64,000 bases of DNA, taken from NCBI RefSeq assembly GCF_004341885.1, contig NZ_SLVX01000002.1, forward strand, positions 372,001-436,000, given 5' to 3'. The notes beneath the pieces were generated by a model. The model was not told the DNA's origin and did not search any database. It saw only the letters and a program-made list of their open reading frames with translations. Each line of letters starts with the position of its first letter. Within the stretch, counting starts at the first letter, position 1. Of this stretch, positions 1 through 64,000 are shown piece after piece. The position numbers and the translations under genes were made by a program. The stretch is from Shinella granuli (lineage in GTDB: Bacteria > Pseudomonadota > Alphaproteobacteria > Rhizobiales > Rhizobiaceae).

Positions 1-382
1 GCGGCGTCATGCGCCAGGGCGAGCGCAAGGCCGGAACCTGGTAGGCATCGGCGAACTGGAGCATCAGGACGCCGATCGCCGCGCCGCCGACGAGCACGCA
101 GAGGTAGAAGACGGACAGGCCCATGCTGCTGACATAGAGCGCATGAATGCCGTAGCCGAGCGCCAGCAGCGCGCCGAATTCGAGCAGGCGCAGCAGGCCG
201 ATGATCATGCTCGGCGAATAGGTGTCGGCGCGGAACTGCGCCGCGATCTTCCGGGCGAGCGGATTGAGCTCGACGGTCTGGCCGGCGTCCTGGCTTTCGC
301 CGGGCGCGGCGACCGATATTTCGGACACCTTGCGCCGCAGCGCTTCCGGATCGAAGGAGACGGGTTTGTCGACATGGTTCAT
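1..382 (-). CDS. Polyprenyl (undecaprenyl-phosphate) sugar phosphotransferase, N-terminal part
   Basis: The gene runs off the left edge; the first 127 codons are visible. The protein begins MNHVDKPVSFDPEALRRK, has a hydrophilic leader of about 60 residues, then two hydrophobic segments (from about residue 62, starting IIGLLRLLEF, and from about residue 85). The stretch FADAYQVPALRSPWR is typical of the CoA-binding-like N-terminus of WcaJ/PssA-type transferases. These enzymes start exopolysaccharide repeat units by moving a sugar phosphate onto undecaprenyl phosphate at the inner membrane. The catalytic C-terminal domain is outside the window, so the call rests on the N-terminus plus context: it follows a glycosyltransferase and an export lipoprotein on the same strand. 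The chosen ATG has a weak AGGTG upstream. Confidence 0.72.
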   Translation of the reverse strand, partial: MNHVDKPVSFDPEALRRKVSEISVAAPGESQDAGQTVELNPLARKIAAQFRADTYSPSMIIGLLRLLEFGALLALGYGIHALYVSSMGLSVFYLCVLVGGAAIGVLMLQFADAYQVPALRSPWRMTP

Positions 383-394
383 GGCACGCACCTG

Positions 395-430
395 TAGGGG
401 CTTCGTCCCGGAAATAGCACGAAGCCCCTA
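395..430 (-). promoter_or_regulatory. Long hairpin between glycosyltransferase and sugar-phosphate transferase genes
   Basis: A perfect 12-bp inverted repeat, TAGGGGCTTCGT (395-406) and ACGAAGCCCCTA (419-430), encloses a 12-nt loop. It fills most of the gap between the glycosyltransferase stop and the transferase start. No U-run follows on either strand, so it is not a standard terminator. It may be an mRNA processing or attenuation element that sets the relative expression of the two genes. Confidence 0.5.
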
Positions 431-460
431 AGAAACGTTTACGTTGCGCCTGCCGTAACG

Positions 461-1627
461 TCAGGCGCTGTGCCGATTTCCGCCAGCCTGCCGGGCGAGA
501 ATGTCGCGATAGAGGTCGAGCAGGGCGCTGGACATGACGGAGGCGGAGAAGGACGCCTTGAAGCCGACCGGTTCCGGCATCACCTTGCGCGGCCAGTCGG
601 CATCGGTGATCGCCTGGGCCATCAGGGCGGCGAGCCCGTCCGGGTCGCCCGGTTCGGTAAGCGCGATGCTCGTTCGGCCGAGCACTTCCGGAATGCCGCC
701 GACGCGGGTGGCGATGACCGGTTTTCGCGCCGCGAGCGCCTCCAGCACGATATAGGGCATGGCCTCGGCGCGCGAGGGCACGATGACGTTGCGCGTCAGC
801 GCGAAGGCATCGTGCGCCTTCATGGCCGGCAGCATGCCGATGCGCCGGCCGAGGCCCATGCGCAGCATCATGTCCTCGTATTTCGCCTTGTCCGGCCCGT
901 CGCCGATCATCAGGGCGGAAAGCGGGCGGCCGATCCGGCGTTCCGTGCGGGCGAAGGCCTCGACGAAGACGTCCGGCCCCTTCAGGTCGCGCAGCATGCC
1001 GATATAAAGGAAATCGACGGCATCCTCGCGGGAATAGACGGGCGCGAAGTCGCGGTCGTGGATGCCGTTGTAGATGCGCTCGGCCCTGACGCGCGGCCGG
1101 CCGACGCGGGCGGCATAGGTCTCGCGCTCGTAGTCGCAGACGAAGACGAGCGCATCGCCGAGCCTTTCCAGCAGGCGCTCGGCGGTGAGGATCGCCATGC
1201 CCGTCGCGGTGCGGCGATTGTAGTGCAGGCTGCCGCCATGCGGCGAATAGAGGCGGGCTACGCGATACCTGTTGACCCGCAGGGCTGAGCCGATGAGCCG
1301 GGCAATGGCGCCACCCTTGGCGCCGTGCCCGTGCAGGACATCCGGCTGCAAACCTTTTATTTCGTGATAGCTGTTCCAGAATGCGCCGACGTCGCGCGGG
1401 CTGATCGACCGGCTGATCGGCAGGCGCACGAGGCCGAGCGAGAGATAGGGGCGGATTTCGTCGAAGAGGCCGTCCTCATAGGAGCTGCCGGTGAGACTGT
1501 CGCAGACGATGCCGACCTCGTGGCCCGCCTTCGCATGGAACTCGGCAAGATCGCGCACATGGCGGAAGATCCCGCCGATGGGGGAGCGGAAGCAGTGAAT
1601 GATGCGCAGAGGCCCATCGTCCGCCAT
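461..1627 (-). CDS. Glycosyltransferase family 4 (GT-B fold), polysaccharide assembly
   Basis: 388 residues, normal for a GT4 enzyme. The N-terminal acceptor-binding domain starts LRIIHCFRSPIGGIFRHV, with the G-G-x-x-R-H/V turn of this family. The C-terminal nucleotide-sugar domain carries EAMPYIVLE, the E-x7-E motif of retaining GT4 enzymes, followed by KPVIATRVGGIPEV. It probably adds a sugar to the lipid-linked repeat unit in the cytoplasm. The start lies 5 nt after the stop of the export lipoprotein gene, implying translational coupling in one operon that continues to the sugar-phosphate transferase. Donor and acceptor cannot be told from sequence. Confidence 0.85.
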   Translation of the reverse strand: MADDGPLRIIHCFRSPIGGIFRHVRDLAEFHAKAGHEVGIVCDSLTGSSYEDGLFDEIRPYLSLGLVRLPISRSISPRDVGAFWNSYHEIKGLQPDVLHGHGAKGGAIARLIGSALRVNRYRVARLYSPHGGSLHYNRRTATGMAILTAERLLERLGDALVFVCDYERETYAARVGRPRVRAERIYNGIHDRDFAPVYSREDAVDFLYIGMLRDLKGPDVFVEAFARTERRIGRPLSALMIGDGPDKAKYEDMMLRMGLGRRIGMLPAMKAHDAFALTRNVIVPSRAEAMPYIVLEALAARKPVIATRVGGIPEVLGRTSIALTEPGDPDGLAALMAQAITDADWPRKVMPEPVGFKASFSASVMSSALLDLYRDILARQAGGNRHSA

Positions 1628-1632
1628 CTTGC

Positions 1633-2208
1633 TTAGAACAGCCGTTCGCGGACATAGATCGTGTCGCCGGCCAGCACCGGATCGGAGATGGACACACGGC
1701 CCGTGAGGATCTTGCCGTTGATCTTGCGGGTGACGTCGACATCGCCCTGGTTGGCGCGCGGCGAGAAACCGCCGGCCAACGCGATGGCGTTCTGGATCGT
1801 CATGCCGGCGACATAGCTGTATTGCCCGGCCTGGCCCACTTCGCCCATCACGTAGATCGCGCGGTAGCGGTCGACCTCGATGGAGACGTCCGGATCGCGC
1901 AGATATCCCTGCCTGAGCTTCGTCGCGATGATGCGTTCCAGTTCCTGGATCGTCTGGCCGCGCGCCGGCACGGCGCCGATGAGCGGGAAGGCCACGTAGC
2001 CGGCCTGGTCGATCGAATAGGTGTTGCTGAGGCCGGCCTGTTCGAAGACGGTGATGCGCAACCGGTCGCCGCTATCCAGGCGATAAGGCTGGATGGTTGC
2101 CTCGTGGAACGCCTTTGGGGCGGGGCGGTAGCCGCTGCAGCCGGCAACGGCCGGCACGATAAGTGCCAGCGCAAGCAGCGCGCCCTTGTTGATCGTTGCG
2201 AATGCCAT
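1633..2208 (-). CDS. Polysaccharide export lipoprotein (OPX/Wza-ExoF type)
   Basis: 191 residues. The N-terminus has a lipoprotein signal: hydrophobic LLALALIVPAVAGC, with the VAGC lipobox giving an acylated Cys near residue 24. Next come a Poly_export domain (YRLDSGDRLRITVFEQ) and a SLBB-like segment (VMGEVGQAGQYSYVAGMTIQNAIALAGGF). OPX proteins form or gate the outer-membrane exit for exopolysaccharide. This is the short form, without the long C-terminal part of Wza or of large ExoF/PssN proteins. It is the first gene of the minus-strand operon and is divergent to the co-polymerase gene, its expected functional partner. Confidence 0.85.
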   Translation of the reverse strand: MAFATINKGALLALALIVPAVAGCSGYRPAPKAFHEATIQPYRLDSGDRLRITVFEQAGLSNTYSIDQAGYVAFPLIGAVPARGQTIQELERIIATKLRQGYLRDPDVSIEVDRYRAIYVMGEVGQAGQYSYVAGMTIQNAIALAGGFSPRANQGDVDVTRKINGKILTGRVSISDPVLAGDTIYVRERLF

Positions 2209-2422
2209 TCGCTTTACCCAATCCCGGAATCAGAAGTGTGGAGCCCGTTATCGATCCGTTAGGGTTAATGGCTGGTAAAGGCGCGGCGGGGATGGGCGGG
2301 ATGATGCGGATTTTTTCGCAAGGGTGGTGCGCGGGAAGGGGTAAGACAACCGCCGATGATTAACCCTTGCGTTACCATGTTTGTTTACCGTGCGCGGAAA
2401 TCGTCGTGTTTGGAGTTGAGAT

Positions 2423-4708
2423 ATGTCGGGCGCACACAGCCAGCAGGATGTCGATATCGATCTTGGCGGCCTTTTCGGCGCGATCTGGCGCAACCGCATG
2501 CGCGTGCTGCTTGCCACCGTCGCCTGTGCGGGCGTTGCCTTTGCCGGCGCCAGCCTCGTCACGCCGCGCTACAAGGGCGAGGCCCGCCTGCTCATCGAAA
2601 CGCGCGAGCCGGCCTTCACGACGGGCACCGACCGCACGCAGGGTCGCGAGCAGCAGCCGGCCCTCGACGAACTCGGCATCGCCAGCCAGGTCCAGCTCCT
2701 GAGGTCCGCCGACCTCATCAAGCAGGTCGCGCGCAACATGAAGCTCTATGAACTGGAGGAGTTCGATCCGGCGGCAAAACCCTCGGCCATTTCCGACATG
2801 CTCGTCCTTTTCGGCCTGAAGAAGAGCCCGCTCGACCTCGAACCGGAAGAGCGCGTGCTGAAGGAATTCGTCGACAAGCTCGTCGTCTACCAGGTGGAGC
2901 GCTCGCGCGTCATCGGCATCGAGTTCTCCTCGAAGGACCCGCGCCTTGCCGCCGAGATCCCCAACGAGATGGCGAAGGTCTATCTCTCGCTGCAGAGCGG
3001 GGCGAAACTCGACACCAATTCAGAGGCGACGCGCTGGCTGGAGCCGGAAATCGCCAATCTGCGCGAGAAGGTGCGCGAGGCCGAGCAGAAGGTCGCCGAG
3101 TATCGCTCGCAGTCCGATCTGCTGCCGACCGGCGAGAACTCCAACTTCGCCGCACGCCAGCTCACCGACATCTCGACGGAACTCGCCCGCGTGCGCGGCG
3201 AGCGCGCCAATGCGGAAGCGCGGGCCGAGAGCGTGCGCACCGTGCTCAAGACCGGCGGCGCGCCGGACACGCTGACCGATGTCGTCGGTTCGCAGATGAT
3301 CCAGCGGCTGAAGGAAAGCGAGGCGCAGATCCAGGGCCAGATCTCCGATCTCTCCACCTCGCTGCTCGAAGGCCATCCGCGCCTGAAGGGCCTGCGCTCG
3401 CAGCTCACCGGCATCCGCGGGCAGATCACGGCGGAGACACAGAAGATCCTGTCGAGCCTCGAAAACGAGGCCAAGACCGCCCAGATGCGTGAAACCCAGC
3501 TCCTGCAGCAGCTCAACACGGTGAAGGCGAACAGCGCGCGCGCCGGCGAGGACGAGGTCGGCCTCAAGGCGCTGGAGCGCGAGGCGACCGCCCAGCGCCA
3601 GCTGCTCGAAACCTATCTTGCCCGCTACCGCGAGGCGACCTCGCGCACCGGCAGCGGCTCGACGCCCGCCGATGCCCGCATCATCTCGGCCGCCGTCGAG
3701 CCGACGGAGGTGGCCTTCCCGAAGGTCGTGCCGATCACCATCGTCGGCGGCGTCGCCGGCTTCATGCTGAGCGCGATCGCGATCCTGCTGGCCGAATTGT
3801 TCAGCGGTCGGGCGCTGAAGCCGGTCGGCGCCGTCGCATCGGTGCCGGCGCGGCGCGAGGAAGAGGTTTTCGAGGACGAGGTCGCGGCGGATGTCACGGC
3901 TGAGGCGCCGGTCGTCCACAAGACCCCCGTCGTTCGCCGTGACCCGGTCGCACGCTTCGACCCGGCCCCGATCCGCGATGTCCGCGCGCCGGTGAAGTCG
4001 CTGCTGGCCGACATCACGCCCGATGAGGACGAGGAAGAGGAAGAAAAGGAAAAGGTGGCCGGGCAGGGCGAGAGTGCGTCGCTGCTCGATACATTCGACC
4101 TTGAGGAGGAGGAGGACGAATTCTCCATCGCCGCTGTTGCCCGCTATATGATCGAGAACAATATTTCGGTCGCGGTCTCCGTCTCGCCCTCCGGCGATCG
4201 CGGGTCCACGGCCACCGTCATGCTGGCCCGCCGCATCGCGGAAGAGCATCGCAAGACGCTCATCATCGACCTCACCGGTTCGGCCTGCCCGACGCGCCTG
4301 ATGGCCCAGTCTGCCCATATGCCCGGCATCACCGACCTTCTCGTCGGCGATGCCGCCTTCGGCGACATCATCCACGGCGACCGGCTGTCCGGCGCGCATA
4401 TCATTCCGCGCGGCAATGCCAACATCAAGCGCGCCATGCGCGGCATCGATCGGCTGGCGATGGTCATCTCCTCGCTTGCCGATGCCTATGACGCGGTGAT
4501 CGTCGAATGCGGCCCGGCCGAAGTGGAGGCCGTGCGGCGCCTGACGCGCGACCAGGAGACGGATATCATCCTCTCCCTTCCGGGCGCCGACGAGGACGAG
4601 ATCGTCGAGATGATCGACGCCTTCGGCGAGGCCGGCTACAGCGAGGTCATGCTGATGACGGGCGAGGGGGGCGAACCGCCGCAATATCCGGGCCGCCGCG
4701 CGGCGTAA
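2423..4708 (+). CDS. Wzz/GumC-type polysaccharide co-polymerase with degenerate BY-kinase domain
   Basis: 761 residues. Order: N-terminal Wzz domain with a membrane segment (about 27-45); a long periplasmic coiled-coil region (about 200-400); a second membrane helix (IVGGVAGFMLSAIAILLAEL, about 440-460); an acidic linker rich in E/D; and a C-terminal P-loop-like domain. In ExoP/Wzc relatives that domain is an autophosphorylating tyrosine kinase with G-x-G-K-S/T. Here the P-loop reads SPSGDRGSTATV, so Gly stands where the Lys should be. The following Walker A' segment (TLIIDLTGSACPT) lacks the second Asp, and the tail has one Tyr rather than a cluster. It most likely controls chain length and export with OPX but is kinase-dead. 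SD GGAG lies before the ATG. Confidence 0.85.
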   Translation: MSGAHSQQDVDIDLGGLFGAIWRNRMRVLLATVACAGVAFAGASLVTPRYKGEARLLIETREPAFTTGTDRTQGREQQPALDELGIASQVQLLRSADLIKQVARNMKLYELEEFDPAAKPSAISDMLVLFGLKKSPLDLEPEERVLKEFVDKLVVYQVERSRVIGIEFSSKDPRLAAEIPNEMAKVYLSLQSGAKLDTNSEATRWLEPEIANLREKVREAEQKVAEYRSQSDLLPTGENSNFAARQLTDISTELARVRGERANAEARAESVRTVLKTGGAPDTLTDVVGSQMIQRLKESEAQIQGQISDLSTSLLEGHPRLKGLRSQLTGIRGQITAETQKILSSLENEAKTAQMRETQLLQQLNTVKANSARAGEDEVGLKALEREATAQRQLLETYLARYREATSRTGSGSTPADARIISAAVEPTEVAFPKVVPITIVGGVAGFMLSAIAILLAELFSGRALKPVGAVASVPARREEEVFEDEVAADVTAEAPVVHKTPVVRRDPVARFDPAPIRDVRAPVKSLLADITPDEDEEEEEKEKVAGQGESASLLDTFDLEEEEDEFSIAAVARYMIENNISVAVSVSPSGDRGSTATVMLARRIAEEHRKTLIIDLTGSACPTRLMAQSAHMPGITDLLVGDAAFGDIIHGDRLSGAHIIPRGNANIKRAMRGIDRLAMVISSLADAYDAVIVECGPAEVEAVRRLTRDQETDIILSLPGADEDEIVEMIDAFGEAGYSEVMLMTGEGGEPPQYPGRRAA

Positions 4709-4710
4709 GG

Positions 4711-5964
4711 TCAGTCCGTGGGCGCGGGCGCCGCCCTGCCGGAGCGCAGGCGTTGCAGGAAGGCGTAGATCTGCGGGTTCTGCTTGATCAGGCGTTTCGC
4801 GCCGGTCTTGGCCCGGTGCAGCGCGGCCACCGTCGCGCCGGCCATCGTCGTCGGCCAGAGCAGGTCGTGCTGCCGCGTTTCCATCGTGCACCAGGAACGC
4901 TTGTAGGGCTGGTCGCCGATGCCGAAATCGAAGAGGCGCACGCCCTCGCCGCACAGTTTCCGGATCGCAAGGTAGAACAGGAATTCACCGGGGCTGGCAT
5001 CCGCGGCGATCGTGTCCTCGATCGAGCCGAACTGGCAGATCACATGGTCGCCCTTGCGTGACAGGCCGGCAATGGCAGCGATGCGGCCCTCATTTTCACC
5101 CTTGAGGCGCACCGCATGGAGTTGCAGCGGATAGCTGCCGTCCGCCTCGGGCACCGACACCAGCCGGCGGAAGAAATCCCGGGTGTCCTCGTTGCGGAAA
5201 ACGTCCGGCAGGCCCATGGCGTCGAAACGCGCGGCCTTCTGCTGGAAGAAGGTTTCCAGCAATGCCCGGCTTTCCGCGCCGGCCTCGGCGATGATGTGCT
5301 CGTAGCCGCCAAGCGCCATCAGGCGGCGTTCGGAGGCGCGGAACTTCTTGCGGCGGCGGCGGGCGTTGACCTGTTGCAGCGTGCGTTCGAAATCGGCGAA
5401 GAGTTCGATCTGGAAGGCGGCATTCTGGTTCAGCACCGCGGAAAGATCGGAAAAGGGGCTGGTCTCGCCGCGCCAGTCGAGCGGCATGTTTTCCAGAAGG
5501 AAGATATCGCAGTGGCGGGCAAGCTGGCTGCGCACCGTTTCAAGCGCCTGCCTGAGACGCGGCGGGGCGGCGAGGGCGCGGAAATCCCGCGAATAGAGGC
5601 CCGTATTGATGTTGCTGAACGGGGCGGCGAGGAAGCGGGCGATGCGGATCGGCCCGCGGCGCACGATTTCGAACGGCAGCAGGAGATGCGTGCGCCCGCC
5701 GGAGCAACCCTCGATGATCAGCAGCCTGCAGGCACGGCTTTCCACCCAGGCGCGGCACCAGTCGTAGCTCTGGTGGAGCGAAAGCGTATTGTCCGTTTCC
5801 AGTGCCCGCCAGCAGGCCTCGACCGGTTCCATCCGCTCGTGCAGGCGGATCGACAGCGGCATCGGCGGGCGCTTATGGTCCCTTTCGGCCGCAGGTGCCG
5901 GATCGCCGCGTGCAAGGTCGCGTTCGGACGGCATGATCTGGAAATGGAGTTGCATCGCTCCCAT
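4711..5964 (-). CDS. GNAT-superfamily acyltransferase, CelD/BioF2-like
   Basis: About 417 residues from the chosen ATG (MGAMQLHF), which is preceded by AAGG at a proper distance; an in-frame ATG at 5982 is possible but has no SD. The N-terminal half resembles CelD-like proteins of polysaccharide clusters (SLHQSYDWCRAWVES). The C-terminal half has the BioF2-type acetyltransferase fold, ending GEFLFYLAIRKLCGEG and FDFGIGDQPYKRSWC. Such proteins are thought to transfer acyl groups to polysaccharide or its lipid-linked precursor. It is convergent with the co-polymerase gene, with only 2 nt between stops, so it belongs to the same cluster. Substrate unknown. Confidence 0.75.
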   Translation of the reverse strand: MGAMQLHFQIMPSERDLARGDPAPAAERDHKRPPMPLSIRLHERMEPVEACWRALETDNTLSLHQSYDWCRAWVESRACRLLIIEGCSGGRTHLLLPFEIVRRGPIRIARFLAAPFSNINTGLYSRDFRALAAPPRLRQALETVRSQLARHCDIFLLENMPLDWRGETSPFSDLSAVLNQNAAFQIELFADFERTLQQVNARRRRKKFRASERRLMALGGYEHIIAEAGAESRALLETFFQQKAARFDAMGLPDVFRNEDTRDFFRRLVSVPEADGSYPLQLHAVRLKGENEGRIAAIAGLSRKGDHVICQFGSIEDTIAADASPGEFLFYLAIRKLCGEGVRLFDFGIGDQPYKRSWCTMETRQHDLLWPTTMAGATVAALHRAKTGAKRLIKQNPQIYAFLQRLRSGRAAPAPTD

Positions 5965-6133
5965 GGTCTGGCCTTCGTGCATTCGGTTGCCGCAGCGTCA
6001 CCATAGGCGTTAGGCTTGCGCAATTGGTTTAAATCCGCTGGCGCCGGCGCGTATGCCCCGGGAAATCGGCCAGCGCGGTTAGCAAGTCGATAACGAGCGC
6101 GGCGGGCGGGCGGCCTGCCGGCGGGAGGGACCC

Positions 6134-6577
6134 ATGCAGACCTGGCGGCCGCCGCAGAAGATCCACGTGAAGGTACTGGGCCTTGCCTGGCACGGCGGCC
6201 GGCTGCTGGCGGCGGAAGTGACGCGCGACGACGGCACGGTCAAGGGCGTGCGCCCGCCCGGCGGCTCCATCGAGTTCGGCGAAACGCGGGAAGAGGCGCT
6301 CGCCCGCGAGTTCCGCGAGGAACTCGGCTGCGAGATCGCGATCGACGGCCCGTGGACGACCTTCGAGAACCTCTTCTGGCATGAGGGCGCGCAGGGCCAC
6401 GAGTTCATTTTCGCCGTGAACATCTACCTGCTCGACGAAAGCCTCTACCGCCGGCCCGAGATCACGCTCGCCGAGCATGACCGCTCGGTCTGGACGGCGC
6501 GCTGGTTCTACCCGCTTGCGCTGCCGGCCGGCGTGGAGCTCTACCCCGCCGGCCTTGCCGCCCATCTTCAGACATAG
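6134..6577 (+). CDS. Nudix hydrolase
   Basis: 147 residues. A complete Nudix box is visible at about 48-70: G-x5-E-x7-R-E-F-R-E-E-L-G, embedded in PPGGSIEFGETREEALA. It uses Mg2+ to hydrolyse a nucleoside diphosphate linked to another group; the substrate cannot be deduced. SD GGAGGG stands 4 nt before the ATG. It is divergent to the acyltransferase gene and convergent with the small membrane-protein gene downstream, with 1 nt between stops. Confidence 0.88.
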   Translation: MQTWRPPQKIHVKVLGLAWHGGRLLAAEVTRDDGTVKGVRPPGGSIEFGETREEALAREFREELGCEIAIDGPWTTFENLFWHEGAQGHEFIFAVNIYLLDESLYRRPEITLAEHDRSVWTARWFYPLALPAGVELYPAGLAAHLQT

Positions 6578-6578
6578 C

Positions 6579-6797
6579 CTATTCGTCGCGCGGCTTGCCC
6601 GGCTTTTCCATCCACTTGATGATCAGCATGGCCGGCAGGATCCACAAAAGGCCGGTCACGGTGAAGTAGAGAAGATGGATGTACCAGGGCGATTGCCCGA
6701 GCGTGGCGGCGGCGATGGTGGTCGCGACCAGCGCATAGACGAGCACGAGGATGATGATCAGGACCGTGCCGATCAGTTTTCTGAGGCGAGGGGGCAT
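6579..6797 (-). CDS. Small membrane protein, DUF2842 family
   Basis: 72 residues starting [18 protein letters not shown]. Two hydrophobic helices (about 8-32 and 41-60) are separated by a short loop [11 protein letters not shown], followed by a charged tail [12 protein letters not shown]. Size and pattern match the alphaproteobacterial DUF2842 family, whose function is unknown. It is divergent from ctaA, and in rhizobia these two genes are commonly neighbours. A much longer upstream reading frame exists but runs through the ctaA leader and is unlikely to be translated. Confidence 0.75.
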
Positions 6798-6903
6798 GGG
6801 CAGTCTTTCACTTCGGTAGCGGCAAAATGGCGCGACGGCGTGCCGCAAAGGTTCGGGCCTTGTTTTGCACGGGCCGGTCAGGCAAATCAACGCCACAGTC
6901 CTT

Positions 6904-6981
6904 GCGGCTGAAGCCGCGCGCGCGGTTTTGCCGGAAGGACGCGAGAAAGCAACCGGAATGGCGGGCTGCCCGCCGCTCCGG
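6904..6981 (+). promoter_or_regulatory. Structured 5' leader of ctaA
   Basis: Three possible stems precede ctaA: GCGGCTGAAGCCGC (6904-6917); the overlapping palindrome CCGCGCGCGCGG followed by TTTT (6914-6929); and CCGG-AAT-GGCGG-loop-CCGCC-GCT-CCGG (6953-6981), which ends 2 nt before the AAGGAG Shine-Dalgarno. The first two share bases and exclude each other, as in an attenuator. A regulatory role is inference. Confidence 0.4.
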
Positions 6982-6997
6982 AAAAGGAGCCGAGACG

Positions 6998-8077
6998 ATG
7001 AGCGCCACGACCGCGACCGCATACCGCAGCCACAGTGACACGGACAGGACCGACCGCAACCGCCGCCAGGTGCGCCGGTGGCTCGGCTTCGTGCTGTTCA
7101 CGCTGTTCGTGCTGGTGCTGGTGGGCGGCGCGACGCGGCTCACCGATTCCGGCCTTTCCATCACCGAATGGAAGCCGATCCACGGCGTCATCCCGCCGAT
7201 CGGCGACAAGGAGTGGCAGGAGGAGTTCGACCTTTACAAGCGCATTCCGCAATATCAGCAGATCAACAAGGACATGACCGTCGAGGAGTTCAAGACGATT
7301 TTCTGGTGGGAATGGGCCCACCGGCTGATCGCCCGCTCCATCGGCTTCGTCTTCGCCGTGCCGCTCGCCTTCTTCTGGCTGACCGGCCGGATCGAGAAGA
7401 AGCTGCGCTGGCCGCTCGTCGGCCTTCTGGCGCTCGGCGGTTTCCAGGGGTTCATCGGCTGGTGGATGGTCACATCCGGCCTTGCCGAGCGGGTTTCCGT
7501 CAGCCAGTACCGGCTCGCCACGCACCTCACCATCGCCTGTCTGATCTTCGCCTGGACGACATGGCTGATGCGGGCGCTTTCGCCGCACAGCGACGATGCC
7601 GCGCCGACGGACGGTTCCCGCCGGATGGCCGGCATCATCGCCTGCATGGCGATCTTCCAGATCTATCTCGGCGCCCTCGTCGCCGGCCTCGACGCGGGCC
7701 TCACCTACAACACCTGGCCGCTGATGGACGGCGCCGTCGTCCCCGGCGGCCTCTTCGTGCAGCAGCCCTGGTGGATCAACCTCTTCGAGAACCCGAAGAC
7801 GGTGCAGTTCGTCCACCGCATCGGCGCCTACGTGCTCTTCGCGCTCGTCGCCGTCCACATGATCGCCTCGCTGCGCGCCGCCCCCGAAACGACGCATGCC
7901 CGCCGCGCCCTCGTGCTGTTCGGCCTCGTCTGTCTCCAGGCGACGATCGGCATCCTCACGCTCCTCTGGCAGGTCCCGCTCGGCTGGGCACTGGCGCACC
8001 AGGGCGGGGCGCTGGTCGTGCTCGGCTTCGCGGTCGCCCATTGGCGCGGGTTCTACGGGGAAATGGAACGGTCGTGA
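6998..8077 (+). CDS. ctaA: Heme A synthase (COX15/CtaA)
   Basis: 359 residues. It oxidises the C8 methyl of heme O to formyl, making heme A for the aa3-type cytochrome oxidase in the inner membrane. Eight hydrophobic segments in the COX15 pattern are seen, together with conserved [18 protein letters not shown], a WEWAHR histidine motif, [32 protein letters not shown] and a final [10 protein letters not shown]; the histidines serve as heme ligands. The start was set at an ATG with AAGGAG 8 nt upstream; the reading frame stays open further 5' but that part is basic and unlike the family. Divergent from the DUF2842 gene. Confidence 0.95.
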
Positions 8078-8090
8078 CTTGAAGCGTCCT

Positions 8091-8123
8091 CTCTTATATA
8101 ATCCCGAGGATTTTATAGAAGAG
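8091..8123 (+). promoter_or_regulatory. vapBC-like promoter and operator
   Basis: An imperfect inverted repeat (CTCTTATATAATCC ... GGATTTTATAGAAGAG) overlaps a perfect TATAAT -10 box at 8097-8102, just before the GAGGTG Shine-Dalgarno. This layout fits autorepression by the antitoxin-toxin complex. Confidence 0.5.
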
Positions 8124-8130
8124 GTGTGCC

Positions 8131-8385
8131 ATGGCACTCAGCCTGAAGGATGCCGAAACGGATCGGCTCGCCCGCGAAGTGGCCGCCTTGACCGGTGAGA
8201 GCCTGACGACGGCGATCCGCAAGGCGCTTGCCGAGCGTCTCGAACGGGAACGCCGCCGCCGCGGCCAGCCGTCCGATCTGAAACGCCGCCTGCACGCGAT
8301 CGGTGCCGCCTGCGCGGCGCTGCCCGACAGGGACGGCCGCTCCGCGGACGACATCGTCGGCTATGATGGCGACGGGCTCTGGTGA
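8131..8385 (+). CDS. VapB-type antitoxin (Rv0623/PSK-like)
   Basis: 84 residues beginning MALSLKDAETDRLAREVA. It has the short ribbon-helix-helix segment of the VapB/Rv0623 family (GESLTTAIRKALAERLERER) followed by a basic linker and an acidic, flexible tail (DRDGRSADDIVGYDGDGLW) expected to wrap around the toxin. It neutralises the downstream PIN RNase and represses its own promoter. Its stop touches the toxin ATG in a TGATG arrangement, giving translational coupling. SD GAGGTG. Confidence 0.85.
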   Translation: MALSLKDAETDRLAREVAALTGESLTTAIRKALAERLERERRRRGQPSDLKRRLHAIGAACAALPDRDGRSADDIVGYDGDGLW

Positions 8386-8777
8386 TGATCATCGACACCT
8401 CGGCGCTCGCGGCCGTGCTGTTTCAGGAAGATGACGCGGCAATCTTCGAGGAGATGCTGGCAACTGGCGGGCGATGCCTGATTTCCGCCGTCACACGCGT
8501 CGAAGTCACCTGTGTGATCGAAGGAAGAAAGGGCGAAGAAGGGCGCGCCGCGCTGGAGGCGCTGCTGGATGCGGTGAGCGCCGAGACCGTCTCGGTCGAT
8601 GGCGCTCAGGTCAATCTCGCTATTTCCGGCTTTCGTGCCTATGGCAAGGGAAGGCATCCGGCAGGTCTGAATATCGGCGACTGCTTTTCCTACGCGCTCG
8701 CAAAGGCTATCGACGAGCCCTTGCTGTTCAAGGGCAACGATTTCGCCCTGACGGATATACGCTCCGCGCTTGCCTGA
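8382..8777 (+). CDS. vapC: PIN-domain RNase toxin, VapC type
   Basis: 131 residues. The four acidic PIN positions are visible: Asp in MMIIDTSAL, Glu in SAVTRVEV, Asp in LNIGDCFSYALAK and Asp in FKGNDF. They bind Mg2+ for endoribonuclease activity, in known relatives against tRNA. Translation can start at GTG 8382 or, one codon later, at ATG 8385 overlapping the antitoxin stop. The module sits between ctaA and argC and ends 7 nt before the convergent argC stop, so it looks inserted between core genes. Confidence 0.88.
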   Translation: MMIIDTSALAAVLFQEDDAAIFEEMLATGGRCLISAVTRVEVTCVIEGRKGEEGRAALEALLDAVSAETVSVDGAQVNLAISGFRAYGKGRHPAGLNIGDCFSYALAKAIDEPLLFKGNDFALTDIRSALA

Positions 8778-8784
8778 GGCGAAC

Positions 8785-9717
8785 TCACCCCTTCAGCATC
8801 AGGTCCATGTTCTGCACGGCAGCGCCCGATGCGCCCTTGCCGAGATTGTCGAGCAGGGCGACGAGGTTGACATGCGGTGCGCCGGCGGTGCCGAAGACGT
8901 AGAGCTTCATGCGGTCCGTATCGGCCAGCTCAACGGCGTTGACCCGGGCGAGGTTGGCGCTTTCCTTGAGGTCCACCACCTCGACGATGTCCTGGCCGGC
9001 ATAATGCGCGGCCAGCGCCTCGTGGATCGAGCCGAGCGAGGCGTGGTCGTTGAGGTCGGCAAGGTAGAGCGGCACCTGCACGATCATGCCCTGCGGGAAC
9101 TTTCCGACGGAGGGCGAGAAGAGGGGCGCGCGGGAAAGCAGGCCGTGCACCTGCATCTCCGGCACATGCTTGTGCTTGAGCGTGAGGCCGTAGAGGAAGT
9201 GCGGCGCATCGATGTGTTCCGGATGGCCTGCATCCTCCATCTGCGCGATCATCTGCTTGCCGCCGCCGGTGTAGCCCGAAACGGCGTTGACCGTGACCGG
9301 ATAGTCCTCCGGCAGCAGGCCGGCAAGGCGGAGCGGGCGCAGTAGCCCGATCGCGCCCGTCGGATAGCAGCCGGGATTGGCGACGTAACGGGCACCAGCG
9401 ATCTTCTTCGGCTGTTCCCGATCCATCTCGGCAAAGCCATAGGCCCAGTCCGGGTTGACGCGGTGCGCCGTCGAGGTGTCGATGATGCGGACGGAATTGT
9501 TGCCGGCGACCATGGCGACGGCTTCCTTCGCCGCATCGTCGGGCAGGCAGAGGATGGCGACGTCGGCGCTGTTCAGGAGGTCCTCGCGCAGCCTGGCATT
9601 GCGGCGCTCGGCCTCGGGGATCGAGAGGAGCTCGACATCATCGCGGCCGGCCATGCGTGTGCGGATCTGCAGGCCCGTCGTGCCGTGTTCGCCATCGATG
9701 AAGATCTTCGGTTTCAT
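8785..9717 (-). CDS. argC: N-acetyl-gamma-glutamyl-phosphate reductase, short (type 2) form
   Basis: 310 residues. Third step of arginine synthesis: NADPH reduction of N-acetylglutamyl phosphate to the semialdehyde. The protein starts [18 protein letters not shown], a nucleotide-binding turn typical of the short ArgC class. The catalytic Cys lies in [11 protein letters not shown], and [11 protein letters not shown] is conserved. The start was placed here because family similarity begins at this Met; the frame stays open upstream through another gene. It lies downstream of speB on the same strand and has a good promoter of its own in the gap. Confidence 0.93.
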
Positions 9718-9811
9718 CTGCAATCCAATCCTGTGAGAAGCCTGCCGCAATTCCAGCAAACCCCGTTTGCGGGTTTGCGTCCGAACGTGCGGATAAGAGA
9801 ATTTCCGGCCC

Positions 9812-9840
9812 GATATAACCCCTCGGCCCGTCGCATTCAA
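9812..9840 (-). promoter_or_regulatory. Sigma-70 type promoter of argC
   Basis: Read on the minus strand: -35 TTGAAT (9840-9835), 17-bp spacer, -10 TATATC (9817-9812). The predicted leader of about 90 nt also holds a small hairpin near 9759-9776. Confidence 0.5.
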
Positions 9841-9850
9841 TGTGGCGTCG

Positions 9851-10804
9851 TCAGCGTCGTTCGGCCAGTTTTGCGGCGTGAAGCCCCAGCATGTACATGG
9901 CGATGTTGGAACCGGCGATGGCCGTGATGTCCGCATGGTCATAGGCCGGCGCGACCTCGACCACGTCGGACCCGACGATGTTGAGCGCACCGAGCTTGCG
10001 CAGGACCGACAGGATTTTCGCGCTCGACGGGCCGCCGGAGACGGGCGTGCCGGTGCCGGGCGCGAAGGCCGGGTCGAGGCAGTCGATATCGAAGGTGAGG
10101 TATGTCGCCCCGTCCCCGACATGGTGGACGATCGCATCGGCGATCTCGCCGGCGCTCATCTCCTCGACGTCATAGCCGTAGAGGATGCGGATGCCGCAAT
10201 CCTCCGGCGCATGGGTGCGGATGCCGATCTGGATCGAGGTCTCGGGATCGATCAGCCCCTCGCGCACCGCCGTGCCGACGAAGGAGCCGTGGTCGATGCG
10301 GCCCTTCTCGTCTGCCCAGGTATCCTGGTGGGCATCGAACTGCACGAGGGAGAGGGGGCCGTATTTTTCCGCATGGGCGCGCAGGAGCGGCAGCGTGATG
10401 AAATGGTCGCCGCCGAGCGTCAGCATGTAGGCGCCGGATTTCAGGATCTTCTTCGCCTCGCGCTCGATGGTGCCGGGCGTCTTCTGGTGGTTGCCGTAGT
10501 CGAGCAGGCAGTCGCCGTAGTCGATGACGGCCATGTCCGCGAAGAGGTCGCGCTCGAAGGGATATTGCGGGTCGTTGTCCATGATCGCCGAGGCGCGTCG
10601 GATGGCCTGCGGCCCGAAGCGCGTGCCGGGCCGGTTGGAGGTCGCGGCATCGAAGGGAATGCCCCAGACGACGGCGTCGACATCCTTCAGGATTTTCGTG
10701 TAGCGCCGGCGCATGAAGGAGAGGATGCCTGCATGGGTCGGGTCCGAGGCGGCGCTCTTCAGCGTCTTCGCCGTGATGGCGTGGTCGATCGTCTTGTTGG
10801 CCAT
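9851..10804 (-). CDS. speB: Agmatinase / ureohydrolase family enzyme
   Basis: 317 residues. The ureohydrolase metal sites are all present: [12 protein letters not shown], and [16 protein letters not shown], which together bind two Mn2+. Family members hydrolyse agmatine to putrescine and urea, or related guanidino compounds; SpeB-type agmatinase is the best fit. GGAGGGATC stands before the chosen ATG ([13 protein letters not shown]); an in-frame ATG 12 codons upstream lacks an SD. It lies between rpsI and argC on the same strand. Confidence 0.88.
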
Positions 10805-10883
10805 GAAAGATCCCTCCGAATGTGGCGGGACGTTCGCCAATCATGAGCCGCAAGGCAAGGGATTTTTGAGGCCCAGAAAACGA

Positions 10884-10915
10884 AAAGGCCGGGGCGAACC
10901 CCGGCCTTTCCTGAA
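10884..10915 (-). terminator. Rho-independent terminator of rplM-rpsI
   Basis: An 11-bp stem AAAGGCCGGGG / CCCCGGCCTTT with a CGAA loop. On the minus strand it is followed by TTCGTTTT, shortly after the rpsI stop. Confidence 0.85.
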
Positions 10916-10934
10916 GAGCATGTCGTCCGAGCGA

Positions 10935-11411
10935 TCAACGCTTGGAGAACTGGAACGAACGGCGGGCCTTGGCCTTGCCGTACTTCTTGCGTTCGACGAC
11001 GCGCGAGTCGCGGGTCAGGAAGCCGCCCTTCTTGAGGATCGAGCGCAGGCCCGGCTCGAAGTAGGTCAGCGCCTTGGAGATGCCGTGACGAACGGCACCG
11101 GCCTGGCCGGAAAGGCCGCCGCCGGCGACGGTGGCGTCGATGTCGAACTGGCCGTCACGGGCCGCCGCGACGATCGGCTGCTGCAGGATCATCTGCAGGA
11201 CCGGGCGTGCGAAATAGGCTTCGAACGACTTGCCGTTGACGGTGATCTTGCCGGAGCCCGGCTTGACCCACACGCGGGCGACAGCGTCCTTGCGCTTGCC
11301 GGTGGCGTAGGAACGGCCCTGGGCGTCAACCTTCTTGACGTGAACCGGGGCGGAAGCGGCCGGAGCTGCAGCAGCGACGCCGAGGTCCTTGAGCGAGGAG
11401 AGGTCGGCCAT
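10935..11411 (-). CDS. rpsI: 30S ribosomal protein S9
   Basis: 158 residues. The S9 signature is clear: [15 protein letters not shown] near the start of the conserved domain, [15 protein letters not shown], and the basic C-terminus [19 protein letters not shown], whose last Arg reaches the P-site tRNA. The N-terminus has an Ala-rich extension of about 25 residues usual in alphaproteobacteria. It lies 2 nt after rplM and is co-transcribed with it. Confidence 0.98.
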
Positions 11412-11413
11412 TA

Positions 11414-11878
11414 TCAGGCGCTCCTTGTGTTCTTGCTGTTCAGCTTGGCGACGTCGAGGGCGACGGGCTGCTGGGCTTCATGCGGGTGGTTGGCGCCGGC
11501 GTAGACGCGCAGGTTCTTCATCTGGCGACGGCCGAGCGGGCCACGCGGAACCATGCGTTCGACGGCCTTCTCGAGGACGCGCTCCGGGAAGCGGCCTTCG
11601 ATGATCTGGCGAGCCGTGCGCTCCTTGATGCCGCCCGGGTAACCGGTGTGCCAGTAGTACTTCTTGTCGGAGTACTTCTTGCCGGTGAAGACGACCTTCT
11701 CGGCGTTGATGACGATGACGTTGTCGCCGTCATCGACGTGGGGCGTGAAGGTTGCCTTGTGCTTGCCGCGCAGGCGGTTGGCGATGAGGGTAGCGAGGCG
11801 ACCGACAACGAGGCCTTCGGCGTCGATGAGGATCCACTTCTTTTCTACCTCGGCGGGCTTCTGTACGAAGGTTGCCAT
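11414..11878 (-). CDS. rplM: 50S ribosomal protein L13
   Basis: 154 residues beginning [19 protein letters not shown]. Conserved L13 blocks include [26 protein letters not shown] and [20 protein letters not shown]. First gene of the rplM-rpsI operon, with a strong promoter about 120 nt upstream and a structured leader. The start was chosen by family length; no strong SD is seen. Confidence 0.98.
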
Positions 11879-11970
11879 GGGAGATGTCTTTCTTTTGCGA
11901 TCCCGAAGCTTTGGGGCGACGGGCGTTTCTTGTTGCTTGGTTTGGCCCCTTGCGGATGCCAAAAATCGAA

Positions 11971-11990
11971 CGCGGCCCGTGGGGACCGCG
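11971..11990 (-). promoter_or_regulatory. Hairpin at the 5' end of the rplM mRNA
   Basis: CGCGG-CCC-GTG-GGG-A-CCGCG forms an 8-bp stem with one bulge, starting a few nucleotides after the predicted transcription start. L13 represses its own operon in other bacteria, so this could be its binding site; that is inference. Confidence 0.35.
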
Positions 11991-12001
11991 ATCTGGAGCG
12001 G

Positions 12002-12030
12002 CTTATAAGCGAGAGCCGATGGGACGTCAA
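12002..12030 (-). promoter_or_regulatory. Sigma-70 promoter of rplM-rpsI
   Basis: On the minus strand: -35 TTGACG (12030-12025), 17-bp spacer, -10 TATAAG (12007-12002). The close match to consensus is as expected for a ribosomal-protein operon. Confidence 0.7.
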
Positions 12031-12107
12031 GCGACGCGATCCGAAGGGTGTTAAAGATAATATAGCAAAAACAATGTGTTATTGAAGAGGTATTTTAATA
12101 CCACAAA

Positions 12108-12539
12108 TTATCGCGGCGGAATTGAATAGGTCGCGGTCGCATGCGCCACCAGATCCTCGCCATCCGCGCCGAAAATCGACGCCTCGATCACCGCCAGCCG
12201 CTTGCCGAGCTTGAGCAGCCGGCAGGTGCAGGTGAGGGGGCCGGGTTCGGGCCTCCGCAGGAAGTTGATGTTGAGATTGGTGGTGACGGCGAGCGCTACG
12301 GGGCCGATATGCGCCAGCACCACGCAATAGGCCGCGACATCGGCCAGCGCGAACAGGGTGGGGCCGGAGACCGTGCCGCCGGGGCGCAGATGCCGCTCGT
12401 TCGGGGCGAGCCGCATGACGACCGTGCCAGGCCCCACATCGGTCACGTCGAAAACCTTTCCATCCGTATGGATCTGCGGAAAATCGGTTTCGAGGAACCG
12501 GTTCAGGGCGTCCCGGTCCATGATGGGGGTCAGGGTCAT
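12108..12539 (-). CDS. PaaI-family hotdog-fold thioesterase
   Basis: 143 residues. Hotdog-fold pattern with HLRPGGTVSGPTLFALADVAAYCVV, where the catalytic Asp of PaaI-type acyl-CoA thioesterases would lie (ALAD), then AVTTNLNINFLRRPEPGPL. It likely hydrolyses acyl- or aryl-CoA esters in the cytoplasm. GGAGGAAACC precedes the ATG. It is divergent to an enoyl-CoA hydratase-like gene, which suggests a shared CoA-ester context. Confidence 0.85.
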   Translation of the reverse strand: MTLTPIMDRDALNRFLETDFPQIHTDGKVFDVTDVGPGTVVMRLAPNERHLRPGGTVSGPTLFALADVAAYCVVLAHIGPVALAVTTNLNINFLRRPEPGPLTCTCRLLKLGKRLAVIEASIFGADGEDLVAHATATYSIPPR

Positions 12540-12677
12540 GGTTTCCTCCTCCGCCTGCCTGGCGTTTACAGACCGATTTGCGCCTGTCGGCAAGCCCTCT
12601 CAAAGTCTATGTCACCCAACTTGAAACGGGGTGCGGTGAAGCGTAGGACGCTGGGAAAGCTCACAAGGGAGGCGATC

Positions 12678-13493
12678 ATGGCGGATGTGGTGTCGTTCAG
12701 GAAAGAGGAACCGGCCGGGCTGGTGCGCGTCGAACGGCATGCGCCGATCCTCAGAATCACGCTCAACAACCCGCCGGCCAATGTTCTCTCCATCGCCGTC
12801 ATGGAGGCGCTCGGCGAGGCGCTGGATGCGGCCGCAGGCGACGAGGCCATCCGCGTCGTCGTGCTCGCCTCGACCGGAAAGGTGTTTTCCGCCGGCCATG
12901 ACCTCAAGGAGATGACCGCCCGTCGCGACGACGCGGACGGCGGGCGCGCCTTCTTCGAGAAGACCATGCGCATGGCGGCGGATATCATGCTGAAGATCGC
13001 CGCGCTGCCGCAGCCGGTCGTGGCCGAGATCGACGGGCTCGCCACGGCCGCCGGCTGCCAGCTCGTCGCGAGCTGCGACCTTGCCATCTGCACCGACACC
13101 TCCGCCTTCTGCACGCCGGGCGTCAATATCGGCCTGTTCTGCTCGACGCCGATGGTCGCCGTCACCCGCGCCGCCCATCCCAAGCAGGCGATGGAGATGC
13201 TGCTGACGGGCGAGACGATCGACGCCTCCACCGCCAAGGATTTCGGCCTCGTCAACCGCATCGTGCCGCAGCAGTATCTGCGCCAGGTCGTCGACAAATA
13301 TGCCGCCGTCATCGCCTCCAAGTCGCCGCAGGCCCTGCGCATCGGCAAGGCCGCCTTCCGCGCCCAGGCCGGCCTGCCGCTTGCCGAAGCCTATGACATC
13401 GCCGTCGCGACGATGGTCGACAACATGCTCGTCGACGATGCGAAGGAGGGGATCGGGTCGTTCCTCGGCAAGCGCATGCCGGAGTGGAAATAG
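12678..13493 (+). CDS. Enoyl-CoA hydratase/isomerase family protein, ECHDC3-like
   Basis: 271 residues with the crotonase fold. The oxyanion-hole segments are visible: VFSAGHDLKEMTARR and IDGLATAAGCQLVASCDLAI. The block usually carrying a catalytic Glu reads CTPGVNIGLFCSTPMV, as in ECHDC3-like proteins, so classical hydratase activity is not assured. SD AAGGGAGG before the ATG. Divergent from the thioesterase gene and convergent with the YoeB toxin gene, 4 nt between stops. Confidence 0.86.
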   Translation: MADVVSFRKEEPAGLVRVERHAPILRITLNNPPANVLSIAVMEALGEALDAAAGDEAIRVVVLASTGKVFSAGHDLKEMTARRDDADGGRAFFEKTMRMAADIMLKIAALPQPVVAEIDGLATAAGCQLVASCDLAICTDTSAFCTPGVNIGLFCSTPMVAVTRAAHPKQAMEMLLTGETIDASTAKDFGLVNRIVPQQYLRQVVDKYAAVIASKSPQALRIGKAAFRAQAGLPLAEAYDIAVATMVDNMLVDDAKEGIGSFLGKRMPEWK

Positions 13494-13497
13494 CGTC

Positions 13498-13767
13498 TCA
13501 GCCGTAGTGGTAGCGGCAGGCAGCGATTTCCAGAATCTGGGCCGTGCCGCTGCCGGTCACGCGGTAGACCAGTCGGTGCTCGCGCGTGATCCTGCGTGAC
13601 CAGAAGCCCTTCAGCTCCCCGCGCAACGCCTCGGGCTTGCCGAGGCCGGAAAACGGTTCCCGCCGGCATTCCTTGATCAGGCCGACGATCTTCTCCGCGG
13701 TCTTGCGGTCCGTTTCGATCCAATAGGTGAAATCGGCCCAGGCTTCGGGAGAGAAGCAGATTTTCAT
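13498..13767 (-). CDS. yoeB: YoeB-type mRNA interferase toxin
   Basis: 89 residues. The YoeB signature is nearly complete: GKPEALRGELKGFWSRRITREHRLVYRV and the C-terminal IAACRYHYG, whose His-Tyr end and the Arg/Glu residues form the RNase site. It cleaves mRNA in the ribosomal A site. Its start overlaps the antitoxin stop by 4 nt, and order and spacing are those of yefM-yoeB. Confidence 0.95.
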   Translation of the reverse strand: MKICFSPEAWADFTYWIETDRKTAEKIVGLIKECRREPFSGLGKPEALRGELKGFWSRRITREHRLVYRVTGSGTAQILEIAACRYHYG

Positions 13768-14033
13768 TCGCCGGTGACGGTCAGCTCATCGAGCGTTCTT
13801 GTTTCGCCCTTGCCCGCATCCAGCGACTGCATGGAGCGCAGCAGATGCGCGCGGTTGGCCGGGCCGGCGGTAAGGTACATCGTCTCTTTCCAGCTCTCGA
13901 AATCGGCGAGCGACATGACGACCATCGGCTCGCGATTCTGCCGCGTGACGATCAGTTCGTCCCGATCGGCCTCGACGCTGTCGAAGTGCTTGGCAATGTT
14001 CGCGCGCAGTTCGGAAAGGCTGACGACCTTCAT
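13764..14033 (-). CDS. yefM: YefM-type antitoxin
   Basis: 89 residues beginning MKVVSLSELRANIAKHFDSV, the Phd/YefM N-terminal DNA-binding fold; EPMVVMSLADFESWKET is conserved. The C-terminal half (residues about 55-89) is predicted to bind YoeB. SD AGAGGA. The upstream region holds two TGTAC cores, the known operator core of this family. Confidence 0.95.
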   Translation of the reverse strand: MKVVSLSELRANIAKHFDSVEADRDELIVTRQNREPMVVMSLADFESWKETMYLTAGPANRAHLLRSMQSLDAGKGETRTLDELTVTGE

Positions 14034-14045
14034 GTCGATGTCCTC

Positions 14046-14064
14046 TGTACGATAATATGTACAT
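14046..14064 (-). promoter_or_regulatory. YefM-YoeB operator
   Basis: TGTACG (14046-14051) and ATGTACAT (14057-14064) have centres 12 bp apart. YefM recognises palindromes with a TGTACA core, and the E. coli operator has a long and a short palindrome at comparable spacing. A -10-like TATTAT on the minus strand overlaps the sites. Confidence 0.65.
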
Positions 14065-14091
14065 AAACACTGTGATCGGAGATTTCAATCC

Positions 14092-14928
14092 TCAAGCCAG
14101 CTTCAGCACCAGCACGCCCGCCGCGATCACTGCACCGGCGATGTAGCGCCAGATGCTGGCCTTCTCCTTGAGGATGAAGACCGAGATGAGGAGGGCGAAG
14201 AGGATGGCGGTTTCGCGCAGCGCCGCGACGGTGGCGACCGGCGCCTTGGTCATGGCCCAGAGGGCGAGGCCGTAGGAGGCGATGGAGCCGGCGCCGCCGA
14301 GGAGGCCACGCACCCAGTTGCGGCGCACATGCGTCCAGACCGGCCTGCTGCCGCGCCGCACGACCGCCCAGCCGAAGAGCAGGACCGGCGGCAGCAGCGA
14401 CATCCACAGCGTGTAGGAGACGGCATTGCCGGAAACGCGCGCCCCGGCGCCGTCGACGAAGGTATAGGTGGCGATGACGGCGGCGTTCGCCAGCGCATAG
14501 GCGATGGCCCGGCGGCTGCCATGGCGCGATTCGAAGGCGAGCGTCAGCACGCCGACGGAGATGACGAGAACGCCCGCCATCGCCCCCGGCGTCAGGTGTT
14601 CGCCGAGGACGACGCCGCTCGTCGTGGCGACAAGAAGGGGGGCGGCGCCGCGCATCAGCGGATAGACGAGGCCGATATCGCCGGCCCGGTAGGCGGCGGC
14701 CACGAGCTGGAAATAGGCGAATTGCAGGACGGCGGAGGTGAGCACGAAGGGCCAGGCCGCCGGATCGGGCATGGGGACGAACGGCAGGAAGGCAAGGCCG
14801 ACCATGCCGCCGCCGAGCGACACCATGGCCGCATCGAGCGACTTGTCCGTGCCGGATTTGACGAGGGCATTCCAGACGGCATGAAGAGCCGCGCCGAACA
14901 GCACGAGAAAGAGAACGTCTAACGGCAA
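14092..14928 (-). CDS. EamA-family drug/metabolite transporter
   Basis: 278 residues with about ten hydrophobic helices arranged as two EamA repeats. The first includes LHAVWNALVKSGTDKS and a conserved YPLMRGAAPLLVA; the second includes SYGLALWAMTKAPVATVAALRETAILFALLI. Inner-membrane exporter of unknown metabolite. It lies downstream of the yefM-yoeB region on the same strand, but the antitoxin operator separates them, so it is probably an independent unit. Confidence 0.87.
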   Translation of the reverse strand: MPLDVLFLVLFGAALHAVWNALVKSGTDKSLDAAMVSLGGGMVGLAFLPFVPMPDPAAWPFVLTSAVLQFAYFQLVAAAYRAGDIGLVYPLMRGAAPLLVATTSGVVLGEHLTPGAMAGVLVISVGVLTLAFESRHGSRRAIAYALANAAVIATYTFVDGAGARVSGNAVSYTLWMSLLPPVLLFGWAVVRRGSRPVWTHVRRNWVRGLLGGAGSIASYGLALWAMTKAPVATVAALRETAILFALLISVFILKEKASIWRYIAGAVIAAGVLVLKLA

Positions 14929-15168
14929 TCTGGGACCTCGAGGGGCAAGCCATTGGGGGAGGGGCTCGGCCCTTCATCTGCGCAATTTCACCGATTTGCA
15001 ATCGGGATTCTGGCGGGTTTTGCGGCAAAATGGCCGAAGCTGATCCACAATGGCACAATCGGCGCGCGAATGCCGGTCCCGGTGTGGTCGTCTTCTTTAA
15101 GGTTCTGCGTTAGCCTGGAGGGCAGGAAGACATGTGAGAGACGGTCGCGAACGCCGGAGGAGGCAGCG

Positions 15169-15606
15169 ATGAACCACGATCACTATCCCGACAGCTATAT
15201 TCGCCACATCCTCAAATCCGTGCACACGATCGCCGTGCTCGGCGCCTCGCCGAACGACGCGCGGCCGAGCCATGGCGTCATGGGCTTCCTGCTCGGCAAG
15301 GGCTATCATGTCATCCCCGTCAATCCCGGCCATGCCGGAAAGACCATCCTCGGCCAGAAGGTCTATGCGCATCTTGCCGATATCGCGGAGCCGATCGACA
15401 TGGTCGACGTCTTTCGCGCGGCAAGCCAGTTCTCAGCCGTCGTCGACGAGGTGCTGGCGCTCGATCCGCTTCCCTCCGTGCTCTGGGGCCAGTTCACGGT
15501 GCGCGACGATGCCGCCGCCGCGCGGGCGGAGGCCGCCGGCATCCAGGTGGTCATGGATCGCTGCCCGGTGACGGAATATCCGGTGCTGATGCTCAAGGCC
15601 TCCTGA
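15169..15606 (+). CDS. CoA-binding domain protein, copy 1
   Basis: 145 residues. Rossmann-type CoA_binding fold: TIAVLGASPNDARPSHGVMGFLL near the N-terminus, GYHVIPVNPG, and the C-terminal VVMDRCPVTEYP. Family members bind CoA or related nucleotides; their role is largely unknown. GGAGGAGG Shine-Dalgarno before the ATG. It is the first of two tandem paralogs sharing most residues, including the MNHD start and the string EPIDMVDVFRAA. Confidence 0.87.
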   Translation: MNHDHYPDSYIRHILKSVHTIAVLGASPNDARPSHGVMGFLLGKGYHVIPVNPGHAGKTILGQKVYAHLADIAEPIDMVDVFRAASQFSAVVDEVLALDPLPSVLWGQFTVRDDAAAARAEAAGIQVVMDRCPVTEYPVLMLKAS

Positions 15607-15671
15607 GCGCCGCGCATATTGACTTCACGCAGCGTTACCCCAATTCTCCGGCAGCAAAACGGGGTAGCCGC

Positions 15672-16100
15672 ATGAACCACGATTCCTATCCGGACTATTA
15701 CATCGCCGACATCCTGCGTTCGACCAGGCTGATCGCGCTCGTCGGCGCCTCGCCCAATCCGGAGCGCCCCAGCCATCGGGTGATGGCGTTCCTGCTGCGC
15801 AAGGGCTATCGCGTCATCCCGGTCAATCCCGGCCAGGCCGGCAAGGAAATCCTCGGCCAGCCGGTCGTCGCCCGTCTTGCCGATATCGTCGAACCCATCG
15901 ACATGGTCGACGTTTTCCGCGCGGCGGATGCGCTCCCCTCGGTCGTGGAGGAGGTGCTAGCGCTGAATCCGCTGCCGAGGGTCATCTGGGGCCAGCTCTC
16001 GGTGCGCCATGACGCGGCGGCGGCAAGGGCGGAGGCGGCCGGCATCAAGGTGGTCATGGATCGCTGCCCGGCGATCGAATATCCCCGCCTCGTCGCGTAA
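15672..16100 (+). CDS. CoA-binding domain protein, copy 2
   Basis: 142 residues, the tandem paralog of the gene 65 nt upstream; by eye roughly two thirds of positions are identical. LIALVGASPNPERPSHRVM, GYRVIPVNPGQAGKEILG and VVMDRCPAIEYP match block by block. Differences cluster at the N-terminal helix and the last residues. The SD is weak, so translation may depend on the first gene. metY lies about 120 nt downstream. Confidence 0.87.
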   Translation: MNHDSYPDYYIADILRSTRLIALVGASPNPERPSHRVMAFLLRKGYRVIPVNPGQAGKEILGQPVVARLADIVEPIDMVDVFRAADALPSVVEEVLALNPLPRVIWGQLSVRHDAAAARAEAAGIKVVMDRCPAIEYPRLVA

Positions 16101-16217
16101 GGTCCGCCATCGGCGCATCGCGGATTGTCGCGCCCGCGCTTTTCCGGAAAATCTTTCTTTGACCGGCTCTTAGCTCTCTGAAATAGTGCGCCCGACTTTA
16201 GCCAGGGAGGCCATTTC

Positions 16218-17501
16218 ATGACGAAGAACAAGCCCGGATTTTCAACGCTCGCCATCCACGCCGGCGCCCAGCCGGATCCGACGACGGGCGCGCGCGCGAC
16301 GCCGATCTACCAGACCACGAGCTTCGTGTTCAACGACACGGACCATGCCGCATCGCTCTTCGGCCTGCAGGCCTTCGGCAACATCTACACCCGCATCATG
16401 AACCCGACCCAGGCGGTGCTGGAAGAGCGTGTGGCGGCGCTCGAAGGCGGCACGGCGGCGCTCGCCGTCGCCTCGGGCCATGCCGCCCAGCTCCTCGTCT
16501 TCCACACGATCATGCGCCCGGGCGACAACTTCATCGCCGCGCGCCGGCTCTATGGCGGCTCGATCAACCAGTTCGGCCATGCCTTCAAGAGCTTCGACTG
16601 GCATGTGCGCTGGGCCGATACGGCCGACCTCTCCTCCTTCGAAAGCCAGATCGACGACAAGACCAAGGCGATCTTCATCGAGAGCCTGGCAAACCCCGGC
16701 GGCACCTTCGTCGACATTGCCGGCATCGCCGAGATCGCCCATCGCCACGGCCTGCCGCTCATCGTCGACAACACCATGGCGACGCCCTATCTCGTGCGCC
16801 CGCTGGAGCACGGCGCCGACATCGTCGTGCATTCGCTGACCAAGTTCATGGGCGGCCATGGCAATTCCATGGGCGGCGTCATCGTCGACGGCGGCACCTT
16901 CGACTGGACGGCCTCCGGCAAATATCCGATGCTGTCCGAGCCGCGGCCGGAATATGCTGGCATCGTGCTGCATGCCACCTTCGGCAACTTCGCCTTCGCC
17001 ATCGCCTGCCGCGTGCTGGGCCTGCGCGATTTCGGCCCCGCCATCTCGCCCTTCAACGCCTTCCAGATCCTGACCGGCATCGAAACCCTGCCGCTGAGGA
17101 TGCAGCGCCATTGCGACAATGCGCTCGCCGTCGCCAAATGGCTGAAGGGCCACGACAAGATCTCCTGGGTCACCTATGCGGGCCTGGAGGACGATCCGAA
17201 CCATGCCACCCAGCAGCGCTATTCGCCCAAGGGTGCCGGTGCCGTCTTCACCTTCGGCCTCAAGGGCGGCTACGAATCGGGCAAGCGCTTCGTCGAGGGC
17301 CTGGAAATGCTCTCGCACCTCGCCAATATCGGCGACACGCGCTCCCTCGTCATCCACCCGGCCTCGACCACCCATCGCCAGCTCAGCGAGGAGCAGCAGG
17401 TCGCCGCCGGCGCCGGCCCCGACGTCGTGCGCCTGTCGATCGGCATCGAGGACGTCGCCGACATCATCGCGGATATCGAGCAGGCGCTGGCCAAGGCGTG
17501 A
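16218..17501 (+). CDS. metY: O-acetylhomoserine sulfhydrylase (Cys/Met-metabolism PLP enzyme)
   Basis: 427 residues, usual for MetY/MetZ. The PLP lysine is in [16 protein letters not shown]. Other family motifs are TNPTQ-like [32 protein letters not shown] and [14 protein letters not shown]. It makes homocysteine from O-acetylhomoserine and sulfide; distinguishing acetyl from succinyl substrate by eye is not safe, but length and insertions favour O-acetyl. SD GGGAGG. A possible promoter TTGACC (16159-16164) with a weak -10 lies upstream. No SAM-II riboswitch was recognisable. Confidence 0.9.
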
Positions 17502-17509
17502 ACCTCTCC

Positions 17510-17533
17510 GGGCGGCTTTCGAGCCGCCCGTTT
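17510..17533 (+). terminator. Terminator after metY
   Basis: 8-bp stem GGGCGGCT / AGCCGCCC with a TTCG tetraloop, followed by GTTTCCTTT. It separates metY from the cupin gene, whose SD starts shortly after, so some read-through is possible. Confidence 0.7.
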
Positions 17534-17556
17534 CCTTTCGGGAAAGGGACAGCAGC

Positions 17557-17901
17557 ATGAGCAAGGCGCAACCCTTCGACGCCTCCGGCATCACGCCCGA
17601 GGAAGGCCGCCCGGCCGCCGACCGGCTGATCGCGGGCGACCCGGTCTTCACCACCTGGAACATCGAGGAGGCCGACGGCAGAATCTATGCCGGCATCTGG
17701 CAGTCGACGCCGGGAAAATGGCGCATCCAGTACGACGAGTGGGAGTATTTTCACATCCTGGAGGGGCACTCGATCGTGGTTTCGGAAAATGGCGAGACCA
17801 CCCACCTGAAGGCCGGCGACCGCCTGATCCTGAGACCCGGCTTCAAGGGAACCTGGGAAGTCGTTGAAACGACTCGCAAGGACTACGTCATCCGCGTCTA
17901 G
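17557..17901 (+). CDS. Small cupin-domain protein
   Basis: 114 residues. Single cupin barrel of the Cupin_3 (ethanolamine-utilisation-like) type: WQSTPGKWRIQYDEWEYFHILEG and HLKAGDRLILRPGFKGTWEVVE. A Glu/His set (YDEWEYFHILEG) could hold a metal. Function unknown; similar small cupins sit near amino-acid catabolic genes. SD GGGAAAGGG. It is convergent with the P450 gene. Confidence 0.8.
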   Translation: MSKAQPFDASGITPEEGRPAADRLIAGDPVFTTWNIEEADGRIYAGIWQSTPGKWRIQYDEWEYFHILEGHSIVVSENGETTHLKAGDRLILRPGFKGTWEVVETTRKDYVIRV

Positions 17902-17941
17902 CAATGCCAGAAAAAGTGTGCCCCTGGACTTTACCAGGACG

Positions 17942-19192
17942 TCACCACTCCAGCTCCAGCGCCTCCAGCCCGTGGAAGTGGTAGACATCCTTCACCACGG
18001 GCTTCTTCGCGATCCGCAGGTTCGGCAGGCGCTGGAAGAGGATCGGCAGGGCGATGTTGAGCTCCAGCCGGGCGAGCGGCGCGCCGATGCAGAAGTGGAT
18101 GCCGGCGCCGAAGGAGAGGTTGGCGCCCTCGTTGCGGTCCGGCATGAAGACGAGGGGATCGGTGAATTTCCTCGGGTCGAGATTGGCGGCCGCGAGGATC
18201 ATCGCCACCTTGTCGCCGCGGCGGAAGTGGATGCCGTCGAGTTCGACATCCTCCAGCGCGAAACGGTCGAAGATGTGCACCGGCGCGGAGATGCGCAGGC
18301 ATTCCTCGACCGTGCGCTCCGTCGCCTTCCCGCCGGCGAAGAGCACCGAAGGATCGGCGCCGTTTTCCAGGATGGTGCGCACCGCATTGCCGATCTGGTG
18401 CACCGTGGCCTCGTGGCCGGCATTGAGCAGCACGATGGTCGTTGAGATCAGCTCGTCCTCGGTCAGGAGCTGGCCGCGGTGCTCCGTATGCACCATGTGC
18501 GAGAGCAGGTCGTCGCGCGGGTCCGCCCGGCGCTCGGCGATGACGCCGCGGACATAGGCGGAGAATTCTTCGGCCGCCCTGTCGGCCGCGATCTCGTCCG
18601 CGTGCGTGCGGCCGAACATGTACATGCGCACATAGGCATGCGACCATTTCAGGAGCTGCGGTCCCATCTCGTCGGGAATGCCGATCATGCGGGCGATCAT
18701 CGTCACCGGCAGGATGTCGGCGAAGGCGGAGAGCAGTTCGACTTTCCCGTCCTTCTCGAACCGATCGATCGCCTCATGGCAGAGCGCGGAAATCTCCGGC
18801 GTCAGCTTCTCGATCATGCGCGAGACGAAGGCGCGGTTGACGAGGGTGCGCAGCCGTGTGTGTTCTGGCGGCTCCAGCTCCAGCAGCGACCAGGCTTCGG
18901 CGGCGTCGAAATGGGCGAGATGCGCCTGCGGCTCCGGCAGGCCCAGCTCCTCCCGCGTCGCCACATGCAGGATCTGCCGGCCGAAGCGGCGGTCGCGCAG
19001 GAGGCCGTTCACATGGTCGTAGCCGGTGAAGTACCACATCTTCTGCTCTTCCCACCAGAAGGTGGGACAGTGCGCATGCAGCGCCGCGTAAACCGGGTTC
19101 GGATCGCGGTAGAAATCGGGATTGCGGCCGTCGAGCGAGACGCGGCGGCTGGCGGGATCGATGGAGAGGAAGGGGAGATGTGTCGTCGTCAT
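17942..19192 (-). CDS. Cytochrome P450
   Basis: 416 residues. The heme-thiolate motif is FGAGIHFCIGAPLARLE, with the Cys as fifth ligand. The ExxR motif is EECLR (K-helix). The I-helix reads LLNAGHEATVHQIG, with Glu-Ala where many P450s have Asp/Glu-Thr, so the proton-delivery Thr is replaced by Ala-Thr. Soluble bacterial monooxygenase needing ferredoxin and reductase; none is adjacent. Substrate unknown. Confidence 0.93.
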   Translation of the reverse strand: MTTTHLPFLSIDPASRRVSLDGRNPDFYRDPNPVYAALHAHCPTFWWEEQKMWYFTGYDHVNGLLRDRRFGRQILHVATREELGLPEPQAHLAHFDAAEAWSLLELEPPEHTRLRTLVNRAFVSRMIEKLTPEISALCHEAIDRFEKDGKVELLSAFADILPVTMIARMIGIPDEMGPQLLKWSHAYVRMYMFGRTHADEIAADRAAEEFSAYVRGVIAERRADPRDDLLSHMVHTEHRGQLLTEDELISTTIVLLNAGHEATVHQIGNAVRTILENGADPSVLFAGGKATERTVEECLRISAPVHIFDRFALEDVELDGIHFRRGDKVAMILAAANLDPRKFTDPLVFMPDRNEGANLSFGAGIHFCIGAPLARLELNIALPILFQRLPNLRIAKKPVVKDVYHFHGLEALELEW

Positions 19193-19254
19193 GGCCCATC
19201 GGTAACGAATTCCGGCGTAAAGGAAAACCAGAATTTGCTTGAACGGCGATAATA

Positions 19255-19276
19255 AACTAAGTTCATTGAACTAAGT
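19255..19276 (+). promoter_or_regulatory. Direct and inverted repeats before the Phd-PIN module
   Basis: AACTAAGT occurs at 19255-19262 and again at 19269-19276, 14 bp apart; between them AGTTCATTGAACT (19260-19272) is a perfect palindrome about a central T. Position and symmetry fit an antitoxin operator. Confidence 0.5.
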
Positions 19277-19291
19277 CCACAGGAGGCGAAC

Positions 19292-19540
19292 ATGCGTGTC
19301 GTCAACATTCACGAAGCGAAGACCCATCTTTCGCGCCTTGTCGAACAGGCTGCGGACGGAGAATCGTTCGTCATCGCCAAGGCGGGCAAGCCGATGGTCC
19401 GGGTCGTGCCGCTGGAGGAGCCGGTCAGGAAGCCGGCTCCGAGTCGCTTCGGATTCCTTTCGGGACATCTGCGGATCCCCGACGATTTCGACATGATGGG
19501 GCAGGACGAGATCGAAACGATGTTCCGCGGTGAAGAATGA
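19292..19540 (+). CDS. Phd/YefM-type antitoxin
   Basis: 82 residues beginning MRVVNIHEAKTHLSRLVEQA, a textbook Phd N-terminal fold; ESFVIAKAGKPMVRVVPLEE follows. The acidic C-terminus (DDFDMMGQDEIETMFRGEE) should bind the toxin. SD AGGAGG. The last 4 nt overlap the toxin start (ATGA). Confidence 0.92.
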   Translation: MRVVNIHEAKTHLSRLVEQAADGESFVIAKAGKPMVRVVPLEEPVRKPAPSRFGFLSGHLRIPDDFDMMGQDEIETMFRGEE

Positions 19541-19923
19541 GACTGCTGATTGACACGCATCTCCTGATCTGGGCCGCCGAAGGGATCGAGCGCCTGAGCG
19601 CGGAAGCAGTCAAGCTGATGGGCGACCAGGACAATGTGCTGGTCTTCAGCGCTGCGAGCATTTGGGAGGTCGCGATCAAGCAGGCTTTGAACCGGCAGGA
19701 TTTCTCTGTCGATGCATCGCTTCTGCGACGCGGTCTCATCGAAAGCGGCTACGAGGAACTGCCGATCGCCGCCGCTCACGCAATCGCGGTGGCGGACCTT
19801 CCGGGCATTCACAATGATCCCTTCGACCGCATGCTTATCGCCCAGGCGCGAACGGAGGGACTTCTGCTGCTTACTGCCGATCGACGGCTGGCATCCTATC
19901 CGGGGCCGATCCGGCTCGTCTGA
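19537..19923 (+). CDS. PIN-domain toxin (Phd-partnered VapC)
   Basis: 128 residues. PIN acidic residues: Asp in RLLIDTHLLIW, Glu in SAASIWEVAIK, Asp in HNDPFDRMLIAQA and Asp in LLLTADRRL. The LLIDTHLLIW start and the Phd partner place it in the subclass typical of alphaproteobacteria. Predicted RNase, inhibited by the upstream antitoxin. It ends 2 nt before the convergent ggt stop. Confidence 0.92.
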   Translation: MRLLIDTHLLIWAAEGIERLSAEAVKLMGDQDNVLVFSAASIWEVAIKQALNRQDFSVDASLLRRGLIESGYEELPIAAAHAIAVADLPGIHNDPFDRMLIAQARTEGLLLLTADRRLASYPGPIRLV

Positions 19924-19925
19924 TC

Positions 19926-21680
19926 TTATTCTCCAATGGCAATGCCCTCTCGCCGCGGATCGGCAGCGCCAGTGAGGCCGTCGGCGGAGAGGGTGATGGC
20001 GTGCAGGCCGGAGTTCAGTTCGCTCAGCTTCACCTCGTAGCCGAGGGCCTTCAGCGGTTCGGCGAGCTTTTCCGCGTCCGTTCCGGCTTCGAGGTCGTAG
20101 GGGCCGAAGCGGTTGACGAGGTGCGGCATGGCGACGACCGCGCCGACATCCATGCCCCAGTCGATATGGGCGATCAGCGCCTGGGCGACATAGCCGATGA
20201 TCTGGCTGCCGCCGGGCGAGCCGATGGCCAGCACGGGCTTGCCGTCCTTCAGCACGATGGTCGGCGACATGGAGGAACGGGGGCGCTTTCCGGGCTCCAC
20301 GCGGTTGGCGACGGGCAGGCCCTCGTCATGGGTCTTGAAGGAGAAGTCGGTGAGTTCGTTGTTGAGCAGGAAGCCGCCGGTCATCAGCCGGGAGCCGAAG
20401 CCGTTCTCGATGGTGGTCGTCATCGAGACGACATTACCCGCTTTGTCGACGATGACGAAATGGCTGGTGGAAGGCCGTTCGAGCGCGGCGTCGCGGCCGA
20501 AGTTGAAGGCGTGGTCCCATTCCGGCTTGCCTGCTGTCACGGCGTCGTCGGCAAGCGCCCTGTCGCCGTCGAGCAGCCTTGCACGCTCGCCGAGATAGGT
20601 TTTCTCCAGAAGCCCCTTTATCGGGGCGGGCACGAAATCCGTGTCGGCGAGGTAACGCTCGCGGTCGGCGAAGGCGAGGCGCTGGGCGTCGCCGATCAGC
20701 CGCCAGCTTTCCGGATTGTCCCTGCCGAGCGCCTTGAGGTCGAAATTCTCCAGCATGCCGAGCATCTGGCCGATGGCGACCGCGCCGGAGGAGGGCGGCC
20801 CCATGCCGCAGACGTCGAGCGCGCGATAGGCGACGCAGACCGGCCGGCGCTCCTTCACCTGGTAGTTGGCGAGATCGGCGAGCGAGAGCACGCCGGCGTT
20901 CCTTCCCGATGTGCGCACCGTATCGACGATCGCCTCGGCGATCGGGCCGCCATAGAAGGCCGCCGCGCCGCCTCTGGCGATGGCGGAAAGCGTCTCGGCA
21001 TAGGCCGGATTCCTGAGGATGCTGCCGGCCTTCAGCGGCGCGCCGTCGGCGCCGAAGAAGTAGGCGGTGGTCGCCTCGAAGGTCTTCAGCCGGTCGCCCT
21101 CCGCGGCGACGAGCCCGGCAAGGCGCGGCGAGACGGCAAAGCCGTCGCGGGCGAGTTTTTCCGCCGGCGCAAAAAGGTCCTGCCAGGGTGTCTGGCCCCA
21201 GCGGTTGTGCGCCTCCTGCATCAGCATGACGGTGCCCGGCGTGCCGACCGAGCGCCCGCCGACGACGGCGTCGAAGAACTGCATCGGCGCGCCCTTGTCG
21301 TCGAGGAAGAGTTTGGGCGTCGCCTCCATCGGCGCCGTCTCGCGGCCGTCGAGCGTGGTGAGGCGGCCCGTCCCGGCATCGTAATAGACGAGGAAGGCGC
21401 CGCCGCCGAGACCGGAGGATTGCGGCTCGACGAGGCCGAGCACGGTCTGCACGGCGATCATGGCGTCGATCGCGCTGCCGCCGCCGGCGAGGATCCTTTC
21501 GCCGGCCTCGGCCGCAAGCGGATGGGCGGCCGCCACCATATGGGTCTTCGCGGTGATGACCTTCGCCGCCGCAAGGCCTGTCGAGCGCTCGGGCGCGACG
21601 CTGTCGGAGGCCTGCTGGGCGGACGCCCCGGCCGATGTCAGGAAAAGAAGCCCGAGGGCGACGAGGGATCGTTTCATCAT
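19926..21680 (-). CDS. ggt: Gamma-glutamyltransferase (periplasmic, autoprocessed)
   Basis: 584 residues. The signal peptide is MMKRSLVALGLLFLTSAG with predicted cleavage after ASA. The large subunit shows SSGLGGGAFLVYYD and the small subunit begins at the nucleophile Thr in RPSTSHFVIVD; GSPGGSQIIGYV near the end is conserved. The proenzyme cleaves itself before that Thr, then transfers or hydrolyses gamma-glutamyl groups of glutathione. SD GGAGG lies 5 nt before the first ATG. Confidence 0.94.
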   Translation of the reverse strand: MMKRSLVALGLLFLTSAGASAQQASDSVAPERSTGLAAAKVITAKTHMVAAAHPLAAEAGERILAGGGSAIDAMIAVQTVLGLVEPQSSGLGGGAFLVYYDAGTGRLTTLDGRETAPMEATPKLFLDDKGAPMQFFDAVVGGRSVGTPGTVMLMQEAHNRWGQTPWQDLFAPAEKLARDGFAVSPRLAGLVAAEGDRLKTFEATTAYFFGADGAPLKAGSILRNPAYAETLSAIARGGAAAFYGGPIAEAIVDTVRTSGRNAGVLSLADLANYQVKERRPVCVAYRALDVCGMGPPSSGAVAIGQMLGMLENFDLKALGRDNPESWRLIGDAQRLAFADRERYLADTDFVPAPIKGLLEKTYLGERARLLDGDRALADDAVTAGKPEWDHAFNFGRDAALERPSTSHFVIVDKAGNVVSMTTTIENGFGSRLMTGGFLLNNELTDFSFKTHDEGLPVANRVEPGKRPRSSMSPTIVLKDGKPVLAIGSPGGSQIIGYVAQALIAHIDWGMDVGAVVAMPHLVNRFGPYDLEAGTDAEKLAEPLKALGYEVKLSELNSGLHAITLSADGLTGAADPRREGIAIGE

Positions 21681-21853
21681 GGCTGCCTCCGCTGGAGAAG
21701 GATATAGTGCAGACAATCGCCGGGGGGAGGCAAGGCGCGGATCGGGATTCATCCTTCCTTCACCCTGCCGGCGGTTCGGTTGTGGAAATCGCCGCCACCC
21801 GTTGCGTGAGTTAACTGCATTCTCGCATAGAGCGCCGCAAAACGCGCATCTGT

Positions 21854-21883
21854 CTTGAAGTCCGCCACCCTGACACTCTATGT
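21854..21883 (+). promoter_or_regulatory. Heat-shock (RpoH-type) promoter of clpP
   Basis: CTTGAA (21854-21859), then 17 bp, then TCTATGT (21877-21883). This matches the alphaproteobacterial RpoH pattern CTTGAA-N16/17-(C)YTATNT. The start site would be about 65 nt before the clpP ATG. Confidence 0.7.
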
Positions 21884-21954
21884 AGGGAAGATGAAACTTG
21901 CTGATTCCCAACGCTTGGCGCGGGGTTTCAGGGCCACACCGATGAAGGATTGAC

Positions 21955-22587
21955 ATGAGAAATCCCGTAGATACCGCCATGGCTCTGGTGCCGATGGTCG
22001 TCGAGCAGACCAACCGCGGCGAGCGTTCCTACGACATCTATTCGCGCCTCCTGAAGGAGCGCATCATCTTCCTGACGGGTCCCGTCGAGGATCACATCGC
22101 CACGCTCGTCTGCGCGCAGCTCCTCTTCCTCGAAGCGGAAAACCCGAAGAAGGAAATCGCGCTCTACATCAATTCGCCGGGCGGCGTCGTCACCTCGGGC
22201 ATGGCGATCTACGATACGATGCAGTTCATCAAGCCGGCCGTCTCGACGCTCTGCATCGGCCAGGCCGCGTCGATGGGCTCGCTGCTGCTGGCCGCCGGCC
22301 ACAAGGACATGCGCTTTGCGACGCCGAACGCCCGCATCATGGTGCACCAGCCCTCGGGCGGCTTCCAGGGCCAGGCGTCGGACATCGAGCGCCACGCCAA
22401 GGACATCCTCAAGATGAAGCGCAAGCTGAACGAGGTCTATGTCAAGCACTGCGGCCGCACCTACGAGGAAGTGGAACAGACGCTCGACCGTGACCATTTC
22501 ATGAGTGCCGACGAGGCGAAGGAATGGGGTCTTGTCGATCGCGTCATCACGAGCCGCGAGGCGATCGAGGGCGCAGAAAGCGTGTAA
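21955..22587 (+). CDS. clpP: ATP-dependent Clp protease proteolytic subunit
   Basis: 210 residues. Catalytic Ser106 ([11 protein letters not shown]) and His131 ([12 protein letters not shown]) are in place, with the Asp in the LDRDHF region. Fourteen subunits form the protease barrel that takes substrates from ClpX or ClpA. The N-terminal part [19 protein letters not shown] includes the usual propeptide. It is followed by clpX and lon in the classic order. Confidence 0.97.
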
Positions 22588-22875
22588 TGTCATGGTTTTG
22601 CCGCGGATGAAGCTATTGTGACACATTTGTAAGGGTCACGGGGCTTTATCCGCACCGCAAAGCCGGTAATATTGGTCGTTAATGCTATGTTGATGTGTGA
22701 CGGCCTAGCATTTGGTATTTCGGTGGGGGATTCGTTGCCACCGGTTTTGGGCGATGCCCTGTCCGGTCAGTACCCCTGGAGCCTTTGAAGGAAAGCGCGA
22801 GCGGCTCCGGCAAAGGCGGTTTGAGTTGTCCGGCCATCTTCCGGGAGATGAACGGCGTGCTGGAAGGAAAGTGAT

Positions 22876-24153
22876 ATGAGCAAGGTCAGCGGCAGCAACG
22901 GCGGCGACTCCAAGAATACCCTCTACTGCTCCTTCTGCGGCAAGAGCCAGCACGAGGTCCGCAAACTGATTGCCGGACCGACGGTGTTCATCTGCGATGA
23001 ATGCGTCGAATTGTGCATGGACATCATCCGCGAGGAGAACAAGACCTCGATGGTGAAATCCCGCGACGGCGTTCCCACGCCCCAGGATATCATCAAGGTC
23101 CTCGACGAATACGTCATCGGCCAGCAGCAGGCGAAACGCATCCTGTCGGTGGCGGTGCACAACCACTACAAGCGCCTGGCGCATGCCGCCAAGGGCTCGG
23201 ACGTGGAACTGGCGAAGTCGAACATCATGCTGGTCGGCCCGACGGGCTGCGGCAAGACCTATCTCGCCCAGACGCTCGCCCGCATCATCGACGTGCCCTT
23301 CACCATGGCCGACGCCACGACGCTGACCGAAGCCGGTTACGTTGGCGAGGACGTGGAGAACATCATCCTGAAGCTGCTTCAGGCGGCCGACTACAATGTC
23401 GAGCGCGCCCAGCGCGGCATCGTCTATATCGACGAGGTCGACAAGATCTCGCGCAAGTCCGACAACCCGTCCATCACCCGGGACGTGTCGGGCGAGGGCG
23501 TGCAGCAGGCGCTTCTGAAGATCATGGAAGGCACGGTCGCCTCGGTTCCGCCGCAGGGCGGCCGCAAGCATCCGCAGCAGGAATTCCTGCAGGTCGACAC
23601 GACGAACATCCTGTTCATCTGCGGCGGCGCCTTTGCCGGCCTCGACAAGATCATCTCCGCCCGCGGCGAGAAGACCTCGATCGGCTTCGGCGCGACGGTG
23701 CGTGCACCGGAAGACCGCCGCGTCGGCGAGGTGCTGCGCGAGCTGGAGCCGGAAGACCTGGTGAAGTTCGGCCTCATCCCGGAATTCATCGGTCGCCTGC
23801 CGGTCCTGGCGACGCTGGAGGACCTCGACGAGGACGCGCTGATCCAGATCCTGTCGGAGCCGAAGAACGCGCTCGTCAAGCAGTACCAGCGCCTGTTCGA
23901 GATGGAAGACGTGGAACTGACCTTCCACGAGGACGCGCTGCGCGAGATCGCCCGCAAGGCGATCGTCCGCAAGACCGGCGCGCGCGGCCTGCGCTCGATC
24001 ATGGAGAAGATCCTGCTCGACACGATGTTCGAACTGCCGACGCTGGAAGGCGTGCGCGAGGTCGTCATCTCCGACGAGGTGGTCAAGGGCTCGGCCCGTC
24101 CACTCTACATCTATTCGGAGCGTTCCGACGAGAAGGCCAACGTTTCGGCCTGA
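22876..24153 (+). CDS. clpX: ClpX, ATP-dependent unfoldase of ClpXP
   Basis: 425 residues. The N-terminal zinc-binding domain has Cys18, Cys21, Cys40 and Cys43 ([18 protein letters not shown]). Walker [11 protein letters not shown] starts near residue 121 and Walker B is [11 protein letters not shown]. Other ClpX features are [11 protein letters not shown], the [11 protein letters not shown] sensor-2 Arg, and the RKHPQQEF region. The 288-nt gap from clpP has no gene; only short hairpin-like repeats were seen there. Confidence 0.98.
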
Positions 24154-24176
24154 TCGTGCCGGACCTGTTCAGGAAG

Positions 24177-24203
24177 GACCCGCCGCCGGCGGGTCTTTTC
24201 GTT
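24177..24203 (+). terminator. Terminator after clpX
   Basis: 8-bp stem GACCCGCC / GGCGGGTC with a 3-nt loop, then TTTTCGTTT. Confidence 0.85.
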
Positions 24204-24567
24204 TGAGGCACCTGGTGACATTTCGTGACTGGTCGCGTGCCGCGGGAAGGGGCATGATGGGCAAGCTTCCGCTGCTTCGTCGAGCCGTTGCGAAACGGTC
24301 TGCGCCGGGCCAGAATGGAAGGCGTCGATTCTGTGCTGTGTATGCTCCGGCGGTCCCGTCGGGGGGAGGCCGCAAGTTCCGCGACAGCGCGGAAGACTAC
24401 ACTTCCTGTCGCTGGTTCGCTTGTCCGTCGTGGAGTGGGGCACTCTGCAACCGGGCTTGAAAATGTGTTAACCGCACGCCACTTGTGGATGGAAAAGATC
24501 GCCGGCCCGGCACCCCAAGCGCCGAATGGTCCGGTTCCCGGAAACGGGACGTTTGAAAGGAAATGAC
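24204..24567. other. Intergenic stretch between clpX terminator and lon
   Basis: About 364 nt with no convincing gene; the open frames here lack Shine-Dalgarno sequences and family features. The only recognised element is the candidate heat-shock promoter near its right end. The rest may be a long lon leader. Confidence 0.5.
24456..24486 (+). promoter_or_regulatory. Possible heat-shock promoter of lon
   Basis: CTTGAA (24456-24461) followed after 18 bp by CACTTGT (24480-24486). The -35 is exact; the -10 only partly fits the RpoH pattern. About 80 nt remain to the lon ATG. Confidence 0.4.
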
Positions 24568-26991
<2,424 letters not shown>

Positions 26992-27000
26992 GCCTTAGCG

Positions 27001-27066
27001 CCGGGTGGCACACCCGGCATTTTGGAGCGAAACGGGAAAAGACCGGCCTTTCGGCCGGTCTTTTTC
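27001..27066 (+). terminator. Double hairpin terminator after lon
   Basis: The first hairpin is CCGGGTG-GCA-CACCCGG (27001-27017). The second is GACCGGCC-TTTC-GGCCGGTC (27041-27060), followed by TTTTTCGTT. The second is a standard intrinsic terminator. Confidence 0.85.
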
Positions 27067-27119
27067 GTTGAAAAACGTGTGTAAAGCCCGGATTCTCAGG
27101 GTTTTGCGGCGAAATTTTC

Positions 27120-27147
27120 TTGCGAGGCGAGGGGCGATGCGTATTCT
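27120..27147 (+). promoter_or_regulatory. Possible sigma-70 promoter of hupB
   Basis: TTGCGA (27120-27125), 16-bp spacer, TATTCT (27142-27147), about 45 nt before the hupB ATG. Confidence 0.45.
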
Positions 27148-27196
27148 GCCCCCGACTTGTATGAGTCGTTTCAAACCGTATGAAAGGGGTGGAAAC

Positions 27197-27472
27197 ATGA
27201 ACAAGAATGAACTCGTATCCGCAGTGGCTGAGAAGTCTGGCCTCTCCAAGACGGACGCAGCATCTGCTGTCGACGCCGTTTTCGAGACGATCCAGGGCGA
27301 ACTCAAGAACGGCGGCGACGTTCGTCTCGTCGGTTTCGGCAATTTCTCCGTATCGCGCCGTGAAGCTTCGAAGGGCCGCAACCTCTCGACCGGCGCCGAG
27401 ATCGAGATTCCGGCACGCAACGTGCCGAAGTTCTCGGCCGGCAAGGGCCTGAAGGACGCCGTCAACGGCTGA
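27197..27472 (+). CDS. hupB: DNA-binding protein HU
   Basis: 91 residues beginning [20 protein letters not shown]. The HU signature is seen in [19 protein letters not shown] and [20 protein letters not shown], which includes the DNA-intercalating Pro. A dimeric nucleoid protein that bends DNA. Its place right after lon is the classic proteobacterial order. SD AAAGGGGTGG. Confidence 0.97.
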
Positions 27473-27529
27473 TCCTTGGTTCGGGCAGAGCGGTTATCCA
27501 CTCCGCCGCCAAACCTGAAGTTCAGGGTC

Positions 27530-27559
27530 GGGGTCCGGTTCTTCCGGGCCCCCTTTTAT
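27530..27559 (+). terminator. Terminator after hupB
   Basis: 9-bp stem GGGGTCCGG / CCGGGCCCC (one G-U pair) with a TTCTT loop, then CTTTTATT. Confidence 0.8.
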
Positions 27560-27581
27560 TTGCATGGGGGAAGGGCTCCGC

Positions 27582-27610
27582 CTGTTGCCGAATTGTCATC
27601 TGCCTGTAAC
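27582..27610 (+). promoter_or_regulatory. Pho box with three half-sites
   Basis: Three 7-mers at 11-bp steps: CTGTTGC (27582), TTGTCAT (27593), CTGTAAC (27604), separated by 4-bp spacers. The last two match the PhoB consensus CTGTCAT-N4-CTGTMAY with one change. They lie 50-80 nt before the ATG of a phytase-like gene, so phosphate-starvation induction is likely. Confidence 0.7.
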
Positions 27611-27662
27611 AGGAAAGCCTCAGAACCGCCGGGTTCCTTTTGACCGGATCCCGGAGGATTTC

Positions 27663-29858
27663 ATGAAAACCCGTTCGATCACCGCCGCGCTCGCCGCGGT
27701 TCTCGCCGCATCGGTGGCTTCCGCCGCCAGCGCCGAGCCTGTATTCAATCGTATTGCGTCCTTCGCCGTCGCCGACAACCTGCCCGAGGGCGTGGACAAG
27801 GCGACGCCGACCTCGTCCGAAATCATCACCGCTTCCGAAGACGGCAACACGCTCGTCTATTCCGACAGCCCGAACAAGGCGATCGGCTTCATCGACATAT
27901 CGGACGCCAAGGCCCCGAAGGCCGGCGGCTCCCTTTCCTTCGAGGGCGAGCCGACCTCGGTCACCATCGCGGCCGGCAAGGCGCTCGTCGCGATCAACAC
28001 GCGCGAGAGCTTCGTGAAGCCGTCGGGCGTCCTCGCCCAGGTCGATCTTGCCTCCAAGGCCATCGATGCGACCTGCGATCTCGGCGGCCAGCCGGATTCG
28101 ATCGCCCTCAACAAGGACAGGACGATCGCCGCCATCGCCATCGAGAACGAGCGCGACGAGGAGGTCAATGACGGCGCCATCCCGCAGATGCCGGCCGGCG
28201 ATCTCGTGCTGCTCTCCCTCAAGGACGGCATCGTCGATTGCGGCTCGATCAAGCACGTCACGCTGACCGGCCTTGCCGATGTCGCCGGCGACGACCCGGA
28301 ACCGGAGTTCGTCGACTTCAACAGCCTCGACGAAGTGGCCCTGACGCTGCAGGAAAACAACCACATCGTCATCATCGACGGCAAGACGGGCACGGTGAAG
28401 AACCATTTCTCCGCCGGCACGGTCAGCCTCGAAGGCATCGACACGAAGAAGGACGGCGCGCTCAAGTTCACCGGCGAGATGAAGGATGTCGCCCGCGAGC
28501 CCGACGCCGTGAAGTGGCTGGACGACAACCGACTGGTCGTCGCCAATGAAGGCGACTGGAAGGGCGGCGCGCGCGGCTTCACCATCTTCGACAAGCAGGG
28601 CAAGGTTCTCTACGAGAACGGCGCCGGCTTCGAGCGCGAGATCGCCAGGATCGGCCACTACCCGGACAAGCGCAACAAGAAGGGCATCGAGCCGGAAGGC
28701 ATGGAAGCCGCGAAATTCGGCGACGACAACCTGTTCTTCGTTCTGGCCGAGCGTGCTTCGATCGTCGGCGTCTACAAGGATACCGGCGGCGAGCCCGAGC
28801 TTCTCCAGTTGCTGCCCTCGGGCGTCGGCCCGGAAGGCGCCGTCGCGATCCCTAGCCGCAACCTCTTCGTGACCGCCAACGAAACCGACCTCGTCGAGGG
28901 CGGCGGCGCCCGTTCGCACGTCATGATCTACGAGCGTGCGGAAGGGGAGGCTGCCTATCCGCAGATCGTCTCCAACGACAAGGACGGCGAACTGATCGGC
29001 TTCGGCGCCCTCTCGGGTCTCGCCCCGGTCAAGGACAAGCCGGGCATGCTCTATGCCGTCAACGATTCCTTCTACGCCTTGCAGCCGACGATCTTCACGA
29101 TCGACGCCACCGCGAAGCCGGCGAGGATCGTCGATGCGCTGCGCATCACCCGGGGCGGCGCTGCCGCCCAGAAGCTCGATAGCGAAGGCCTGACGCCGGA
29201 TGGTGAAGGCGGCTTCTGGCTCGCCAATGAAGGCGATGCCGACAAGCTCGTCAGCCACGCCATCCTCCATGTGGACGAAAAGGGCGAGATCCAGAAGGAA
29301 ATCGCCATTCCCGCCGCGCTGCGCGCCGGCGAGACGCGGTTCGGCTTTGAAGGCATCACCAGTGTCGGCGAAGGCGATGACAAGGTGCTGTGGATGGCCA
29401 TGCAGCGCGAATGGGGCGACGACGAGAAGGGTTTCGTGAAGCTCGTCTCCTACAAGCCCTCCTCGAAGGAATGGGGCGCCGTGCGCTACCCGCTCGAAAA
29501 GACGGAAAGCGGCTGGGTCGGCCTTTCCGAAATCACCGTCCACGGCGACCATGCCTACATCATCGAGCGTGACAACCTGATCGGCCAGGCCGCCAGGCTG
29601 AAGAAGCTCTACCGCGTGGCGCTCGCGGACCTGAAGCCGGCCGCGCTCGGCGGCGAACTGCCCGTCGTCAGGAAGGAAGAGGTTCGCGACCTCATCCCGG
29701 ACCTCAAGGCCGCCACCAACGGTTTCGTCGTCGACAAGGTCGAAGGTTTTGCCATCGACGCCGCCGGCAACGGCTTCGTCGTGACCGACAATGACGGCGT
29801 CGACGATTCCTCCGGCGAGACGCTGTTCTTCGGCATCGGCCCGATGAACGCCATGTAA
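27663..29858 (+). CDS. Secreted beta-propeller protein with phytase-like esterase domain
   Basis: 731 residues. The signal peptide is MKTRSITAALAAVLAASVAS with cleavage after ASA. The N-terminal half is a choice-of-anchor/alkaline-phosphatase-like propeller (about 30-400). The C-terminal half is an esterase-like phytase domain (about 420-720) with GFEGITSVGEGDD, GWVGLSEITVHGDHAYIIERDN and VEGFAIDAAGNGFVVTDNDGVDDS. Likely periplasmic or exported phosphoesterase for scavenging organic phosphate, in line with the Pho box upstream. The exact substrate is not known. SD GGAGG. It stands alone between hupB and a convergent marR. Confidence 0.82.
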   Translation: MKTRSITAALAAVLAASVASAASAEPVFNRIASFAVADNLPEGVDKATPTSSEIITASEDGNTLVYSDSPNKAIGFIDISDAKAPKAGGSLSFEGEPTSVTIAAGKALVAINTRESFVKPSGVLAQVDLASKAIDATCDLGGQPDSIALNKDRTIAAIAIENERDEEVNDGAIPQMPAGDLVLLSLKDGIVDCGSIKHVTLTGLADVAGDDPEPEFVDFNSLDEVALTLQENNHIVIIDGKTGTVKNHFSAGTVSLEGIDTKKDGALKFTGEMKDVAREPDAVKWLDDNRLVVANEGDWKGGARGFTIFDKQGKVLYENGAGFEREIARIGHYPDKRNKKGIEPEGMEAAKFGDDNLFFVLAERASIVGVYKDTGGEPELLQLLPSGVGPEGAVAIPSRNLFVTANETDLVEGGGARSHVMIYERAEGEAAYPQIVSNDKDGELIGFGALSGLAPVKDKPGMLYAVNDSFYALQPTIFTIDATAKPARIVDALRITRGGAAAQKLDSEGLTPDGEGGFWLANEGDADKLVSHAILHVDEKGEIQKEIAIPAALRAGETRFGFEGITSVGEGDDKVLWMAMQREWGDDEKGFVKLVSYKPSSKEWGAVRYPLEKTESGWVGLSEITVHGDHAYIIERDNLIGQAARLKKLYRVALADLKPAALGGELPVVRKEEVRDLIPDLKAATNGFVVDKVEGFAIDAAGNGFVVTDNDGVDDSSGETLFFGIGPMNAM

Positions 29859-29887
29859 GCTGGCCGCGTCACGGCTCGTTGCTCCAA

Positions 29888-29914
29888 CCTTCTCCCCCGC
29901 CTGCGGGGAGAAGG
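29888..29914. repeat. Palindromic intergenic repeat unit
   Basis: CCTTCTCCCC (29888-29897) and GGGGAGAAGG (29905-29914) form a perfect 10-bp stem with a 7-nt loop. CTTCTCCCC/GGGGAGAAG hairpins of this kind recur between genes in rhizobial genomes. Only one copy was noticed here. Confidence 0.5.
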
Positions 29915-29955
29915 CAGCGGGACGAGGAGCCGGCTGCCGAACGCTTCAAACGAAA

Positions 29956-29989
29956 AAGGCCGGGATCGCAGGATCCCGGCCTTTTTGTT
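29956..29989. terminator. Bidirectional terminator between phytase-like gene and marR
   Basis: 10-bp stem GGCCGGGATC / GATCCCGGCC with a GCAG loop, A-tract on the left and TTTTTGTT on the right. It serves both convergent genes. Confidence 0.8.
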
Positions 29990-30006
29990 CGTCATTGCCG
30001 CCCGGC

Positions 30007-30501
30007 TCAGCCGATGGCGCGCAAGGGTCGCACGGGCGCCGTATCGCTGCCGCTCTCGGCCTTGTCCCGTTCCCGCTGCAATTCTTCGGTCTTCTCGCTG
30101 AGGCAGCGGACGATTTCCTTGAGGTGCTGCTTCTGGTCTTCGGTCAGCACCGCGAAGATCGCCTCGATCGTCTTGTGCTGCGGCTGCTGGGCGGCGGAGA
30201 TCACCGTGCGGCCCATATCCGTGATCGAGACGATCTTGGCACGGCGGTCCTTCGGGTCCGGCTCGCGCTTGACGAGCTTGTCGCGCTCCAGCCCGTCGAT
30301 CGCTTCCGTCACCGTGCGGGGCGCGAAACCGAGCGCGCAGGCGATGTCCGTCGAGCGCTGCGGGCCCTGACATTCCAGAAGAAGCAGGAACTTGCTGCGG
30401 GCAAGCGACACGCCTTCGTCCATCATGCACTCGTTCACCAGGCGACTCACCTGATGGTAGAGTTTGAACATGCCCTGGGAGATTTCTATCGTGCTACTCA
30501 T
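30007..30501 (-). CDS. MarR-family transcriptional regulator
   Basis: 164 residues. The winged helix-turn-helix is visible: QRSTDIACALGFAPRTVTEAIDGLE and the wing LVKREPDPKDRRAKIVSITDMG. MarR proteins are dimeric repressors released by small ligands. The chosen ATG (MSSTIEIS) has no SD, and AT-rich -10-like sequence lies close upstream on this strand, so a very short or absent leader is possible; MFKLYHQ further in is an alternative start. Divergent to the yhaO-like gene, which it may control. Confidence 0.85.
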   Translation of the reverse strand: MSSTIEISQGMFKLYHQVSRLVNECMMDEGVSLARSKFLLLLECQGPQRSTDIACALGFAPRTVTEAIDGLERDKLVKREPDPKDRRAKIVSITDMGRTVISAAQQPQHKTIEAIFAVLTEDQKQHLKEIVRCLSEKTEELQRERDKAESGSDTAPVRPLRAIG

Positions 30502-30538
30502 GAGGGGAAATATAGGTATTATGAGGGACCATGTCAAA

Positions 30539-30569
30539 TGATCACGAAGTTTTTCGGATAATTTGATCA
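30539..30569. promoter_or_regulatory. Paired TGATCA sites upstream of marR
   Basis: TGATCA occurs at 30539-30544 and 30564-30569, centres 25 bp apart, in AT-rich sequence between marR and the divergent yhaO-like gene. They are possible operator sites for the regulator; no further support. Confidence 0.25.
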
Positions 30570-30729
30570 TATATATTGAACGATCTCTGTAAATGCGAAC
30601 GGTCAGGCAAGCGACGTTATTTCCGCCCTTTTCCGGATTTTTCCGGGCGGGACGATTTCTCTCCTGCATAACCCTGTCGAGGAAGCGCCAAGCATTGACC
30701 CGGCGGAAGGGGAAAGCGATTGTCCGACC

Positions 30730-31998
30730 ATGTCGTTCCGCTTCATCCACACCGCCGATCTCCATCTCGATTCGCCCCTGACATCGCTCGCTTTGCGCAA
30801 TGCCGAGCTTGGCGAACTGGTGCGCGGGGCGACGCGCAAGGCGCTGGAGCGCATCGTCGATCTTGCGATCACGGAGGCCGTCGACGCGCTCATCATCGCC
30901 GGCGATCTCTACGACGGCTCGCAGACCTCCATGGCGACGGCGCTCTTCCTGATGGAGCAGATGCGCCGGCTGGAGGCGGCCGGCATCCGCGTCTTCCTCA
31001 TTCGCGGCAATCACGACGCCCAGTCGCAGATCACCCGCGAACTGACCTTTCCGCCGAACGTGCACGTCTTCGACGGCCGCGGGAAGCCGGTGAGGGCGGG
31101 CATATTGGCGAGCGGCCGTGAAATCCACGTGCACGGCATCAGCTTTGCCCATCCCCATGCCCCGGCCTCGCTGCTGCCGGGCTTCCGCGCACCGGTGCCG
31201 GACGCCGTCAATATTGGCCTCATGCACACCAGCCTTGCCGGCGCGAGCCGCCACGATCCCTATGCGCCCGTCGGCATAGCCGATCTTGCCGCGCACGGCT
31301 TCGACTACTGGGCGCTCGGCCATATCCACCAGCGCCGGGTGCATCTCGAAAAGCCGTGGATCGTCATGCCCGGCAATCCGCAGGGCCGCGACATCAACGA
31401 GGGCGGGCCGAAGGGCGTGACGCTCGCCACCGTGGAGGACGACGGCACGATCACCTGCGCTGCGCATCCGGTTGCCGTCGCGCTGTTCGAGCGGCTTTCC
31501 ATTGATCTCTCCGGCATCGACGACTGGCATGGCATGCTCGACCGCGCCGAAGCCGTGCTGGCAGAGGCGCGGGCGGAGGCGGGCGGCGCCCATCTCGTCG
31601 CGCGCCTCGCCCTTGCCGGCGCCACGCCGCTCGCCTGGCGCCTGCGCCGCGACGAGGACCTCTTGACCGCCGAATTGCAGAACCTTGCCGCTTCGCTCGG
31701 CGAATGCTGGATCGAGGCGGTGGAGCTTGCCGTCTCCGCGCCGCTGGCGGCGGCGGGCGCCGATGCCGGCCCGCTCGCCGAGCTGTCGCGCCTGGTGCGC
31801 GAGGATGTCGTCGGCAACCACGCCTACCGGGAGGAACTGCGCGAGACGCTGGCCGATCTCCTGCGCCAGCTCCCCAAGGAGGCGCGCGGCCTGCTGGCGG
31901 CGGACGAGGCGGCGGAAGAAGCCCTGCTCCACGACCTCGCCCTCCAGGGCGCCGATGCCGTCCTTGCCCGCCTCGGCGGCGAAAACGCGGGGGCATAG
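30730..31998 (+). CDS. YhaO/SbcD-like metallophosphoesterase (DNA repair exonuclease family)
   Basis: 422 residues. Mre11/SbcD metal motifs are all present: HTADLHLDSP, GDLYDG, RGNHDAQS, LMHTS and GHIHQRR. The C-terminal part (about 260-422) is a helical cap specific to the YhaO group. It probably acts as a nuclease with the large ATPase encoded 3 nt downstream, as SbcD with SbcC. No SD is obvious. Activity on DNA ends is inferred from the family. Confidence 0.88.
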   Translation: MSFRFIHTADLHLDSPLTSLALRNAELGELVRGATRKALERIVDLAITEAVDALIIAGDLYDGSQTSMATALFLMEQMRRLEAAGIRVFLIRGNHDAQSQITRELTFPPNVHVFDGRGKPVRAGILASGREIHVHGISFAHPHAPASLLPGFRAPVPDAVNIGLMHTSLAGASRHDPYAPVGIADLAAHGFDYWALGHIHQRRVHLEKPWIVMPGNPQGRDINEGGPKGVTLATVEDDGTITCAAHPVAVALFERLSIDLSGIDDWHGMLDRAEAVLAEARAEAGGAHLVARLALAGATPLAWRLRRDEDLLTAELQNLAASLGECWIEAVELAVSAPLAAAGADAGPLAELSRLVREDVVGNHAYREELRETLADLLRQLPKEARGLLAADEAAEEALLHDLALQGADAVLARLGGENAGA

Positions 31999-32001
31999 CC
32001 G

Positions 32002-35000
32002 ATGCGTCTCGATCGCCTGGACCTCGTCCGTTACGGGAAATTCACCGACCGCAGCCTCGATTTCGGCACGGCCATGCCGGGCAAGCCGGATTTCCATCTC
32101 GTCTACGGCCCCAACGAGGCGGGCAAGTCGACGCTCTTCTCCGCCTATCTCGATCTGCTCTTCGGCATCGAGAAATCCAGCGCCTACGGCTTCCTGCATC
32201 CCTATGCCCTGATGCGCGTCGGCGGGCAGTTCTCCGTCGGGGCCGAGCGTCACGAGGCCTATCGCCTGAAGCGCAACCAGGCCTCGCTCGTTTCCGCCGA
32301 CGACCGGCCCCTGCCGGAGACGCTCTTTGCCGCCGTGCTCGGCGGCATGGACCGCAATGCCTACCGCACCATGTTCTCGCTCGACGACGAGAGCATCGAG
32401 AAGGGCGGCGAGGACATCCTGAAGAGCGAGGGCGAGCTCGGGGCGATGCTCTTTTCCGCCAGCTCCGGCCTTTCCGACATGGCCACGGGCCTTGCGGCGC
32501 TGAAGGCAGAGGCCGACGAATTCTACCGCCCCTCCGGCCGCAAGCACGGGCTTTCGGCCCTCAAGGCGGATATCGAGGCACTGGCGGCCGAGCGCAAGGC
32601 GCTCGACGTCGCCGCCCGCGACTACGGCCTGCTGGTGCGCGAGCGCGATGCCGCCGCCGGGCGGCACGGCGAGATGACCGCCGCCCGGACCGAGGTGCGC
32701 GCCGCGCTGGCGCAGGTCGAGCGCAGCCTCTCCGCGCTGCCCTACCTCAGGCGCCTGCGGGCGCTGCGCGCCGAACTCGGCGCCTTCGACCTCGGCGAAT
32801 CGCCGCCGGCCGGCTGGCGGTCGCTTTCCGGCGAACTGGCGCGCGAGGAGGCGGAAATCGCCGCCCGCGCCGCGCGCATGGAGGCGGAGCGCCTGCATCT
32901 TGCCGAGGAGCTGGCGGCGCTGCCCGAGGACGAGGCTGTGCTGGCCGCGGAGGCCGATATCACGGCCCTGGCCGGTTCCGCGCTCGAAGCCCGGTTCCGC
33001 ACGGCGGCGATGGATCTTGCCTCCCGCGAGGCGGAGCGGGAGCGGGTCGCCGTTTCCATCGGGGCGAACCTCGCCGCGCTCGGGCTGCCCGCGGATGCCG
33101 ACCTGGCCGGCATCCTGCTTCCTCCCGGGCTTGGCGAAAAGCTTTCATCCCTTCTGTCGCGGCGCGCGACCCTTGCCGAACGCGCCGAGACGGCGCTTCG
33201 CGAACGTGCCGAGGCCGAGCGGGCGCTCGCTGCCGCCGGCGAGGGGTCCGGTAGCGTTTCCGAGGAGGATGCGCAGGCGGATGCGGCACTGCAATCAAGG
33301 CTCGCTGCCGCCCTGCGCACCGCCCGGTCCGGCGATCTTTCTGCGCGCCTTCGCGAGGCCCGGCGCCTCGTCGCGCTGGCACGGCAGGATGCCGATGGCG
33401 CCATGGCCCGCCTCGTCCCCTGGTCCGGCACCGCAGCGGCACTCGAGGGCATGGCGGTTCCGCCGCCGGCCGAAATCGAAGGCCTGCGCAAACGATACGA
33501 CGCGGCCGACGAGGCCCTGCATCGTCAACGGGAGCAGGTTGCCGCGCTGGAACTGGACGTCGCCTCCGCCCGCGCGACGCTCGCGGCGCTGCAAAAGGCG
33601 ACCGGCGCCGCCGGCGAAGAGCAGGCGAGCCATCTGCGGGCGGTGCGCGAAACGGCCTGGCAGACGCATCTCGGGATTCTCGACAGGGCTTCCGCCGCCG
33701 CCTTCGAGCAGGCCATGCGCGACGACGACCGGGCTTCGGATGCGCGCCTGCGCAATGCCGACCGCCTTTCGGACCTGCGCCTTCTGGAACGGACGGTCGC
33801 GGAAGGCATGGCGCGGCTGGAAACCCTGCGCGGTGAGGTGACGCGTCTGGCAGAGGCGCGGGCGGCCATCGAAGCGCAGGTATCCTCGCTTGCCGGGAGC
33901 CTCGGCCTGCCCGAAGGAACGGCGCTGGCAGACGTTGCCGGCTGGCTGGAGCGACGGACGGCGGTGCTGGACGCGCTTGGCAGGCTCGCGCAGCGCACGG
34001 TCGAAGCCGATCTCGTCGACAGGGAGAGGCGCGACGTGCTGGCGCGGCTGGCGGCGCTGCTTGGCGAAGCGCCGGCCGAGGATGGCCCGTTCGAGGAGGC
34101 GTTGTTCCTTGCCGAGGACCGGCTGGAAACATGGAAGGCGACGGAAGCCCGGCGGCTTGCCGCGGCCGCGCAGCTTGCCCGGCTGAAGGCCGATGCGGAT
34201 ATGCGCGGCAAGGCCGCGGAAGACGCCACGGCGGCGCTTGCGGCATGGCAGGCGGCATGGGACCGGGACATCGCCGGCACCTGGCTCGCAAGGCAGGAGG
34301 CACCCGTCGCCCTGGACCGCATCGCCGCCTTCCTTCCGGCGTTGCAAGCGCTCGCCCAGAATGTCGAACGACGCGGGGAGTTCGATCACCGGATCGCCGG
34401 CATGCGCCGCGACCAGCAGGATTACGCCGGCCATGCCCGCCGTCTTGCCGAGCGTCTTGCCGAGCCGTTCGACGCCGAGGACCCGCTTTCCACCGTCGCG
34501 GCTTTCGGCCGGCGGCGCGCTGCGGCAACGGCGGTGCGCCAGCGGCGTGAGGCGATCGACAAGGCAGTGCTGCGCCTTGACGAGGAGGAGAGGGCGCTGG
34601 ACGAGCGCCGCGCGGTGCTCGTCGCACGGCTTTCGGAGGTCTATGCCGTCCTCGGCTGCGACACGCTCGCGGAGGCGGACCTCATGCTCGACGCCTACCG
34701 CAAGCGCGACGAGATCCTGGCGCGCGTCCACGATGTCGGGCGCGACCTTGCCCAGCAACTGCGCACGGAAACGGTCGAGGAGGCCGAGGCGCTGCTCTCG
34801 GCGGTCGACGACGACCAGCTTGCCGCGGAGAAGGACGACCTCTCCGCACGGCTGGAAGAGCTCGACCGCGCGGTGCAGGAACAGCACCTGCTGCGGGCGC
34901 GGGCGGAGGAGGCGCTGGCGAAGGTCGCCGGCAGCGACGCGGCGGCGGTGCTGGAGGAGCGGCGCCGCACGGTGCTGATCGACCTTGCCGAGAAGTCGCG

Positions 35001-35472
35001 GCGCTATCTGGCGACGCGCGCCGGCATCCTGGCGGCCGAACAGGCGCTGCGGCTCTACCGCGAGCGTCACCGCAGCGCGATGATGGAGCGCGCGTCCCGG
35101 ACCTTCCGCGACATCACGGCGGGCGAATATACCGGCCTTTCGACGATCCTCGAAAAGGACAGCGAATATCTCGTCGTCAATGCCGCGTCCGGCGGCTCGA
35201 AGCTGGCGAAGGATCTGTCCAAGGGCACGCGCTTCCAGCTCTATCTGGCGCTACGCGTGGCGGGCTACCACGAGATCGCCGCCAGCCGCGAGATCGTGCC
35301 CTTCATCGCCGACGACATCATGGAGACCTTCGACGACCGGCGTGCGCTCAATGCCCTGACGGTGATGGGGGCGATGGCGACGGGCGGGCAGGTGATCTAC
35401 CTCACCCATCACGAGCATCTCTGCGATCTCGCGAAAAAGGCCTGCCCCGACGTCACGATCCATGAATTGTGA
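32002..35472 (+). CDS. YhaN/SbcC-like AAA ATPase with long coiled coils
   Basis: 1156 residues. Walker A GPNEAGKST is at about 36-44, within a YhaN-type N-terminus (LVYGPNEAGKSTLFSAYLDLLFG). A long alanine/arginine/glutamate-rich coiled coil fills residues 200-1030. The C-terminal ATPase lobe has an ABC-like signature (SGGSKLAKDLSKGTRFQLYLALR) and Walker B FIADDIMETFDDRR. Dimers likely form an SMC-like clamp holding the nuclease encoded just upstream. Translationally linked to it. Relatives are usually annotated as chromosome-segregation or DNA-repair ATPases. Confidence 0.88.
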   Translation: MRLDRLDLVRYGKFTDRSLDFGTAMPGKPDFHLVYGPNEAGKSTLFSAYLDLLFGIEKSSAYGFLHPYALMRVGGQFSVGAERHEAYRLKRNQASLVSADDRPLPETLFAAVLGGMDRNAYRTMFSLDDESIEKGGEDILKSEGELGAMLFSASSGLSDMATGLAALKAEADEFYRPSGRKHGLSALKADIEALAAERKALDVAARDYGLLVRERDAAAGRHGEMTAARTEVRAALAQVERSLSALPYLRRLRALRAELGAFDLGESPPAGWRSLSGELAREEAEIAARAARMEAERLHLAEELAALPEDEAVLAAEADITALAGSALEARFRTAAMDLASREAERERVAVSIGANLAALGLPADADLAGILLPPGLGEKLSSLLSRRATLAERAETALRERAEAERALAAAGEGSGSVSEEDAQADAALQSRLAAALRTARSGDLSARLREARRLVALARQDADGAMARLVPWSGTAAALEGMAVPPPAEIEGLRKRYDAADEALHRQREQVAALELDVASARATLAALQKATGAAGEEQASHLRAVRETAWQTHLGILDRASAAAFEQAMRDDDRASDARLRNADRLSDLRLLERTVAEGMARLETLRGEVTRLAEARAAIEAQVSSLAGSLGLPEGTALADVAGWLERRTAVLDALGRLAQRTVEADLVDRERRDVLARLAALLGEAPAEDGPFEEALFLAEDRLETWKATEARRLAAAAQLARLKADADMRGKAAEDATAALAAWQAAWDRDIAGTWLARQEAPVALDRIAAFLPALQALAQNVERRGEFDHRIAGMRRDQQDYAGHARRLAERLAEPFDAEDPLSTVAAFGRRRAAATAVRQRREAIDKAVLRLDEEERALDERRAVLVARLSEVYAVLGCDTLAEADLMLDAYRKRDEILARVHDVGRDLAQQLRTETVEEAEALLSAVDDDQLAAEKDDLSARLEELDRAVQEQHLLRARAEEALAKVAGSDAAAVLEERRRTVLIDLAEKSRRYLATRAGILAAEQALRLYRERHRSAMMERASRTFRDITAGEYTGLSTILEKDSEYLVVNAASGGSKLAKDLSKGTRFQLYLALRVAGYHEIAASREIVPFIADDIMETFDDRRALNALTVMGAMATGGQVIYLTHHEHLCDLAKKACPDVTIHEL

Positions 35473-35610
35473 GGCCTGAAACGTTAAAGCGTAAAGGAAG
35501 CGTTGGCGTCAAAACTTGACTTGGCCGATGGTAAGTGGTTCTTGGCGCCCCATCGGCATTGCTGCGAAGCCTGCTTCGCGCGGCGCTCCGCCCTGAAGAA
35601 ACGGACGGGT

Positions 35611-36033
35611 ATGACGTTGAGGACCGGCAGAGAAGCGACGATCTGGGAGCGGGGTTTTGCGCCCGTCGGCTTCCTCGTGCTGCTCGTCACCCTGTTCCTG
35701 TCGCAGTTTTCCCTGCCCGATAGTGCGAACGGCGCCGGCCATCCGCCGCGGGCCGCCGCCGAAGGCGGCGTTGCGCCGTCGCCGCTCTCGGCCTCCGGCG
35801 ACGAGATGTGGCTCCCGGCAAGCGGCCATGCCGAGCGGCGGGTCGCCAAGGCCAAGAGCGGCCTGCCGGAGGGCGATGCCGCCGGCAAGGCGCTCGCCTC
35901 GGGCGCCGGTGTCGTGCTCTATCCCTTCGAGACCGCCGCCGCGGTGGTCTTTGCCGCTGTCGACGATGCGGCGCCCGCCCGCCTGGGCCCGGCATCCTTC
36001 CGCAGTCGTGCGCCCCCGGCGCTTTCCGCCTGA
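35611..36033 (+). CDS. Hypothetical single-pass membrane protein upstream of secDF
   Basis: About 140 residues from the ATG at 35611. One hydrophobic helix (FAPVGFLVLLVTLFLSQF, about 14-32) is followed by an Ala/Pro/Gly-rich tail without recognised domain. The frame is open back to about 35503 and a TTG start there would add 36 residues. Codon use is like its neighbours. No SD is clear. Function unknown; reality of the gene is uncertain. Confidence 0.45.
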   Translation: MTLRTGREATIWERGFAPVGFLVLLVTLFLSQFSLPDSANGAGHPPRAAAEGGVAPSPLSASGDEMWLPASGHAERRVAKAKSGLPEGDAAGKALASGAGVVLYPFETAAAVVFAAVDDAAPARLGPASFRSRAPPALSA

Positions 36034-36141
36034 GGCCCTGTGGCGTCCTTGCACGCCGCGCCATTCATTCGAAATTCCGATTCCCGCGGACGGCGCCGGC
36101 TTCACGTCGCGCCCGTCCGGCAGTCTAGATGGAAAAGACCC

Positions 36142-38679
36142 ATGAAAACCTCCAAATGGGCATTGTTGGTCTATATCGCGATCATCCTCTTCGGGGTGCT
36201 CGCGGCCGTGCCCAACGTGCTGACGCCTGAGCAGCAGGCGAAATTCGGGCGCTACCTGCCCGCCAATCCCGTCACCCTCGGCCTCGACCTGAAGGGCGGC
36301 TCGCATCTCGTGCTGGAGGTCGATTCCGCAGCGCTACGCAAGGCGCGCATGGACGTGCTGCTGAACGATTCCCGCGCCATCCTGCGCACGGCCGGCGAGC
36401 GCGCCTCCGCCGCCCGCCTCGCCGGCACGACGCTGACGATCACGCTGCCCGACCAGGCCACGCTCGACAAGGTGCTGCCGGAAGTGCGCAAGCTGGCGAC
36501 GCCGACGACGACGCTCGGCTTTTCCGCCGGCAGCGCCGATATCGATGTGGCGACCAGCGGCAATCTGATCAACGTCACGCTGACGGAAGCCGGCATCAAC
36601 GAGCGCATGTCCGCCGCCGTCGAGCAGAGCCTTGAGATCATCCGCCGCCGCGTCGACCAGGTGGGCGTTGCCGAACCGCTGATCCAGCGCGTCGGCGGCG
36701 ACCGCATCCTCGTGCAGCTTCCCGGCCTGCAGGACCCGACGCGCCTGCGCCAGTTGCTCGGCTCGACCGCGCAGATGAGCTTCCACATGGTCGACCAGAC
36801 CGTGGACCCGAACGGCGTCGCCCCGCGCGGCGTGATGATCTTGCCCGGCGCCAATGACCCCGGCAAATATGCCGTGGAAGAGCGCGTCGCCATCTCGGGC
36901 GATCGCCTTGCCGATGCCAAGGCCGGCTTCGACCAGCGCACGAACGAGCCGATCGTCTCGTTCAGCTTCGATTCGACGGGCGCGCGCCAGTTCGCAGAAA
37001 TCACCCAGGCGAATGTCGGTAAACCCTTCGCCATCGTGCTCGACGGCAAGGTGCTGACGGCGCCGGTCATCCGCGAGCCGATCATCGGCGGCCAGGGCCA
37101 GATCTCCGGCAATTTCAACCCGCAGGAAGCCACCGTTCTCTCGGCGCTGCTGCGCTCCGGCGCGCTGCCCGCTCCGCTCACCATCATCGAGGAGCGCACC
37201 GTCGGCCCGAACCTCGGCTCCGACTCGATCCGCATGGGCCTCTATACCGGCCTTGCCGGTCTTGCCGCCGTCGTCGTGCTGATGCAGGTGCTCTACGGTT
37301 CCTGGGGCCTCATCGCCAATCTCGGCCTCGTGCTGCACACGGTACTGACCATCGGCACGCTCGGCCTGCTCGGCTCGACGCTCACCTTGCCCGGCATCGC
37401 CGGCATCATCCTCGGCATCGGCATGGCCGTTGACGCCAACATCCTGATCAACGCCCGTATCCGAGAGGAGACGGCGGCCGGGGCGGGGGCCATGAAGGCG
37501 CTCGACGTCGGCTTCAACAAGGCCTATGCGACCATCGTCGACGGCAACATGACGACCATGGTCGGCATGATCCTGCTCTTCATGTTCGGCTCCGGCCCGG
37601 TGCGCGGCTTCGCCATCACCATGATCATCGGCCTGGCGATCTCGATGTTCACCTCGATCACCTTCGTGCGCCTCTTGATGCGCGAGGTGGTGATCCGCCG
37701 CAAGATGAAGCGGATCGACATCCACTCGATCTTCGGCAAGGTCTGGAGCATTCCGAGCTTCTCCTTCATGCGTGGCCGCTACATCGCCATCGCCATGTCG
37801 GCCTTCATCTCGATCAGCTCGGTCATCCTGTTCTTCACGCCGGGCCTCAACTACGGCATCGACTTCGTCGGCGGCATCCAGGTCGAGGCGACGTCCAAGA
37901 CGCCGATCGACCTCGCCCCGCTGCGCGAGAAGATGGAAGGCCTCAACCTCGGTGAAGTGGCCCTGCAGGAGTTCGGCCAGGGCACGTCCGTCCTCGTGCG
38001 CGTCCAGCGCCAGCCGGGCGGCGAAGAGGCGCAGACCGCAGCCCTCCAGCAGGTCCGCGACGGCGTTGCCGAAGTGATCCCGGACGCCAATTTCGAGCGC
38101 ACCGAAGTGGTCGGCCCGACCGTCAGCACCGAGCTTGCCCGGTCCGGCTTCCTGGCCGTCGGCCTCGGCATGCTGGCGATCCTGATCTACATCTGGTGGC
38201 GCTTCGAATGGCACTTCGCCGTGGGCGCCATCGCGACGCTGATCCTCGACATCACCAAGATGGTCGGTTTCTTCGCGCTGATGCAGATCGACTTCAACCT
38301 GACGGCCATCGCCGCCGTGCTGACGCTGATCGGCTATTCCGTCAACGACAAGGTGGTGGTGTACGACCGCATGCGCGAGAACCTGCGCAAGTACAAGTCG
38401 ATGCCCTTCTCGGACCTCATCGACCTGTCGATCAACCAGGTTGTCATGCGATGCATCTTCACCTCCGTCGCCGTCGCGGCCTCGCTGCTGCCGATGGCGA
38501 TCTGGGGCGGCGACACGGTGAAACCCTTCGCCTGGCCGATGCTGTTCGGCGTGGTCGTCGCCACGACCTCGTCGATTTATATCGGCGGTCCGATCCTGCT
38601 CTTCCTCAGCCGCTGGTGGAAGGATCGCGACACAGCGCGGGCGGGCGGCGCGGCGACGACACCGGCAACGGAAGCATGA
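36142..38679 (+). CDS. secDF: SecDF fusion, protein translocation accessory subunit
   Basis: 845 residues. SecD and SecF are joined in one chain. SecD half: N-terminal helix, GLDLKGGSHLVLEV, large periplasmic region with SAALRSGALPAPLTIIEERTVGP, then five further helices with GMAVDANILINARIREE. SecF half from about 555: helix, GLNYGIDFVGGIQVE, then GYSVNDKVVVYDRMRENLR. It uses the proton gradient to pull exported proteins from SecYEG. SD GGAAAAG before the ATG. No yajC lies beside it. Confidence 0.95.
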   Translation: MKTSKWALLVYIAIILFGVLAAVPNVLTPEQQAKFGRYLPANPVTLGLDLKGGSHLVLEVDSAALRKARMDVLLNDSRAILRTAGERASAARLAGTTLTITLPDQATLDKVLPEVRKLATPTTTLGFSAGSADIDVATSGNLINVTLTEAGINERMSAAVEQSLEIIRRRVDQVGVAEPLIQRVGGDRILVQLPGLQDPTRLRQLLGSTAQMSFHMVDQTVDPNGVAPRGVMILPGANDPGKYAVEERVAISGDRLADAKAGFDQRTNEPIVSFSFDSTGARQFAEITQANVGKPFAIVLDGKVLTAPVIREPIIGGQGQISGNFNPQEATVLSALLRSGALPAPLTIIEERTVGPNLGSDSIRMGLYTGLAGLAAVVVLMQVLYGSWGLIANLGLVLHTVLTIGTLGLLGSTLTLPGIAGIILGIGMAVDANILINARIREETAAGAGAMKALDVGFNKAYATIVDGNMTTMVGMILLFMFGSGPVRGFAITMIIGLAISMFTSITFVRLLMREVVIRRKMKRIDIHSIFGKVWSIPSFSFMRGRYIAIAMSAFISISSVILFFTPGLNYGIDFVGGIQVEATSKTPIDLAPLREKMEGLNLGEVALQEFGQGTSVLVRVQRQPGGEEAQTAALQQVRDGVAEVIPDANFERTEVVGPTVSTELARSGFLAVGLGMLAILIYIWWRFEWHFAVGAIATLILDITKMVGFFALMQIDFNLTAIAAVLTLIGYSVNDKVVVYDRMRENLRKYKSMPFSDLIDLSINQVVMRCIFTSVAVAASLLPMAIWGGDTVKPFAWPMLFGVVVATTSSIYIGGPILLFLSRWWKDRDTARAGGAATTPATEA

Positions 38680-38684
38680 AAACG

Positions 38685-38713
38685 AACGGGCGCCCTTGCG
38701 GCGCCCGTTTCGT
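38685..38713. terminator. Hairpin between convergent secDF and DauA-like genes
   Basis: 10-bp stem AACGGGCGCC / GGCGCCCGTT with a CTTGC loop, followed by TCGTCTC. Poor U-tract on the plus strand; on the minus strand CGTTTTCAT follows the stem. Confidence 0.65.
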
Positions 38714-38714
38714 C

Positions 38715-39839
38715 TCAGGAGAAGCGGTGGGGACTGAAGGTTTCCGCCGTTATGCCTTCGCGGGCGAGCGGTTCGGGCACCGGGCTTGCGGTGAGGAGGG
38801 CGGCGGAAAGGCTGCCGAGGGCGGGTGACGTCAGGATGCCGTAACCGCCCTGGCCGGCGAGCCAGAAGAAGGACGGCTCGTCCCTGGCCGGGCCGATGAC
38901 GGGCAGGCGGTCCGCGGAAAAGCTGCGCATGCCGGCCCAGCTCCTGAAGACGCGGCGCACCGCGAGCGTCGTCGCCTCCTCGACATAATGGGCGGCATAG
39001 GCGACGTCGAGCTCTTCCGGCTGCACGTCCGCCGGCTCGCAGGGCGTCGCATCGGCGGGCGAGGCCAGCAGGCGGCCCCCTTCCGGCTTGAAGTAGAACA
39101 GCTCCTCGACCTCGTTGATCTCCGGCAGGCGGCTCGCATCGATGCCGTCGGGCAGATCGACGGTGATGGCCGTGCGGCGGTGTGGCACGATGCCGACGGG
39201 TCTGACGCCGGAAAGCGTCGCGACCGTATCCGCCCAGCCACCGGCCGCGTTCACCAGCATGCCGGCGGAGATCGTCTCGTCGCCGGCTTCGATCCGCCAT
39301 GCGCCTGCGTCCCGCCGGGCGCCGGAGAATGCCCGGCCTTCGAGGATCTGCGCGCCATGACGGCGGGCATGGCGGGCATAGGCCTGCAGCAGGGCGTCCA
39401 CCTCGATATCCCAGTAGTCGGGGTCGAAATAGGCGGCGGCCGCATAGGCCGGGTCCAGCATCGGCGCACGGGCGAGCATCGCGGCCTCGTCCAGCCATTC
39501 CACCGCCACGCCGAGGGCTTGGGCGGCTTCGAAGCGCTCGCGCACCAGCGCCGCCTTCTCCGCCGTGCCGAGGATGATGCTGCCCCGTTCGATGAGCAGC
39601 GGCACGGCGGCAAACCCCTCCGGCGGCCGCATCAGGAAATCATGGCTGGCGCGGGCAAGCGCATTCACCGGTGGTGCATTGTCGCGCAGCGTGAATTCCG
39701 CCGCCGACCGGCCGGTGCTGTGATAGCCGAGCGCGCCCTCCTGCTCCAGCACGACGACGGAGCGGTGCGGGCTCAGGAAATAGGCGAGCGAAAGGCCGGC
39801 AATGCCGCCGCCGATGATCGCGATGTCGATTGTCCGCAT
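38715..39839 (-). CDS. FAD-dependent D-amino-acid dehydrogenase, D-arginine dehydrogenase (DauA)-like
   Basis: 374 residues. N-terminal FAD motif IAIIGGGIAGLSLAYFLS, then GYHSTGRSAAEFT, the pattern of Pseudomonas DauA. Matching blocks continue to the end: LVNAAGGWADTVA, EATTLAVRRVFRSWAGMRSF, and FFWLAGQGGYGI. DauA oxidises D-arginine and other cationic D-amino acids to 2-oxo acids. The next gene upstream on the same strand is a LysR regulator. Exact substrate not proven. Confidence 0.82.
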   Translation of the reverse strand: MRTIDIAIIGGGIAGLSLAYFLSPHRSVVVLEQEGALGYHSTGRSAAEFTLRDNAPPVNALARASHDFLMRPPEGFAAVPLLIERGSIILGTAEKAALVRERFEAAQALGVAVEWLDEAAMLARAPMLDPAYAAAAYFDPDYWDIEVDALLQAYARHARRHGAQILEGRAFSGARRDAGAWRIEAGDETISAGMLVNAAGGWADTVATLSGVRPVGIVPHRRTAITVDLPDGIDASRLPEINEVEELFYFKPEGGRLLASPADATPCEPADVQPEELDVAYAAHYVEEATTLAVRRVFRSWAGMRSFSADRLPVIGPARDEPSFFWLAGQGGYGILTSPALGSLSAALLTASPVPEPLAREGITAETFSPHRFS

Positions 39840-39936
39840 GGCCTGCCTCCGCTATGAACGTCTTCCTCCTGCCTAAGCAAGCCGTTGGCATTCTTCAAAT
39901 TTATAGAGATGAAGGTCGGTATCATCAGGATTGATG

Positions 39937-40878
39937 TCATTCGCCCCAGCGCCAGGGCGGCACATCCGCCATATGGGCGAGGAAGGCGCGTTCGGCCGGG
40001 TTGAGCGCCGAACCGGGATTGGTGATGCGGAAGGTCTCGGTCACCGGCAGGTCGTCATAGGGCGGCAACTGCCAGAGCTCGCCGGCCGCCAGCGCCGCGC
40101 CGGTGAGGTGCACCGGCAGCATGCCGATGCCGGCATTGGCCACCACCAGCCGCAACACCTCTTCCACGTTGAAGGCCAGCGCCCGTACCTGCTGGCCGAA
40201 GGAGCCGATGGCGCGCACGGCCGTCACCGGCCCCATATGCGGCCCGCCGAGCACGTCGGCGAGGAAGCTGACATAGGGCTCGCCCCGCAGGTCCTCCAGC
40301 CGGGCATCCCGCACGCCGAACAACCGGTGCCCGCGGCCGCAATAGAGCGCGTAGCGCTCGTAGCAGAAGGGCGTCTTCTCCAGCCCTTCCGGAATGATGC
40401 CGTCGGAAAGGCCGAGCGTCGCGACGCCCCGTTCCACCGAGCGGATGACGTCCGTCGTCGTCTCGATCGTCACACCCATGGTGACGCGCGGATGCAGCCG
40501 GAAGAACTCGGCGATCGCCCGGTCCCAGGCCGGGTTCATGGCATGGCTGACGGAATGGAGGGTGATGTGGCCGGAAATATCCTCGCCGGAAGGCTGCATG
40601 GCCTCGGGCAGGCGCACGATGGCGGTGAAGATGTCGTGGCAGAGCGCATGCAGCCGCTCGCCGGCCTCCGTCAGCTCGAAGCGGCCGGGGCTGCGGTCGA
40701 TCAGCCGGTGGCCGACCGACTGCTCCAGCCGCTTCAGCGCCATGCTGACGGCCGGCTGCTGCAGCAGCAGCCGGTTCGCCGCCCGCGTGATCGAGCCTTC
40801 CTCCACCACGACCACGAAGGTACGCAGGAGGTTCCAGTCGAGATTGTGCGCGAAGCGTTCGAGGCGGTTGATCGGCAT
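39937..40878 (-). CDS. LysR-family transcriptional regulator
   Basis: 313 residues from the chosen ATG (MPINRLERFAHNLDW). The HTH is at about 15-60: VVVEEGSITRAANRLLLQQPAVSMALKRLEQSVGHRLIDR. The effector domain has EVLRLVVANAGIGMLPVHL. It lies 97 nt upstream of the DauA-like gene on the same strand and is not divergent to it, unlike the usual LysR layout. It may control the oxidase or nearby amino-acid genes. Confidence 0.9.
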   Translation of the reverse strand: MPINRLERFAHNLDWNLLRTFVVVVEEGSITRAANRLLLQQPAVSMALKRLEQSVGHRLIDRSPGRFELTEAGERLHALCHDIFTAIVRLPEAMQPSGEDISGHITLHSVSHAMNPAWDRAIAEFFRLHPRVTMGVTIETTTDVIRSVERGVATLGLSDGIIPEGLEKTPFCYERYALYCGRGHRLFGVRDARLEDLRGEPYVSFLADVLGGPHMGPVTAVRAIGSFGQQVRALAFNVEEVLRLVVANAGIGMLPVHLTGAALAAGELWQLPPYDDLPVTETFRITNPGSALNPAERAFLAHMADVPPWRWGE

Positions 40879-41021
40879 GCGCGTAGCTACGGCCAGGGTG
40901 TCGGGAAAGGCAAGAGGCGGCGGGATGGCGTGGCCCGAAATGTGATCCGCGCGCGCCGTTTTTCGCGGAACCAAAAAGGAGCCTGGCGCATTCCGGTCGC
41001 CGAAAGAGGGGGAAATGCGTT

Positions 41022-41237
41022 ATGCGGGAACGGTTTAGCACCAGCGGCCTCGCGGGAGCCTATCTCGACGAGCTCCTGGCAGCCGGCGTGGAGGCGCGCA
41101 TGGAGTTTCGCCCGCGGCGGGCGCTGGACCCACACCCGTTTCTGGTCAGCCTTGACAGCGAGGGTAGAGGCGAGGCCTTCTTCACGCGGCCCATCGAGGG
41201 TGTGCGCAGTGAAAACCGCACCCGCTTCCATCCCTGA
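41022..41237 (+). CDS. Hypothetical 71-residue protein
   Basis: MRERFSTSGLAGAYLDELL starts a 71-residue frame with no recognised domain; AGGGGGAAA lies upstream. Mixed composition with many Arg/Glu and no membrane segment. It stands alone between lysR and the binding-protein gene and is followed by a hairpin. Weak candidate. Confidence 0.35.
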   Translation: MRERFSTSGLAGAYLDELLAAGVEARMEFRPRRALDPHPFLVSLDSEGRGEAFFTRPIEGVRSENRTRFHP

Positions 41238-41252
41238 GCCCGGGCAGGTGAA

Positions 41253-41275
41253 AGGCGGCCGAAGCCGCCTCGATT
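41253..41275 (-). terminator. Hairpin terminator downstream of the amino-acid binding protein
   Basis: 7-bp stem AGGCGGC / GCCGCCT. On the minus strand the loop is the stable TTCG tetraloop. It is about 100 nt after the binding-protein stop and 16 nt after the small plus-strand frame; it could serve either. Confidence 0.5.
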
Positions 41276-41369
41276 TGATCGCAACATTACCCCGACCACT
41301 CGCGTCATCCGCGAATTCAACCGGAGGACCCACGCGGCCCCCGCGGCTGTGGATGATCGGGTCGGGGGA

Positions 41370-42146
41370 TTACTTCATCGTATAGATGTCGATGGAGAAG
41401 TATTTGTCGTTGATCTTCTGGTAGGTGCCATCCTCGCGGATCGCCTTCAGCGCGGCATTCAGCTTCTCGCGCAGGTCGTTGTCTTCCTGGCGCACGGCGA
41501 TGCCGACGCCGTCGCCGACGAATTTCGGATCGGTGATCGGCTCGCCGATCAGTTCACAGCAGGCCTTGCCGTCGTCGTTCTTGGTGACCCAGTCGAGCAG
41601 CGGGATCATGTCGCCGACCTGCAGGTCGAGGCGGCCGTTCGCCATGTCGAGGTTCACCTCGTCCTGCGTCGGGTAGAGCTTGATGTCCGCATCCGGATAG
41701 ACGGCGGCGGCAAAATCGGCCTGCGTGGTGCCGGACTGGGCGCCGATCGTCTTGCCCTTCATGCCTTCATTGGTGAAGTCGGTGATGCCGGCGCCCTTCG
41801 GCGCGGCATGGGTCATGGCGGCGAGATAGTAGGGATCGGTGAAGTTGACCTGCTTCTTGCGCTCCTCGGTGATGAACATCGAGGCGATGATCATGTCGTA
41901 CTTCTTGGCGACGAGGCCGGGAATGATGCCGTCCCAGTCCTGCGCGACCACCTCGCACTCGACCTCCATCTTCTCGCAGAGCGCAAGGCCGATCTCAACG
42001 TCGAAGCCGCCGAGTTTTCCCGCGGAATCCTGGAAGTTGAAGGGCGGGTAGGCGCCTTCCGTGCCGATCTTCAGCGTCTCAGCGAAAGCCGGGCCGGAAA
42101 GCAGCGTGGAGCCTGCGAGAGCCAGCGCGAGCAGCATTGTCTTCAT
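41370..42146 (-). CDS. Periplasmic amino-acid binding protein (Lys/Arg/Orn/His type) of an ABC transporter
   Basis: 258 residues. The signal peptide is MKTMLLALALAGSTLLSG with cleavage after AFA. Mature start LKIGTEGAYPPFNFQ is typical of SBP_bac_3 proteins; GGFDVEIGLALCEKM, DWDGIIPGLVAKKYDMIIASM and the two-Cys region CCELI, shared with HisJ/ArgT relatives, support a basic amino-acid ligand. No permease or ATPase gene is adjacent, so it must work with components elsewhere. It is downstream of the hut genes. SD AGGGGAA. Confidence 0.85.
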   Translation of the reverse strand: MKTMLLALALAGSTLLSGPAFAETLKIGTEGAYPPFNFQDSAGKLGGFDVEIGLALCEKMEVECEVVAQDWDGIIPGLVAKKYDMIIASMFITEERKKQVNFTDPYYLAAMTHAAPKGAGITDFTNEGMKGKTIGAQSGTTQADFAAAVYPDADIKLYPTQDEVNLDMANGRLDLQVGDMIPLLDWVTKNDDGKACCELIGEPITDPKFVGDGVGIAVRQEDNDLREKLNAALKAIREDGTYQKINDKYFSIDIYTMK

Positions 42147-42213
42147 GGTCGTTCCCCTGTTGTGATTGTGACCGATGGGGAACGGTAGCGCGGCCTCGCA
42201 CATAAACGAAATA

Positions 42214-42235
42214 GATAGCCATGATGTCGGCTATC
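42214..42235. promoter_or_regulatory. Inverted repeat upstream of the amino-acid binding protein
   Basis: GATAGCC (42214-42220) and GGCTATC (42229-42235) with an 8-nt gap, about 70 nt before the ATG. Symmetry and size fit an operator, for example for a LysR-type regulator. Confidence 0.4.
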
Positions 42236-42270
42236 ATTTCAGTTGATGCGCGAGGCCGCAGGGGCTGGCC

Positions 42271-43257
42271 CTACCAGCGATCGTGCACATGCGGCGCGAC
42301 GAGCCGGTAGTAGACCTCGCGTGTCGCCTCCATCACGTCTTCCGAGAGCGCCGGCAGGCTTGCGGCCCGGGCATTCGCCTCGGCCTGCGCGGCGTTGCGC
42401 GCGCCCGGGATGACGACGCTGACCGCATCGGCCATCAGGATCCAGCGCAGCGCGAAGGCGGCCATGGCGGTGCCGGCCGGCACCAGCGCACGGATTTCCT
42501 CGACGGCCTTAAGGCCGGTCTCGAAGGGCACGCCGGCAAAGGTCTCGCCGACATCGAAGGCATCGCCCTGGCGGTTGAAGTTGCGGTGGTCGTCCGCGGC
42601 AAAGGCGGTGTCGCGCGTGATCTTGCCCGAGAGCAGGCCGCTTGCCAGCGGCACGCGGGCGATGACGGCGACCTGGCGGCGGGCGGCTTCCTTGAAGAAG
42701 AGCTGCGCCGGGCGCTGGCGGAACATGTTGTAGATGATCTGCACGCTGACGACGCCGGGATATTCGATCGCCTTCAGCGCCTCTTCGACCTTCTCCACGC
42801 TGACGCCGTAATTGGCGATCTTGCCGGCGGCCTTGATCTCTTCCAGCGCATGGAAGACCTCCGGACGGTAGTAGACCTCCGTCGGCGGGCAGTGCAGCTG
42901 CACGAGGTCGAGCCGCTCGACGCCGAGGTTCTTCAGGCTGCGGTCGATGAAGCCTTCGAGGTTTTCCCGGGTGTAGCCGTCGGCGACATGCGGGGAGAGG
43001 CGACGCCCGGCCTTGGTGGCCACCATAGGGCGCTGGCCGCCGCGGTCCTTCAGGACGTCGGCGATGATCTTTTCCGATCGGCCGTCGCCATAGACGTCGG
43101 CGGTGTCGATGAAGGACATGCCGGCATCGAGCGCGGCGTTGAGGGCGGCACGGCCGTCCGCCTCGCTGACATCACCCCAGGCGCCGCCGATCTGCCAGGC
43201 GCCGAAGCCGATATCCGTGGTGGTGAAACCCGTGCGGCCGAATTTGCGATGTCTCAT
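42271..43257 (-). CDS. Aldo/keto reductase
   Basis: 328 residues. AKR catalytic set: Asp and Tyr in FIDTADVYGDGRSE, Lys in VATKAG, and His in LVQLHCPP. NADPH-site residues near the C-terminus lie in VSVVIPGARNAAQAEANA. It reduces a carbonyl compound of unknown identity. GGGAGAG stands before the ATG. It lies 94 nt after hutD on the same strand, so it may be read with the hut operon, though no role in histidine breakdown is known. Confidence 0.88.
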   Translation of the reverse strand: MRHRKFGRTGFTTTDIGFGAWQIGGAWGDVSEADGRAALNAALDAGMSFIDTADVYGDGRSEKIIADVLKDRGGQRPMVATKAGRRLSPHVADGYTRENLEGFIDRSLKNLGVERLDLVQLHCPPTEVYYRPEVFHALEEIKAAGKIANYGVSVEKVEEALKAIEYPGVVSVQIIYNMFRQRPAQLFFKEAARRQVAVIARVPLASGLLSGKITRDTAFAADDHRNFNRQGDAFDVGETFAGVPFETGLKAVEEIRALVPAGTAMAAFALRWILMADAVSVVIPGARNAAQAEANARAASLPALSEDVMEATREVYYRLVAPHVHDRW

Positions 43258-43351
43258 GAAAATCTCTCCCGACAAATGCCCAATGAATGAATGTGTCGGG
43301 AGGTAGCACTCCGCTCCGGCGCGGACAAGGAAATCGCGTCCCCGCAAAGGG

Positions 43352-43930
43352 TCAGTCCTGGATGATTTCCACCAGATAGAAGGTCGCCTCATCGCCGATC
43401 GGCACGACCTTCGCCGCCAATGCGCCGTCGAGCACGAGCGCATCGAGCGGCTGGAGCCCGACGAGGCCTTCCGGCGTGGAGACGCCGAGCGGTTCCAGCG
43501 CCAGCAGCAGACGTTCTCCCATCGTTTCCGGCAGCGCCAGTGCATCACGCGTGACGTGATGCGTCAGCCGGTGTCGGAAGGCGCCGCGTCGGGTCATCAC
43601 GTTGAGGTCGGTGATCGGCCCGCCCGTGAGGCGCGCCGTGGTCGGCGCATCGGCCGGGAAGGCGAGGGGCGTGGAGGCGGGCGTCAGCAGCGTCTCGCCA
43701 AGTCCCCCGATCGAGAGCGCCATGCCGTCGCCCGAAAGCACGGCCAGCGTGCGGTCGATGCCGGGGAAGACGGAGAAGGGCCCGTCGCCCGCCACGCGCG
43801 CCATGCTGACGCGCCAGCCGAAATCCGAAAGGCTCGCGCCTTCCGGATGGACGATCACCTCGACCGTCTCGCCGCCGCCGTTCTTCCACGGCATGCGGCG
43901 ATGGTCGCCGTTGCGCAAAAGGCGGGTCAT
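43352..43930 (-). CDS. hutD: HutD family protein
   Basis: 192 residues, beginning [20 protein letters not shown]; the MPWKNGGGET block defines HutD. Bicupin-like beta fold. Its role in histidine use is not settled; in Pseudomonas it affects fitness on histidine and may bind urocanate or formylglutamate. Its ATG overlaps the hutU stop (TGATG). Confidence 0.92.
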   Translation of the reverse strand: MTRLLRNGDHRRMPWKNGGGETVEVIVHPEGASLSDFGWRVSMARVAGDGPFSVFPGIDRTLAVLSGDGMALSIGGLGETLLTPASTPLAFPADAPTTARLTGGPITDLNVMTRRGAFRHRLTHHVTRDALALPETMGERLLLALEPLGVSTPEGLVGLQPLDALVLDGALAAKVVPIGDEATFYLVEIIQD

Positions 43931-45606
43931 CAGTTGCCGAGGATGCCCGGCAGGCGCAGGCCCTTTTCGCGGGCGCAGTCGAGCGCGATGTCGTAGCCGG
44001 CGTCGGCGTGGCGCATGACGCCGGTCGCCGGGTCGTTCCACAGGACGCGGCCGACGCGCTCGGCGGCTTCATCCGTGCCGTCGCAGCAGATGACGACGCC
44101 CGAATGCTGCGAGAAGCCCATGCCGACGCCGCCGCCGTGGTGGAGCGAGACCCAGGTCGCGCCCGATGCGGTGTTCAGCAAGGCATTGAGCAGAGGCCAG
44201 TCGGACACGGCGTCCGAACCGTCCTTCATCGCTTCCGTCTCGCGGTTCGGCGAGGCGACGGAGCCCGAATCGAGGTGGTCGCGGCCGATGACGATCGGCG
44301 CCTTCAGCTCGCCGTTCTTCACCATTTCGTTGAAGGCGAGGCCGAGGCGGTGGCGGTCGCCGAGGCCGACCCAGCAGATGCGCGCCGGCAGGCCCTGGAA
44401 GGAAATGCGCTCCTTCGCCATGTCCAGCCAGTTGTGAAGGTGCTTGTTGTCGGGCAAGAGCTCCTTCACCTTGGCGTCGGTCTTGTAGATGTCCTCCGGA
44501 TCGCCGGACAGCGCCGCCCAGCGGAACGGGCCGATGCCCTTGCAGAACAGCGGGCGGATATAGGCCGGCACGAAGCCCGGGAAGGCGAAGGCGTTTTCGA
44601 GGCCCTCGTCTTTCGCGACCTGGCGGATGTTGTTGCCGTAGTCGAAGGTCGGGATGCCCATGTCCTGGAAGGCGATCATCGCTTCGACATGCTCGCGCAT
44701 CGAGGCGCGGGCGGCCTTTTCGACGGCCTTCGGGTCGCTTTCGCGCTTGGCCTTCCACTCGGCCATGGTCCAGCCCTTCGGCAGGTAGCCGTTGATCGGG
44801 TCATGGGCGGAGGTCTGGTCGGTGACCATGTCGGGGCGGATGCCGCGGCGGATCATCTCCGGCAGGATTTCCGCGGCATTGCCGAGCAGGCCGACGGACT
44901 TGGCTTCGCCGGCCTTCGTCCAGCGGTCGATCATCGCCATGGCCTCGTCGAGCGTTTCGGCCTTCTCGTCGATATAGCGGGTACGCAGGCGGAAATCGAT
45001 CGAATCCGGGTTGCACTCGACGGCAAGGCACGAGGCGCCGGCCATGACGGCGGCGAGCGGCTGGGCGCCGCCCATGCCGCCGAGGCCGCCGGTCAGCACC
45101 CACTTGCCCTTGAGGTTGCCGCCATAGTGCTGGCGGCCGGCCTCAACGAAGGTTTCGTAGGTGCCCTGCACGATGCCCTGGCTGCCGATATAGATCCACG
45201 AGCCGGCCGTCATCTGGCCGTACATGGCAAGGCCCTTCTTGTCGAGCTCGTTGAAATGGTCCCAGGTGGCCCAGTGCGGCACGAGGTTGGAATTGGCGAT
45301 GAGGACGCGCGGCGCATCCTTGTGCGTGCGGAAGATGCCGACCGGCTTGCCGGACTGCACGATCAGCGTCTCGTTGTCCTCGAGGTCGCGCAGCGAGGCG
45401 ACGATCCTGTCGAAATCAGCCCAGGTGCGGGCGGCGCGGCCGATGCCGCCGTAGACGACGAGCTCGTGCGGGTTTTCCGCGACGTCGGGATCGAGGTTGT
45501 TCATCAGCATGCGCAGCGGCGCTTCGGTCAGCCAGCTCTTGGCGGTGCGCTCGGTGCCGGTGGCGGCGCGGACCTCGCGGATGTTGTGGCGGGGATTGTC
45601 GGTCAT
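43930..45606 (-). CDS. hutU: Urocanate hydratase
   Basis: 558 residues. It converts urocanate to imidazolone propionate using tightly bound NAD. Conserved parts include [22 protein letters not shown], the glycine-rich [13 protein letters not shown], and the catalytic Cys region [20 protein letters not shown]. The start [12 protein letters not shown] has GGGAG upstream; an earlier in-frame start is unnecessary. Second enzyme of histidine degradation, coupled to hutD downstream. Confidence 0.97.
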
Positions 45607-45622
45607 GGCTGGTTCTCCCGGA

Positions 45623-46417
45623 TCAGCGTGCAAGGGTGGAGGCGAGGGCCTCGATACGGTTCAGGATGTCTTTGAGGGGAATGCGCAGTCTTGCAGCCTT
45701 CGCCTCGTCGAGGGCGAAGGGCGGCGCCTCCGTGGCAAGGTGGCTGGCCTGCGCAAGCTCCATCTGGATGGCGTGCACGCCGGTTTCCGGCCTGCCGTAG
45801 TGGCGCGTCGTCCAGCCGCCCTTGAAGCGGCCGTTGAGGATGCTGGTATAGCCCTCGGCCCTGGCGCAGATTTCGGACGTCGCCGTTTCGATCTCCTTGG
45901 CGCAGGTGCGGCCCATGTCGGTGCCGACATTGAAGTCCGGCAGCCGGCCTTCGAAGAGGAAGGGGATCAGCGAGCGGATCGAGTGGCAATCGTAGAGGAT
46001 CGCCACGCCGTGGATCGCCTTGACGCGCTCGATCTCGGCGGCAAGGGCCGCATGGTAGGGCGCGTGGAAATGGGCGAGCCGGTAGGCGATGTCCGCCTCG
46101 GTCGGCGCCGCGCCGTCCTTCCAGATATGCTTGCCGTCGAAATCCGTTTCCGGAACGAGGCCGGTCGTGTTCTGGCCGGGATAGAGGCTGACGCCGGCCG
46201 GATCGCGGTTGGCATCGATGACATAGCGGTGGAACGTGGCGCGCACCGTCGTCGCCTCCGTCAGCAGGCCGGCATAGAGGCGCTCGATGTGCCAGTCCGT
46301 ATCCGCAAGGATGCGGCCGTTGTCGTTCAGGCGTTCCCATATGTCGGCCGGCACATCCGTGCCGGTATGCGGGAAGGCGAGAATGACGGGCGAGGTGCCC
46401 TGGTGAAGTTCGAACAT
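45623..46417 (-). CDS. hutG: N-formylglutamate deformylase
   Basis: 264 residues. [19 protein letters not shown] and [11 protein letters not shown] are typical of the family, with [13 protein letters not shown] and YDCHSIRS adding likely metal ligands. It releases formate and glutamate in the last step of the five-enzyme histidine pathway, paired with HutF. It starts 7 nt after the hutH stop, and hutU follows after 16 nt. Confidence 0.95.
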
Positions 46418-46424
46418 CGCCACC

Positions 46425-47960
46425 TTACGCCTCCAGAACCGGCAGGATGCCCTTGGTGACGGAGGCGGCGAGCGCGCCGGAGGAGACGAAGGTGCTGGCG
46501 GCGGCAAGGTCGGGCGCCATGTAGCGATCCTCTTCCAGCGTCGCGACGACGGTGCGCAGCGCGGCGACGACCTTCTGCAGCTCCGGGCTGGTGACGAGCG
46601 GGGCGCGGAACTCGATGCCCTGCGCGGCCGTCAGCGCCTCGATGCCGATGATGGCCGAAAGGTTCTCCGTCATGCGCAGCAGGCGACGGGCGCCGTGGCA
46701 GGCCATGGAGACGTGGTCTTCCTGGTTGGCGGAGGTCGGCGTCGAATCGACCGAGGCCGGATGCGCCATCTGCTTGTTCTCGCTCATCAGCGCGGCCGAG
46801 GTGACCTCGGCGATCATCAGGCCGGAATTGAGGCCCGGCTTCTTGGCGAGGAAGGCTGGCAGGCCGAAGGAGAGGGCGGGATCGACGAGCAGCGCGATGC
46901 GGCGCTGGGCGATGGCCCCGATCTCGCAGGCCGCGATGGCGATCTGGTCGGCGGCGAAGGCGACGGGCTCGGCATGGAAGTTGCCGCCCGACACGACGCT
47001 GTCGTCGGAGAGGACGAGCGGGTTGTCGGTGACGGCATTGGCTTCGATTTCGAGCGTGCGGGCGGCAACACGCAGCAGATCGAGGCAGGCGCCGTCGACC
47101 TGCGGCTGGCAGCGGATGCAATAGGGGTCCTGCACACGCTCGTCGCCGGTGATGTGGCTTTCGCGGATGACAGAGCCGGCAAGCAGGGCGCGCAGGGCGG
47201 ATGCGGCGTCGATCTGGCCCTTGTGGCCGCGCAGCGTGTGGATATCCGGATGGAACGGCGCGGAGGAACCCATGGCGGCGTCGGTGGAAAGCGCCCCGGT
47301 GACAAGGGCGGCCTGGGCGGCGCGGTGGGCGCGGAAGAGGCCGGCGAGCGCCAGGGCGGTCGAGACCTGCGTGCCGTTGATGAGGGCAAGGCCCTCCTTG
47401 GCGGCGAGGACGACGGGCTTCAGGCCGGCCTTTTCCAGCGCTTTGCCGCCGGAAAGGCGCTCACCGGCGTAAAAGGCCTCGCCTTCGCCGATCATCACCG
47501 CCGTCATGTGGGCGAGGGGGGCGAGGTCGCCGGAGGCGCCGACGGAGCCCTGTTCCGGAATGACCGGGATGACGCCCTTGGCCTGCATCGCCTCGATGAG
47601 GCGCACGACCTCGATGCGCACGCCGGACGCGCCGCGCCCGAGCGAGATCAGCTTCAGCGCCATGATGAGGCGCACGATGTTTTCGGCCAGCGGTTTGCCG
47701 ACGCCGCAGCAATGCGACAGGATCAGGTTGCGCTGGAGCGTCGCGACGTCCGCCGGCGCGATCTTGATGGAGGCGAGTTTGCCGAAGCCGGTATTGATGC
47801 CGTAGACCGGCTCGTCGCCGCCGGCGATTTGCGCGATGCGCGCGGCGGCCTTCTGAATGCCGGCGTCGAAGGAGGCGTCGAGCCTGGCGGCCTCGCCGGT
47901 CCAGTAGATGGTTTCAAGGGTCTTGAGGGGCACGGAGCCCGGATGGAGCGTGATCGTCAT
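46425..47960 (-). CDS. hutH: Histidine ammonia-lyase
   Basis: 511 residues. The Ala-Ser-Gly that cyclises to the MIO cofactor is seen in [15 protein letters not shown]. Other lyase motifs are [34 protein letters not shown] and [17 protein letters not shown]. It removes ammonia from histidine to give urocanate, the first pathway step. The next gene upstream on this strand is hutI (42-nt gap). Confidence 0.98.
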
Positions 47961-48002
47961 GGTGCATTCCCCGATGCAGCGCTGTGCTGCGTATTGAATG
48001 GA

Positions 48003-49226
48003 TCAGTGTCCGCTGCGGATACGGGCATGCATGGGGTTGAAGCCCATGCGATAGACCAGTTCCGCCGGCCGGCCGATGTCCCAGAGGACGAAATCGGCCC
48101 ATTTCCCGGCTTCGAGCGTTCCCACCTCGTCGACGAGGCCGAGGGCACGGGCCGCCTCGCGCGTCGTGCCGGCGATGCATTCCGCAACGGTCATGCCGAA
48201 GAGCGTCGCGGCCATGTTCATGGTGAGGAGCAGCGAGGTGAGCGGCGAGGTGCCGGGATTGGCGTCCGTCGCGATGGCCATCCTGACGCCGTGCTTGCGG
48301 AAGAGATCGACCGGCGGCTTCTTCGTCTCGCGGATGAAGTAGAAGGCGCCCGGCAGGATGACGGCGACGGTGCCGGCCGTCGCCATGGCGGCCGCGCCCG
48401 CATCGTCGGTATATTCGAGGTGGTCGGCCGACAGCGCGCCGTAACGGGCGGCCATTTCCGCGCCGTGGAGGTTGGAAAGCTGATCGGCATGCAGCTTCAC
48501 CGGAAGGCCATGGGCCTTCGCGGCATCGAAGACCTTCGCCATCTCCTCCGGCGAAAAGGCGATGCCCTCGCAGAAGCCGTCGACGGCATCGGCAAGCCCC
48601 TCGGTCGCGACGGCCGGCAGCATCTCACGGATGACCTTGTCGATATAGGCCGCCTTGTCGCCGTTCATTTCCGGCGGCAGCGCATGGGCGCCGAGGAAGG
48701 TGGTGCGCACGGTAACGTCGCGCATCTCCGCGAGGCGCCGCGCGGCGCGCAGGGATTTCACCTCGTTCTCGGTGTCGAGGCCGTAGCCGGATTTCAGTTC
48801 GACCGTCGTCACGCCCTCGGCGATCAGCGCGTCGAGGCGGGGCAGGGTCTGGCGCACCAGCTCGTCCTCGCTCGCGGCGCGCAGCGACTTGACGGAGGAG
48901 ACGATGCCGCCGCCGGCCCGCGCGATCTCCTCATAGGAGGCGCCGGCAAGGCGCAGCTCGAATTCGTGGGCGCGGTCGCCGGCATGCACGAGATGGGTAT
49001 GGCAGTCGATGAGGCCCGGCGTGATCCATCGGCCTTCGCAGTCGATGGTCTCGGCGGCGGAGAATTCGGCGGGAAGCTCGGCCTCGGGCCCGGCAAAGGC
49101 GATGCGGCCGTCGCGGACGGCGATCGCGCCGTTCTCGACGATGCCGAGGTCCGGCAGGCTCTCCTTGAGCGTCGCAAGCCGGGCATTGCGCCAGACTCGG
49201 GGACTGTCCTTTTCCGGTGTCGTCAT
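48003..49226 (-). CDS. hutI: Imidazolonepropionase
   Basis: 407 residues. Amidohydrolase fold with metal ligands in [23 protein letters not shown], and SADHLEY, and Asp in [12 protein letters not shown]. It hydrolyses imidazolone propionate to formiminoglutamate. It is the first gene of the minus-strand hut operon, starting 30 nt from the HutC-type operator. Confidence 0.97.
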
Positions 49227-49256
49227 CGTGATTGCCTCTTCCCTGCGATAGGGATA

Positions 49257-49268
49257 ATGTATATACAT
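49257..49268. promoter_or_regulatory. HutC-type operator between hutI and hutF
   Basis: ATGTATATACAT is a perfect 12-bp palindrome in AT-rich sequence centred in the 112-nt gap between the divergent hut arms. HutC regulators bind similar TGTATATACA sites, so it should control both directions, with urocanate as inducer. Confidence 0.8.
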
Positions 49269-49338
49269 AATTGCGAGGGCGCAAGAGCCAATTTGCCGGC
49301 GCGGCGCCAGGATGTACAATCGGGAGAAGGAACGGGCG

Positions 49339-50685
49339 ATGGCGATCATTCATGCAAGGCAGGCGCTGCTTGCGGGCGGCTGGGCGAAGGATGTCCGCAT
49401 GGGCATCGCGGATGGCCGCATCGCCACGCTCGAAACCGGCGCCGCGCCGGCACCGGGCGACGAGCGCCACGACACCATCGTCGCCGGCATGCCCAACCTG
49501 CACAGCCACGCCTTCCAGCGCGGCATGGCGGGACTGGCGGAAACGCGCGGGCCGGGCAGCGATTCGTTCTGGAGCTGGCGCAACGTCATGTACCGCTTCG
49601 CGCTGTCCATGACGCCCGACGATGTGGAGGCGGTCGCCGGCCAGCTTTATGTCGAGATGCTGGAGGCGGGCTTCACCCGCGTCGGCGAGTTCCACTACCT
49701 GCACCACGACAAGGACGGCGGGCACTATGCCGATATCGCCGAGATGGCCGCGCGCATCGCCGCCGCGGCGTCTAAGACCGGAATCGCGCTGACGCTGCTG
49801 CCCGTCTTCTACGCCCATGCCGGCTTCGGCGGCACCGCGCCGGGCGAGGGCCAGCGCCGCTTCATCAGCGACCGGCAGTCCTATGCCGCATTGCTGGAGC
49901 GCTGCCGTGCGCTGACCGATGCGCTGCCGGGAGGCATCACCGGCGTCGCCCCGCACAGCCTGCGCGCCGTCACCCCGGACGAGCTTTCCGACGTCGTGGG
50001 TATGGCGGGCGACGCGCCGGTCCACATCCATATTTCCGAGCAGGTCAAGGAAGTGGAGGACAGCATCGCCTGGTCCGGCCGCCGCCCGGTGGAATGGCTG
50101 CTCGACAACCAGGCGGTCGACGGCCGCTGGTGCTTCATCCACGCGACGCACATGACGCAGGCCGAGACGCGCGGCATGGCGAAGGCCGGCGCGATTGCCG
50201 GCCTCTGCCCGGTGACGGAGGCCAATCTCGGCGACGGCACCTTCCCGGCGCCGGATTTCCTTGCCCATGGCGGCCGTTTCGGCGTCGGTTCGGATTCCAA
50301 CGTGCTGATCGGCCTGCCGGACGAGCTGCGCCAGCTCGAATATTCTGAGCGACTCGCCCATCGCGCCCGCAACGTGCTCGCCGCTCCCGGTGGCTCGACG
50401 GGCCGGGCGCTGTTCGACGGCGCGCTGCTCGGCGGTGCGGCGGCGCTCGGCGTCGAACCGGGCCTTTCGGCCGGCAGCCCCGCCGATTTCGTCAGCCTCA
50501 AGGCCCGCCACGGCCTCGACCTTGCCGGCGACGCGCTGCTCGACGGCTGGATCTTCGCCAATGGCGCGGCGGTCGATTGCGTCTGGGTGAATGGCCGCCG
50601 GCAGGTCGAGGGCGGCCGCCATGTGGCGCGCGCGGCGGTCGGCCGGCGCTTCACGGCCACCATGCGGGCCCTGGCCGAGGCCTGA
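49339..50685 (+). CDS. hutF: Formimidoylglutamate deiminase
   Basis: 448 residues. Amidohydrolase with [16 protein letters not shown] as the first metal motif, [19 protein letters not shown] and GSDSNVLI. It converts formiminoglutamate to formylglutamate plus ammonia, feeding HutG. Its presence shows the five-step route. AAGGAAC precedes the ATG. hutC follows 31 nt later. Confidence 0.96.
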
Positions 50686-50716
50686 GGACGTATTGAAAGG
50701 CGGCCCCGCCTTTCCT

Positions 50717-51532
50717 ATGACTTTTCCGGACCGGGCGAATCTGCGCCCGGCAAGCGCGGAGGCGACCATTTCCACTCTCGGGGACAACAGGCAGGCCGAG
50801 GCCAAGGAACCGTCGCTGCACCGCCGCATCCTGGAGGATGTGGAGGGCAGGATCCTTTCGGGCGAATGGCCGCCGGGCCACCGCATCCCCTTCGAGCACG
50901 AACTGACCGAGCAGTATCAGTGCTCGCGCATGACGGTGAACAAGGCGATCACCGAGCTGGTCAAGCGCGGCCTGATCGAGCGCCGGCGCAAGTCCGGCAG
51001 CTATGTCACCCACCCGCACGCCCAGTCGGCGGTTCTCGAAATCCACGACATCCGCCTGGAGGTCGAATCGCTCGGCCTGCCGTATCGCTACGAGCGGCGC
51101 ACGCGGGTAAACCGTGCTGCGAAGGCCGCCGACCGGCGGCTGATGGAGCTTTCCGAATCGGCCCGGCTGACGGACATCTGTGCCCTGCATTTTGCCGGCG
51201 CCCAGCCGTTCTGCCTGGAGGACCGCCTGATCAACCTCGAAGCCGTGCCGGAAGCGGCCGACGAGAGCTTCGACGACATCGCGCCGGGCGCCTGGCTGAT
51301 CAGCCGCGTGCCCTGGAGCGCCGCCGAACACCGCATACGCGCCGTCGGGGCCGACGTCCGCGCCGCCGAACTCCTGGCGATCGCGCCCGGCACGCCCTGC
51401 CTCGTCGTCGAGCGCCGCACCTGGAGCGGCGGCCTCTATGTCACCCATGTGCGGCTGACCTATCCCGGCGAAAAACACGAGCTCGTCGCCGAGTTCGCCC
51501 CCTCGCATCCCAAGCAGGGCGCGCCGGCCTAA
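50717..51532 (+). CDS. hutC: HutC, GntR-family repressor of histidine utilisation
   Basis: 271 residues from the ATG. N-terminal winged helix (IPFEHELTEQYQCSRMTVNKAITELVKRG) and C-terminal UTRA sensor domain (DESFDDIAPGAWLISRVPWSAAEHRIRA, typical HutC). It represses hut genes until urocanate binds. Start is unsettled: the ATG has no free SD, and GAAAGGC-GGCCCC-GCCTTTC (50695-50714) folds just before it. An in-frame TTG at 50693, eight codons upstream, has GAGG well placed. Confidence 0.95.
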   Translation: MTFPDRANLRPASAEATISTLGDNRQAEAKEPSLHRRILEDVEGRILSGEWPPGHRIPFEHELTEQYQCSRMTVNKAITELVKRGLIERRRKSGSYVTHPHAQSAVLEIHDIRLEVESLGLPYRYERRTRVNRAAKAADRRLMELSESARLTDICALHFAGAQPFCLEDRLINLEAVPEAADESFDDIAPGAWLISRVPWSAAEHRIRAVGADVRAAELLAIAPGTPCLVVERRTWSGGLYVTHVRLTYPGEKHELVAEFAPSHPKQGAPA

Positions 51533-53487
51533 GCCCCGCCGGCGACGTGTTCGGTCCGGATGGTCGCGTAATAGGGGGCGAGTGCCGGGGCGGCCTCGAT
51601 CAGCGTGTCGAAGGCCGCGTCATCGACGGTGAGGCGCCCGGCATATTTGTCCTCGACGAACCGGGCATGCAGCGCCTTTGCCTCTTCCGGTAGGCCGCGG
51701 ATGGCGGTGAAGACGGGGGCGGCGACGCTGCGGCCCTTGACGGTGATCCGGTCGAGTTCGAGCACCGCGAAATCGGCCGCCGCCAGCTTTGCCGTGCTTT
51801 CGCCGATGAGCAGCGGCACGCCATAGGCCTTCGAGGCGCCTTCGAGGCGCGAGGCAAGGTTCACCGCATCGCCGAGCACCGAATAGTCGAAACGCTGCGA
51901 GGAGCCCATGTTGCCGACCACGCATTCGCCGGTGTTGATGCCGATGCCGATGCGCAGCGCATGATAGGAGCTGCCGCTCGCCGCGGCTTCCGCCTGGAGC
52001 TTTGCGTTCAGTGTCGCCATCACGTCGAGCATGTCGAGCGCGGCGGCCACCGCATGGCGGGCATGGTCCTCGTCGTCGAGCGGCGCGTTCCAGAAGGCCA
52101 TCACGCAGTCGCCGATATATTTGTCGATCGTGCCGCCGTGCTTGAGCACGATGTCGGAGAGCGGGGTCAGCAGCCGGTTGATCAGCGTCGTCAGTTGTTC
52201 CGGGTCGTCCTTCATCGTCTCGGCGATCGTGGTGAAGCCGCGCACGTCGCAAAACAGGATGGAGAGCGTGCGCCGCTCGCCGCCGAGCTTCAGCTGCGAA
52301 GGATCGCGCGCGAGGCGCTCGACGAGGGCGGGCGAGAGATATTGCGAGAAGGCGCGCACGATCTCGCGGCGCCGGCGCCGCTCCTCCGCATAGTCGAGCG
52401 CCGTCTGGCCGGCGGCGACCAGGAGAAGCGCGATGGTGGGGCCGATGGGTGAGACGAAGAGATTGGCCTCGCGGATCAGCGCGAAGCTGAGGAGGCCGAG
52501 CACGGCGCTTGCAAGGACGCTGAGCACGACCGTCTGCCAGCGCGTCGCACGGCGCACGATCGCCGCTGAAAGCAGGGCGGCGAGCGTGACGGCAGTGATG
52601 GCGAGCGGCGTGCCGGCCCGGGTGATCGCGGCGCCGGCGGTGAGATTGTCGAGGATCGTCGCCTGGATTTCCGCCCCCGCCACCAGCCGGCCGGTATGGA
52701 CCGTATAGGGCGTGGCGAAGGCGTCCGCACCGCCGGAATTGATGACGGGCGCATTCTGCAGGCTGAGTCCGACGATCACCACGCGGCCCTTGAACGTATC
52801 TTGCGGCAGCATGTTTTCCGGATCGAGCGCCTGGTAATAGGAAACCGTCGGATAGCTGCGTGCCGGGCCGAAGGACTGCAGAAGCTTGCCCTCGGGCGAG
52901 ACCGCCGGCTTGCCGGCGATGCGGGCGAGCGCGAGCGCAAAGCCGTCCGCATAGCGCGGCAGGTCGCGAAAGACGCCGTCGCCGCCGAGCGCGATCGAGG
53001 CGATGCCCGTCACCGCGCCCGCTTCGGTGAATGCCGGCAGCGGCGTCGTGCGCAGGAGTTGTTCGGCCTGCGGCGTGACGATGACGCTCTCGTCGCCGGC
53101 CAGAACGACATCCGGCCCGAGCGTCGCGGCAAAGGCGGCATCGGAGGCGGGATTGGAGGGTTCGGCGAAGATGATGTCGAGGCCGATCGCCGTGGCGCCG
53201 GCCTTGCGCAGGCTTTCCACCAGCCGGCCATGCAGCTCGCGCGGCCAGGGCCATTGCGCATTGATTTCCGCCAGCGACGGCTCGTCGATCGCGACGACCA
53301 CCGGCCCGCCGGCCGGCGGGCGCGGATCGTCGACGGTGGAAAGATAGTCGAAGGCGCGCAAATCCGCGAGGGACCAGGCCGGAAGCTGCGTCAGGGCCGA
53401 GACGAGCGCGATGACCGCAAGGGCGAGCATGGCAAGCCGGCGGGTGCGGCGCGACCAAAGGTGGGGAAGGCGCAGCGCCGCGCTCAT
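51529..53487 (-). CDS. Membrane-bound class III adenylate cyclase with CHASE2 sensor
   Basis: 652 residues. N-terminal membrane helix (about 15-35), periplasmic CHASE2 domain (ADLRAFDYLSTVDDPRPP to about residue 310), three membrane helices (about 310-390), then the class III catalytic domain. Metal-binding Asp are in ILFCDVRGFT and YIGDCVMAFW; the purine-selecting Lys is in GTIDKYIGD, and VLGDAVNLASRLEG gives the Asp, Asn and Arg, so ATP is the expected substrate. SD GGAG before the chosen ATG. Its stop overlaps the hutC stop by 4 nt. It is divergent from a PycTM-like gene across 183 nt. Confidence 0.88.
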   Translation of the reverse strand: MSAALRLPHLWSRRTRRLAMLALAVIALVSALTQLPAWSLADLRAFDYLSTVDDPRPPAGGPVVVAIDEPSLAEINAQWPWPRELHGRLVESLRKAGATAIGLDIIFAEPSNPASDAAFAATLGPDVVLAGDESVIVTPQAEQLLRTTPLPAFTEAGAVTGIASIALGGDGVFRDLPRYADGFALALARIAGKPAVSPEGKLLQSFGPARSYPTVSYYQALDPENMLPQDTFKGRVVIVGLSLQNAPVINSGGADAFATPYTVHTGRLVAGAEIQATILDNLTAGAAITRAGTPLAITAVTLAALLSAAIVRRATRWQTVVLSVLASAVLGLLSFALIREANLFVSPIGPTIALLLVAAGQTALDYAEERRRRREIVRAFSQYLSPALVERLARDPSQLKLGGERRTLSILFCDVRGFTTIAETMKDDPEQLTTLINRLLTPLSDIVLKHGGTIDKYIGDCVMAFWNAPLDDEDHARHAVAAALDMLDVMATLNAKLQAEAAASGSSYHALRIGIGINTGECVVGNMGSSQRFDYSVLGDAVNLASRLEGASKAYGVPLLIGESTAKLAAADFAVLELDRITVKGRSVAAPVFTAIRGLPEEAKALHARFVEDKYAGRLTVDDAAFDTLIEAAPALAPYYATIRTEHVAGGA

Positions 53488-53670
53488 GCGCAGCTCCGGG
53501 CGGCGCGGCGCTGGACTGCTGGGGACGACGGGCCGGGGGGCGGGGCGAGGTTCTGCATGCAACCAGAACTCGACATCCCCCTGAAAAAGTCAAGCGGTGC
53601 GGCGGGCAGGCCGTTGCTTTCCCAAGGCACTCGGCTATCACGCAATGAGTGCAGGAAGGATAGAAGCGAC

Positions 53671-54213
53671 ATGACGGCTTTGGAAACGCGGCAGACCATC
53701 CTCGAACGGGCCCTCGATGGCACGCAGGGCATCGCCCTTGAGCATTTCGACCATATCCGCCGCATCAACGACGTCTTCTACGACCAGGTGAAGATCTCCG
53801 ACCAGAAGGCCGCCTATATCTTCACCTTCATGATCGCGCTGCTGGTCACGTCCACCGAAAGCCGCGCCGTCTTCACCTGGTCGCGTTATGCGGAGGGCAA
53901 CCCGGCGGCGATCGTCTTTTCCGGCCTGCTCGCCTTCGCGCTGATCTTCTCCATCGTCTCGGCGATCCTCGTCGTGCTGCCGCGCCGGGTGGACAAGGCG
54001 ACCTCGCTGTTCTGGGGCGCCTGGCCGCATCACCGCGAGGGCTTCCGCAAGGCAGCGCACGACCGCGATATCGGCTATCTCTTCGAGCAGTACATGCAGA
54101 ACGCCGATGCCATGGCCTCCATCGCCCGCGACAAGTACCGCTTCGTCGGCTTCGCCTTCCGCGGCCTGCTGATGACGGTCATCGCCTATGTCGCGCTGCT
54201 GGCGACGCGCTGA
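53671..54213 (+). CDS. Three-helix membrane protein resembling the Pycsar effector PycTM (DUF5706-like)
   Basis: 180 residues. An amphipathic N-terminus with ISDQKAAYIFTFMIALLV (about 42-60), a second helix (about 80-103) ending VVLPRR, a soluble FFWG/LFWG-like part, the segment DIGYLFEQYMQNADAMASIARDKY, then a final helix (about 158-178). This order (D-x-K-A at the first helix, Pro after the second, LFWG, helix with K-Y before the last) matches what I recall of the DUF5706/PycTM family. Those proteins are membrane effectors opened by cyclic pyrimidines in phage defence. SD AGGAAGGA. Its divergent neighbour is a class III cyclase, but not of the PycC type. Family call moderate; function inferred. 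Confidence 0.6.
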   Translation: MTALETRQTILERALDGTQGIALEHFDHIRRINDVFYDQVKISDQKAAYIFTFMIALLVTSTESRAVFTWSRYAEGNPAAIVFSGLLAFALIFSIVSAILVVLPRRVDKATSLFWGAWPHHREGFRKAAHDRDIGYLFEQYMQNADAMASIARDKYRFVGFAFRGLLMTVIAYVALLATR

Positions 54214-54360
54214 GCCTGCTGCCGGCGGCGCCATGCCGCTCATCCCGGAAAATTCCGCGTCGGCGGCGGGCTTTGCCGCAAATACGGCGCGACGCCATCT
54301 TTTAGCGGGAGGAATATTAGCCTACGCTTGCCGGGATTGGGGAGCTGGGGAGAGAGGGCG

Positions 54361-55593
54361 ATGCTGAAGAAGCCACCGTCGGACTATGCACGAGGCTTTC
54401 ACACCAAGGCGTTCGAGTGGAAGGGCATCTATATCCTTGCCAACGACGCCGTTCCCGACGAGGCGGTCTACCGGGCTGCGGAGATCGTCTTCAACTCGAT
54501 CGCCGGGGCTGGAAAATACGTGTCCGCGATCGTCGATGCCGGCGGCCGCTTCGCCATCATCCCGGAAGGCACCAAGATCACCAAACTGCCGGATTACGCT
54601 GATCTCGGTGCGTCCTGGGACATCTATCGGGGGCTGGGGGCCGTGCTGGGGCGGCCGACCTCGTCGTCCGGCGAGGAGAACCTGCTCAATTATCCGACCG
54701 ACCCCTATGGCGGCAGCGAGAGCATCGCGCTGCACGAATGGGCGCACGCGATCGACAATCTCGGCGTATCGACGGTCGACAAGGGGCTGATGGATGCTTT
54801 CGCCGCCGCCTATGACAATGCCAAGCGCGCGGGCCTGTGGAAGAACACCTATGCGGACGACACGCTCGACGAATATTTCGCGGAGCTGAGCCAGGCCTAT
54901 TTCAACGACAATCCCGAGCGGGAGGGCGCGGACGGCATCCACAACGAGATCAACACCCGCACCGAGCTCGCGAAATACGACCCGAAGGCCTATGCCATCC
55001 TGAAGAAGATCTACGGCGAGGGAAAATGGAGCCCCGGCGACTTCTTCGGTGAGGCGGGTGCCGATGTGCTGAAGGGCACGTCCGGCGACAACCTGATCTT
55101 CGGCAATGGCGGCAATGACCGTATCTATGCCGGCGCCGGCGCCGATTACGTGCTGGGCGGCACCGGCAACGACACGATCAGCGGCGCCGCCGGCAAGGAC
55201 AAGCTGATGGGCGAGGCCGGCAACGACAGGATCAGCGGCGGCGGCGGTGCCGACAGTCTCCACGGCGGCTCCGGCGCCGATGTCTTCGTCTTCGCCTCGA
55301 TCCGGGATTCGACCACGTCAGCGTCCGGCCGCGACACGATCGCGGATTTCAATCGCGCCCAGAAGGACAAGATCGATCTCAAGGCGATCGATGCGAACAC
55401 GAAGTCCGCCGGCGACCAGGCCTTCACGTTCATCGGCACCGATTCCTTCCACAAGAAGGCAGGTGAACTGCGCTATGAGAAGAAGAGCGGCGACACGTTC
55501 ATCTATGCGGATGTCAACGGCGACGGAAAGGCCGATTTCTCCATCCTGCTCGACACCAGCGTCAGCCTGAAGGTGACGGATTTCGTTCTTTAG
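54361..55593 (+). CDS. RTX-type calcium-binding protein with lethal-factor-like metalloprotease domain
   Basis: 410 residues, no N-terminal signal. Residues 1-225 hold a zinc-protease-like domain: HEWAH at 125-129, followed by EYFAE at 171-175, giving HEXXH plus Y/E ligands as in anthrax lethal factor-like (ATLF) peptidases. Residues about 232-310 have seven or eight RTX nonapeptides (GGNDRIYAG, GGTGNDTIS, GEAGNDRIS). The end (TDFVL) fits a C-terminal type I secretion signal. No type I exporter genes are close. Predicted secreted Ca2+-folded protease; target unknown. SD GGGGAGAGAGGG. Confidence 0.78.
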   Translation: MLKKPPSDYARGFHTKAFEWKGIYILANDAVPDEAVYRAAEIVFNSIAGAGKYVSAIVDAGGRFAIIPEGTKITKLPDYADLGASWDIYRGLGAVLGRPTSSSGEENLLNYPTDPYGGSESIALHEWAHAIDNLGVSTVDKGLMDAFAAAYDNAKRAGLWKNTYADDTLDEYFAELSQAYFNDNPEREGADGIHNEINTRTELAKYDPKAYAILKKIYGEGKWSPGDFFGEAGADVLKGTSGDNLIFGNGGNDRIYAGAGADYVLGGTGNDTISGAAGKDKLMGEAGNDRISGGGGADSLHGGSGADVFVFASIRDSTTSASGRDTIADFNRAQKDKIDLKAIDANTKSAGDQAFTFIGTDSFHKKAGELRYEKKSGDTFIYADVNGDGKADFSILLDTSVSLKVTDFVL

Positions 55594-55660
55594 GCCGGCT
55601 GCGGCCGTCTTGCTGCGTATGTGACGGATCGCGCCGCTTTCCGGCGCGGACCGGCGTGGA

Positions 55661-55849
55661 TCACGGTCGCCCTTCGGCCTTGTATTGCCGGCGCATGATG
55701 AGCGTTGCGACGGCAAGTCGTTCCTCGACGGCGTCCCGCTCGGCAATCAGCGTGCGCAGCGCCTCCAGGGCATCGCCATTGTGAAGGGCGAGGATTTCGG
55801 CGGCTTCCTCGCGCACGATAGCGCCCTGTCGTCTCACAATGTGCATCAT
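55661..55849 (-). CDS. Small hypothetical protein, second gene of a mini-operon
   Basis: 62 residues, MMHIVRRQGAIVREEAAEIL at the start, all predicted helix with many Glu/Arg and no Cys. Its ATGATG overlaps the stop of the preceding small gene. No family recognised. The tight overlap with an SD-led gene upstream is the main support. Confidence 0.5.
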   Translation of the reverse strand: MMHIVRRQGAIVREEAAEILALHNGDALEALRTLIAERDAVEERLAVATLIMRRQYKAEGRP

Positions 55850-56013
55850 TGCAGCCGCAGCTCCAGTTGCGTCTTGGACTTCAGCACATAGAGGGGCCGC
55901 GCGACCGCCTCCAGCTTGCGCTGGAACTCCGCCCGGTGCGCCTGCTGCTTTTCGCGCAGGGCCCGGCAGGCAGCAACTTCGGCCAGGGCCCGTTCGATGG
56001 CATCGCTTTGCAT
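55846..56013 (-). CDS. Small hypothetical protein, first gene of a mini-operon
   Basis: 55 residues, MQSDAIERALAEVAACRALR at the start, then a charged helix (EKQQAHRAEFQRKLEAVARP) and LYVLKSKTQLELRLQ. The ATG has GGAGGTG directly upstream; another in-frame ATG lies four codons before. Its stop overlaps the next gene start (CAATGATG). Coiled-coil-like; no family recognised. Too short for routine gene finders. Confidence 0.5.
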   Translation of the reverse strand: MQSDAIERALAEVAACRALREKQQAHRAEFQRKLEAVARPLYVLKSKTQLELRLQ

Positions 56014-56153
56014 CGGCACCTCCATTTGTTCCCTTTATGTTCTTATTTTTGACGGCAACTGTCAAGCGGCGTCTGGCGCCCGTGCGGAACACGGCCGGCG
56101 GAAAGACGGGAAGGCCATGGCTGTGATGCCGGGATAAAGGCCCCGGCGAGGCG

Positions 56154-57920
56154 TCACCCGGAAACGGCGGCGCCGACGAGCTGGCGAAGCGCCTCGCTGT
56201 CGCGAAAGCACAGGACCTCTATCGGTTCCTGCTTCCCGGCCAGCATCACGGGGGCGAAGGTGAAGGTGTGCGGTTCGCCCGCCGCCATCAGGACCGCCTC
56301 CCTGGAGGCGATCAGGGTCGCGCCCAGTTGCTTGGTCTGGGCCTCCAGGCGCGCGGCGACATTGCCGGTATCGCCGAGGAAGGGCATGCCTTCGAGGCCG
56401 CCCGTCCACTCCGTGCCGACGACCGCCACCCCGACATGCAGGCCGATCCCGATGCGCAGCGGCTCGCTCAGTTCCTGCCGCAGCTCCTCGTTCAGGGCGT
56501 CGATCCCCTCCCAAAGCCGCAGCGCGGCGCGAAAGGCGTCGCGCGCGGCGTCATGCGTCGGCCCGTCGGTGCCGAAGACGCTCATGACGCCGTCGCCGGC
56601 AATGTTGGTGACATGGCCGCCGCTCGCCCGCACGGCCGAGGACACGGCCTTGATGTAGCGTTCGACGATGAAGAAGGTGTCGTAGGGCAGGCGATCGTCG
56701 GCAAGGCGCGTGGATTGGCGCAGGTCGACGAAGAGTGCCGCCACCTCCACCTCCCGGCGGGCGGCCGTCACGGGCCCGAACCGGCCCTTCGGCAACTGCG
56801 CCGCGGTGGCGGAATGCACGAGCGGAACGACGGTGAGATCGTGTTCCGGCCGGATCTGGCAGGCGAGCCGCACGGATGGCGGCGCCCCGATGCGCCGCAG
56901 GAGGCGCTGCTCGTCGCCCGCCGGGGCCGGCAGCGTTTCGCCGCCGGCGGTGACCTCGACGCGGCAGGTCGAACACCGGCCCCGGCCGCCGCAGACGGAC
57001 GCGTGCGGAATGGCCGACCAGCGGCTCGCCTCCAGCACGCTGAAACCGGCGGGAACGGAGACGACACGGCCGCCGGGATAGGTGATCCGGACCGAATCGA
57101 ACCGCGTGGCATGCCAGCCGCGTGCCATGCGCAGGATGACGATGCCGGCCAGCAGCGCGAGATAGCCCATGGTGAGACGGTTCGCGACGGCATTGGCCTC
57201 GGCCGCGGCGACGGCGGCAGGCGAACCCGGCAGGTCGTGAAGCCCCGGCCGCAGGGCTTCCATGCCCTGGGCGGCGAGATCGCGCATGTCGAGGCCCGCA
57301 TTGATGAAGCCGAGCACGGCCAGCACGGGCAGCAGGGTGGCGAGCGACATCAGGATCGGCACGGAACGCGGATACCAGGACTTGCCGCGCAACCAGGCGC
57401 GCACGCCGATGCAGCCGTGGATCCACACGACGACGATCAACAGGAACTGGCGGGGCAGGCCGACCTCGGGACTGGCGACCCAGAGCGCGTAGACGGTCTT
57501 GTCGAAATCGATTCGCGCGCCGTAGACGCCCTTCAGATAGGCGATCGCCCCGGCATGGGCGAAGAGCACGGCCGGAATGGCCAGCCCGAAGACCAGCTGC
57601 ACCGCATCGACCGCGGGAAGCCGCAGATGCCGTCGCCGATAGAGGGCGCGCAGCCCGAGTGCCGCGTGGATGGCGAGCCCGCCGTACAGCAGGGCCCGCC
57701 CCGGCAGGCTCTGCCACGGCTGGAAGAGCACCCGGCTCGCCATTTCCATCGCCTCGATCGAGCGGATGCCGAAGGCCTGGTTGAGAAGGTGCATCGCCGC
57801 GTAGAGAAAAAGGGTCAGGCCCGTCCACAGCCGAAGCCGGCGCAAAAACGCCCGGGAGACCGCCGGGCGTTCGCCGGTTTCGCTGCCAAAACGCTGCTCC
57901 GGCGCGACCTTGCCGCTCAA
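56154..57920 (-). CDS. Class III nucleotide cyclase with membrane heme-like and 2Fe-2S ferredoxin domains
   Basis: About 588 residues from a TTG start with GAGGGG 6 nt upstream; a GTG at 57956 would add 12 residues. Order: several membrane helices resembling succinate dehydrogenase anchor subunits (LYAAMHLLNQ, LAIHAALGLRALY, FAHAGAIAYL, VVVWIHGCIG, with possible heme-ligand His); a 2Fe-2S domain (CGGRGRCSTCRVEV plus a distal Cys in LACQIRPE); and a cyclase domain with ALFVDLRQSTRLAD and GDTGNVAARLE. Where purine-selecting Lys is expected the motif reads HVTNIAGDG, with Asn. Likely a redox-controlled cyclase. Substrate open. Confidence 0.8.
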   Translation of the reverse strand: MSGKVAPEQRFGSETGERPAVSRAFLRRLRLWTGLTLFLYAAMHLLNQAFGIRSIEAMEMASRVLFQPWQSLPGRALLYGGLAIHAALGLRALYRRRHLRLPAVDAVQLVFGLAIPAVLFAHAGAIAYLKGVYGARIDFDKTVYALWVASPEVGLPRQFLLIVVVWIHGCIGVRAWLRGKSWYPRSVPILMSLATLLPVLAVLGFINAGLDMRDLAAQGMEALRPGLHDLPGSPAAVAAAEANAVANRLTMGYLALLAGIVILRMARGWHATRFDSVRITYPGGRVVSVPAGFSVLEASRWSAIPHASVCGGRGRCSTCRVEVTAGGETLPAPAGDEQRLLRRIGAPPSVRLACQIRPEHDLTVVPLVHSATAAQLPKGRFGPVTAARREVEVAALFVDLRQSTRLADDRLPYDTFFIVERYIKAVSSAVRASGGHVTNIAGDGVMSVFGTDGPTHDAARDAFRAALRLWEGIDALNEELRQELSEPLRIGIGLHVGVAVVGTEWTGGLEGMPFLGDTGNVAARLEAQTKQLGATLIASREAVLMAAGEPHTFTFAPVMLAGKQEPIEVLCFRDSEALRQLVGAAVSG

Positions 57921-58252
57921 GCAAAACCCCTCATAGGCGTGAGATCCAGAATCCACCCGCAGGATGGCGCGGCGTCTTGCCCGGTTTGTCGGCAGATTGC
58001 CGGTGTATGGACATCATCGACGGAACTCTCGGTGCAAATCCGCTCTTTCTGGAGTCAACTAGCGGCTCGGGCCCTGATTGCAATCGGAATTTGATGCGCC
58101 ACGGGACAATTCTCCGCGATCTTCGAACGGGAGGGCGCGGCCCGAAAGGGCGTGGGCACAGGACAGGCGTCAGTGGCGGCGGGCCCCGCAGCGACGGTTC
58201 TCCGCGCAGAGCGCGTTGAAATCACAGATGAACTTGAATTTCTGAGGGAAAA

Positions 58253-58328
58253 TGGTGGGCGATGAGAGACTCGAACTCCCGACATCCTCGGTGTAAACGA
58301 GGCGCTCTACCAACTGAGCTAATCGCCC
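58253..58328 (-). tRNA. tRNA-Val (anticodon TAC)
   Basis: 76 nt including encoded CCA. Acceptor stem GGGCGAT / ATCGCCC, D-arm AGCTCAGTTGGTAGAGC, anticodon stem CCTCG / CGAGG with loop TTTACAC (anticodon TAC), T-arm GGGAGTTCGAGTCTC. Confidence 0.95.
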
Positions 58329-58571
58329 GCCGCGTTGGTGGCCGTGATCTATGCGGAACCGGATCAAACCGCAAGAGGCAATCGCAAAGTTTTTGCATTT
58401 TTTTGAATGCGGCCATGAAGATGCCCGAGGCTGTGGAAACATTTTCGGACGCGTCATTCTTTTGTCGTGAAACCTGCTTGACACCCAAAGGCGAACCCCT
58501 TAGTTAGCCGCTCATCGAACGGCTCAGGCCGCTCGGGACGGATGGTTCGCCTTCCGGTCGCTTTCGAGGAT

Positions 58572-58648
58572 GCGGGTGTAGCTCAGTCGGTTAGAGTGCC
58601 GGCCTGTCACGCCGGAGGTCGCGGGTTCGAGCCCCGTCACTCGCGCCA
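58572..58648 (+). tRNA. tRNA-Asp (anticodon GTC), copy 1
   Basis: 77 nt with CCA. Acceptor GCGGGTG / CACTCGC, anticodon stem CCGGC / GCCGG with loop CTGTCAC (anticodon GTC), T-arm GCGGGTTCGAGCCCCGT. Confidence 0.96.
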
Positions 58649-58696
58649 CTCGAAGGGCCGGACGAAACATGCGGGGGCCGCAGGGTCACAAGATGC

Positions 58697-58773
58697 GCGG
58701 GTGTAGCTCAGTCGGTTAGAGTGCCGGCCTGTCACGCCGGAGGTCGCGGGTTCGAGCCCCGTCACTCGCGCCA
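58697..58773 (+). tRNA. tRNA-Asp (anticodon GTC), copy 2
   Basis: Identical over all 77 nt to the copy 48 nt upstream; the two are likely cut from one transcript. A pyrimidine-rich run follows the CCA. Confidence 0.96.
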
Positions 58774-59308
58774 TTCTTCTTTCTCCCCAAGGTGTTGCCG
58801 CAGTTTCTTCGCGTGATGCTTTGCGTCTGGTCGCCGTTCCTCTCTTTATAAGATTCACCCATATTCCTTGCGACGGACTCGCATGTTCCGGAATTCCTGC
58901 CCTGGGCATGAAGGACGGCGATTCCATGCGGAGAGGGAGAGGCTTCCGCCTCCGGGCCAGCTCTTGAAATCTGGGGATGTGGATGCTCCCCGCGCGCAGC
59001 GGCGATACGGTGGGACGATCATGTGTCCGATCACAATGCCGGCGGTTTGCGGCCCTTTTTCTTCGCATCTGCGGCGAAACGTCCCGCATTGCACCCATCC
59101 TGAAATCGTAACGATTTAAATGGCTTTGCGTCCGGGGTTTCGCGGCCGCCCGGAAAACAACACAATGAATGGGGCGAAAGCCGGACAAAGCCTTGCGCGG
59201 GGCCGCTCACTGCGCTAACGACGGGGCGTTGCAACATACTTTCTCGGCTTGCAGGTCTTGGACCAACAGGCGTCTCTCCGGCGCCACGAGCAGGCAGGAT
59301 GGACGCCA
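58774..59308. other. Gene-free stretch between tRNA-Asp and nuoA
   Basis: About 535 nt. Short open frames exist but have neither a good Shine-Dalgarno nor family features. Presumably it holds the nuo promoter and leader; no promoter was close enough to consensus to call. Confidence 0.5.
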
Positions 59309-59674
59309 ATGACTGAACTTCTCGGTTCCTATATCCCGATCGCCATCTTCATCGGTATTGCGCTCGTGATCGGCCTTGCGCTGCTGGTCGCGCCGTTTGC
59401 CGTCGCATACAAGGCCCCCGATTCGGAAAAGCTCTCCGCTTACGAGTGCGGCTTCAATGCGTTTGACGATGCGCGCATGAAATTCGATATCCGCTTCTAC
59501 CTGGTGTCGATCCTCTTCATCATCTTCGACCTCGAAGTCGCTTTCCTCTTTCCCTGGGCCGTCTCCTTCGGCGACATGGGCTGGTTCGGCTTCTGGTCGA
59601 TGATGGTCTTCCTCGGTGTGCTGACCATCGGCTTTATCTACGAATGGAAGAAGGGAGCGCTCGAATGGGAGTAG
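59309..59674 (+). CDS. nuoA: NADH-quinone oxidoreductase subunit A
   Basis: 121 residues, three membrane helices (about 8-30, 62-85, 90-112). The conserved loop is [25 protein letters not shown], containing the Cys that undergoes active/deactive changes in complex I. First gene of the nuo operon; it overlaps nuoB by 10 nt. Confidence 0.97.
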
Positions 59675-60246
59675 CCCACACCAACACGACGCTCGTCGCG
59701 CCGCAGGCCAAGGGGATCATCGATCCCAACACCGGCAAGCCCGTCGGCAGCAACGACGCCTTCTTCGGCGAGATCAACAACGAACTCGCCGACAAGGGCT
59801 TTCTCGTCACCTCGACGGATGAGCTTATCACCTGGGCCCGCACCGGCTCGCTGATGTGGATGACCTTCGGTCTCGCCTGCTGCGCGGTGGAGATGATGCA
59901 GCTCTCCATGCCGCGTTACGACGTCGAGCGCTTCGGATTTGCCCCGCGCGCCTCGCCGCGCCAGTCCGACGTCATGATCGTCGCCGGCACGCTGACCAAC
60001 AAGATGGCGCCTGCGCTCCGCAAGGTCTACGACCAGATGCCGGAGCCGCGCTACGTCATCTCGATGGGTTCCTGCGCAAACGGCGGCGGCTACTATCACT
60101 ATTCCTATTCGGTGGTGCGCGGCTGTGACCGCGTGGTGCCGGTCGACATCTATGTACCAGGCTGTCCTCCCACGGCGGAAGCGCTCCTTTACGGCGTGCT
60201 CCTGCTGCAGAAGAAGATCCGCCGGACCGGTACGATCGAGCGTTAA
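59665..60246 (+). CDS. nuoB: NADH-quinone oxidoreductase subunit B
   Basis: 193 residues. The N2 [4Fe-4S] cluster ligands are seen in [11 protein letters not shown] (tandem Cys), [12 protein letters not shown] and [14 protein letters not shown]. It sits at the junction of the peripheral arm and the membrane arm of complex I and donates to quinone. SD GGGAG inside the nuoA end; the start MGVAHTN was chosen on that ground. Confidence 0.98.
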
Positions 60247-60264
60247 GGGCAGGGGACTTTAGAT

Positions 60265-60867
60265 ATGAGCGAAGCCCTCCAGGAGCTTTCCTCCCATATC
60301 GGCGAAGCGGCGGGCAACCTCGTCGCCGCCGCCGATATCGCCTTTGGCGAACTCACCCTGAAGACGGACGGCGCCCGCGTCGTCGAGCTTCTGACCTTCC
60401 TGCGCGACGACGTGCAGTGCGGCTTCGTCAACCTCGTCGATATCTGCGGCGTGGACTGGCCGGCCCGTGCCGAGCGTTTCGACGTGGTCTACCACCTCCT
60501 GTCGCCGCGCCAGAACGTGCGCATCCGCGTCAAGGTGGCGACCGGCGAGGACCAGCCCGTTCCCTCCGCCTGCGCGGTCTATCCGGGCGCCGACTGGTTC
60601 GAGCGCGAAGCCTACGACATGTACGGCATCCTCTTCACCGGCCATCCGGACCTGCGCCGCATCCTCACCGACTACGGCTTCGAGGGGCACCCGCTGCGCA
60701 AGGATTTCCCGACGACCGGCTTCGTGGAAGTGCGCTACGACGACGAGGTCAAGCGCGTCGTGTACGAGCCCGTCGAACTGAAGCAGGAATTCCGCAACTT
60801 CGACTTCCTCTCCCCCTGGGAAGGCACGGACTATGTGCTGCCGGGCGATGAGAAGGCGAAGCAGTAA
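60265..60867 (+). CDS. nuoC: NADH-quinone oxidoreductase subunit C
   Basis: 200 residues. The 30-kDa subunit signature is [41 protein letters not shown]. It has no cofactor and supports NuoD in the peripheral arm. Its stop lies a few nucleotides before the left repeat of the inserted element. Confidence 0.98.
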
Positions 60868-60882
60868 TCAGGAAGTAGGCAA

Positions 60883-60900
60883 TAGCCAATAGGCAGTAGG
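60883..60900 (+). repeat. Left terminal inverted repeat of the element
   Basis: 18 bp, TAGCCAATAGGCAGTAGG, 16 nt after the nuoC stop. Preceded by the related GTAGGCAATAG. Confidence 0.85.
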
Positions 60901-60913
60901 AAGGAGCAAGCGG

Positions 60914-61294
60914 ACGACGATCAATTCCTATCAGGACCTGAAGGTTTGGCAGCGTGCCATGGATCTAGCGGTCGAAAGCTATGAACTGACGCGGCGGTTT
61001 CCCCGTGAAGAGGTTTATGGAATGGTATCGCAAATACGCCGGTCGGCGGCCTCGGTTGCCGCCAACATTGCGGAAGGTCATGGCCGAGATGCTACAGGGC
61101 ACTATGTCCAGCATCTCAAGTTCGCCCAGGGTTCGCTGAAGGAGTTGGAGACGCATCTGATACTTTCATCCCGCGTTGGAATTGCTTCGCCTGAGAAGGT
61201 GATTTCCTTGATGAAGTCGAGTGATGAAGTAGGAAGGATGCTCAGATCGCTGATCCGCAGTTTGCAGGATGGACGAAATGAACGCACGGAATGA
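60914..61294 (+). CDS. Four-helix-bundle protein, 23S rRNA intervening-sequence (S23/IVP) family
   Basis: About 126 residues if started at ACG 60914, which has AAGGAG 7 nt upstream. The usual family start SYxDLKVWQ is coded here (SYQDLKVWQRAMDLA) with no ATG or GTG in frame before it; the first ATG (60959) would cut off 15 residues. Family blocks: ELTRRFPREEVYGMVSQIRRSA, ANIAEGHGR, GSLKELETHL. Homologs are coded in rRNA intervening sequences and as stand-alone genes; function is unknown, possibly RNA binding. It lies within the nuo operon between inverted repeats. Confidence 0.82.
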   Translation, partial: TTINSYQDLKVWQRAMDLAVESYELTRRFPREEVYGMVSQIRRSAASVAANIAEGHGRDATGHYVQHLKFAQGSLKELETHLILSSRVGIASPEKVISLMKSSDEVGRMLRSLIRSLQDGRNERTE

Positions 61295-61308
61295 ACTAAC
61301 CCCTACTG

Positions 61309-61326
61309 CCTACTGCCTATTGGCTA
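61309..61326 (-). repeat. Right terminal inverted repeat of the element
   Basis: Exact inverted copy of the left repeat, 14 nt after the four-helix-bundle stop and 25 nt before the nuoD ATG. An extra CCTACTG unit precedes it. Confidence 0.85.
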
Positions 61327-61351
61327 ATTCCTCCCAGCGCGGAGCGCGCCC

Positions 61352-62542
61352 ATGAACGAGCACAACGTTCGCAACTTTAATATCAACTTCGGGCCGCAGC
61401 ACCCGGCAGCACACGGCGTGTTGCGCCTCGTGCTCGAACTCGACGGCGAAATCGTCGAGCGCGTCGATCCGCATATCGGCCTCTTGCACCGCGGCACCGA
61501 GAAGCTGATCGAGACGAAGACCTATCTCCAGGCCGTGCCCTATTTCGACCGCCTCGACTACGTGGCGCCGATGAACCAGGAGCACGCCTTCGCGCTTGCC
61601 GTCGAAAAGCTGACGGGCACGGAAGTGCCGATCCGAGGCCAGCTCATCCGCGTGCTCTACTCCGAAATCGGCCGTATCCTCTCGCACCTCCTCAACGTCA
61701 CAACGCAGGCCATGGACGTCGGCGCGCTGACGCCGCCGCTCTGGGGCTTCGAGGAACGCGAAAAGCTGATGGTGTTCTACGAGCGGGCCTGCGGCGCGCG
61801 CATGCACTCGGCCTATATCCGCCCCGGCGGCGTGCACCAGGACCTGCCGCACGAGCTGGTGGAAGACATCGGCAAGTGGATCGACCCGTTCCTGAAGACC
61901 GTCGACGATATCGACGAACTTTTGACCGGCAACCGAATCTTCAAGCAGCGCAACGTCGATATCGGCGTCGTGAAGCTGGAGGACTGCTGGGCCTGGGGCT
62001 TTTCGGGCGTCATGGTGCGCGGCTCGGGTGCGGCCTGGGACCTGCGCCGCTCGCAGCCCTACGAGTGCTATTCCGACCTCGACTTCGACATCCCGATCGG
62101 CAAGAACGGCGACTGCTACGACCGTTACGTCATCCGCATGATCGAGATGCGCGAAGCGGCGAAGATCATGCGCCAGTGCGTCGACCGCCTGCTCGGCGAT
62201 GCCAAGGTCGGCCCGGTCTCCTCGATCGACGGCAAGATGGTGCCGCCGAAGCGCGGCCAGATGAAGCGCTCGATGGAAGCGCTCATCCACCATTTCAAGC
62301 TCTACACCGAAGGCTACCACGTGCCGGCCGGCGAGGTGTATGCGGCCGTCGAGGCGCCGAAGGGTGAGTTCGGCGTCTACGTCGTCGCCGACGGCACCAA
62401 CAAGCCGTATCGCTGCAAGATCCGCGCCCCGGGTTACGCCCACCTGCAGGCGATGGATTTCATCTGTCGCGGCCACCAGCTCGCCGATGTCTCGGCGATC
62501 CTCGGCTCGCTCGACATCGTGTTCGGCGAGGTCGATCGCTGA
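61352..62542 (+). CDS. nuoD: NADH-quinone oxidoreductase subunit D
   Basis: 396 residues. 49-kDa subunit: [21 protein letters not shown] near the start, [10 protein letters not shown], and the end [22 protein letters not shown]. It forms the quinone pocket with NuoB. SD GGAG lies just outside the right repeat of the inserted element, so nuoD translation signals are intact. Confidence 0.98.
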
Positions 62543-62784
62543 TGCCGAACGTTGCCCTTGCCACGCTGATCCTCTTGGGGACCGCCGCTGCCGCCAACGC
62601 GCAGCAGGAGGTGCAGATCGGTGCGTCCGGCACCACCATGGGTGCACTGGCGAGCCAGGGCTACGAGATCAAGGCGGCGGCGCCGAACGGCAGCCGCTAC
62701 GTCGTATTCATGCAGAAAGACACGTCGGCCTACGCCTGCGAATTCGTCAACACGACGCAAACGCAGTGCCGGCAGATCAATTGA
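62542..62784 (+). CDS. Small secreted hypothetical protein inside the nuo operon
   Basis: 80 residues. Signal peptide [20 protein letters not shown] with cleavage before QQ. The mature part has two Cys (YACEF, TQCRQ) that could form a disulfide. ATG overlaps the nuoD stop by 1 nt (TGATG) and nuoE follows 16 nt later, so it is co-expressed. A periplasmic protein has no obvious place in complex I. No family recognised. Confidence 0.72.
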
Positions 62785-62800
62785 GACAAGGCGTTACAGA

Positions 62801-63937
62801 ATGTCCGTTCGTCGACTAGCCGATGACAATGTCCAGCCCGCCAGCTTCGCCTTCACCAAGGAGAACGCGGCCTGGGCCAAGGCAACGATCAACAAGTATC
62901 CGAAGGGCCGCCAGCAGTCGGCGGTCATCCCGCTTCTGATGCGGGCGCAGGAGCAGGACGGCTGGGTCACCAAGGCGGCGATCGAATCCGTCGCCGACAT
63001 GCTCGGCATGGCCTATATCCGCGTGCTCGAGGTCGCGACCTTCTACACCCAGTTCCAGCTGCTGCCGGTCGGTACGCGCGCCCATGTCCAGGTCTGCGGC
63101 ACGACGCCCTGCATGCTGCGCGGCGCGGAAGACCTGATCAATGTCTGCAAGAAGCGCATCCATCCCGAGCCCTTCCATCTCAATGAGACGGGCACGCTCT
63201 CCTGGGAAGAGGTCGAGTGTCAGGGCGCCTGCGTCAACGCGCCGATGATCATGATCTTCAAGGACAGCTATGAGGACCTGACAGCGACGCAGCTCGAGCA
63301 CATCATCGACCGTTTCGATGCCGGCAAGGGCGCCGACATCACGCCCGGCCCGCAGGTCGACCGCATCTTCTCCGCCCCGGTCGGCGGCCTCACCAGCCTC
63401 AACGAGCCGGAAGCAGTCGCGAAGAAGGCGCCGGCCCGTGCCCGGAAGACCGAGGAGGAGAGCGTCAGCGTTCCCCCGTCGAATGCCGCAAAGCCGAAGA
63501 CGGATGCCGTCGAGACCGATCCCAAGCTGAAGACGCCGGCGACCGCCAAGGCCGAAGCGGCCGCCAACACCAAGGTGACCGGCGACACGCGCGCCGAAGG
63601 CGGCGATGACGCCGCCAAGCAGCCGATCGCGGCCGCTACCGGCAAGCCGTCGCTGGAAGACAAGAACCGTCCGGCCGGCATCGCCCGCCCGCAAACGCCC
63701 GACGACCTGAAGCTCATCTCCGGCGTCGGCCCGAAGATCGAGGGCATTCTCCACGAGCTCGGCATCTTCACTTTCGCGCAGGTCGCGGCCTGGAAGAAGG
63801 CGGAGCGCGAATGGGTCGATTCCTATCTGAATTTTAAGGGCCGCATCGAGCGCGACGACTGGGTCAAGCAGGCCAAGGCGCTCGCCAAGGGCGGCGAAGC
63901 GGAATACATCCGCGTCTTCGGCAAGAAGCCGCGGTAA
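62801..63937 (+). CDS. nuoE: NADH-quinone oxidoreductase subunit E with C-terminal extension
   Basis: 378 residues, far longer than the usual 160-220. Residues about 1-200 are normal NuoE: the N1a [2Fe-2S] ligands lie in [11 protein letters not shown] and [12 protein letters not shown]. Then comes a low-complexity Ala/Lys/Pro linker (about 210-290), followed by a helix-hairpin-helix-like domain ([21 protein letters not shown]) and [22 protein letters not shown]. Such extensions occur in other rhizobial NuoE proteins. Confidence 0.95.
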
Positions 63938-63948
63938 AGGGGTGAATC

Positions 63949-64000
63949 ATGCTTAAGGACCAGGATCGCATCTTCACCAACATCTACGGCACCAAGGACA
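63949..64000 (+). CDS. nuoF: NADH-quinone oxidoreductase subunit F, start only
   Basis: The gene is cut by the right edge; 17 codons are visible, MLKDQDRIFTNIYGTKD, as expected for NuoF, the NADH-, FMN- and N3-binding subunit. AAAGGGGTG precedes the ATG and the gene starts 11 nt after nuoE. Confidence 0.92.
   Translation, partial: MLKDQDRIFTNIYGTKD

Follow-up and report, generated by a model that had tools for sequence, protein, structure and literature searches.

The insert between nuoC and nuoD of Shinella granuli appears, on balance, to belong to a repeat system, of which it would be the gene-bearing form and in which the S23 protein would act in trans as the partner of heptad palindromes. 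It lies in the window, the 64,000-nucleotide stretch of DNA that was analysed, and comprises about 467 bp in which an S23/IVP gene sits inside inverted heptad arms. This reading draws directly on the anatomy of the insert, the empty sites in relatives, the co-variation of the two arms, the match between arm heptads and dispersed heptads, the association of heptads with S23 genes, and the selection acting on the protein. The features, all on the + strand, are the following:

60868..61334, whole inserted element, with approximate ends from the nuoC stop codon to just beyond the right arm (sequence and empty junctions in relatives)
60265..60867, nuoC, host gene on the 5' side (PF00329)
61352..62542, nuoD, host gene on the 3' side (PF00346)
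60870..60900, left arm of G-rich heptads, reading TAGGCAA TAGCCAA TAGGCAG TAGG (sequence, inverted-repeat search)
61302..61332, right arm of C-rich heptads, complementary to those of the left arm (sequence, inverted-repeat search, arm duplex)
60883..60900, left half of the perfect 18-bp core of the inverted repeat, inside the left arm (read in the sequence)
61309..61326, right half of the same perfect 18-bp core (read in the sequence)
60901..60906, AAGGAG, which lies 7 nt ahead of ACG and probably serves the S23 gene as ribosome-binding site, with a similar layout in relatives
60914..61294, S23/IVP four-helix-bundle gene (PF05635), with a probable ACG start and a TGA stop
61337..61347, small hairpin GCGC-GGA-GCGC ahead of the nuoD start (read in the sequence, no statistics)

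The earlier note had recognised an S23/IVP gene within an 18-bp perfect inverted repeat between nuoC and nuoD, and profile searches bear this out. The gene matches PF05635 (123.9 bits, cut-off 33.8) and TIGR02436 (119.9 bits, cut-off 24), and its neighbours match PF00329 and PF00346. It has weak homology to Avd of diversity-generating retroelements, but it scores below both Avd cut-offs (bAvd 28.8 bits versus 40; Avd 30.9 versus 80). Between the arms, no sense-strand ORF other than S23 reaches 60 aa, and the Pfam and NCBIfam matches of the S23 ORF are to S23 plus Avd-like or unnamed subfamilies. Within that scope, the insert does not carry the transposase expected of an IS element or of the autonomous copy of a MITE. 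The heptad make-up of the arms goes beyond what the earlier note had read. Together they form a 31-nt inverted repeat with 87% identity, and, leaving aside another register in which these arms also align, no other inverted repeat in the surrounding 2.2 kb is longer than 20 nt. No Rfam family matched positions 59000-63000, and PADLOC gave no match. Hairpins with GGA or AGA loops near the nuoD start also occur at other filled sites (L048, L062, L069), with stems that differ between genomes. Directly after the nuoD stop, an 80-aa ORF (62542-62784) has a signal-like N-terminus by eye and no Pfam match.

The S23 frame of the window has no ATG, GTG or TTG codon upstream of its conserved SYQDLKVW motif, and its start is likely the ACG at 60914, 7 nt past AAGGAG. 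A Shine-Dalgarno-like stretch followed after 6-7 nt by ACG is also found in L022, L062, L084, L124, L130, L138 and L140. Over the first 15 core codons, the window gene and its orthologue in genome G015 differ by six synonymous changes and no others. This recurrent layout and the purely synonymous early differences argue for a non-AUG start and against a dead gene. The S23 protein is under strong purifying selection, with dN/dS values of 0.04-0.10 in 12 of the 13 close pairs compared (the thirteenth was too close to define a value) and 0.05 between the window gene and the G015 orthologue. Among relatives elsewhere, some copies are short or broken. At L093, L094 and L095, an out-of-frame ATG opens a five-codon frame before the conserved S23 frame, yet the two pairs for which dN/dS was estimated both give values under 0.1. 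S23 structures in the PDB are 2rld and 2gsc, the latter being Xanthomonas XCC0516. A Xanthomonas member of the family is described as a pentamer of four-helix bundles, and S23 proteins are described in the same source as being without known function (PMC4990558).

In the predicted RNA fold, the arms are paired in both the MFE and centroid structures, with an arm duplex energy of -38.3 kcal/mol, and the stability of the whole region is only modestly unusual compared with shuffles (z = -2.0). This pairing would suit an RNA-processing element, in which pairing of the arms within nuo mRNA would let RNase III cut the stem and harmlessly release the S23 RNA from between the cistrons, as happens with IVS in 23S rRNA. 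The mostly sense orientation of the elements and the excision of the Coxiella rRNA IVS by RNase III (PMC4990558) are consistent with this idea. However, cutting alone would leave the strong selection on the S23 protein unexplained, and one gene-less hairpin lies between apparently convergent genes, where no cistrons need to be separated. We therefore consider RNA processing possible rather than probable, and it is compatible with S23 being the partner of the repeats.

Intervening sequences with an S23 ORF have been described in the 23S rRNA of Leptospira, Coxiella and Brucella (PMC4990558). Like them, the nuoC-nuoD insert has a PF05635 protein and complementary ends around its ORF. Unlike them, it does not lie in a 16S or 23S rRNA helix but follows a stop codon inside an operon of protein genes, its arms are tandem heptads, and it has dispersed gene-less relatives. 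Only 1 of 143 S23 loci falls in 23S rRNA, as judged by comparison with L087, which Rfam places there. Since the rRNA location is exceptional in this sample, the picture of an rRNA IVS that strayed into an operon seems to have things reversed for this branch.

Inverted arms recur at S23 loci of several phyla. PF05635 is matched in 43 of the 397 genomes of the order (40 above cut-off). At 42 of 48 loci in the order, the inverted-repeat score of the flanks exceeds the maximum of control flanks taken 700 nt further out; 49 of 52 loci had been kept for this comparison (L088, L090 and L092 have no phmmer match), and one short locus was dropped. The score also exceeds all controls at 68 of 80 multi-phylum loci, which are the best 80 of 552 relatives and thus lean toward the query, and which include cyanobacteria, acidobacteria, planctomycetes, Chloroflexi and Bacteroidota. 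Clear arms are missing at 6/48 loci of the order and at 12/80 of these best multi-phylum relatives. On viruses and plasmids, arms rise above the shuffled maximum at 6 of 11 and 11 of 15 loci, respectively. The repeat unit is 8 nt in 14 of 136 loci, with 12 of those in one protein clade, and it is 7 nt in all others except four in which no unit was called (one is a run of N). In 59 of 61 nuoC-nuoD elements, near-copies included, the left arm matches the right arm of the same element more closely than it matches, on average, those of 12 other elements, which indicates that the two arms change together.

Two other observations concern the form of the arms. At L265, the heptads AGCTAAA/AGCCAAA around S23 are direct rather than inverted. 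Left arms close three reading frames in 83/129 loci and right arms do so in 8/129. The notion that heptads serve as all-frame translation stops is no more than an idea, with just 27 of 45 distinct units carrying a stop codon versus 45% of shuffled units.

The nuoC-nuoD junction is empty in many relatives, which upholds the earlier note's proposal of an insertion into the operon. In the genus of the window, 16 of 21 genomes have an empty junction with a similar gap of about 50 nt, three have an S23 element, one has a gene-less hairpin, and one has another insert. One of the three S23 elements (G006) has a different heptad, TAGCGAA, and a diverged protein. A second genus, which appears to be Mesorhizobium-like, offers 28 readable junctions among 29 (L216 has no nuoD on its contig). 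Seventeen of these are empty, measuring 2-12 nt if counting begins at the first base of the stop codon, nine have an S23 element of one of two distinct types, and two have other inserts. The other inserts at nuoC-nuoD in the two genera (L041; L212 and L215) measure 193, 375 and 128 nt. The filled form begins at the nuoC stop codon, and comparison of filled and empty junctions shows, by eye, no target-site sequence duplicated at both ends. The earlier note had held that the same gene and repeats at this position throughout the Rhizobiaceae, with no copies elsewhere, would speak against a mobile element. This is not what we find, as S23 occurs in only those three genomes of the genus and the repeats are present elsewhere.

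Because the elements lie directly behind stop codons, the host proteins stay almost whole. Of 129 surveyed loci, 54 have S23 in sense between nuoC and nuoD. Among 15 annotated plasmid loci (of 36 records, some of them near-copies, with an incomplete gene table), the upstream neighbour is on the S23 strand in 13 and both neighbours are in 12. Calling orientation from ORF length proved too noisy: a first version placed both neighbours on the S23 strand in 49/124 loci, and a second did so in 57/73 loci outside nuoC-nuoD but in only 34/54 at nuoC-nuoD, where both are known to be co-oriented. We consequently rely on the nuoC-nuoD set and the annotated plasmid loci. Three of the 15, on cyanobacterial plasmids, have S23 inside cas operons (L260, L265 and L269, as cas6-S23-cas4 twice and cas10-S23-cmr3), and this placement may be the reason that the S23 family is named in a CRISPR-linkage screen (PMC10910872). 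Two Calothrix plasmids with the same element also have the neighbouring genes in common and are uninformative on movement.

The presence of the element at nuoC-nuoD in many families is as compatible with domestication as with mobility. S23 might be a domesticated nuo regulator that binds to the stem of its own element and adjusts nuoD expression, and the frequency of this site, the dN/dS of about 0.05, the recurrent ACG start and the GGA-loop hairpin ahead of nuoD could all be read in this way. A nuo regulator is nevertheless unlikely to be the explanation, given that S23 is present in so few genomes of the order (43/397) and of the genus (3/21), and that the same design occurs in other operons, with S23 genes in cas operons as well.

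The window genome (G000) also contains gene-less relatives of the arms. It has 35 partly overlapping exact sites of TAGGCAGTAGG, compared with five for the reversed pattern, and those outside the S23 element fall in 11 short places. The earlier note suggested looking for further copies of the repeat with S23 genes; the genome search found no second S23 gene, and the copies are gene-less heptad hairpins. They are hairpin-like, with a G-rich arm 5' and a C-rich arm 3'; by a simple rule this layout is clear in 9 of 11, and the remaining two have worn arms. Many of these hairpins start some tens of bases past the upstream stop codon, judged by eye. One hairpin site is occupied in G000, G015, G017 and G011 and unoccupied in G004, G009 and G013, which have a 43-44 nt gap there; the other readable genomes of the genus have unrelated sequence at this site, and two genomes are unreadable. 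In the corresponding gap, L234 and L240 have different palindromic-looking repeats. Some genomes of the genus without S23 are still rich in TAGGCAG (63 hits in G016, 28 in G018 and 20 in G004), so S23 is not required for the heptads to persist. A long heptad pair in another genome (G202:C117), suspected of enclosing a gene, holds no S23-like frame.

Heptad abundance is associated with the presence of S23. At least three heptad hits outside S23 loci occur in 27 of 45 S23-bearing genomes versus 2 of 35 genomes without S23, the latter picked in list order rather than randomly (p = 3e-7, with kinship ignored). These counts cover two heptads in 80 genomes of the order, include overlapping hits that can share one array, and have the fetched S23 loci subtracted; before subtraction the fractions are 30/45 and 2/35. 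The other 18 of 45 S23-bearing genomes have fewer than three hits of the two heptads searched, and 13 of them have none. The richer heptad in a genome also tends to be the heptad of its S23 arms, as it is in 9 of 10 genomes with A arms and 8 of 10 with B arms (p = 0.005; 22 genomes, arms classed by eye, two ties set aside). The non-matching heptad is more abundant in G202, G400 and G072.

Heptad class follows protein lineage at nuoC-nuoD. On a tree of 33 proteins from this site, heptad class changes six times versus 14.6 in shuffles (0/500 as low), and for 27 proteins from other sites there is no clustering (14 changes versus 15.0, 160/500 as low). For both of these site-wise tests, proteins were thinned to below 70% identity and heptads of class 'other' were excluded. 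All 77 representatives, with class 'other' included, give 27 changes versus 47.5 in shuffles. The protein tree, from 132 of 136 proteins (85-150 aa) and 122 columns, has many unresolved forks, and shared descent alone could explain the tie between heptad and lineage at nuoC-nuoD. Of 15 cyanobacterial genomes with S23, 13 have 7 to 1672 overlapping hits of the AGGGAAY heptad pattern, and the other two have two and four. The pattern has 0 to 7 hits in 25 non-cyanobacterial genomes with S23 loci, and the reversed control has none in all 40.

These patterns bear on two other accounts of the repeats. The heptads could be simple repeats born of slippage that lie at S23 genes by chance, since tandem 7-mers differ in their number of units and repeats of this kind are known in Xanthomonas and Nostoc (PMC4692102). 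Yet the consistent inverted pairing with the G-rich arm first, the fit of each left arm to its own right arm, and the association with S23 make this scarcely credible. It is also very unlikely that these are REPIN/MITE-type elements moved in trans by a known transposase (RAYT/Y1), with S23 as a passenger. Intergenic hairpin doublets in many copies are what such elements would produce, and the dispersed inverted doublets of G000 do have REPIN form. However, a search for the Y1/RAYT transposase family PF01797, the sole family searched, finds none in G000 at E <= 0.001, none in G006 or G015, and none in 20 of 24 heptad-rich genomes, and the junctions read show no target duplication by eye. RAYT is thus unlikely to be the agent in the window genome.

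The partner reading can be compared with known repeat systems. Like the REPIN/RAYT system as described in PMC3116915, it combines dispersed intergenic hairpin doublets with a partner gene to which the repeat type is matched. Unlike in that system, the partner here is S23 rather than a Y1 transposase, and the arms are 7-nt tandem repeats that can enclose the partner gene. The tandem 7-nt units in intergenic inverted pairs also place the insert among heptameric intergenic repeats. Heptameric G-rich repeats described in Xanthomonas (GGGAATC) and Nostoc (GGGGA(C/T)T) similarly have a 7-nt unit, lie for the most part between genes, some 28 nt past the preceding ORF, and form inverted pairs, of which two Xanthomonas genomes have 70 and 75 (PMC4692102). 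A word search of the main text of that paper returns neither 'S23' nor 'four helix'. In the papers cited here, heptameric intergenic repeats are given no partner gene. Xanthomonas, which bears heptamers, also encodes the S23 protein XCC0516 (PDB 2gsc). The TAACTGA heptamers of Beggiatoaceae, cyanobacteria and Bacteroidetes resemble the present repeats in their 7-nt unit, intergenic location and overlapping phyla, but they are direct repeats upstream of start codons, and the abstract that describes them makes no link to S23 (PMC4679880). Among the matches listed in the open-access literature, preprints not included, no title or abstract joins S23 genes with heptad repeats, although priority is unproven.

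We infer the steps of binding, copying, mobilisation and RNA processing, and any role of RNA folding, from these patterns. In the proposed mechanism, each palindrome would have the layout 5'-(G-rich heptad)n-loop-(C-rich heptad)n-3', with S23 between the arms in the gene-bearing form and only arms and a short loop in gene-less forms. Both forms would settle just behind stop codons and leave host proteins nearly intact, and the gene-bearing form, lying mostly in sense inside operons, would be read by host transcription. The S23 protein would most likely recognise the folded heptad stem, as RNA or as single-stranded DNA, and may help the stem to be copied or kept, with the chemistry performed by host enzymes. 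We know of no catalytic site in S23. A broader and more tentative proposal, which we hold to be conceivable but would not presume, is that S23 lineages founded transposase-free selfish or symbiotic repeats, each recognising its own heptad stem and spreading it through the genome behind stop codons. The palindromes of Rhizobiales, Xanthomonas and cyanobacteria would then be one system, and the rRNA IVS a side branch.

If S23 proteins and heptad repeats do belong together, then each would gain a testable partner. Together they would make up a second type of system that couples a repeat with a protein, alongside RAYT/REPIN, and the S23 genes found within cas or other operons may be passengers there.
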